Both the position numbers and the translations under genes were made by a program. A stretch of DNA of 32,607 nt from Candidatus Methylomirabilota bacterium (GTDB lineage Bacteria; Methylomirabilota; Methylomirabilia; Methylomirabilales; 2-02-FULL-66-22): the NCBI GenBank assembly GCA_026387775.1, contig JAPLLC010000010.1, positions 1 to 32,607 of the forward strand, written 5' to 3'. Positions 1-32,607 of the stretch are shown piece after piece (positions within the stretch are counted from its first letter, which is position 1; every line of letters starts with the position of its first letter). The notes beneath the pieces are model-generated. The model did not search any database and was not told the origin of the DNA. It saw only the letters and a program-made list of their open reading frames with translations.

Positions 1-66
1 CTCGATCACATTCTCCAGCTCGCGGCCGTTGCCGGGCCACGTGTGACTGATAAGGATCGCCATGGC
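1..66 (-). pseudogene. In-frame continuation of the NtrC-type regulator beyond the amber codon
   Basis: After the TAG the same frame encodes 22 further codons to the window edge, including TWPGNGREL and ENVIE. This is the strongly conserved end of the sigma-54 AAA+ domain (normally WPGNVREL), so it belongs to the gene at 67-1110. The conserved Val is Gly here (GGC for GTC), a second departure from consensus within 45 bases of the stop. An ATG one codon after the stop could allow reinitiation. The rest of the gene lies outside the window. Confidence 0.75.
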
Positions 67-1110
67 CTACGTGGAGATCTCCCGGATGCCGGAGTTGGAC
101 TCCTGGCCGAACTTCTGCACGAAGTGGTTCGCCAGCAGCGGGATGTCCTCTGGCCGGTCCTTGAGGTCCGGCAGCGTGATCGGGACGACGTTCAGACGGT
201 AGTAGAGGTCCTCGCGGAAGACTCCCTCCTCGACCGCCTTCTTCAGGTCCCGGTTGGTGGCGGCGATCACCCGGACGTCGATCTTGATGGTCCGGGAGCC
301 CCCGACGCGCTCGACCTCCCGCTCCTGGAGGGCCCGGAGGATCTTCGCCTGGAGGTCGAGCCGCATGGAGCCCACCTCGTCCAGGAAGAGGGTCCCCCCG
401 GTGGCCAGCTCGAACTTGCCCACCTTGGTGGCGATGGCCCCCGTGAAGGCCCCCCGCTCGTGGCCGAAGAGCTCCGACTCCAAAAGCTCCGCCGGGATGG
501 CGGCGCAGTTGACGGGGACGAAGGCCTTGGTAGAGCGCGGGCTGTTGTAGTGGACGGCCTTGGCCACCAGCTCCTTCCCCGTCCCGCTCTTCCCGTACAC
601 CATCACGGTGCTGCGGCTGCCGGCCACCTGCTCGATCAGGCCGAACACCTCCTGCATGGGCCGGCTCTTTCCGATCAAATTTTCGAAGTGGTACCGGGTG
701 TGGAGTTCCTGGCGGAGCGCACTGACCTCGTGCCGCAGGCGACGCTCGTCCAGGGCCTTCTCGATGGTGAGGAGCATCTCGTCTATCTTGAAGGGCTTGT
801 TGATGTAGTCGTAGGCGCCGTCTTTCACCGCCTGGACGGCCTGATCGATGGAGCCGAAGGCGGTCATGATGATGACCACGATATCCGGGTTCAGCTCCTT
901 GACGGCCCGCAGGGCCTCCATGCCGCCCAGGCCCGGCATGCGGACGTCCGTCACCACCAGATCGACCGGCTCCTTCTCCAGGAAGGCCAGAGCCTCCGTC
1001 CCGTCGCCGCAGACGGAGGCCTGAAAGCCTTTCCGCTCCAAGACCTTTGCCAGCAGCTCCCGCATCTGCTCTTCATCGTCTACGACCAGGATGCGCTCGT
1101 GCGAACTCAT
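67..1110 (-). CDS. NtrC-family sigma-54-dependent response regulator, truncated by an in-frame amber codon
   Basis: Response regulator that would activate sigma-54 promoters after phosphorylation by the kinase encoded just upstream. The receiver domain (about residues 5-120) has the acidic pair DD at 11-12, phospho-acceptor Asp55 in VVTDVRMPG and Lys in INKPFK. The AAA+ domain follows, with Walker A GKSGTGKE, the sigma-54 contact loop GAFTGA, Walker [11 protein letters not shown] and sensor I VIAATNRD. The start ATG overlaps the kinase stop (ATGA), so translation is probably coupled. The frame ends at TAG (67-69) after REIST, where relatives have Glu (GAG, one base away), and then reads on in frame. 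As written, the product of 347 residues lacks the end of AAA+ and any DNA-binding helix-turn-helix. It is either a real nonsense mutation, a sequencing error or a readthrough site; the sequence alone cannot decide. Confidence 0.9.
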
Positions 1111-2936
1111 GTGGTGCCTCCCCCTGCTGGGAGCCAGATGGTGAAGGTGGTGCCTTGCCCCACCTCGCTTGCGACGTCGATGCTTCCGTGATGGTCCTCG
1201 ACGATTCGCCGGCTGATCGCCAGTCCCAAGCCCGTGCCTTTGCCCACCCCCTTGGTGCTGAAGAAGGGGTCAAAGATCCGGAGCATGTGCTCGGGAGAGA
1301 TGCCCGTGCCCGTATCCGAGATGATCGCCTCGACGCCGGAAGTTGCGGGCCGGCCGACCCGGTGGTGGCGCTCGCCCGCCGGGACCGGACGCGTCCTGAG
1401 CGTGAGCCGGCCGCCCCCGGGCATGGCGTGCCAGGCATTGATGACGATATTGAGCAACGCCTGCTCCAGCTGATTGGCGTCGCCCACGGTGGGCGGGAGG
1501 CCCGCCCGCAGATCGGTCTCCACGCTGATCTGCCCCTTTACGATCTGGTGCTCGGTTAAGCCCAGGACCTCTCGCAGCAGTTCGCTCAGATCCAGGGGCC
1601 GCAGCTCCATCCGGGCGGGCCGGGCGAAATTGAGCAACTGCTGGATGAGCTTCGTGATGCGGTCCGTCTGGGCAATGATGATCTCCAGTTCCTGGGGGCG
1701 AGGCTTTTCGGCCCCCCATTCCATCATCAGGTATTCCGCGGAGCCGGAGATCACGTTCAGCGGCGTGCCGATCTGATGGGCGATGCCCGCGGCGAGCTGA
1801 CCCACCACGGCCAGCTTCTCGGCCTGCTGGACCTCCTGGGACAAGGCCACGCGGTCCGTCATGTCCTCGATGGCGAGCACCGCTCCCACGACCTCGTCCG
1901 TCGCCCCGCGAAGGGCGCTCCCGCGAATGTTCAGGACAACACGGCCGCGACGGAGGGTCTCGTGCTCGAAGTAGCGCAGCTCGAACTCGCGCGCCTGGTT
2001 CGTGAGCAGGCGGCCCACCTCGGCGCGCAAACCTTCCGACTCCAGTGCGGGGAACGCGTCGAAGAGCTTTCGCCCCAGGACCTCGCTTTCCTGGATCCCG
2101 TAGCGATCCGCCATGGCACGGTTCCAGGTTCGAATGCATTCCTCTGGGTCCACCCCGATGATGCCGTTGGTGATGCTCTGGATCACGTTTCGTGCGTGCT
2201 CGCTCTCCTCGAGGAGCCGCCGACGCGCCTCGTCCAGGTTTCGAGCCAAGGCGTTGAACTCCCGGGACAGCTGGCCGACCTCGTCCCGCCCCGAGATGAC
2301 GACGTCCTCCGACGGGGTCCCGCTGGCCAGGGCCTGGATGCGCGTCATCAACTGGGCCAGGGGCGCGCTCACCGTGCGTTGAATCACCAGGGAGATGAGG
2401 ATGGTGAGGATGAACGTGATGGCGGCCAGCGTGCCGAGGAGGGCGTTTCGCTCACGGGCGAGGGACTCCTGCATGTCCCGCAAGCTCATCGTCACCTTGA
2501 GGGCGCCCAGCAGTTCACCGTCTGCCGTGAGGGCGATGAGGTGACTCCAGACCGGCATCTCACCCAGCACTTCCGGCTTTCCCGACTGTTGGGGGAGCCC
2601 GAGAAGAGGCTGAAGGTCCTCGGGGCGAAGGGCCCGATCGATCGCAAACAGGCCCCAGGTGTAGAACGAGTGGCCGGTGGGATCGTACACGATCACGCCG
2701 AAGCGTCCCCGCTCCAGCGTGGATCGCTTCAGGATCTCGGAGAGATCTGTCGGGGTCCGGCGCTTGAGCGACTCAACCATGGGAATGGCGAGCGTGTTGG
2801 CGATCCGTTCCACCTCCGCCGCAGCCTGCCGCTCGTGCGTCTCACGCTCCCGGCGCAATGTGATCGTCGCCAGGAGGATCAAGACGAGGAGCAGCGGGAG
2901 GAGGACCCAGAGCGTGAGCTTGGAGCCGAGGGTCAT
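1107..2936 (-). CDS. Membrane-bound PAS sensor histidine kinase (NtrB/AtoS-like)
   Basis: Inner-membrane sensor kinase, 609 residues, partner of the regulator at 67-1110. Order: transmembrane helix about 8-26, an extracytoplasmic sensor region about 30-165, second helix about 167-187, HAMP about 188-240, PAS about 247-365, HisKA about 370-440 and HATPase_c about 480-609. The catalytic domain has an N box around [11 protein letters not shown]1 SDTGTGI, F box FDPFFSTKG and G2 [10 protein letters not shown]. The phospho-acceptor is His387 in [10 protein letters not shown]. The next residue is Gln388, whereas HisKA proteins nearly always have Glu or Asp there, a residue important for phosphotransfer chemistry; activity may be altered. 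I start at ATG 2936 because it overlaps the tatD stop (ATGA) and begins directly before the first helix; the ORF-track start is 29 codons further out, inside tatD. Confidence 0.93.
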
Positions 2937-3718
2937 CCGCGCTCCTCCCGGCAGGGCAGCCTGAAGGCGCGGCAGGTGTTTGCGGCGGTCGTCCGCCCGA
3001 TTTGTCCGGAGTCGGCGCCCCACAACTCCGCTAGTCGGTCCGCGATCAGGGGCAGGTAGGCCGGCTCGTTTCGCCGACCTCGATGGGGTGTGGGGGGAAG
3101 GTAGGGGGCGTCGGTTTCCAGCAGGACCCGATCGCGCGGGGCGTCACGAAAGATCTCCCGCAACCCGTTGGCATTCGGATAGGTGATCGGCCCTCCCGCG
3201 GCGGTGTAATATCCCCGAGCCCACGCCTCGGTCGCCATGGCGCGGTCTCCGCTGAAACAGTGGAGCACGACGGCGGGAATCTCCTCCGCGCCTTCAGCCA
3301 GGATCCGCATGGTCTCCGCGTGGGCCTCCCGATCGTGAATGGCCACCGGCAGCCGCAGCGCCCTCGCCAGTTCCAGGTGAGCGCGGAACGCCGCCTCCTG
3401 CGCCTCCCTGGGGGAGCGGGTGCGGTAGAAATCGAGGCCGGTCTCGCCGATGCCAACGACCTTGGGATGCGACGCCAGCTCCGCGAGTTCGGTGAGCGCC
3501 GCCGCGGTCGCATCCACGGCGTGATGGGGGTGGATGGCGACCAAGGCGAACACGCCATCCTCCCGATCCGCCAGGAGGACGGCCTCGCGGCTGGAAGGGA
3601 GATCGTATCCGACGAGGACCAGATTTGTCACGCCTGCGGCACGGGCACGCGAGAGAGCCTGAGGCCTGTCGGGATCGAACTCCGGCATGAAGAGATGGCA
3701 ATGCGAGTCAATGAGCAC
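2933..3718 (-). CDS. TatD-family metal-dependent hydrolase/DNase
   Basis: TatD/YcfH-type TIM-barrel hydrolase, 261 residues, the usual family length. Metal-binding motifs are in the expected order: DSHCHL at the N-terminus, GETGLDFYR (metal-bridging Glu), AIHDREAH, VLHCFSG, and LETDAPYLPP near the C-terminus. The family comprises cytosolic 3'-5' exonucleases linked to DNA repair and quality control, but the exact substrate of this member is not shown by sequence. It is first of three genes on the minus strand, overlapping the histidine kinase by ATGA, with a promoter candidate 20-50 bases upstream. Placement of a TatD gene ahead of a two-component pair may be only transcriptional economy. ATG 3718 puts DSHCHL at residues 4-9, typical for the family. 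Confidence 0.93.
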   Translation of the reverse strand: MLIDSHCHLFMPEFDPDRPQALSRARAAGVTNLVLVGYDLPSSREAVLLADREDGVFALVAIHPHHAVDATAAALTELAELASHPKVVGIGETGLDFYRTRSPREAQEAAFRAHLELARALRLPVAIHDREAHAETMRILAEGAEEIPAVVLHCFSGDRAMATEAWARGYYTAAGGPITYPNANGLREIFRDAPRDRVLLETDAPYLPPTPHRGRRNEPAYLPLIADRLAELWGADSGQIGRTTAANTCRAFRLPCREERG

Positions 3719-3739
3719 CGTGTGGCACCTTTTCTTCCC

Positions 3740-3768
3740 ATTCTAGCCGACCTGTCCCATTCTGGCAA
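3740..3768 (-). promoter_or_regulatory. Sigma70-like promoter of the tatD-kinase-regulator operon
   Basis: On the minus strand TTGCCA (3768-3763) and TAGAAT (3745-3740) are separated by exactly 17 bases; each hexamer matches consensus at 5 of 6 positions. The predicted transcript start is about 15 bases before the tatD ATG. Two copies of TCCCATTCT (plus-strand reading, 3736-3744 and 3755-3763), 19 bases apart, overlap the -10 and the -35 edge. Confidence 0.6.
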
Positions 3769-3885
3769 ACCCCGTTACACAGGCGGCCCAGTGCCGACTC
3801 GCCTCTTGCTTCACAAGAGAAAGTCTGGCAAGCTTCTCCCCGGAGACGACAAGGGTGGACGCGAGATCTCCTGAAGGAGTTCACG

Positions 3886-5037
3886 ATGCCTAGCACGAAA
3901 AGGAAGAAGTGGGGCTGGATCATCCTCGCCATGCTCCTGGTCCTGGTGGCGGGCGGGGCGGTCGGGTACCGGATCGCGGTGGGGATCCTGAAGGGCAAGG
4001 TCGTGGAGGCGCTCGGGCCCGGCAGCGAGATCCAAGACATCCAGGTGGGATGGTCCGGCGTCGCGGTGCGCGGCCTCCGCATCAAAGGCCCCCAGGGATG
4101 GCCCGCGCAGGACGCGCTGCGCGCGGAGCGGGTGACCATCGTCCCTAGCCTGCTCGACCTGCTTTCCGGGGAAATCCGGGTCCGATCCGTCACGATCGAG
4201 AAGCCGTATCTGTCGGCGCTGCGGGCCAAGGACGGAAAGCTCCGGGTCGTTCCCACGCTCCTGGAGCGGCCGCTGGCCAAGGGCGGCGGGGCCGCTCCCC
4301 CAGCCGCCGCGCCTCCCGCGCACATCGCGACGATCACATTGCGTGACGGTGTGGTGGAGTTCTTCGATGCGACGGTCGCGCAGCCGCCACTCAAAGTCAG
4401 GCTGGAGCAACTCCAGGCTTCGCTGCGGAACGTGGTCGTGCCTGCCTTGACCGGCAAGAGCGATTTTGACCTGACCGGAGTCCTGAAGGGGGTCCGCCAG
4501 GATGGCCGTATCAAGATCGGGGGGTGGGCCGAAGCTGCGACCAGGGACTCCACGGTCAAGACGGAGCTGCGCGGCGTGGATCTCGTGGCCCTGCAGCCCT
4601 ACCTGAGCAAGGCCGCTGAGGTGCGGGTGCAAGAGGGCACCCTCGATCTGGATATCCAATCCGACGTGCGCAAGAACCGCCTGCGGGCGCCGGGCAGGAT
4701 TACGATCGCGGGGCTGGAGCTCGCCCCGTCCCAGGGTATGATGGGTACGTTCATGGGGGTGCCCCGCGGTGCGGTGCTGGCGTTCCTGAAGGACAAGGGC
4801 AACCAGATCGCGATGGACTTCATCATCGAGGGGGATATCAACAATCCGCAGTTTTCGCTCAACGAGGCCTTCTCCACGCGCATGGCGGCCTCGATGGCGA
4901 AGACGCTGGGGGTGAGCATCCAGGGGGTTGCCGAAGGGGTTGGTATGCTGGGGCGCAAGGGAGCCGAAGCGATGGGCGGGACCGCCAAGGGGATCGGAAA
5001 CGCGATCGGCGGGCTGTTCGGCGTCCAGAAGAAGTAG
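3886..5037 (+). CDS. AsmA-like/DUF748-type envelope protein
   Basis: A 383-residue protein with a basic N-terminus (STKRKKWGW), one transmembrane helix at about 9-30 and a long beta-rich periplasmic part. It resembles the DUF748/AsmA family: early segments of the type VRGLRIKGP and RSVTIEKP, a Pro/Ala-rich linker near 130-145, then a second block beginning ITLRDGVVEFFDA, a typical AsmA-family phrase. AsmA-like proteins act at the inner membrane-periplasm interface in lipid transport or outer-membrane assembly. The C-terminus is Gly-rich (about 345-380) and could form a helical hairpin. The start is fixed by the ribosome site AAGGAG about 8 bases before ATG 3886. It is transcribed away from tatD and converges on the SYLF gene with 8 bases between stop codons. 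Family placement is good; function is inferred. Confidence 0.82.
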   Translation: MPSTKRKKWGWIILAMLLVLVAGGAVGYRIAVGILKGKVVEALGPGSEIQDIQVGWSGVAVRGLRIKGPQGWPAQDALRAERVTIVPSLLDLLSGEIRVRSVTIEKPYLSALRAKDGKLRVVPTLLERPLAKGGGAAPPAAAPPAHIATITLRDGVVEFFDATVAQPPLKVRLEQLQASLRNVVVPALTGKSDFDLTGVLKGVRQDGRIKIGGWAEAATRDSTVKTELRGVDLVALQPYLSKAAEVRVQEGTLDLDIQSDVRKNRLRAPGRITIAGLELAPSQGMMGTFMGVPRGAVLAFLKDKGNQIAMDFIIEGDINNPQFSLNEAFSTRMAASMAKTLGVSIQGVAEGVGMLGRKGAEAMGGTAKGIGNAIGGLFGVQKK

Positions 5038-5054
5038 GCTGCCCCCTACTTCTT
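5029..5054. terminator. Inverted repeat spanning both convergent stop codons
   Basis: AAGAAGTAG (5029-5037) and CTACTTCTT (5046-5054) are perfect 9-base complements around an 8-base spacer. Each arm is the final Lys-Lys-stop of one of the convergent genes, so the hairpin forms in either transcript. A weak bidirectional terminator is possible, but there is no separate U-tract beyond the T residues of the arm. Confidence 0.4.
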
Positions 5055-5774
5055 GCCGGCGGCCTTGGCGACCGCCTCGAGCAAATTGGCGGCGTGCGGG
5101 TTCGTCACCTGGCGCTGGATCAGGATCCCCGTCGGGGTCACGTCCTTCCCGTAGTACGCCTGGTTCAGCGCGTCCCGGACCGCCACGACCGCTCCGCTGA
5201 GCGATGCGCCCGCATACAGCCCGCTGGCGCGCGAGTAACTGATGATGTCGCCGCTCAGATTGGCGGTCGCCGCCTCGGCCCCCACCCCGATCGGGCCGAG
5301 GGCCACGCCCACGTCGGCGCCGAGCTTGCTGCTGGTGGACAGGAGCGCCGCGAGACCCCGGTCGCTCAGCGCCACGAGGACCACCTCGGTGGCCTCGCCG
5401 CCCGCCTGAATGCCGATGCTCCCCTGTCCGATCGTGTAGAACGCCGGCCCGCTCCAGGTGTTGGCCTTCTGATCGTACGCCAGCAGGACGCCGCTTCCAC
5501 CCGAGGCCCCGAGGATGAAGGCGAGGCGGAGGACCTGTGGGTAGATCAGCACAGCCTTGGCGTCTTTGAGGAGGGGGCGAAGACTGGGCCCCACATCCGA
5601 ATCGGCGAGGAACGCCTCGAATGTCATGTGGGCCTTGTCGACCAACTGCTGGGCGTCCATGGCGTCGTCCGCAAACGCCGGGGTCGGGCACCACGGGGGC
5701 GCGAGTGCCAGGAGGCCGACGAGGAAACCCACCTCGATCACCGCCAAAATGCACGTCCATCGCCGTTTGTTCAT
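5046..5774 (-). CDS. SYLF/Ysc84-domain lipid-binding-like exported protein
   Basis: A 242-residue exported protein with an N-terminal hydrophobic signal (about 6-27, ending around TPAFADD) followed by a SYLF (Ysc84/DUF500) domain. Diagnostic segments include DAKAVLIYPQV, GASGGSGVLLAY, WSGPAFYTIGQGSIG and LSGDIISYSRASGLYAGASL. SYLF domains bind lipids or actin in eukaryotes; bacterial members are mostly periplasmic and of unknown role. I choose ATG 5774 rather than 5837 because AGGAGA lies 7 bases upstream and the signal peptide then starts at MNKRR; the extra 21 codons of the ORF track are in the leader. The gene has its own promoter candidate and converges on the AsmA-like gene. Confidence 0.88.
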   Translation of the reverse strand: MNKRRWTCILAVIEVGFLVGLLALAPPWCPTPAFADDAMDAQQLVDKAHMTFEAFLADSDVGPSLRPLLKDAKAVLIYPQVLRLAFILGASGGSGVLLAYDQKANTWSGPAFYTIGQGSIGIQAGGEATEVVLVALSDRGLAALLSTSSKLGADVGVALGPIGVGAEAATANLSGDIISYSRASGLYAGASLSGAVVAVRDALNQAYYGKDVTPTGILIQRQVTNPHAANLLEAVAKAAGKK

Positions 5775-5838
5775 CCCATCTCTCCTCGTGTGAAGGGCCG
5801 GTCCGGCCGGCGAGCTTCTCGTCTCCGTCTCGTACACG

Positions 5839-5867
5839 AGTATAAGCGCAAGAAGGCGACCTGTCCA
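5839..5867 (-). promoter_or_regulatory. Sigma70-like promoter of the SYLF gene
   Basis: On the minus strand TGGACA (5867-5862) and TATACT (5844-5839) are 17 bases apart, each 5/6 to consensus. The leader to ATG 5774 would be about 60 bases and contains the palindrome GGCCGGtCCGGCC (5796-5808), a possible operator or hairpin. Confidence 0.6.
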
Positions 5868-5937
5868 TAGGTCCCCCCCCCGGACCCCCGGTGCGGTCTG
5901 CGGGGATGAGCAATCCTCCCGCCGTCGCGATCACGTT

Positions 5938-5964
5938 TTGCTTCTCGGGGGGGGCTGTGATAAC
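5938..5964 (+). promoter_or_regulatory. Weak promoter candidate for the aldolase gene, with a G8 spacer
   Basis: TTGCTT (5938-5943) and an extended -10 TGTGATAAC (-10 core 5959-5964) are 15 bases apart, shorter than ideal. The spacer contains a run of eight G (5947-5954), so spacing could vary by slippage. This is weak evidence and no better candidate is seen. Confidence 0.3.
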
Positions 5965-6017
5965 CTCCACTTCGCGATGACGTGCTGGTGAACCCTTTCA
6001 CGCGGAGGCCTTTGGGA

Positions 6018-7418
6018 ATGAACAGAACAGAACTGCACGATGTGATCACCGACCTGCGAAGCCTTGGGCTCTCGACCGGTCCGGATCCCCGCCTGCCGAA
6101 AGGCGCGCGGCCGTCCGCCGATATGCTGGATCGTTGGGCCCGCGCGGCCGCCCTGGCCGAGCCGGATGCGCGCCAGGCGGCGATCTGGGCCATCCGCGCG
6201 GCCGCCCATGCCACGGGTCTGGTGCCGGCCTCCATCCAGGGGCTGTACGTCGCCCGGGGGCAGGGGAAGTGGCCCGGCCGCACCGTGCCCGCCATGAATC
6301 TGCGCGGCTGGACCTACCAGACCAGCCGCGCGGCTTTCCGCGCGGCGCGGAAGATGGGGGCCGGCCTCCTCATCTTCGAGCAGGCGCTGGCGGAAGCGGT
6401 CTATGCAGCCCAGCCTCCCGTCGAGTTCACGGCGGGTGTGTTGGCCGCGGGGATGCGGGAGGGGCACACGGGCCCGATCTTTCTCCAGGCGGATCACGAT
6501 CAAATCAACGCGAAGAATTACGCCGCGGATCCGGGCAAGGAGTTCCAGCGGCTGAGCGACGTGATCCGTGAGCAAGTTGCGGCTAGCTTCTTCAACATCG
6601 ACATCGACGCCTCGACGGTGGTGGATCTCGCACCGCCGACCCTGGTCGAGCAGCAGCGGCTGAACGCCGAACTCACGGCGAAGTTCACCCGGCTGGTTCG
6701 GTCCCTGCAACCGGCGGACGTCACCATCTCGGTCGGGGCCGAGATCGGCGAGGTGGGGGCGCACAACACCACGCCGGACGAACTCCGTGCCTTTATGGCC
6801 ACGTATCCCAAGGCACTGGCCGACGCTGGTGGCGGGGCAGGGATCACCAAGGTCAGCGTGAATTCGGGGACCTACCATGGCGGGAAGGTCCTGCCGGACG
6901 GGAGCCTCGCCAAGGTGCCGGTGGCCTTCGACACGCTCCGCGACATCTCGCGGGTCGCCCGCGAGGAGTTCGGCCTGGCCGGTGCGGTGCAGCACGGCGC
7001 CTCCACGCTTCCCATGGATTTCTTCGGCAAGTTCCCCGAGAGCGGGACGGTGGAGATTCACTTGGCCTTGGGCTTCAACAATCTGATCTTTGATCATCCG
7101 CGCTTGCCGCAGGCGATCAAGGACGAGATCCGGACCTACTGCTTCACCCATCATGCCAATGAGCGGAAGCCCGATCAGACCGAGGCCCAGTTCATCTACA
7201 CCACGCGGAAGAAGGCGTGGGCCGGCATGAAGGAGCGATTCTGGAACCTGCCCGCCGACATCCAGGAGGCCCTCATGGTCTCGCTGGAGGAGATGTTTCG
7301 CGACATGTTCGTGCGCATGAACGTGGGCCAGACTGCCGAACTGGTCGCCCAGCACGCCCATGCGCCGGTGGTGCCGGTGCCGGTCCCTCCGGCCCTGGCG
7401 AAGGCGCTCGCCGCGTGA
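6018..7418 (+). CDS. Class II (metal-dependent) fructose-bisphosphate-type aldolase
   Basis: A 466-residue cytosolic aldolase of the long class II type, expected to cleave or form a phosphorylated ketose. Recognisable elements are PAMNLRGWTYQTSRA (substrate-channel loop), FLQADHDQIN with the catalytic Asp and zinc-ligand His (the usual HADH is QADH here), SVGAEIGEVG with the metal-coordinating acidic residue, NSGTYHGG and AVQHGAS with the other two His ligands. The Ala/Pro/Val-rich tail is probably flexible. ATG 6018 follows a GGAGG site; GTG 5982 is a possible longer start. It lies directly upstream of a sugar importer and a PfkB kinase in the same orientation, so I infer a role in catabolism of the imported sugar after phosphorylation. 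The exact substrate cannot be read from sequence. Confidence 0.85.
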   Translation: MNRTELHDVITDLRSLGLSTGPDPRLPKGARPSADMLDRWARAAALAEPDARQAAIWAIRAAAHATGLVPASIQGLYVARGQGKWPGRTVPAMNLRGWTYQTSRAAFRAARKMGAGLLIFEQALAEAVYAAQPPVEFTAGVLAAGMREGHTGPIFLQADHDQINAKNYAADPGKEFQRLSDVIREQVAASFFNIDIDASTVVDLAPPTLVEQQRLNAELTAKFTRLVRSLQPADVTISVGAEIGEVGAHNTTPDELRAFMATYPKALADAGGGAGITKVSVNSGTYHGGKVLPDGSLAKVPVAFDTLRDISRVAREEFGLAGAVQHGASTLPMDFFGKFPESGTVEIHLALGFNNLIFDHPRLPQAIKDEIRTYCFTHHANERKPDQTEAQFIYTTRKKAWAGMKERFWNLPADIQEALMVSLEEMFRDMFVRMNVGQTAELVAQHAHAPVVPVPVPPALAKALAA

Positions 7419-7460
7419 CGGAGTATTGTCCGGTTGTGCGGAAGAGACGCGGTGTCCTAT

Positions 7461-7490
7461 TTGACAAGAATGTCGGGCGGCACGGATAAT
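7461..7490 (+). promoter_or_regulatory. Consensus sigma70-like promoter of the sugar importer operon
   Basis: TTGACA (7461-7466, perfect) and GATAAT (7485-7490, 5/6) are separated by 18 bases, about 75 bases before the binding-protein ATG. This is the clearest vegetative promoter in the window and sits in the gap after the aldolase gene, so the importer can be transcribed independently. Confidence 0.72.
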
Positions 7491-7494
7491 CCGG

Positions 7495-7507
7495 AAGTTC
7501 GGAACTT
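7495..7507 (+). promoter_or_regulatory. Palindrome at the predicted transcript start, operator candidate
   Basis: AAGTTC-G-GAACTT is a perfect 6+1+6 palindrome located 5-17 bases after the -10 box. Its position over the predicted start site is what a repressor operator would need. No regulator gene is adjacent. Confidence 0.45.
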
Positions 7508-7512
7508 TTGGC

Positions 7513-7528
7513 GGACCCTTCGGGGTCC
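7513..7528 (+). promoter_or_regulatory. 5'-leader hairpin with cUUCGg tetraloop
   Basis: GGACCC-TTCG-GGGTCC forms a 6-bp stem capped by the very stable cUUCGg loop in the predicted leader of the binding-protein mRNA. There is no U-tract, so it is more likely an mRNA-stability or structural element than a terminator. Confidence 0.5.
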
Positions 7529-7564
7529 TCAACGTCGAGGTCTGGAGGGGAAAGGAGTCGGTCC

Positions 7565-8845
7565 ATGTCACGTCTGATTCGGATGTTTGCGGTGATGATC
7601 CTGGCGGTGGCCGTGGTGGTCGCGATGGCTCCGACCGGGGCGTCGGCGGCCAAGGCCGAGGTCAAGTGGTCGCAGTGGAAGACGACGGAGGTGGGCGAGA
7701 AGCTCATGAACGAGCTGAAGGCCGCCTTCGAGAAGGAGAACCCGGACATCACGCTGACCCTGGCGGACTCGCCGTTCACCGGTTTTCACGACAAGGCCGT
7801 CACATTGTTCCAGGCCCAGAAGTCGGCGGATGTCCTGCTGGTCCAGGTGGATTGGGTGGCGGAGTTCGCCGACCTGGGGATACTGGAGCCCCTGGACTCC
7901 TGGCTCGCCAAGGAGCCCAAGGAGTACATGGACAACATCCCCACCACCTTCCAGCAGAAGTGGCAGGGGAAACAGTACTACCTCCCGCTCCACTCCGGCT
8001 GCGTGGCGCTCTACTGGAACACCGAGATCTTCAAGAACGCCGGGATCGCCGGGCCGCCCAAGACCTGGGAGGAGTACGTGGCGATCGCGAAGAAGGTGAC
8101 CAATCCGGAGAAGAAGATCTTCGCCACCACGGCCACCTTGCAGGTCGAGCCGCCGACCAACATGACCTACGACATCTACCCGCTGATCTTCCAGGCGGGC
8201 GGCAGCCTGATCGATGAGAAGACCAACAAGGCGGTCTTCAACAGCCCGGCCGGCGTGAAGGCGATCCAGTGGTACGTGGACCTGATCAACAAGGACAAGG
8301 TGGCGGTGCCCGGCGTCCTCAGCAACGGGGAGAAGGAGAAGCGGGCGAATTTCGGGGCGGGCAACGTTGCCATGATGTTCGAGGGCCCATGGGGGATCGC
8401 CATCCAGAAGCAGTTGAACCCGAACCTGAAGTACGACATCGCCACGCTGCCCAAGGGCATGACGACCGGGACCGTGGTGCGCGGCTCGCTCAACACGGTG
8501 ACCACCCAGGCCCAGAACAAGGAGGCCGCCTGGAAGTTCGTCCGCTGGATGTCCGGCCCGGTGGGGAACGAGATGTGGTCCAAGGGGAGCGGCGACTTCC
8601 CGGGGCGCAAAGACGTGGCGGAGAAGCCGTTCTACAAGGAGAACAAGCTGGTCCAGGCCTTTGTGCAGCAGATGCTCCTGCCGAACGCGCGATCTCCGTT
8701 CCTGGGGATGCCGAATGCGGTGCAGATGAACAAGATCATCACCACCGAGATCCAGAACGTCGTGCAGGGGAAGAAGAACGCCAAGCAGGCCCTGGACGAA
8801 GCGGCGGCGGAGTGGAACAAGATCCTGGCGAAGTACCAGAAGTAA
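7565..8845 (+). CDS. Sugar ABC transporter periplasmic solute-binding protein (family 1)
   Basis: Extracytoplasmic binding protein of the SBP_bac_1 (maltose/multiple sugar) family, 426 residues. A signal peptide (about 1-28, cleaving near GASAA-KA, no lipobox Cys) precedes the mature start VKWSQWKTTE. Family features are VDWVAEFADLGILEPLD, the YYLPLHSGCVALYWNTEIF strand, MMFEGPWGI in the second lobe and the C-terminal AAWKFVRWM helix. It delivers a sugar or polyol to the two permeases downstream. ATG 7565 has AAAGGAG about 8 bases upstream; the ORF-track start (7508) lies in the leader hairpin. It is separated from the permeases by a strong hairpin, consistent with higher expression of the binding protein. 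The ligand is unknown. Confidence 0.92.
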   Translation: MSRLIRMFAVMILAVAVVVAMAPTGASAAKAEVKWSQWKTTEVGEKLMNELKAAFEKENPDITLTLADSPFTGFHDKAVTLFQAQKSADVLLVQVDWVAEFADLGILEPLDSWLAKEPKEYMDNIPTTFQQKWQGKQYYLPLHSGCVALYWNTEIFKNAGIAGPPKTWEEYVAIAKKVTNPEKKIFATTATLQVEPPTNMTYDIYPLIFQAGGSLIDEKTNKAVFNSPAGVKAIQWYVDLINKDKVAVPGVLSNGEKEKRANFGAGNVAMMFEGPWGIAIQKQLNPNLKYDIATLPKGMTTGTVVRGSLNTVTTQAQNKEAAWKFVRWMSGPVGNEMWSKGSGDFPGRKDVAEKPFYKENKLVQAFVQQMLLPNARSPFLGMPNAVQMNKIITTEIQNVVQGKKNAKQALDEAAAEWNKILAKYQK

Positions 8846-8870
8846 CCTGATCTGGACGAAGGACTGTCGT

Positions 8871-8915
8871 GAACCGGCCCGGCTCCGTCCGCCTCTGGCG
8901 GAGCCGGGGCGGTTC
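8871..8915 (+). promoter_or_regulatory. Large intercistronic hairpin between binding protein and permeases
   Basis: Arms 8871-8887 and 8899-8915 are complementary over 17 bases with one mismatch; the 11-base loop together with the flanking arm bases can alternatively form a CCGCC/GGCGG inner stem. There is no T-run after it, so it probably acts as a 3' stabilizer for the binding-protein message, comparable in position to the malE-malF intercistronic element, and only partly as a terminator. Confidence 0.65.
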
Positions 8916-8926
8916 AGGGTCTGACG

Positions 8927-9826
8927 ATGTCCACACCTCTGACGTTCCGCCGACGCTATCGCCACGAGATCCAGGCCTACGGCTTCCTGGGACCGGCCCT
9001 GGTGCTGCTCGGGCTCCTCATGGTGTATCCCCTGGGCCAGGTCATCCGGATGAGCTTCTACGAGGTCACTCTCCGGAAGGAGGCCTGGGTCGGCCTGGCG
9101 AATTACGCCGAACTGCTCAAGGCACCCCTCTTCTGGCAGGTCCTCTGGCAGACTGTGGCCTTCACGGTGGGCAGCGTGGTGATGCACCTGGTCATCGGGA
9201 TGGGGCTGGCGCTCTTGCTCCACACCAAGATCAACGCGCAGATCCGGAACTTCCTGCGGGGTCTGCTGATCATCCCCTGGCTCTTTGCGCCGACCGTGGC
9301 CGGGATGATCTGGGTCCTGATGCTCTCCCCCTTCGGAGTGGTGAACGGCTTCCTAACCACGATCGGTCTCCTTGATGCCAACGCCACCATCAACTGGCTG
9401 GGGAGCCCGGCCACGTCGCTCGTGTCGGTCACGACCATGAACATCTGGCGGGCCTTTCCGTTCTTCATGGTGATGCTGCTGGCGGGGCTCCAGGCGATCC
9501 CGGAGGACGTGTACGAGGCGGCGGACATCGACGGGACCACCCCGCTCCAGAAGTTCTGGTACATCACCATCCCGGCGTTGAGCGGCGTCATCATGACGAT
9601 CGTGCTGCTGGATTCCATCTGGACCTTCCGCGCCTTCGACCCGGTGTACGTCATGACGGGCGGCGGGCCGGTCAACTCGTCCCAGGTGCTCCCGACCATG
9701 ATCTACTTCGACGCGTTCCAGCGGCTGAAGTTCGGGTACGCGTCGGCCGAGGCGGTGGTCATGTTCCTGATCCTGTTTGCCTTCAGCGTCGTCTACGTCC
9801 GGCGCGCGGTGCGGGAAATTGGCTAG
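8927..9826 (+). CDS. Sugar ABC transporter permease (MalF/UgpA-like)
   Basis: Inner-membrane permease of the BPD_transp_1 family, 299 residues with about six hydrophobic helices. It begins with a basic cytoplasmic tail (RRRYRHEI), first helix near AYGFLGPALVLLGLLMVYP. The ATPase-contact EAA loop is EAADIDGTTPLQKFWYITIP at about 203-222. With the next gene it forms the heterodimeric channel for the sugar captured by the upstream binding protein. The ATG 8927 lies 11 bases after the intercistronic hairpin with only a weak GGGT as ribosome site, suggesting lower translation than the binding protein. No ATP-binding subunit gene is present nearby; a shared MsmK/UgpC-type ATPase elsewhere is inferred. 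Confidence 0.92.
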   Translation: MSTPLTFRRRYRHEIQAYGFLGPALVLLGLLMVYPLGQVIRMSFYEVTLRKEAWVGLANYAELLKAPLFWQVLWQTVAFTVGSVVMHLVIGMGLALLLHTKINAQIRNFLRGLLIIPWLFAPTVAGMIWVLMLSPFGVVNGFLTTIGLLDANATINWLGSPATSLVSVTTMNIWRAFPFFMVMLLAGLQAIPEDVYEAADIDGTTPLQKFWYITIPALSGVIMTIVLLDSIWTFRAFDPVYVMTGGGPVNSSQVLPTMIYFDAFQRLKFGYASAEAVVMFLILFAFSVVYVRRAVREIG

Positions 9827-9848
9827 ATCGCGACAAGAGAGCTGGGGG

Positions 9849-10682
9849 ATGCGGGCCCGACGGCGGGCCGCACACGCGGCCATCTACACCATCCTGGTGG
9901 CAGTGACGGCCATCATGCTGTTCCCGGTGGCGTGGATGCTGACGGTGTCGGTGCGGCCGAACGTCGAGGTGATGAAGATTCCGCCGCAGTGGATCCCCAC
10001 GGTCTTCACCCTGGCGCCGTACGCCAAGGTCCTGGGGAGCACGCGCTACCTGCGGACATTCCTGAACAGCTACGTCATCGCCTTGGTCGTGACCGCCTTC
10101 TCCCTCTTCATCGGGGCGCTGGCGGCCTACGCCCTGGCCCGGTTCCGGTTCAAGGGGTATCGCGCGGTGATCATGTTTCTGATCATCACGCAGATGTTCC
10201 CGCTGGTGCTCCTCTGCATCCCGTACTTCCGGCTGGTGGTCCGGCTGGGCCTCTATGACACCCTGACGGCCCTGATCGTCGTCTACACGACGTTCACGCT
10301 TCCATTTTGCATCCTGATGCTGCGGAGCTACTTCGCCCAGATCCCCAAGGATATGGAAGAGGCGGCCATGGTGGACGGCTGCTCGCGTTTGGGCGCCATC
10401 GCCCGGACGCTGTTGCCGATGTCCTTCCCGGCGCTGGTGGGGGCCGGCCTCTACACCTTCCTGCTGGCCTGGAACGAGTTCCTCTTCGCCGTGGTGCTGA
10501 TCGAGTCCTGGGGAAAGCGGGTCATCACCATCGCCATCTACAGCCTGCTGGCCGAGTTCGTCACCGAGTGGAGCATGATGATGGCCTTCTCCGTCCTGGC
10601 CAGCGCCCCCCTGGTGATCGCGTTCATCTTCCTCCAGCGCTACGTCGTACAGGGGATGACGGCGGGGGCCATCAAGTCATGA
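9849..10682 (+). CDS. Sugar ABC transporter permease (MalG/UgpE-like)
   Basis: Second inner-membrane permease, 277 residues, six predicted helices. The EAA loop is MEEAAMVDGCSRLGAIART, followed by a typical LLAWNEFLFAVVLI helix and the C-terminal RYVVQGMTAGAIKS tail that matches MalG-family ends (GLTAGAVKG type). ATG 9849 (MRARRRAAH) is preceded by a GGGGG purine stretch and by only 22 bases after the previous stop; the ORF-track start 9777 would overlap the first permease by 50 bases, so I reject it. The stop codon overlaps the kinase start (ATGA), tying transport to phosphorylation of the imported substrate. Confidence 0.92.
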   Translation: MRARRRAAHAAIYTILVAVTAIMLFPVAWMLTVSVRPNVEVMKIPPQWIPTVFTLAPYAKVLGSTRYLRTFLNSYVIALVVTAFSLFIGALAAYALARFRFKGYRAVIMFLIITQMFPLVLLCIPYFRLVVRLGLYDTLTALIVVYTTFTLPFCILMLRSYFAQIPKDMEEAAMVDGCSRLGAIARTLLPMSFPALVGAGLYTFLLAWNEFLFAVVLIESWGKRVITIAIYSLLAEFVTEWSMMMAFSVLASAPLVIAFIFLQRYVVQGMTAGAIKS

Positions 10683-11632
10683 CCCCGGAAGTCGCTGCCG
10701 CGCGCCCGTTCGACGTGGTCGGGTTCGGGGTCAACGCCCTCGATCTGATCGCCATCATCGATGGGTATCCCCTGCCGGACATGAAGGCGCAGTTCAAGGA
10801 GTTCGACGTGCAGGGCGGCGGGGTCACCGCCACGGCCATGGCCGCCTGCGCCCGGCTCGGGCTCCGGACCCGATATGTCGGGAAGATCGGCACCGATTTC
10901 TGGGCGCGTCTCTCGCTGCGCACGCTCTCGAAAGAGGGGGTGGACGTGCGCTGCGTCATCCGGGCCAAGGGGAGTCCGGGCCACGTCAGTCTGGTCCTGG
11001 CGGACCGGGCGACAGGGCAGCGGACGCTGTTCTTCCGCCGCCCCCCGACGTACGCGATCCGACCGGAGGAGGTGGACCGGGCGGCCATCACGGCGGGCCG
11101 GCTTCTGCACGTGGACGGGATCGATCCCGAGGCCGCCGTACAGGCGATCGGCTGGGCCCGCGAAGCCGGCATGCGGGTGACCATGGACGGGGAGCGGATC
11201 GTGCCCGGCATCGAAGAGGTGTGGCCGCGGGTGGACCTGCTGGTCTGTAATCCGCGGTTCCTGGCGGCGGTCACCGGGGAACAGACACCGAAGGAGGGGC
11301 TGCAGGCCCTTGCGGCCCGCGGTCCGTCCCGGGTGGCCGTCACGCTGGCCGAGGAGGGGGTTCTCGGATTCACCGAAGGACGCTTCATGCGCATCCCGGG
11401 CTTTCCGATCAAGGCCGTGGATACGAACGGTGCCGGGGACGTCTTTCACGGGGCCTGCGCCGTCGGGGAACTGCGGGACTGGTCGCTTGAATGGACCCTG
11501 ACCTTTGCCTCCGCCGTGGCCGCCATGAAGTGCCGCTCCCTGGGCGGCCGACGCGGCATCCCTCGCCTGCCCGAGGTTGCCGTGTTCCTCGCGGCTCACG
11601 GCTGCACCGAGATCGCCGACGCGATCGGATGA
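10679..11632 (+). CDS. PfkB-family carbohydrate kinase
   Basis: Cytosolic ribokinase-fold sugar kinase, 317 residues. N-terminal signature FDVVGFGVNALDLIAIIDGYP, substrate-binding GGGVTATAMAACARLG (about 45-60), ATP/catalytic motif AVDTNGAGDVFHGACAVG near 240-257, where the Asp of GAGD is the family's catalytic base. The start ATG 10679 overlaps the permease stop by ATGA; the ORF track fused it to an unrelated upstream extension starting at 10307. Co-location with an importer and a class II aldolase suggests it phosphorylates the imported sugar before aldol cleavage. The sugar cannot be named. It converges on hemW with 7 bases between stops. Confidence 0.9.
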   Translation: MTPEVAAARPFDVVGFGVNALDLIAIIDGYPLPDMKAQFKEFDVQGGGVTATAMAACARLGLRTRYVGKIGTDFWARLSLRTLSKEGVDVRCVIRAKGSPGHVSLVLADRATGQRTLFFRRPPTYAIRPEEVDRAAITAGRLLHVDGIDPEAAVQAIGWAREAGMRVTMDGERIVPGIEEVWPRVDLLVCNPRFLAAVTGEQTPKEGLQALAARGPSRVAVTLAEEGVLGFTEGRFMRIPGFPIKAVDTNGAGDVFHGACAVGELRDWSLEWTLTFASAVAAMKCRSLGGRRGIPRLPEVAVFLAAHGCTEIADAIG

Positions 11633-11639
11633 GCCAACC

Positions 11640-12821
11640 TCACGCGGCGGGCCCTCCGTCGAACCGCCCCTGATCGGCCGCGTGCAGCAACCGCCGGCAA
11701 ATCTCGTCGCAGACCAAGAAGCCCTTGGATGTCAGCCGCAGCCTGTCCTCCCGAAAGACCGCCATCCCGTCCTCGATCATCTTGTCCAGGAGGCATCCCC
11801 ACCGCATCTTTAGATCGAAGGCGAAGTCCGCGCTCAAGCCCGTCACGTCGAGTCCGCCGCTCCGGAGACCCAGGAGGATTCGTTCGGCGAGCATCTCTCG
11901 CGGTCCCACCTGCTCCTCACCGCCTACCGGCAAGACGCCCCGTCCCAGCCGTTCAAGATAGGTAGCGAGGTCCGAGATGTTCCACCAGCGCCGGCCGCTT
12001 CGCCCGTCACCGGCCTTCCGAAACGAATGGGCCGACGGGCCGAAGCCGAGATAATCTTCGTGGGACCAGTAGGCGCAGTTGTGTCGGCAGCGGAATCCGG
12101 GGAGGGCGTAGTTCGAGACTTCGTAGTGGTCGTATCCGTGACCGCGCAGCACCTCCATCGTCCGCTCGTACATGTGCGCTTCGAGATCCGTGGGATTCGC
12201 GCGAACCTCGCCGGTCTGTATCTGACCGGCCAGCGGGGTGTGCTCCTCGACGATGAGGCTGTAGGCGGCGACGTGTTGCGGCGCGAGGCCCGCGGCGGTC
12301 GCCAGGTTGTCTTCCCACTGGGCCAGGGTTTGCCCCGGGATCGAGTAGATGAGGTCGAGGCCGAGGTTGTCGAATCCGGCGCTGCGGGCCAGATCGATGA
12401 CGCGGAGCGCCTCCGTCCGGTCGTGGACTCGGCCGAGTGTCCTGAGTTCGGAATCGTGGAACGACTGGATGCCGACACTCAGCCGGTTGACGCCGAGGGC
12501 GCGATAGGCGCGAAGCTTCTCTTCGGTTACCGTGCCGGGGTTCGCCTCCAGCGTCACTTCCGCGTTCGGCGCGATCCTGAAAGCGGCGTGAAGGCGGGAC
12601 AGGATCGACTCGAGCTGTCGGGGAGTGAGAAGCGACGGGGTGCCCCCCCCAAAGAAGAGGGTCTCGAACGTTACGTTTTCGGCGCCTGCTTGGCGGAGCG
12701 AGATCTCCCGCGTCAGCGCTGCGAAGAAGTCCTCGATCAACTCAGTGTTCTCCACCGAGTAGAAGTCGCAATAGAGGCACTTTCGTTCACAGAAGGGGAT
12801 ATGGACGTAAAGAGAGCTCAG
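11640..12821 (-). CDS. hemW: HemW-type radical SAM heme chaperone (coproporphyrinogen oxidase-like)
   Basis: Radical SAM protein of the HemN/HemW family, 393 residues when begun at CTG 12821. It shows LYVHIPFCERKCLYCDFY with the CxxxCxxC [4Fe-4S] cluster motif, FETLFFGGGTPSLL, TLEANPGTV, VNRLSVGIQSF, GLDLIYSIPGQ and YEVSNYALPGFRCRHN, then a C-terminal HemN_C domain. Sequence groups it with HemW, which inserts or carries heme, rather than oxygen-independent HemN. The ORF track starts at GTG 12755, which removes all three cluster cysteines. Upstream the frame is open through VHIPFC to a TAA with no ATG/GTG/TTG; AAAGGGGA lies 7 bases before a CTG, so I take CTG as start. A frameshift from the nearby out-of-frame ATG (12841) is the alternative. 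Same strand as the creatininase gene, 71 bases downstream of it. Confidence 0.88.
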   Translation of the reverse strand: MSSLYVHIPFCERKCLYCDFYSVENTELIEDFFAALTREISLRQAGAENVTFETLFFGGGTPSLLTPRQLESILSRLHAAFRIAPNAEVTLEANPGTVTEEKLRAYRALGVNRLSVGIQSFHDSELRTLGRVHDRTEALRVIDLARSAGFDNLGLDLIYSIPGQTLAQWEDNLATAAGLAPQHVAAYSLIVEEHTPLAGQIQTGEVRANPTDLEAHMYERTMEVLRGHGYDHYEVSNYALPGFRCRHNCAYWSHEDYLGFGPSAHSFRKAGDGRSGRRWWNISDLATYLERLGRGVLPVGGEEQVGPREMLAERILLGLRSGGLDVTGLSADFAFDLKMRWGCLLDKMIEDGMAVFREDRLRLTSKGFLVCDEICRRLLHAADQGRFDGGPAA

Positions 12822-12892
12822 CGCAAGATCCCCTTTCCATTATACGGGGAAGGGTGAACAAGGAGATGGAGATCGGCGTTGGACCCTGTGGC

Positions 12893-13594
12893 CTACTCCC
12901 ACGGTCGTTCAAGCATCTCCCGGGTCTCCTCGACGGCGATCTTCCAGATGGCCTCCATGTCGGCGTCCGGGCGCTGGTGGTAGCCGCCGTAGTTGCCGTC
13001 ACCGAGCAAGGCGCGCAGCGCGACCGGGTCGCACAGCCGCACGCGGTCAAGGTCAACCATGGGCTTCCGCTCGGCCGGCAAAGTGACCCCGGTCAGACGC
13101 GTCCAGGGGAAGTTCTCCATCCACGAGCCGTGCGAGGCGACCGGATCAATCTCCACCACTTGCCCCCAGGTGCGCGGTGCGTTCCACCAGTTGTGGAGAC
13201 GCACCTTCACCCCCGGATGGTCGGCCATCCACTCACCGGCGAGTCCCTGCACCGGCGAGTTGCCGCCGTGGCCGTTCACGAGCAGGATGCGCCGGAAGCC
13301 GCTGTCCGCTAGGGAATCAAGAATGTCGCGGACCACCAAGAGGTAGGTTTCGACGCGCAGCGAGATCGAGCCGGGGTAGGCCCGGAAGTACGGGCTGATT
13401 CCATAGGGGAGCGCGGGAAACACCGGCACCCCGAGCGGCTTCGCGGCCTCGACCGCCACCCGCTCTGCCAGAATCGTATCCGTGCTTAGGCTGAGGTTCG
13501 CATGTTGCTCGGTGCTGCCGAGCGGGAGCACGGCACGATCCTCCCGCCGAAGGGCTGCTTCCACCTGCATCCAGTTCTGTTCGTAGATCCTCAT
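12893..13594 (-). CDS. Creatininase-family amidohydrolase
   Basis: Predicted metal-dependent amidohydrolase, 233 residues. Metal-binding pattern of the creatininase/MftE family: LPLGSTEQHANLSLSTD (Glu29, His31, Asp39), PYGISPYFRAYPGSISL, and LVNGHGGNSP with His109. A later acidic ligand is expected near ASHGSWMENF, where the usual GE.ETS motif is poorly kept. The family hydrolyses cyclic amides (creatinine) or acts in peptide-derived cofactor processing; substrate unknown here. ATG 13594 has GGGAGG 5 bases upstream and begins MRIYEQNW, matching the family start; the 99-codon extension in the ORF track runs across the divergent promoter region. It is divergent from the rraA-like gene and upstream of hemW on the same strand. 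Confidence 0.88.
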   Translation of the reverse strand: MRIYEQNWMQVEAALRREDRAVLPLGSTEQHANLSLSTDTILAERVAVEAAKPLGVPVFPALPYGISPYFRAYPGSISLRVETYLLVVRDILDSLADSGFRRILLVNGHGGNSPVQGLAGEWMADHPGVKVRLHNWWNAPRTWGQVVEIDPVASHGSWMENFPWTRLTGVTLPAERKPMVDLDRVRLCDPVALRALLGDGNYGGYHQRPDADMEAIWKIAVEETREMLERPWE

Positions 13595-13681
13595 CCGACC
13601 TCCCGCTTGTCCCAGGGCCTTGAAGCAACCCGCGTGATGATGACGACCACGAAGCCGTGGTACAACGATCCGAACACGAAT

Positions 13682-13760
13682 AGGATGTTCCGTGGGAGGT
13701 GCAATGTCAAGGGAGGAGAAGACTTTGCCCTTGACAGCATCCCGGCCGTACGGGCATCCT
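13682..13760. promoter_or_regulatory. Divergent promoter/operator with near-perfect dyad symmetry
   Basis: TGTCAAGGG (13705-13713) and CCCTTGACA (13728-13736) are a perfect 9-base inverted repeat with a 14-base centre. Each arm contains an outward-facing TTGACA. On the minus strand CATCCT (13687-13682) follows after 17 bases, and on the plus strand CATCCT (13755-13760) follows after 18. CATCCT keeps the key -11A and -7T of a -10 box. The layout suits two divergent promoters (creatininase and RraA-like genes) under one regulator. Confidence 0.5.
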
Positions 13761-13874
13761 GCGCCGGTTCTGGTGAGGGGAGCCTCCTGGGACTTATTGC
13801 GGCCGGAGAGCCGATCATTCAACCGAGAAGAGACCGCCCCGGCAGTCTCGGATAACAACCCAAAGGAGTGCGAG

Positions 13875-14642
13875 ATGGGAAACGGCAGCAAGCCTGTGCG
13901 ACTGTCCTACGAAGCGCTGCTCGAGCTCAAGCGCTGGAATACGCCGAGCGTGTACAACGGCTGGGAGGCCTTCACCAAGCAGGATCGCACGAAGGGGCAC
14001 TTCAATCTGGAGGAGACGCGCGATTTCATGCCGCAGATGGGCCCCATGGTCGGCTATGCGGTGACCGTGGTCATCGAGCCGAGCAACCCGAGCTATCCGA
14101 AGGCGAACCCGAACGCCTGGAGTGAGTACCGCCGCTATATCGCCGCCGCCCCCGGTCCCAAGATTGTCATTGTTCAGGATCTGGACAAGCCGAACTTCGT
14201 CGGGGCGTATTGGGGCGAGGTCAACAGCAACATCCATCGAGCCCTCGGCTGCGTGGGGAGCATCATCGACGGGGTGATCCGCGATGTGGACGAGATGTGC
14301 AATGCGGGCTTCAAGGCCATAGCGAAACGCACGAGCGTCGGGCACGCATATTCCACCCCCGTCAGATGGAATTGCGAGGTGGATGTGTTCGGGTGTCCAG
14401 TGAAGCCCGGGCAGCTCATTCACGCGGACAAGCACGGGTTCCTGGTCATCCCAGAGGAGGATGAGGCGTATCTTCCCGATGCGTGCCGGTTCATGGACGC
14501 CAACGAGTGCCGCACGCTGATTCCAGCGGCGAGAGCTTCCGCGGGAAAGACGATGGAGGAGGTCCTGCGGGAGATGGACGAAGCGGGAAGGCGGTTCGGC
14601 GAAGCGGTCAAGGAGAAGTTCGGCACCAAGGGGGAAGGGTAG
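13875..14642 (+). CDS. RraA-family protein (HMG/CHA aldolase-like)
   Basis: A 255-residue member of the RraA/dimethylmenaquinone-methyltransferase-like fold. Core motifs are WGEVNSNIHRALGCVGSIIDGVIRDVDEM (active-site-type G..D....RD) and the earlier PKIVIVQDLDKPN strand. The superfamily includes RraA inhibitors of RNase E and class II aldolases acting on 4-hydroxy-4-methyl-2-oxoglutarate, which also decarboxylate oxaloacetate. Length beyond RraA itself (about 160) and the genomic setting favour a catabolic lyase or related enzyme. ATG 13875 is preceded by AAGGAG at 9 bases; the 61 extra codons in the ORF track come from the regulatory region. It is the first gene of a plus-strand series with a ketopantoate-reductase-like enzyme and a peptide-type importer. 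Confidence 0.85.
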   Translation: MGNGSKPVRLSYEALLELKRWNTPSVYNGWEAFTKQDRTKGHFNLEETRDFMPQMGPMVGYAVTVVIEPSNPSYPKANPNAWSEYRRYIAAAPGPKIVIVQDLDKPNFVGAYWGEVNSNIHRALGCVGSIIDGVIRDVDEMCNAGFKAIAKRTSVGHAYSTPVRWNCEVDVFGCPVKPGQLIHADKHGFLVIPEEDEAYLPDACRFMDANECRTLIPAARASAGKTMEEVLREMDEAGRRFGEAVKEKFGTKGEG

Positions 14643-14775
14643 AGTCGTAACGGCGCGAGGACATGTCGGTAGCGAATATGTATCTCAAGACTCAACACTA
14701 CTAGCCGGGGCCGGGGGCCTGGTCTGTCCCCTCTGTTCTTTTTCTGCCTCAGCACCCGGAAGATTCCGGTTGACT

Positions 14776-14797
14776 CGCTACTCCCCTGGTAGTAGCG
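14776..14797 (+). other. Hairpin in the rraA-like/reductase intergenic gap
   Basis: CGCTACT (14776-14782) and AGTAGCG (14791-14797) are perfect 7-base complements with an 8-base loop. The surrounding 279-base gap (14643-14921) is pyrimidine-rich, without a clear terminator or sigma70 promoter. Confidence 0.35.
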
Positions 14798-14921
14798 TCC
14801 CCCTCAACGTCGGGTTCCCTGTGGGTTATTGTGCCCCGTTCGCCGGTTTCTGTGGTCCCGCGCTACGCCGGCCAGGTCGCTCCCGGTCGCGCCGGTTTCC
14901 AACTTCCTATCCGGTTCCACT

Positions 14922-15938
14922 ATGCATATCACCGTCTGGGGTGCCGGAGCCATCGGAGGGATCACCGGCGGGGCCTTGGCCCGCACCGGGCATGACGTCC
15001 TGCTGGTGGACGCACATGAAGAGCACGTCCGCGCGATTCAGCGGGACGGCTTGCACGTGCTGGATCCGCGGGGCGACTGGCAGGTGCAGGTCCGGGCGGC
15101 GACGCCGGCAGAGGTGCGAGGGCCAATCGGCCTCCTCCTCCTGGCCGTCAAGGCCCAGGCCACGGCGACCGCGCTGGCGCAGATCGTGCCGCTTCTCAGC
15201 CAGGACTCCATGCTGGTGTCTGTCCAGAACGGCCTCAACGAGGAGCTGATCGCGGAGCGAATCGGGGCTGCCCGCACCGTCGGGTGTCTCGTGAACTGGG
15301 CCGCCGATTGGGTGGCGCCCGGCCGGATCCAGTACGGTGGGCCGGGGAGCCTGACGCTGGGCGAGCTGGACGGGCGGATCACACCCCGCGTCCGCGACCT
15401 GGCGAAGTTGCTCTCGGCCGTCCAGCCCACGCGGGTGACGGAGAACATCTGGGGGCTGCTCTGGGCCAAAACCTGCTACGCGGCGCTCCTCTTCGCCACG
15501 GCGCTGACCGACGAGACGATCTATGACGTGGTGGAGCGGCCCCTGCCGACCCAGCGGATGCTCGTCCTGCTGGTCGCCGAGGCCATGGCAGTGGCCGAGG
15601 CGTGTGGGGTCCGGGTGGAGGCCTTCGACGAGTACGATCCGGCGCTCTATCGCCGGGGAGCGGCGGGGGACCTGACCGCCATCGAGGCGGCCATGGCGGA
15701 GATCTCCCGCTTTTACCGGAAGCACACCAAGGTCAAGACCGGCATCTGGCGCGACCTGGCGGTGCGCAAGCGCAAGACCGAGGTGGATTCGCAGATCGGG
15801 GTGGTGGTCGCCAAAGGCCGCCGCCTCGGCGTGGCCACTCCGCTGCTCGATCGCGTGGTGGTCATGATCCATGACCTGGAGGACGGGCGACGCGTCATGG
15901 GGTGGGCGAATCTGGATGAATTGGTGGCCCTGGCCTGA
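14922..15938 (+). CDS. Ketopantoate reductase-family (ApbA/PanE-like) NAD(P)H dehydrogenase
   Basis: Cytosolic oxidoreductase, 338 residues. The N-terminal Rossmann domain has ITVWGAGAIGGITGG (NADP-binding GxGxxG) and the LLLAVKAQATATAL strand; SVQNGLNEE follows as in PanE proteins. The C-terminal ApbA_C helical domain has ENIWGLLWAKTCYAAL, containing the Lys that protonates the substrate in PanE. The family reduces 2-dehydropantoate for pantothenate synthesis, but many paralogues in catabolic clusters act on other 2-oxo acids; its place between an RraA-like enzyme and an ABC importer favours the latter. ATG 14922 matches the family start MHITVWG; no Shine-Dalgarno sequence is visible, so translation may be inefficient or leaderless. 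Confidence 0.9.
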   Translation: MHITVWGAGAIGGITGGALARTGHDVLLVDAHEEHVRAIQRDGLHVLDPRGDWQVQVRAATPAEVRGPIGLLLLAVKAQATATALAQIVPLLSQDSMLVSVQNGLNEELIAERIGAARTVGCLVNWAADWVAPGRIQYGGPGSLTLGELDGRITPRVRDLAKLLSAVQPTRVTENIWGLLWAKTCYAALLFATALTDETIYDVVERPLPTQRMLVLLVAEAMAVAEACGVRVEAFDEYDPALYRRGAAGDLTAIEAAMAEISRFYRKHTKVKTGIWRDLAVRKRKTEVDSQIGVVVAKGRRLGVATPLLDRVVVMIHDLEDGRRVMGWANLDELVALA

Positions 15939-15991
15939 GCGGGCCGGGCCGTTTCGTCGGGGAAAGTCCCGATGTGGGGAAGGAGAGGCAG

Positions 15992-17587
15992 ATGCGAAAG
16001 GGAACGCGAGCCACACGGGTACTGGTCGTGATGGCGCTCTTCATCGCGGCCGTCGCCTGGGTGGCGGACGGCGCGGCGGGCGAGAAGCGGGGCGGCACGT
16101 TGACCATCGTCCGGCCCACCGATCCGGTGTCGCTGGATTCCAACCTGGAGACGACCGGGCCCGGGGCCTGGGTCTACTACAACATCACCGAGCCTCTCCT
16201 GGTACTGGACGAGGCGGGCAAGCTCACGCCGCGGCTGGCCACGAGCTGGCAGGTAATCTCTCCCACCAAGATCCGCTTCAAGCTGCGCCCGAACGTGAAA
16301 TTCCACGACGGCACGCCGTTCAACGCGCAAGCGGTCAAGTTCACCATCGACCGGGCCTTCAACGAGAAGCCGGGCGCGCGCTGGGCCAGCCTGGCCGGGC
16401 CGTTCACCGGCGCCGAGGTCGTGGACGATCTGACCGTGGACATCACGACGAGGGAGCCCTACGGGCCCTCCCTGCGCTCGCTGGCCATGGCCTATGTCGG
16501 GATCGTGTCGCCCGCGGCCGTAAAGAAACACGGCGAGAACTACGGGCGGAATCCCGTCGGGACGGGGCCCTTCAAGTTCGTGGAGTGGAAGACCAACACC
16601 AGCATCACCATCGAGAAGAACGCCGACTACTGGGGCGACAAGGCCCTGGTGGACCGAGTGATCTTCAAGGTCGTGCCCGAGGAGGGGGCGCGGATGATCT
16701 CGCTGCGCACGGGCGAGGCGGACATGGTTCTCATCCCGTCGCCGGCCGAGCTGCCGAGCCTCAAGCGCGAAGGCAAGTTCAACGTCTATGAGGTGGTCGG
16801 AGGGCGCATCATCTTCGTGGGCTTCAATCTGAACAAGCCCATCGTGAATGATCCCCTGGTGCGCCAGGCCATGTTCCACGCCGTGAACATCAATACCATC
16901 CTCGACAACATCTACGAGGGGGCGGCGGTCCGGCCCAAGAGCTATCTGGCGCCCAGCGTGTTCGGCTTCAAGGACATGCAGTTCGACAAGCTGTATCCGT
17001 ACGACAAGGCCAAAGCCAAGGCCCTCTTCGCCAAAGCGGGCTGGACGCCCGGGCCCGACGGGATCCTCCAGAAGGGCGGGCAGAAGATGACCCTGTCCTG
17101 GCTGGCCTCCCGTGGCCGCTACCTAAAGGACGCCGAGATGGCCGAGGCGGTGCAGGCCCAGCTCAAGGAGGTCGGTGTGGATGCCCGGCTGCAGTTCCTG
17201 GAGTGGGGGGCGCTCTTCAGCCAGATGCGCTCGGCGAACCTGGACCACCACATGTACACCTTCGGCTGGATCACCACCAACAACGACGCCGACTACACGA
17301 TGTACTCCTCGTTCTTGTGCAAGAGCGAGCCGCCGGCGGGCTGGAACCGCGCCCGGTATTGTGACAGCAAGGCGGACGCGCTGATCGAGAAGGCGCGGAG
17401 CAGCGTGAATCAGTCGGCGCGCGAGAAGATGTACGGCGAGGTCCAGACCATCATGGCCAAGGAGCCCATCTGGATCCCGGTGGCCAACACCAAGGAGGTC
17501 GTGGTCACGCAGCGCTACGTCCGCGGCTTCTCCGTGCATCCGGTCGAGTACAACCTGGACCTGACCAAGGTCTGGATGGATAAGTAA
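15992..17587 (+). CDS. Peptide/nickel-type ABC transporter substrate-binding protein (family 5)
   Basis: Periplasmic binding protein of the DppA/OppA family (SBP_bac_5), 531 residues. Signal peptide about 1-30 with no lipobox. Family features: GGTLTIVRPTDPVSLD at the mature N-terminus, LTPRLATSW, KLRPNVKFHDGTPFNA, NPVGTGPFKFVEWK and LVRQAMFHAVN. ATG 15992 has AGGAGAGG 7 bases upstream. Ligands of the family include di- and oligopeptides, opines, nickel and glutathione; the ligand here is unknown. A terminator-like hairpin follows immediately before the permease genes. Downstream deacylase and M28-like genes suggest an amide or peptide-like substrate. Confidence 0.92.
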   Translation: MRKGTRATRVLVVMALFIAAVAWVADGAAGEKRGGTLTIVRPTDPVSLDSNLETTGPGAWVYYNITEPLLVLDEAGKLTPRLATSWQVISPTKIRFKLRPNVKFHDGTPFNAQAVKFTIDRAFNEKPGARWASLAGPFTGAEVVDDLTVDITTREPYGPSLRSLAMAYVGIVSPAAVKKHGENYGRNPVGTGPFKFVEWKTNTSITIEKNADYWGDKALVDRVIFKVVPEEGARMISLRTGEADMVLIPSPAELPSLKREGKFNVYEVVGGRIIFVGFNLNKPIVNDPLVRQAMFHAVNINTILDNIYEGAAVRPKSYLAPSVFGFKDMQFDKLYPYDKAKAKALFAKAGWTPGPDGILQKGGQKMTLSWLASRGRYLKDAEMAEAVQAQLKEVGVDARLQFLEWGALFSQMRSANLDHHMYTFGWITTNNDADYTMYSSFLCKSEPPAGWNRARYCDSKADALIEKARSSVNQSAREKMYGEVQTIMAKEPIWIPVANTKEVVVTQRYVRGFSVHPVEYNLDLTKVWMDK

Positions 17588-17613
17588 GCTTCTCGGGAAT
17601 CTCGTCTGACTCA

Positions 17614-17653
17614 GGTGCCCCCGGGCGGGTGGCTCGGGGGCACCGGGCTTTTT
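17614..17653 (+). terminator. Intrinsic terminator-like attenuator between binding protein and permease
   Basis: GGTGCCCCCG (17614-17623) and CGGGGGCACC (17635-17644) are perfect 10-base complements with an 11-base loop, followed by GGGC and TTTTT (17649-17653). The permease ATG is two bases beyond the T-run. This would end most transcripts after the binding-protein gene and let a fraction through, setting subunit ratios. Confidence 0.75.
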
Positions 17654-17655
17654 CG

Positions 17656-18576
17656 ATGCTCTTCTACGTGTTGCGCCGACTCCTGCAATCCGTCCCCGTG
17701 ATACTGGGCGTGATCTTTGCGGTCATGCTGACGATCGAGATGATCCCGGGCGACCCCGTTACCCTCATGCTGGGCGAGCACGCCACGCAGGAGTCGGTGG
17801 CGGCGGTTCGTGGGGCCCTCGGCCTGGACAAGCCGCTGCTCGTCCGCTATGTCCAGTACATCGGCAATCTGCTTCACGGCGATCTGGGCCGATCCATCCG
17901 CGAGCGGCGGCTGGTGAGCCAGGAGCTGGCCGACGTCTGGCCGGCCACGCTGGAGCTGACGACGGCGGCGCTCGTCTTCGCCGTCCTGGGCGGCGTGCTC
18001 GCCGGCGTCGTCTCGGCCGTGTGGCCGAACTCCTTCTTCGACGGTGTGATGCGGCTGGGCTCGCTCTTCGGTCTCTCCATGCCGGTCTTCTGGACCGGAC
18101 TCACGCTGATCATCCTCTTCAGCCTGTGGCTTCCCTGGCTGCCGGTGGGGGGTAGCGGCTCCTTGCGCCACCTCATCCTGCCCGCCGTGACGCTGGCCCT
18201 GCCGTCGCTGGCCATGGTCGCGCGCATGACCCGCTCCAGCGTGCTGGAGGTGCTGCGCGAGGACTACATCCGGACGGCGCGGGCCAAGGGGCTGCGCGAG
18301 CAGGTAGTCGTGCTGAAGCACGGGCTGCGCAACGCCTGTATCCCCATCGTCACCCTGCTGGGGCTGCAGGTGGGGCAGCTCCTGGGCGGGGCGGTCCTCA
18401 CGGAGACCGTCTTTGCCTGGCCCGGCATGGGGCGGCTGATCGTGCGGGCCATCTTCGCCCGCGACTATATCCTTCTCCAGGGGGCGATCCTGGTGTTCGC
18501 GCTGACGTTTGTCGTCGTCAACCTGCTCGTGGATATCTCATACGCGATGTTCGACCCGCGGGTGAGCCGGCGCTAG
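17656..18576 (+). CDS. Peptide-type ABC transporter permease DppB-like
   Basis: Inner-membrane permease, 306 residues. N-terminus LFYVLRRLLQSVPVILGV is the standard DppB start (TM1), followed by the periplasmic loop with IPGDPVTLMLG and LGLDKPLLVRYVQYIG. The cytoplasmic EAA-type loop is DYIRTARAKGLREQVVVLKHGLRNA, and TETVFAWPGMGRL plus DPRVSRR close the protein. It forms the channel with the next gene. ATG 17656 is only two bases after a terminator U-run and has no Shine-Dalgarno sequence, so expression depends on readthrough; the longer GTG start (17629) lies in the hairpin loop and is less likely. Confidence 0.92.
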   Translation: MLFYVLRRLLQSVPVILGVIFAVMLTIEMIPGDPVTLMLGEHATQESVAAVRGALGLDKPLLVRYVQYIGNLLHGDLGRSIRERRLVSQELADVWPATLELTTAALVFAVLGGVLAGVVSAVWPNSFFDGVMRLGSLFGLSMPVFWTGLTLIILFSLWLPWLPVGGSGSLRHLILPAVTLALPSLAMVARMTRSSVLEVLREDYIRTARAKGLREQVVVLKHGLRNACIPIVTLLGLQVGQLLGGAVLTETVFAWPGMGRLIVRAIFARDYILLQGAILVFALTFVVVNLLVDISYAMFDPRVSRR

Positions 18577-18590
18577 CCGCTTCGCGGCGC

Positions 18591-18648
18591 GCAGGGGAGC
18601 AGAGGAAAAGGGAACCCCCCTGCACCCTATCCCCTCTTGCTCCTCTGC
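18591..18648 (+). promoter_or_regulatory. Purine-rich intercistronic element able to form interleaved stems
   Basis: GCAGGGG (18591-18597) complements CCCCTGC (18617-18623), and GCAGAGGA (18599-18606) complements TCCTCTGC (18641-18648). The two stems interleave as an H-type pseudoknot would. The 12-mer GCAGGGGAGCAG (18591-18602) recurs at 20633-20644. A small GCCGC/GCGGC hairpin sits just before it after the permease stop. Could be a structured RNA or a dispersed purine-rich repeat. Confidence 0.4.
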
Positions 18649-18696
18649 AGCAAACGATAGGTCACGACAACCTCGACTACGGATGCGGAGTCTTTG

Positions 18697-19554
18697 GTGC
18701 AAGCAGGTCAGGCTTCGACAGTCAGGGCGGATGCGTGGAAGCGGTTCTGGCGAAATCGCCTGGCCGTGGTGGGTCTGGTGATCGTGGCCGGCCTGCTGGT
18801 CTGCGCGATTTTGGCGCCGCTGCTCGCGCCGCATGATCCGGGGCTCCAGGAGCTATCGGCCAAGCGGACGCCGCCGGGGGCGCGCTTCTGGCTGGGGGCG
18901 GACGAGTTCGGCCGCGACATCCTGAGTCGCATCATCTACGGGACGCGGGTGGCCTTGCTGGTGGGCACGGTCTCCGTGGGGATCGCGCTGAGCCTCGGCC
19001 TGTTCTTCGGGATCCTCTCGGGGTACGTGGGCGGGTTCGTCGACAGCCTGGTCAGCCGCGCCATGGAGATCCTGCTGGCGTTTCCCTATCTGCTGTTGGC
19101 CATTGCCGTGGTGAGCGCCCTCGGCGCGGGGGTCCTGAACACGACGCTGGCCGTGGGCATCTGGGCCATGCCCGCCTTCACCCGGATCGTGCGGGCCTCG
19201 GTCCTGTCGCTCCGGGAGATGGACTTCATCCAGGCCGCCCGCGCCATGGGGGCCCCCACCCGGGCCATCCTGCTCCGGCACCTGCTGCCGAACTTCCTGC
19301 CCACGCTCATCGTCTACTCGACCCTTTACATGGCGAACGCCGTCCTGGTCGAGGCGGCGCTCTCTTTCCTCGGCCTCGGCGTGCAGCCGCCCACGGCCTC
19401 CTGGGGGCTCATGGTAGCCACGGGCCGCGACTTCCTCCTGATGGCGCCCCACATCACCACCATCCCCGGCCTGGCCATCATGCTGGCAGTCCTGGGCTTC
19501 AACCTGCTCGGCGACGGCCTGCGCGACGCGCTCGATCCCCGGCTCCGCACCTGA
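18697..19554 (+). CDS. Peptide-type ABC transporter permease DppC-like
   Basis: Inner-membrane permease, 285 residues, starting with the typical OppC_N segment (WKRFWRNRLAVVGLVIV). Further hallmarks are FWLGADEFGRDILSRIIYGTR, the EAA-type loop DFIQAARAMGAPTRAILLRHLLPN, VEAALSFLGLGVQPPTASWG and the terminal LLGDGLRDALDPRLRT. GTG 18697 is 6 bases after GCGGAG and is preferred; the immediately preceding TTG (18694) is only 3 bases away from the same site. DppD/DppF ATPase genes normally follow here but an M14-family deacylase does instead, so the ATPases must be encoded elsewhere. Confidence 0.92.
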   Translation: MQAGQASTVRADAWKRFWRNRLAVVGLVIVAGLLVCAILAPLLAPHDPGLQELSAKRTPPGARFWLGADEFGRDILSRIIYGTRVALLVGTVSVGIALSLGLFFGILSGYVGGFVDSLVSRAMEILLAFPYLLLAIAVVSALGAGVLNTTLAVGIWAMPAFTRIVRASVLSLREMDFIQAARAMGAPTRAILLRHLLPNFLPTLIVYSTLYMANAVLVEAALSFLGLGVQPPTASWGLMVATGRDFLLMAPHITTIPGLAIMLAVLGFNLLGDGLRDALDPRLRT

Positions 19555-19662
19555 ACCACCAAGATGCTGAGGACGCCAATCGGGTCGGGCTCCAGACATT
19601 CAGGCACTTAGAAGCGCAGAGGTACCAGGCACCTATTCCCCCTGACGAGACGGAGGCGAGCG

Positions 19663-20628
19663 ATGTCCACGGGACCCATCACGGTCGGCGAGATAACGGC
19701 GGCGCCAGGGCAGAGGGCGCGCGGCTTCCTCAGTGTAGAGGTGGGGAAGGGGCTCAGCGTGCGGATGCCGGTGGTGATCATCAACGGGAAGGCCGACGGG
19801 CCGGTGTTCGCGGTCACGGCGGGTGTCCACGGGGCGGAGTACCCGGGGATCGAGGCGGCCATCCGGCTTTCCCGGACGCTGGATCCGGCCGAGGTGCGGG
19901 GAGCCCTGCTCATCGTTCCGGTGGTGAGCGTGCCCGCGTACCAGCGGCGCGCCATCTACGTGAACCCGCTCGACGGGATCAACTTCAATCGCGTCTGTCC
20001 GGGCAATCCGATGGGCACGGTCACCGAGATGATGGCCGACCTGCTCTTCAAGAACGTGATTGCGCAGGCGGACTACTACATGGATCTGCACGGCGGGGAC
20101 ATGATCGAGGCGCTGGTCCCGTTCACGCTCTACTACAAGACCGGGAATGAGGCGGTCGACGCCAAGTCGCGGGCTTTGGCCGAGGCCTACGGCATCCCCA
20201 TTATCCTGGGCTCGACGGTCCTGCGCGGGGGGACGTACGGGGCGGCGGCGGCGATGGGGAAGCCCTCGGTGCTGACCGAGGCCGGCGGACAGGGGATCCT
20301 GGACGAGCCGTCCGCCCAGACCCACATGCGGGGCGTGCTGAACGTCCTCAGGCGGTTCGGCGGACTGCCCGGCCAGCCCGAGGCTGTCCCCGTGGCGGAG
20401 TACTACAGCAGGTTCGTCTGGCTGACGGCCGAGCAGGACTGCGTCTACTACCCGAAGGTCACGGTGGGGCAGCAGGTCCGGGAGGGGGAACTGATCGCCG
20501 AGTTCACGGATCTCTTCGGGGAGAAGATCGGCGAGTTGAAGTCGCCCGCCACCGGGCCGGTCCTCTTCCTCGTCACCTCGCCCGCCATCAACAAGAACGA
20601 CCCCCTGATGGCGATAGGCTCCCGGTAG
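19663..20628 (+). CDS. Succinylglutamate desuccinylase/aspartoacylase-family (M14) deacylase
   Basis: Predicted zinc-dependent deacylase, 321 residues. AstE/AspA-type zinc site: GVHGAEYPG (His56, Glu59) and MDLHGGD (His143). VLTEAGGQG supplies the likely catalytic Glu, and the C-terminal part is the beta-barrel seen in this family (PKVTVGQQVREGELIAEFTD, reminiscent of a lipoyl-like fold). Such enzymes remove acyl groups from N-acyl amino acids. It follows the peptide-type importer in the same orientation (108-base gap) with a GGAGG site before ATG 19663, so hydrolysis of an imported N-acyl or amide compound is the natural inference. The intergenic gap contains the near-palindrome GGTACCAGGCACC (19621-19633). 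Confidence 0.88.
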   Translation: MSTGPITVGEITAAPGQRARGFLSVEVGKGLSVRMPVVIINGKADGPVFAVTAGVHGAEYPGIEAAIRLSRTLDPAEVRGALLIVPVVSVPAYQRRAIYVNPLDGINFNRVCPGNPMGTVTEMMADLLFKNVIAQADYYMDLHGGDMIEALVPFTLYYKTGNEAVDAKSRALAEAYGIPIILGSTVLRGGTYGAAAAMGKPSVLTEAGGQGILDEPSAQTHMRGVLNVLRRFGGLPGQPEAVPVAEYYSRFVWLTAEQDCVYYPKVTVGQQVREGELIAEFTDLFGEKIGELKSPATGPVLFLVTSPAINKNDPLMAIGSR

Positions 20629-20650
20629 GACTGCAGGGGAGCAGGGGGAG

Positions 20651-20678
20651 ATTGCGAATTTCGAATTGCGAATTTCGA
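20651..20678. repeat. Two tandem copies of a 14-bp AT-rich repeat
   Basis: ATTGCGAATTTCGA occurs twice head to tail (20651-20664, 20665-20678) followed by a partial copy, between the convergent deacylase and M28-like genes. TTCGAA makes it nearly palindromic, so it can fold in both transcripts. Its base composition contrasts sharply with the GC-rich surroundings, and it adjoins the GCAGGGGAGCAG 12-mer (20633-20644) also present at 18591. Confidence 0.7.
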
Positions 20679-20717
20679 AATTGGCTCGACCCCTCCGCAC
20701 CTCCGTAGTAGTTCCGT

Positions 20718-22487
20718 CTACTTCTTCCTGGACAGCGTGGGTAGAACGGCCAGGGTCGCCTCCACCATGGAGACCGCCTGGTGCAGGTGGAAGCAGACCT
20801 TGTTCTGCGCACGGACGAGCCCGACGCGTAGCTGCCGGGCCTCGTCGCTCTTCGGGGCGAGGGCGCCCAGCCGCCGCATGGGCTCCAGAGTCGGGAAGGG
20901 CGGGACCGCCAGCGTCGGGTCGTGCTCGAAGCGATCCGCCCGGCAGTAACCGATCGGGATCAACTCCCGGCCCAGGGTCATCAGGCAGTCGTTGACCAGG
21001 TCGGTGGCCGCCGCGGAGAGGGGCTCGCGGCGGAGGCGCCGGGCCAGGGCGCCCAGTCGCTTGTCGAGGCGGCCCAGGAGGTCGAGTGCCGGCCCGACAT
21101 CGAAGCGCCCCTTGGCTTCCTTCAGATAGCGGCCGAGGATGGCTTCGGCCTCCGATACGACCGCCCGATAGTCCAGGGGCAGGATCTCGTCCTCCAGCAG
21201 CCGCTGCGCGACCAGTGTGTAGACCTGCGCGTCCCGGACCAGGAAATCCGGGTCCAGCTTGTCCAGCGTATCCTCGGGGGTGTGCCAGAACCAGCCTAGC
21301 CCCCCGGTCCGGGGCTGGCCCCCCATGAGCTGGGCCCAGCCCTGCGCCGAGATCGAGGTGTCTGGCGGCTGCTCTGACAGCGTCATGAAGGCGGAGGGGA
21401 TGCCGTGGCCCCAGAAGGACTGGTCGCCGGCCCGCTTGGGGCGTACCCCGGACAGCCGCTGGCCGGTGATCTTCTCCAGGATGTCGGAGGCGAGGGGCTG
21501 CGCCTCGGCCATGACGAAGGCCTCGGTGAGGACGGTGGCGCCCTTGGCGCCCAGACAGTCCACGTTGAGGTTCAGGACGCAGTGCTCGTGCAGCTCCTGC
21601 CAGAAGGTGTCCGCGTACCAGGCCGATCCCCCGTAGCGGGCATGGGAATGGCCGGACCAGAAGGCCAGCCGCAGGTCCCGCCGCATCCGCTTCCGCCGTC
21701 CGGCCATGATCCGGCCGATCTCGAGTTGCGTGGCGTTGCCCGTGCCGTTGTCCATGGCCCCGTAATACCAGGAGTCCACGTGGCCGCTGACCAGGAGGAA
21801 GTCCCCGCTGCTCTTGGGGGCGCGCAGGTGGGCGATGAGCAGGGGCAGGCTCCGCCACTTTGTGTCCACCGCGGCGCGGATGCGGACGCGCACCGGTCCG
21901 CGGCCGAGGGCCTCGCGCAGTGCCGCGCCGCCCGCGGCGTCCACGGAGACGATGGGGGTCCTGGGGAGGAGCTTGGCCGTCTTCGGAGTGGGGGAGCCCC
22001 AGACGATGGAGGCGATCATCTCGTGGGGGAGCTTGCCGCAGATGTTGATCTGAGCCGCCGCCCCCGCCCCCTCGATGCGGAACATCTTGGCGGGCATCGC
22101 CAGACCGTCGGAGAGCGCCGCCCGCCCCTGCACGGGAAGTGTCGCCAGCGTCGCGGGATCGCCCCGGCCGACGTCGACCAGCTCCAGGACCACCCCCTCG
22201 GGTGGCGTGGAGGCGGCCATGGCATGGGTGATGCACGGAATGCCGAAGGTCTGGCTGTTGAGGATCTCCAGCAACGCTGCGCCCGGCCAGCTCGTCCAGC
22301 AGTCGTGGCGGTGCTCCTCGATCTCAAAGCCCCAGCCCTTGAGCGTCCGGCCGATGTAGCGGAAGGCCTCCCGCTCCTCCGGCGAGCCGGACAGACGCAC
22401 ATTTCGCGTGATGTGGAGTGTGTACTCCTCGATCGTCTCCGCCGTCACCTGCCGCGCCAGCGCCTGCTCGTCCCGTGAGAGTCTCAC
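20718..22487 (-). CDS. M28-like peptidase/aminopeptidase-fold protein with PA-like insert, atypical active site
   Basis: A 589-residue protein with an M28 (zinc aminopeptidase) fold split by a PA-like domain (about 90-180). Preserved elements: LVSGHVDSW (His236/Asp238) and GAMDNGTGNATQ (bridging Asp246), LNVDCLG (Asp310), and FWHTPEDTLDK (His402). The usual Gly-x-Glu-Glu motif carrying the catalytic base and a zinc ligand is replaced by WSGHSHARYGGS (279-288), with no Glu. No signal peptide is visible, so it is probably cytosolic. I use GTG 22487 because AAGGAG lies 7 bases upstream; ATG 22550 has its purine tract directly abutting the codon and adds 21 low-quality residues. Whether it still cleaves peptides is uncertain. 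It follows the decarboxylase operon on the same strand after 315 bases. Confidence 0.85.
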   Translation of the reverse strand: MRLSRDEQALARQVTAETIEEYTLHITRNVRLSGSPEEREAFRYIGRTLKGWGFEIEEHRHDCWTSWPGAALLEILNSQTFGIPCITHAMAASTPPEGVVLELVDVGRGDPATLATLPVQGRAALSDGLAMPAKMFRIEGAGAAAQINICGKLPHEMIASIVWGSPTPKTAKLLPRTPIVSVDAAGGAALREALGRGPVRVRIRAAVDTKWRSLPLLIAHLRAPKSSGDFLLVSGHVDSWYYGAMDNGTGNATQLEIGRIMAGRRKRMRRDLRLAFWSGHSHARYGGSAWYADTFWQELHEHCVLNLNVDCLGAKGATVLTEAFVMAEAQPLASDILEKITGQRLSGVRPKRAGDQSFWGHGIPSAFMTLSEQPPDTSISAQGWAQLMGGQPRTGGLGWFWHTPEDTLDKLDPDFLVRDAQVYTLVAQRLLEDEILPLDYRAVVSEAEAILGRYLKEAKGRFDVGPALDLLGRLDKRLGALARRLRREPLSAAATDLVNDCLMTLGRELIPIGYCRADRFEHDPTLAVPPFPTLEPMRRLGALAPKSDEARQLRVGLVRAQNKVCFHLHQAVSMVEATLAVLPTLSRKK

Positions 22488-22802
22488 CGCATCGCTCCTT
22501 GTCGGCTGCCTGCCCGACGCCTCGATGGCCCCTGATGCCTGACGGATCATCCTCCATCCACCGGGCGGTTTTCAACGCCATTCTTGCGATGGAACCGCAA
22601 GCGCGGACAAACCGCCAAGAGGGCTCAGCCGTTCTGTCGGGCGGGAGATGCAGCCGAATCCGGCCACCGTCCGGCGGGACAGCCGCTTGTTGATGAGCGG
22701 CTCGATGGAGCGCAGATCCTGCGTCGGCACGGCAGAGGAAGCGAGAGGCAATCCTCGCGCCGCATGAGCGGAAAAGGTTGACGGAGGGGATATGGTGGCT
22801 CG
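22488..22802. other. 315-bp intergenic region with two hairpins
   Basis: No gene is supported here. Inverted repeats are GCGGTT/AACCGC (22565-22570 and 22593-22598, with an inner CCAT/ATGG) and AGCCGCT/AGCGGCT (22681-22687 and 22696-22702). Neither is followed by a T-run on the minus strand. No convincing promoter for the M28-like gene is seen, so it may be read from the decarboxylase operon. Confidence 0.5.
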
Positions 22803-23924
22803 TTAACGCGCCAGCAGCGCCAATATTGCCCCGCCGGCCATCACGGAAGCGATCTGGCCCGCCGTGTTCGATCCCATGGCGTGCATGAGGAGGAAGTTGT
22901 TTGGGTTGGCCTCCAGCCCGACGCGGTTCACGACCCGGGCCGACATGGGGAACGCGGAGATCCCGGCGGCGCCGATCAGCGGATTCACCTTGCCGCGGGT
23001 GACGATGCAGAGCAGCTTGCCGAACCCCAGGCCCGCCACGGTGTCCAGGGCAAAAGCGACGAGACCCATGCCGAGGATGAACAGGGTCTGGGCGGTCAGG
23101 AACTTGCCGGCTGACATGGTGGAGCCGATGGTGAGCCCCAGGAAGATGGTTACCAGATTGACCAGTTCGTTCTGGGCGGCGCTGGAGAGTCGCTCGACGA
23201 CCCCGGCCTCGCGCAAGAGGTTTCCGAACATCAGCATTCCGATCAGGGGAGTCGACATTGGGGCGATCAATCCGCAGACCAGCGTGGTCACGATAGGGAA
23301 GAGGACGCGCGTGGTCTTCGAGACCGGCTTCTCGGTGTAGGGCATGACGATGGCCCGCTCGGCGGGGGTGGTGAGCGCCCGCATGATGGGCGGTTGAATG
23401 ATGGGCACCAGCGACATGTACGAGTATGCTGCGACCGCAATGGGGGCCAGCAGGTCGGGGGCAAGGATGGAAGCCACGTAGATGGACGTCGGGCCGTCGG
23501 CCGAGCCGATGATGCCGATGGAGGCGGCCTGGTTGATGTCGAAGCCGAGAAGGGTCGCCATCAGCAGTGTACCGAAAATACCGAACTGGGCGGCTGCACC
23601 GAGCAGCACGGTCCTCGGCCGCTCCAGGAGCGGGCCGAAGTCGGTCATGGCGCCGATGCCAATGAAGATCAACAAGGGGAACAGCTCGTTCTTGATGCCC
23701 ATATCGTAGAGGATGGTGAACAACCCTCCCGCGTCGGTCATCCCGGTGACGGGGATGTTCGCCATGATGCAGCCGATCCCGATCGGGAGCAGCAGCACCG
23801 GCTCGTACTCCTTGACGATGGCCAGGAAGATCAGGATCCCACCGACCGCGATCATGATCAGGTGACCCCACCCGAAGTTGACGAAGCCCTCCACCAGTTT
23901 GGCGGTGACCTTCGGATCAATCAT
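22803..23924 (-). CDS. oadB: Sodium ion-translocating decarboxylase, beta subunit
   Basis: Membrane decarboxylase subunit of the OadB/MmdB/GcdB family, 373 residues, the standard length. It decarboxylates the carboxybiotin carrier and pumps Na+ outward. Hallmarks are the re-entrant loop GFDINQAASIGIIGSADGPTSI with the essential Asp of SADGP, MSTPLIGMLMFGNLLREAGV, the conserved TIGSTMSAGKFL and MHAMGSNTAGQIASV near the C-terminus. Around ten hydrophobic segments are visible. It is the third gene of an alpha > gamma/biotin carrier > beta operon (74-base gap to the carrier gene, containing a strong hairpin). The substrate (oxaloacetate rather than a malonyl-type CoA ester) is inferred from the alpha subunit type. 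Confidence 0.95.
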   Translation of the reverse strand: MIDPKVTAKLVEGFVNFGWGHLIMIAVGGILIFLAIVKEYEPVLLLPIGIGCIMANIPVTGMTDAGGLFTILYDMGIKNELFPLLIFIGIGAMTDFGPLLERPRTVLLGAAAQFGIFGTLLMATLLGFDINQAASIGIIGSADGPTSIYVASILAPDLLAPIAVAAYSYMSLVPIIQPPIMRALTTPAERAIVMPYTEKPVSKTTRVLFPIVTTLVCGLIAPMSTPLIGMLMFGNLLREAGVVERLSSAAQNELVNLVTIFLGLTIGSTMSAGKFLTAQTLFILGMGLVAFALDTVAGLGFGKLLCIVTRGKVNPLIGAAGISAFPMSARVVNRVGLEANPNNFLLMHAMGSNTAGQIASVMAGGAILALLAR

Positions 23925-23959
23925 GCCAGTTCACCTATCGGCCGAAGGGTTAGCGACGC

Positions 23960-23987
23960 GGCCGGCCGCCTTGGGACGCGGCCGGCC
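23960..23987 (-). promoter_or_regulatory. Strong intercistronic hairpin between carrier and beta-subunit genes
   Basis: GGCCGGCCGC (23960-23969) and GCGGCCGGCC (23978-23987) pair perfectly over 10 GC bases with an 8-base loop. The region also reads as a direct repeat, GACGCGGCCGGCC at 23955 and 23975. There is no U-tract. Probably a message-processing or stability element. Confidence 0.6.
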
Positions 23988-23998
23988 TGGATCCCGGT

Positions 23999-25318
23999 TC
24001 AATCGAGCACGAGGAGCGGCGCGCCGAAGGCCACGCTCTGGCTCGGTGCGACGAGGACCTCAGCGACGATCCCGTCGCGTTGCGCCCGGATGCTGTTTCC
24101 CATCTTCATGGCCTCGATCACGCACAGCTCGTCTCCCTTCCTCACGCGATCCCCCGCCTTCACCGCGACCGAGAGAATCTTGCCGGGGAGCGGGGCGGTG
24201 ACGCGCTCGCCCGCGCCGGGGCGACTGGGCGGCGCCGGGGCGGCCGCCGGCGTCGGACCGGACACAGGGACGGCCTGGCGCGCCACCTCCAGCTTTTCCA
24301 CGCGACCGTCGATCAGTACCGTGGCCGAGGTCCCGGCGATCTCCTTGACCTCGACCGTGTGCGGCTGGCCGTTCACCAGGATCCTGGTTCGCTCAGTCCT
24401 ATCCTGCTTCGCCTGGTACCTGGAGCCGTCGAGAAGGACAGCCGTGGCGCCGTCACCCGAGCCCTTCAGTTCGACGGTATGCTGCTTCCCCCCGTGAGTC
24501 AGCGAGAACAGGGCGGGGGCCGCCGGCGCCCGTCGCACGATCTCGACCTTTTGCGAGACCCCGTCGATGACGACCGTGGCCGAGGTCTCGGCCCTCTCCT
24601 TGACCTCGACCGTGTGCGACTGACCGTTCACGACGATCCGCTTGCCGTCCGTCTGGTCGCGCTGAACCTGATAGCGGGAGCCGTCCAGGTGGACGGCCGC
24701 CGCTCCGGCTGTTCCCGCCGTGACCTCGACCGTGTGCGAGGCGCCCGCAACGGTCAGTGTGAGGGCGAACGGCTCGACGCTGGGAGTCATAGACACAGCA
24801 GGCGGTGCTGCGGGCGCCGCCGCCGACCGGGCCGCCGCCGCGGCGACCGTGGAGGCCAGAAGGACCAGCGGGGCGCCGAAGGCCACGCTGTCGCCGGAGG
24901 CGACGCATACCTCCGCGACGACGCCGTCGCGGGGTGCCTTCACGCTGTTTCCCATCTTCATGGCCTCGATCACGCACAGTTCGTCCCCCTTCCGCACGCG
25001 ATCCCCCGTCTTCACCGCGACCGAGAGGATCTTGCCGGGGAGCGGGGCGGTAACCGCCTCTGCGGCCTGTGCCGCGGCGGGTGCCGCCGACCCCGACGCC
25101 TCAGCACCAGCCGGTGGGTGTGCCGGGGCCGCCTGAGCGGGCACGGGTGCCGCTGTCCCCACCGTCAGGCCCTGGGCCTCCAAGAGGTCCTTGCCGGTCG
25201 CCACGGCGAAGATCTTGCCGAGGATCATGATGGCAACCATGAGCACGAGCAAGGCCAGAAAGACGATGCCTAATCCATAGATCGTGACGTTCAGCGCCAG
25301 CATGAAGTCCACGCCCAT
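23999..25318 (-). CDS. OadG-like gamma subunit fused to two biotin carrier domains
   Basis: A 439-residue fusion. Residues 1-45 resemble the OadG/MmdD gamma subunit: short periplasmic start, one helix (about 14-38) and GKIFAVATGKD. After an Ala/Pro linker comes biotinyl domain 1 (about 88-155, VIEAMKMGN, biotin Lys121), a second linker, two 85-residue repeats (189-273, 274-358) and biotinyl domain 2 (372-439, Lys405). Both biotin sites keep EAMKM. The repeats consist of four about 40-residue units, each starting HTVEV or HTVEL and containing a (L/I)DG turn. The family normally has a short gamma subunit and one biotin domain on alpha or a separate carrier. ATG 25318 has GGAGG just upstream; the 21-residue ORF-track extension is rejected. 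The protein anchors and carries the carboxyl group between alpha and beta. Confidence 0.92.
   Translation of the reverse strand: MGVDFMLALNVTIYGLGIVFLALLVLMVAIMILGKIFAVATGKDLLEAQGLTVGTAAPVPAQAAPAHPPAGAEASGSAAPAAAQAAEAVTAPLPGKILSVAVKTGDRVRKGDELCVIEAMKMGNSVKAPRDGVVAEVCVASGDSVAFGAPLVLLASTVAAAAARSAAAPAAPPAVSMTPSVEPFALTLTVAGASHTVEVTAGTAGAAAVHLDGSRYQVQRDQTDGKRIVVNGQSHTVEVKERAETSATVVIDGVSQKVEIVRRAPAAPALFSLTHGGKQHTVELKGSGDGATAVLLDGSRYQAKQDRTERTRILVNGQPHTVEVKEIAGTSATVLIDGRVEKLEVARQAVPVSGPTPAAAPAPPSRPGAGERVTAPLPGKILSVAVKAGDRVRKGDELCVIEAMKMGNSIRAQRDGIVAEVLVAPSQSVAFGAPLLVLD
24021..24200 (-). repeat. Direct repeat copy B: second biotinyl domain coding sequence
   Basis: Closely matches 24873-25052 at an offset of exactly 852 bases (284 codons), with long identical stretches around the EAMKMGN codons and the GDRVRKGDELC segment. 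Evidence of a relatively recent in-frame domain duplication, or of gene conversion keeping the copies alike. Confidence 0.85.
24245..24499 (-). repeat. Central repeat unit 2 (85 codons)
   Basis: Encodes residues 274-358 of the carrier fusion, with HTVELKG, LLDGSRYQ, VNGQPHTVEVKE and VLIDG. It aligns with unit 1 at a 255-base offset. Confidence 0.75.
24500..24754 (-). repeat. Central repeat unit 1 (85 codons)
   Basis: Encodes residues 189-273, with HTVEVTAG, HLDGSRYQ, VNGQSHTVEVKE and VVIDG. Each 85-residue unit is itself a tandem pair, giving HTVE(V/L) at 195, 235, 280 and 320. Confidence 0.75.
24873..25052 (-). repeat. Direct repeat copy A: first biotinyl domain coding sequence
   Basis: Partner of 24021-24200. 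Differences are mostly silent or conservative (for example KTGDRV versus KAGDRV), while both keep the biotin lysine. Confidence 0.85.
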
Positions 25319-25364
25319 ATCCCTCCATGACGCGCAACCCGATTGCGACTGGGAACCTTCCCTG

Positions 25365-25394
25365 CCGCGGACCCACGCCACAGGCTGTCCGCGG
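25365..25394 (-). promoter_or_regulatory. Intercistronic hairpin between alpha and gamma/carrier genes
   Basis: CCGCGGAC (25365-25372) and GTCCGCGG (25387-25394) are perfect 8-base complements with a 14-base loop in the 105-base gap. No U-tract follows. Confidence 0.5.
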
Positions 25395-25423
25395 TCCGAC
25401 TCACGATCGTAGTCCGGGTCCCG

Positions 25424-26812
25424 CTACTTCGCCCCGATGGCCACCGCGATGGCCGCCAGTTGGTCCCCGCTCAACTCGACGGCCTTCTTCCCGCGGTTGG
25501 CCAGAAACTCCTTGGCCACCGGCGGGAAGAGCACATACGACAGGACATCCTCTTCGCTCTTCGCGAGCGCGGTTTGCGGCACGGTCAGGGCGGCCTTTCG
25601 CTCCTGGAGCGCGATGCGGACCTGTGTGAACATGCCGACCTTCAGCGCGCGGTCACCGTTCGCGACGCGGATGCGGCTGGTGACGGCGTTGGTGGCCTTC
25701 ACCTCTTTCGGCACCATCTTGTACCGCTCGCCCAGCAGGACGTTGAGCACGGCCTGGCTGCCACAGATCTGGCTGGATGGGGTGACCAGCGGCGGATAGC
25801 CCAGATCCGCCCGCACCCGTGGGATCTCCTTCAGCACCTCTGGGAGTTTGTCCTCCTGGCCCTGTTCGCGGAGCTGATTGACCAGGTTGGAGATCATCCC
25901 GCCCGGGACCTGGAACTGCAGGACGTTGGTATCCACCCCGTAGGTCTTCATTTCGAGATGGCTGTAGTTCTTTCGCACCTTGGCGAAGTGTTTCCCGATG
26001 TCGGACAGCTTGGCCAGATCCAGGCCCGTGGCCCGATCGGTGCCCGCCAACGCCGCCACGAGAGTCTCCGTGGGGGGCTGAGACGAGCCCAGGGACATGC
26101 TGGAGATGGCGCAATCCACCATGTCCACCCCCGCCTCGGCCGCCTTGAAGTAGGCCATGGACGCCATGCCGCTGGTGTAGTGAGAGTGGAGAGAGATGGG
26201 GACCTCGGTCACCGCCTTCAGCCGGGTGACCAGATCGAAGGCGTCGCCGGGGGAGATCAGCCCCCCCATGTCTTTGATGCACAGCGAGTCGGCGCCGATC
26301 TGGAGCAGTTGCTTGAACGTCTTGACGAAGCCCTCGTTGTTGTGCACCGGGCTCAGCGTATAGCAGACGGAGGCCTGGACGTGGCCACCGTACTTGCGCA
26401 CCATGCGCATGGCGGTTTCCATGTTGCGGATGTCGTTCATGGCGTCGAAGATCCGGAACACCTGCATCCCGTTCTCGACGGCCTTGGCTACGAACCGCTC
26501 CACCACGTCGTCCGCGTAGTGGCGGTAGCCGACGACGACCTGTCCTCGCAGGAGCATCTGCAGGCGCGTCTTGGGCATGCGCTTCCGCATGATCCGCAGC
26601 CGCTCCCAGGGGTCCTCGTTCAGGAAGCGCAGGCAGGAGTCGAAGGTGGCACCGCCCCAGACCTCCAGGGACCAGTAGCCGACGTCGTCCAGCATCTCCA
26701 TCGCCGGGATCATGTCCTCGGTCCGCATCCGTGTGGCCAGGAGCGATTGGTGGCTGTCGCGCAGGACGGTTTCGCAGATGCCAAGCGGTTTCTTCGTCTG
26801 AGCCTGGATCAC
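25424..26812 (-). CDS. oadA: Oxaloacetate decarboxylase alpha/pyruvate carboxylase subunit B-type carboxyltransferase, no biotin domain
   Basis: Carboxyltransferase of the OadA/PycB type, 462 residues, transferring CO2 from oxaloacetate to carrier biotin. HMGL-like TIM barrel about 10-270: ETVLRDSHQS (metal Asp19), GGATFDSCLRFL, FRIFDAMND, SLCIKDMGG (Lys180, the carboxylated-Lys position) and SLHSHYTSG (His209, His211). The PYC_OADA domain follows with PGGMISNLVNQL, YPPLVTPSSQI and GERYKMVPKEV. Residues 373-418 do not match the family (see separate entry), then SEEDVLSYVLFP resumes. The chain ends without a biotinyl domain; that domain is on the next gene. GTG 26812 has GGAGGTG 7 bases upstream and starts VIQAQTKKPLGICETVLRD. 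The ORF-track extension to 27307 has no family support. Confidence 0.93.
   Translation of the reverse strand: MIQAQTKKPLGICETVLRDSHQSLLATRMRTEDMIPAMEMLDDVGYWSLEVWGGATFDSCLRFLNEDPWERLRIMRKRMPKTRLQMLLRGQVVVGYRHYADDVVERFVAKAVENGMQVFRIFDAMNDIRNMETAMRMVRKYGGHVQASVCYTLSPVHNNEGFVKTFKQLLQIGADSLCIKDMGGLISPGDAFDLVTRLKAVTEVPISLHSHYTSGMASMAYFKAAEAGVDMVDCAISSMSLGSSQPPTETLVAALAGTDRATGLDLAKLSDIGKHFAKVRKNYSHLEMKTYGVDTNVLQFQVPGGMISNLVNQLREQGQEDKLPEVLKEIPRVRADLGYPPLVTPSSQICGSQAVLNVLLGERYKMVPKEVKATNAVTSRIRVANGDRALKVGMFTQVRIALQERKAALTVPQTALAKSEEDVLSYVLFPPVAKEFLANRGKKAVELSGDQLAAIAVAIGAK
25559..25696 (-). other. HlyD/RND membrane-fusion-protein-like segment within the oadA-like gene
   Basis: Residues 373-418 include RIRVANGDRALKVGMFTQV and AALTVPQTAL. 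These follow the beta-barrel end of periplasmic adaptor proteins (pattern R.R...PNPDG.L.PGMFV.V...LLVP..AL). In PycB/OadA this place normally holds a DYVRGLYGRPP-type segment through a DLLEPE stretch. Flanking family motifs VPKEVK and SEEDVLSY are intact, so the replacement is in frame. Confidence 0.6.
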
Positions 26813-26965
26813 GGTCCCACCTCCATGTTTGCGACGGTGCTGTGAGCCCTCGCCTAGAACGCCCGGGTGCCATCCGCGCGCATGGCGAGTAAAGTCGGGT
26901 GGATGCGTCGAAGGGGGGAAGCAGGCTGGAAAGCCGGATGGAGCCGCTTCGCCCGAAACCTTCGG

Positions 26966-26987
26966 CTCGACGCTCGTGAGCGTCGAG
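26966..26987. repeat. Perfect 22-bp palindrome
   Basis: CTCGACGCTC-GT-GAGCGTCGAG, 10-base arms with a 2-base centre, in the gene-free region. Could be a protein-binding dyad, a small hairpin or a remnant of a mobile element. Confidence 0.7.
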
Positions 26988-27226
26988 AATGAAGATCCCC
27001 ACCTCAGTACCGGGTCAGCGAAAGCCAGCTTACCAGGAGCAAGATCGTCCAGGTCGGTTTCAGCGTGTCGCCACCGCCCGCAGCACGAGTATGCTGGCCG
27101 ACCTCTGTCAACATGGCCCGGAGCCATGGTGGATGTCAAGTGGAAATCGTGCGCAGAGTCAGCCGAGGGCACATTTGGGGACCCCTGTTGAATGACGCAA
27201 GCTTGGGACACAAGCCTGGGACTGAC

Positions 27227-27255
27227 TTGACAGGTAACACGAATCGTAATATGGT
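27227..27255 (+). promoter_or_regulatory. Promoter candidate 1 for the second peptide importer
   Basis: TTGACA (27227-27232, perfect) and TATGGT (27250-27255, 4/6) are 17 bases apart, about 200 bases before the binding-protein start. Confidence 0.5.
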
Positions 27256-27390
27256 GCCATTCCAGATGCTCCGAGGAATGACCACCCATTCTTCCGCGAA
27301 GGCTCACCGCGGATTCGAGGTAATCAGACTCCAGCAGCCGTAGCGATCACCGGAGTTCGCTCGCGACGAATGGCGAGTGCGGCCTGGCGT

Positions 27391-27418
27391 TTGTTGGTTC
27401 ATGGGTAGCACGTATATT
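27391..27418 (+). promoter_or_regulatory. Promoter candidate 2 for the second peptide importer
   Basis: TTGTTG (27391-27396) and TATATT (27413-27418, 5/6) are 16 bases apart and 35 bases before ATG 27453. Closer to the gene than candidate 1 but with a weaker -35. Confidence 0.4.
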
Positions 27419-27452
27419 TATCAGGTGGCACGTAGAAAGGAAAGGGATCGAG

Positions 27453-29018
27453 ATGCGCAGGCGGATTGTGAGAGCGTTTTTCGCAACGTGTGGTGTGCTG
27501 GTGGGGCTCTTCAGCATCTCGACGGGTTCAGGCTGGGCCGCGTCGAGCGTGGAGCCGGCAAGCCAGATCGTGCTGGGATCGCTCGAAGAGCCGGGGAGTC
27601 TCTCGGCCCTGGTAGACCTGCCGCATCATTTCCCGGAGCATGCGCCCCAGACGCTCCTCTACGACAGCCTGACCCAGTTCATGCCGGACGGCACGGTCAG
27701 GCCGAAGCTGGCCCAGAAGTGGACGGTGAGCCCGAACAATCTGGTCTACACGTTCACCCTGGCGCCGAACGCGAAATTTCACGATGGGGCGCCCGTCACG
27801 GCGGCGGACGTCAAGTTCACCTTCGATGCCGCGCGCGATCCCAAGACCCAGTCCTCGGACGAGGGACTGGAGGCCGTCGAGAAGGTTGAGGCGGTCAATC
27901 CTCGGACGGTCCGGGTCACACTCTCGCGCGTGACTCCCCAGTTTCTTGCCACGGGCGGTGCGCGCGGGATCGTCCCCAAGCACCTGCTGGAGGGGAAGGA
28001 TCTGAGCAAGGATGCTTTCAACCAGAAGCCGATCGGGTCGGGCCCGTACCAGCTGGTGAGCTTCGCGCCCGGCCAGTCGATCGTGCTGGAGGCCGTGCCG
28101 GACTTCTATCGGGGGGCTGCGAAGATTCGCCGCGTGATCTTCAAGGTCTTGCCAGACCAGAACGTGATCCTCACCCAGCTTCGCTCTGGCGAGATCCAGT
28201 ATGCGCTCCTGCAGCCGCGGGATCTCGCCGCGGTCCAGAATACGGCCGGTCTGCGGGTGGCTGAATCCCCCACGCCACGCTTCTACGACCTTACCATGAA
28301 TCTTCAGCGAGCCTACTGGCAGGACCACCGGGTCCGAGAGGCCGTTCTCGCGGCCATGGATCGGGAGGGGATTGTCCAGAAAGTGCTGCTCGGGCATGGG
28401 CAGGTGGTTCATGCAAATGCCACCCCCTCGTCCTGGGCCTACACGTCAGACGTCCCCAGGTACCCGCACGATCCTGTACGGGCGAAGCAGCTCCTCGACG
28501 ATGCGGGCTGGCGTCCAGGCAGCGACGGTATCCGGACAAAGGACGGCCAACGTCTCCGCTTCACGGTGATGCTCAAGAACTTCGATCGGACGCTGGAGCA
28601 GGTCTTCGTGATCGCCCAGCAGCAACTGCAGCCGGTCGGGGTGGACCTCCAGATCGAGCGGGTGGAGCCCGGGGTCTTCCCGCAGCGGATGCGCGCGGGA
28701 AATTTCGACGCGCTGAGCCGGGTCTGGAACCCGGTATATGATCCCGACCAATCGAATCTCCTGCGGACCGGGAACCGGTACGGGGGGTACAGCAATCCGC
28801 AAGTGGATGCCCTGCTGGATCGGACCCTCGCGACCCTGGATCGGGCGAAGCGGAAGCAGGCCTTCATGGCGCTGCAGCGCCTGCTGAGTCAGGACCTCGC
28901 CCGCCTCTACCTGTATACCGAGAACGAGCTCCACGTCGTGCCGGCCGGGCTGCGCGGCGTCCAATGGCATCCGGTGAACATCTTCTGGAACTTGAAGGAC
29001 TGGGAGCTGGGGCGCTGA
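27453..29018 (+). CDS. Peptide-type ABC transporter substrate-binding protein (family 5), second system
   Basis: DppA/OppA-family periplasmic binding protein, 521 residues. Signal peptide about 1-30 (MRRRIVRAFFATCG, ending near GWAAS). Family motifs: VRPKLAQKWTVS, FTLAPNAKFHDGAPVTAADVKF, KPIGSGPYQLVSF, VREAVLAAMDREGI and ARAKQLLDDAGW-like PVRAKQLLDDAGWRPG. It is distinct in sequence from the binding protein at 15992, so the two systems probably take up different ligands. ATG 27453 follows a GGAAAGG purine tract. Permease genes follow after 4 bases with no attenuator hairpin, unlike the first peptide-type system. Confidence 0.92.
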   Translation: MRRRIVRAFFATCGVLVGLFSISTGSGWAASSVEPASQIVLGSLEEPGSLSALVDLPHHFPEHAPQTLLYDSLTQFMPDGTVRPKLAQKWTVSPNNLVYTFTLAPNAKFHDGAPVTAADVKFTFDAARDPKTQSSDEGLEAVEKVEAVNPRTVRVTLSRVTPQFLATGGARGIVPKHLLEGKDLSKDAFNQKPIGSGPYQLVSFAPGQSIVLEAVPDFYRGAAKIRRVIFKVLPDQNVILTQLRSGEIQYALLQPRDLAAVQNTAGLRVAESPTPRFYDLTMNLQRAYWQDHRVREAVLAAMDREGIVQKVLLGHGQVVHANATPSSWAYTSDVPRYPHDPVRAKQLLDDAGWRPGSDGIRTKDGQRLRFTVMLKNFDRTLEQVFVIAQQQLQPVGVDLQIERVEPGVFPQRMRAGNFDALSRVWNPVYDPDQSNLLRTGNRYGGYSNPQVDALLDRTLATLDRAKRKQAFMALQRLLSQDLARLYLYTENELHVVPAGLRGVQWHPVNIFWNLKDWELGR

Positions 29019-29022
29019 CGCG

Positions 29023-29976
29023 ATGTGTGGGTTTGTGCTGCGCCGATTGGCGCAGGTCGGTCTGACGATCGCGCTGCTCGCGGGCGTGGTGTTCGTTGCG
29101 CTGCGGGTCGCCCCCGGCGGCCCCGCGTACGCACTCCTCGGGCCGGATCGCTACACTCCTGCGCTGGCGGCCCGGATCGACCAACAGCTCGGCCTCGACC
29201 GGCCGCTGCCCGAACAGTTCGTCCGCTGGGTGGGAGAGATGGCCCACGGCGAGCTGGGCTATTCTTACTTCCATCACCTCCCCGCGGTCGGGGTGGTTCT
29301 GGAGCGGCTGCCAGCGACCCTGCAGTTGGGCGGGCTTGCCTTCCTCCTATCGCTGGCGGTGGGAGTGCCCGTGGGGGTGTGGGCGGCGGCCCGCCGGGGG
29401 AGCGTGGCGGATCGCCTTCTGAGTAGCAGCGCCGTGGTCGTGCTCTCCACCCCAAGCTTCTGGCTGGGGATCGGCCTCATCCTGGTATGCAGCGCGCAGT
29501 TGCACCTCCTCCCCTCGGCAGGGCAAGCCCCCATCGGACGAGACGGCAATCTGTGGGAGCGCCTCCGATACCTCATCCTGCCGCTGCTCACTATGGCTGC
29601 CAGCCATACTGCCTCGCTCGCGCTCTATACGCGGACAGCCATGATCGAGGCCCTGACCGCGGATCATACACGCACTGCCAAGGCAATGGGGGCCAGTGGC
29701 GTCAGATTGGTCTGGCGACACGCGCTGGCGACCGCCGCGATCCCAATTGCCACGATTGCCGGCCTCAACCTGGCCCACTTTCTGGAAGGAAGCCTCGTTG
29801 TCGAGACGGTGTTCGCCTGGCCCGGGATCGGGCAACTGACCGTGGCCAGCGTGACGCGTCGGGACTATCCGGTGCTCCTGATCATCAGCCTGATAGCGGG
29901 GGTAGTGGTGGCTCTGGCGAACCTGCTGACCGACCTCGCCTATCGCTGGCTCGACCCGAGGATGGAAACGGAATGA
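29023..29976 (+). CDS. Peptide-type ABC transporter permease DppB-like, second system
   Basis: Inner-membrane permease, 317 residues: FVLRRLAQVGLTIALLAGVVF (TM1), APGGPAYALLGP and LGLDRPLPEQFVRWVG in the periplasmic loop, cytoplasmic loop DHTRTAKAMGASGVRLVWRHALATA, then VETVFAWPGIGQL and the terminal DPRMETE. It pairs with the overlapping next gene (ATGA). The start ATG is 4 bases after the binding-protein stop, so translation is probably coupled. Confidence 0.92.
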   Translation: MCGFVLRRLAQVGLTIALLAGVVFVALRVAPGGPAYALLGPDRYTPALAARIDQQLGLDRPLPEQFVRWVGEMAHGELGYSYFHHLPAVGVVLERLPATLQLGGLAFLLSLAVGVPVGVWAAARRGSVADRLLSSSAVVVLSTPSFWLGIGLILVCSAQLHLLPSAGQAPIGRDGNLWERLRYLILPLLTMAASHTASLALYTRTAMIEALTADHTRTAKAMGASGVRLVWRHALATAAIPIATIAGLNLAHFLEGSLVVETVFAWPGIGQLTVASVTRRDYPVLLIISLIAGVVVALANLLTDLAYRWLDPRMETE

Positions 29977-30824
29977 GGATGCGGCTGGAGCGAGTCGGCT
30001 TGCTTGCAAGCGGGCGTCCTTCGACAGCCACGCTGGTGGGAATCGTTCTGGCGTGTCTGGTCGCCCTGCCGAGCCTATTGTCGCTGGCCCCCTACGCCGT
30101 GGATCTGGAGGCGATCCTACAGCCCCCCAGCCGGATCCATCTGCTCGGGACGGATGAGAACGGCCGCGATGCGCTTGCGCGCCTGGTCGTCGGCGCGCGC
30201 GCGACCCTCGGGATCGGCGCGGGCGCGACGCTCGTGGCGATTGCCCTGGGGGCTGCCATCGGAGCGATCGCCGGGTACCGCGGCGGTTTCCTTGATTCCG
30301 CTCTGATGCGTTTCGTAGACTTCGCCCTGGCTTTCCCTAGCCTGTTTGCGATCCTCCTCTTTGCCGCCGTGTTTTCGCCCGGACCCTTGCAGCTTGTCCT
30401 CCTGATCGGCTGCACCGGATGGATGACCACGGCCCGCCTAGTCCGCGCGCGGATGAAGGAGTTGTTGGCGACACCCTATGTGGAAGCCGCCTGGTCGCTG
30501 GGGGCGTCCGGTCGCGAAGTGATCTACAACCATCTGATACCCAATCTGCACGGGATTCTGTTCGTGGCGGGGCTCGTCCAATTGAGCCGCTCGGTCGTGG
30601 CCGAGGCCACGATCTCGTTCCTCGGCTTTGGCGTCCAGCCCCCCACCCCGACATGGGGGAACCTTCTCATCGGCGCGCAAAACTACGTTTACACCGCGCC
30701 CTGGCTGGCGCTGGCGCCCGGCCTGGCGATCACGGGAACGCTGCTGGCGATCTCCACGCTGGGGATCGGCGGCCCGCCGACTCGGCTGATCCGCGGTCCA
30801 CATGAAGACATCTCCGACACTTGA
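29973..30824 (+). CDS. Peptide-type ABC transporter permease DppC-like, second system, with altered C-terminus
   Basis: Inner-membrane permease, 283 residues. Landmarks: RIHLLGTDENGRDALARLVVGAR, the EAA-type loop PYVEAAWSLGASGREVIYNHLIPN, and AEATISFLGFGVQPPTPTWG. ATG 29973 overlaps the DppB stop. The expected C-terminal signature (GD.LRD.LDPR) is absent; the frame ends ISTLGIGGPPTRLIRG... instead. In the -1 frame the same DNA reads GDRRPADSADPRST then stop at 30805, which matches the signature, so one G too few in the GGGG run near 30760 would explain the change. A natural frameshift or a sequencing error is possible. As with the other peptide-type system, no DppD/F ATPase genes follow. Confidence 0.88.
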   Translation: MRMRLERVGLLASGRPSTATLVGIVLACLVALPSLLSLAPYAVDLEAILQPPSRIHLLGTDENGRDALARLVVGARATLGIGAGATLVAIALGAAIGAIAGYRGGFLDSALMRFVDFALAFPSLFAILLFAAVFSPGPLQLVLLIGCTGWMTTARLVRARMKELLATPYVEAAWSLGASGREVIYNHLIPNLHGILFVAGLVQLSRSVVAEATISFLGFGVQPPTPTWGNLLIGAQNYVYTAPWLALAPGLAITGTLLAISTLGIGGPPTRLIRGPHEDISDT

Positions 30825-30887
30825 TTCCATCGGACTTCTTGGCAATAATGAGTTGTCTACCCCCAACCTGGAGGAGGGTATGAACGC

Positions 30888-31280
30888 ATGGCTCGGTCCC
30901 AACGCGCTGCCATGTCGCATGGGACGACGGCAATGAAGCATGGAGGGATGGAGGTAGGTGACACGCCCACGCCCCCGACCGTGAAGCTCACGGTCCGCAA
31001 GGATGCGAAGGCGGGGTGGAATCTTCAGACCCAGGTGACCAACTTCCGCTTTGCGCCGGAGCATGCCAGCACGGCACATGTGCCCGGCGAGGGCCACGCC
31101 CACCTATACATCGACGGCAAGAAAGTCACCCGTCTTTACGGGGAGTGGTATCACATTCCCTCGCTTTCGCCGGGGACCCACAAGATCACGGTCACGCTGA
31201 ACGCAAACTCCCATGAGGATCTCATGGTGAAGGGCAAGGTCGTCTCAGACAAGCAGGAAGTCCGTGTTTCCGCCAAGTAG
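30888..31280 (+). CDS. Small His/Met-rich-N-terminus protein of unknown function
   Basis: A 130-residue protein I do not assign to a named family. The N-terminus is rich in His and Met (MSHGTTAMKHGGME), suggestive of metal binding. The rest is beta-rich with GEGHAHLYIDGKKVTRLYGEW, LSPGTHKITVTLNANSHEDL and VVSDKQEVRV; the GHAHLYIDG and PGTHKITV pattern resembles small exported beta-sandwich proteins. No signal peptide is seen, which is odd for such a fold. The SD site GGAGGAGGG lies 9 bases before ATG 30888 but is even better placed for an out-of-frame ATG (30880) giving only an 18-residue peptide; an N-terminal frameshift is possible. It follows the second peptide-type importer, without evident functional link. 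Confidence 0.72.
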   Translation: MARSQRAAMSHGTTAMKHGGMEVGDTPTPPTVKLTVRKDAKAGWNLQTQVTNFRFAPEHASTAHVPGEGHAHLYIDGKKVTRLYGEWYHIPSLSPGTHKITVTLNANSHEDLMVKGKVVSDKQEVRVSAK

Positions 31281-31692
31281 AGCCGCCAGAAGGATCGATT
31301 CGGGGGTTGTCTCCTGTCGTCTCGGCAGGCTGAAGGGGCGCCTTTTCGGTGTAGACCCGCTCGCCTTGCTTCCGCAGATCTGCAACGAAAACCGAGGCGA
31401 AGAGAAGTTGAACGTCCGGACCTTCTTGAAGAGAATATCTCGCACTCTTTCGCCTCGGGGGGGCCATCAGGGCACCGGCCCGCCTCTGGACAGGTGCGGG
31501 ATTGCTTCTTGCCGCTGGGCGAGCAAACAGACATTTCCCCATTTTTGGGATGACAGAGCCGCCACATGGTGTAAGATAAGTGATTGTGCCAGTGGATACG
31601 GGGCGCTTTCCGCAGTGACCGCTCAGAGGTCTTGAACCGAGGAAATGGCCCCCCGTGGGCCGGCCCCTGAGCCATGCATGGAGGAGGTCTTG
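31281..31692. other. 412-bp intergenic region, no supported gene
   Basis: The ORFs listed here on either strand have no recognisable motif and atypical composition. TAAGAT (31572-31577) may be a -10 box, but no good -35 is present at 16-18 bases. No terminator for the upstream gene is evident. Confidence 0.45.
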
Positions 31693-32607
31693 ATGATGAT
31701 CGGGCGTTTCAGTGGAAGGAAGGTCGTGCAGAGGAGCGGGTTCCTGGTGGGGGTCTTGGTGGCCATGCTGGCCCTCGCCGTCCCCATCGGAGCTACCGCC
31801 GCGGATGAGCAGGCCAAGCGGGACGACCGGCCGGAGCGAGGCATCGGGATCTACACCGACTTCTCGGGCGTGGTCATCCCGCTCGGCGAGAGCGTGCGGA
31901 TGGATCTCACGGTCGAGAACAAGGGCAAGCAGGATGAGGTTGTCGACCTGAAGCTCGCCGGCGTGCCGAAGGGCTGGAAGGCGTCCCTCAAAGGCGGGAG
32001 CTTCACCGTGACGGGTGCCGCGGTCCCGAGCGGGAAGACGCGGAGCCTGGCCTTTAGCGCCGAGCCGGAGAAGGGGATGGGCCCTGGGACCTACGACTTC
32101 ACGATCGAGGGGCTCACGCCGGACGGGAAGCTCAAGGCCAATTACACCATCGTGGTGACGACGCGCGATCGGGGCCGCATGGGGACGGAGGACATCCAGA
32201 TCACGACGTCCTATCCCGTCCTGCGGGGGCAGAGCGACGCGACGTTCGAGTTCTCGCTGGAGGTGGCCAACAAGAGCGAGAACGACCGCAACTTCAACCT
32301 GGCCGCCCAGGCCCCGGAGAAGTGGGAGGTCAACTTCAAACCCGGCTACGAGGCGAAGCAGATCTCTAGCCTGCGAATTCGCGGCGCCGGCAGCCAGACG
32401 GTGGCGGTGTCGGTGACGCCCGCGCGGGACACGGTGGCCGGCGAATACCCGATCCTGGTCCGCATCAGTTCGGGGGAGTCGAAGGCGGAAGTGAAGCTGA
32501 TGGTGGTGCTCAGCGGCATCTACAAGCTGGAGGCAGCCACCTCCACGGGGATCCTGTCCACGGAGGCGGTGACCGGCAAGCCCACCACGGTGTCGTTCCT
32601 GGTCAAG
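31693..32607 (+). CDS. Exported NEW3/Ig-like domain protein, 3' end beyond window
   Basis: Partial gene: 305 codons to the window edge without a stop, so it is missing from the ORF track. ATG 31693 follows GGAGGAGG. The product MMIGRFSGRK... has a signal peptide (about 1-37, ending near IGATAA-DE). Then at least two Ig-like domains of the NEW3 (NPCBM-associated) type follow: about 52-155 with VVIPLGESVRMDLTVENKG, GVPKGWKA and MGPGTYDFTIEG; and about 168-275 with VLRGQSDATFEFSLEVANKS, APEKWEVNF and TVAGEYPILVRISSG. A third repeat appears to begin at GILSTEAVTGKPTTVSF. Such proteins sit in the envelope and often accompany export-type ABC transporters; partners would lie beyond the window. Confidence 0.85.
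   Translation, partial: MMIGRFSGRKVVQRSGFLVGVLVAMLALAVPIGATAADEQAKRDDRPERGIGIYTDFSGVVIPLGESVRMDLTVENKGKQDEVVDLKLAGVPKGWKASLKGGSFTVTGAAVPSGKTRSLAFSAEPEKGMGPGTYDFTIEGLTPDGKLKANYTIVVTTRDRGRMGTEDIQITTSYPVLRGQSDATFEFSLEVANKSENDRNFNLAAQAPEKWEVNFKPGYEAKQISSLRIRGAGSQTVAVSVTPARDTVAGEYPILVRISSGESKAEVKLMVVLSGIYKLEAATSTGILSTEAVTGKPTTVSFLVK

Follow-up and report, generated by a model that had tools for sequence, protein, structure and literature searches.

The hemW gene of the window, the whole stretch of 32,607 nucleotides from a Candidatus Methylomirabilota bacterium analysed here, is very probably an intact, expressed gene translated from a CUG codon (CTG 12821; 12819..12821, minus strand). The gene with this proposed start (11640..12821, minus strand) would encode a radical SAM heme chaperone of 393 amino acids, as indicated by TIGR00539, Pfam and eight aligned orthologs. 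Such a start has a low prior, because CUG is both rare and weak, comprising 0.024% of bacterial starts and giving 0.86% of AUG output in E. coli (PMC11497404); that of hemW is probably real and a fresh instance of this known rarity. The minus-strand frame reads TAA (12842-12840), TGG, AAA, GGG, GAT, CTT, GCG and CTG (12821), followed by AGC, TCT, CTT, TAC, GTC, CAT, ATC, CCC, TTC and TGT, and it is open from the CTG down to the stop at 11640 with no internal stops. An earlier note on this DNA had described the frame as open upstream to a CTG, 7 bases after AAAGGGGA and bounded by a TAA (12840..12842, minus strand), all of which is confirmed. From the TAA (12842) to the CxxxCxxC cysteines the frame contains no ATG, GTG or TTG, and in the shorter interval from the TAA to the conserved N-terminal block CTG 12821 is the only codon of the ATG/GTG/TTG/CTG or AT[ACT] type.

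Judged by its sequence, the product is a HemW heme chaperone. The CTG-started product scores 283.8 bits against the TIGR00539 profile, above the family cut-off of 205.4, and its Pfam matches are HemN_C and a Radical_SAM match that begins at profile position 1. The [4Fe-4S] ligands are presented by CERKCLYC (CxxxCxxC; 12768..12791, minus strand), the cysteines of which are invariant in the ortholog alignment, and the CxxxCxxC-xF signature of radical SAM enzymes (CERKCLYCDF, residues 11-20) is complete only with the CTG start. A GGGTPS motif is also present, as is HNCAYW (12066..12083, minus strand), which conforms to the HNxxYW motif of HemW proteins (PMC10320005). The gene thus shares the family features of HemW, including E. 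coli HemW, and departs from them in the start codon only, although it groups with Ignavibacteriota and not with its own order.

The open-reading-frame list begins hemW instead at GTG 12755 (12753..12755, minus strand), an internal codon that lies 22 codons into the protein and past the CxxxCxxC (12791-12768). Losing 22 codons (12756..12821, minus strand) in this way lowers the score for the HemW model by 43 bits and shifts the start of the match from position 2 to 27, and the Radical_SAM match would begin at 42 rather than 1. The earlier note had warned that automatic calls lose the iron-sulfur cluster, and the GTG 12755 call does drop CERKCLYC. Its account of this GTG as internal and after the cysteines also stands, except that the codon is the first and not the only in-frame ATG/GTG/TTG, TTG 12740 coming next. 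As a start for hemW, GTG 12755 was rejected on two grounds, the loss of the conserved cysteines and the lack of a Shine-Dalgarno (SD) sequence (anti-SD duplex +0.2 kcal/mol).

Orthologs of hemW occur in two of the six other genomes of the genus (G002 and G003, 62-74% identical), and hemW was not found in G001 or G006, both 93% complete. The nine members of the clade that defines the start register (SH-aLRT 99) all carry NTG at the codon -5 relative to the Val, or its equivalent, of VHIPFC: ATG in L032, L033, L034 and L035, GTG in G003 and L031, TTG in L036, and CTG in G002 and the window. In the orthologue alignment that the earlier note had proposed, CTG 12821 accordingly coincides exactly with the codon at which the other eight members start. 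CTG comprises 5.1% of in-frame codons here, and its falling on the ortholog start codon is more than chance would give. The gene upstream, a creatininase-family member (Pfam Creatininase; 12893..13891, minus strand) 71 nt before the CTG, also precedes hemW in G003.

The codon itself does not appear to be kept as such between species, a point against the CUG start: G003 has GTG, and G002 has its CTG beside a competing GTG at -9 that overlaps the stop of the upstream aminotransferase gene. The SD of that GTG (-3.3) is weaker than that of the CTG (-6.8), and G002 is suggestive only as a parallel case. It nevertheless bears on a second reading, in which a metagenome consensus error or strain mixture has either miscalled the base at 12821, the true codon being GTG, ATG or TTG, or introduced an indel within 12822-12840 that hides an in-frame ATG 12840. 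Assembly error is a real rival, because frameshifted genes were found elsewhere in this draft of 312 contigs with 6.18% contamination: a screen of 0.76 of its 4.46 Mb (615 gene calls) revealed at least two clear cases. These are a MazG gene (L135, minus strand, about 600-1100 of the reverse complement) and a HAD-type hydrolase gene (L134:341-998), each split over two frames and either assembly indels or pseudogenes. A miscall of the first base is the harder rival to dismiss, compared with an indel in an 18-nt stretch, but it would have to account for the CTG at the same codon in G002. The indel version would prepend six residues seen in none of the eight orthologs, would start translation without an SD (+1.0), and leaves unexplained why an ideally spaced SD precedes an NTG at the ortholog start. 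Taken together, a consensus error of either sort is quite unlikely.

The SD sequence AAAGGGGA (12829..12836, minus strand) is properly spaced, 7 nt before the CTG, and its anti-SD duplex of -7.8 kcal/mol compares with a median of -6.9 for 567 predicted starts in the genome. Most internal CTG codons (about 83-88%) have a weaker SD, while 12-17% have one as strong. The anti-SD was assumed to be the usual CCUCC, the assembly having no 16S gene; the enrichment of 6-nt SD motifs (25% at starts compared to 2.4%) fits this choice, though the starts were themselves partly chosen by SD. No unusual initiator turned up when part of the genome was scanned for tRNAs, the scanned part containing no initiator tRNA of any kind.

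The out-of-frame ATG that the earlier note placed at 12841 exists, with its coordinate at 12840, 19 nt upstream of CTG 12821. It opens a 17-codon ORF ending in TGA (12787..12840, minus strand) and has an anti-SD energy of +1.0 kcal/mol. A perfect TATAAT (12844-12839) overlaps this ATG, but a promoter scan found none with a -35 element. A frameshift from ATG 12840 was rejected, for lack of an SD and for the wrong N-terminus it would give. Programmed frameshifting from this ATG into the hemW frame, for which the 17-codon overlap of the two frames leaves room, is extremely unlikely given that the ATG has no SD, that no homolog shows such an arrangement and that no recognised slippery motif was seen by eye. 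Of the two explanations offered in the earlier note, a CTG start or a frameshift from this ATG, the CTG start is favoured by the ortholog register, by the SD energies (-7.8 compared to +1.0) and by codon conservation that begins at the CTG in two congeners.

This conservation is abrupt. Between the CTG and GTG 12755, comparison of the window's genome (G000) with each of G002 and G003 gives 11 identical, 8 synonymous and 2 non-synonymous codons out of 21, whereas none of the ten codons before the CTG is identical in either congener and only one, relative to G002, is synonymous. A protein-coding boundary is placed at or next to CTG 12821 because codon conservation begins there, and the segment upstream of GTG 12755 is, from these comparisons, under selection as protein. 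Over the first 140 codons, dN is about 0.19-0.23 and dS about 1.0-1.2 against the congeners (dN/dS 0.15-0.23). These values weigh against hemW being a decaying or silent gene that has lost its start codon and makes either no product or only the cluster-less one from GTG 12755. Such decay would be tolerable in a genus where G001 and G006 dispense with hemW, and the low output of CUG (PMC11497404) is compatible with it, but the full-length frame is free of stops, the HemW motifs are intact and GTG 12755 has no SD, making decay very unlikely.

If translation does begin at CUG 12821, the SD core AAGGGG, 8 nt upstream, would position the 30S subunit at the codon, and ordinary fMet-tRNA (CAU) would pair with it through the second and third bases. 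The product would then begin fMet-Ser-Ser-Leu-Tyr-Val-His-Ile-Pro-Phe-Cys (fMet-SSLYVHIPFCER). Since IF3 discriminates against CUG, a poor start codon, little HemW output is expected; the first-position contact of CUG with fMet-tRNA is weak (PMC11497404). In this first-position mismatch, and in the weak initiation to be expected from it, hemW resembles the CUG starts described in bacteria (PMC11497404), with the difference that its case is built by comparative genomics in an uncultured lineage. A predicted hairpin (12793..12835, minus strand; MFE -21.2, z -2.15) may lower translation further by masking the SD, and its possible formation counts, with the indels of the draft, among the points against a CUG start. 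Within it, the SD octamer AAGGGGAU (12835-12828) finds a perfect 8-nt complement in AUCCCCUU (12800-12793), which spans the Ile-Pro-Phe codons. Low HemW levels would fit a chaperone that is missing from two congeners.

A single base change, from a GUG such as a congener has or from the AUG of the donor lineage, probably produced the CUG. When 111 HemW proteins were placed in a tree, those of the genus, three in number, fell inside an Ignavibacteriota/Bacteroidota clade (SH-aLRT 97 and 99) and a long way from HemW of the order and class to which the genus belongs, and the simplest reading is that hemW was likely acquired horizontally from an Ignavibacteriota-like donor. The genus loci that nest among Ignavibacteriota are that of the window (11640-12821), L128 and L127/L129. 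That congeners switch between GTG and CTG points to drift rather than to a conserved regulatory role. A conserved CUG acting in regulation was rejected on the GTG of G003, and hemW does not keep a non-canonical start across species in the manner of an IF3-regulated infC.

Non-canonical starts nevertheless appear to recur in the genus, in infC, an M16 peptidase gene and hemW. In three species (G000, G003 and G004; L200:1489 (+), L198 and L199), infC begins with ATA preceded by a strong SD. This ATA, though a different codon, fits with the AUU of E. coli infC and the AUC of Streptomyces infC, which with the GTC of Streptomyces sigR are non-canonical bacterial starts (PMC5472188). Like these genes, hemW is missed or truncated by callers that accept only ATG, GTG and TTG, and SD-led initiation on a poor codon, limited by IF3, would be expected of it. 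Unlike them (PMC5472188), its codon is CUG and is not kept between species, giving no sign of a regulatory role, and its start is a prediction from sequence. The M16 peptidase gene directly behind pnp (L138:4990-6231, plus strand; G000:C10) has an ATC start that overlaps the pnp stop, with an SD of -11.9, and every one of the six readable genomes of the genus, the window's own included, retains this codon (L190, L191 and L193-L196). No ATG, GTG or TTG lies ahead of the M16 domain in the pnp-linked peptidase, and in other families of the order the codon at roughly this place is mostly ATG. The first ATG (5059) lies inside the domain; automatic calls would begin there, and the match would then start at profile position 10 instead of 1.

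Outside the genus, hemW in two Desulfosudis-like genomes (L053 and L058, about 1440-1520) has an ATA behind a GGAG common to both, and the stretch of 23 codons that separates the stop from the conserved block contains no ATG, GTG or TTG; the two appear to represent a second lineage, independent of the first, in which hemW has a non-canonical start. That the genus keeps a small IF3-sensitive set (infC AUA, M16 AUC, hemW CUG), such that HemW would follow the IF3 level with the hairpin as a second gate, is speculative and rather unlikely.

The CTG start of hemW is most probably a well-supported case of a known rarity, and its recognition corrects an annotation that would strip HemW of its iron-sulfur cluster. 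A cleaner example of the same blind spot of gene finders is the AUC start that the M16 peptidase has throughout the genus, and comparative start register, SD strength and codon conservation can together recover non-canonical starts that such programs miss.
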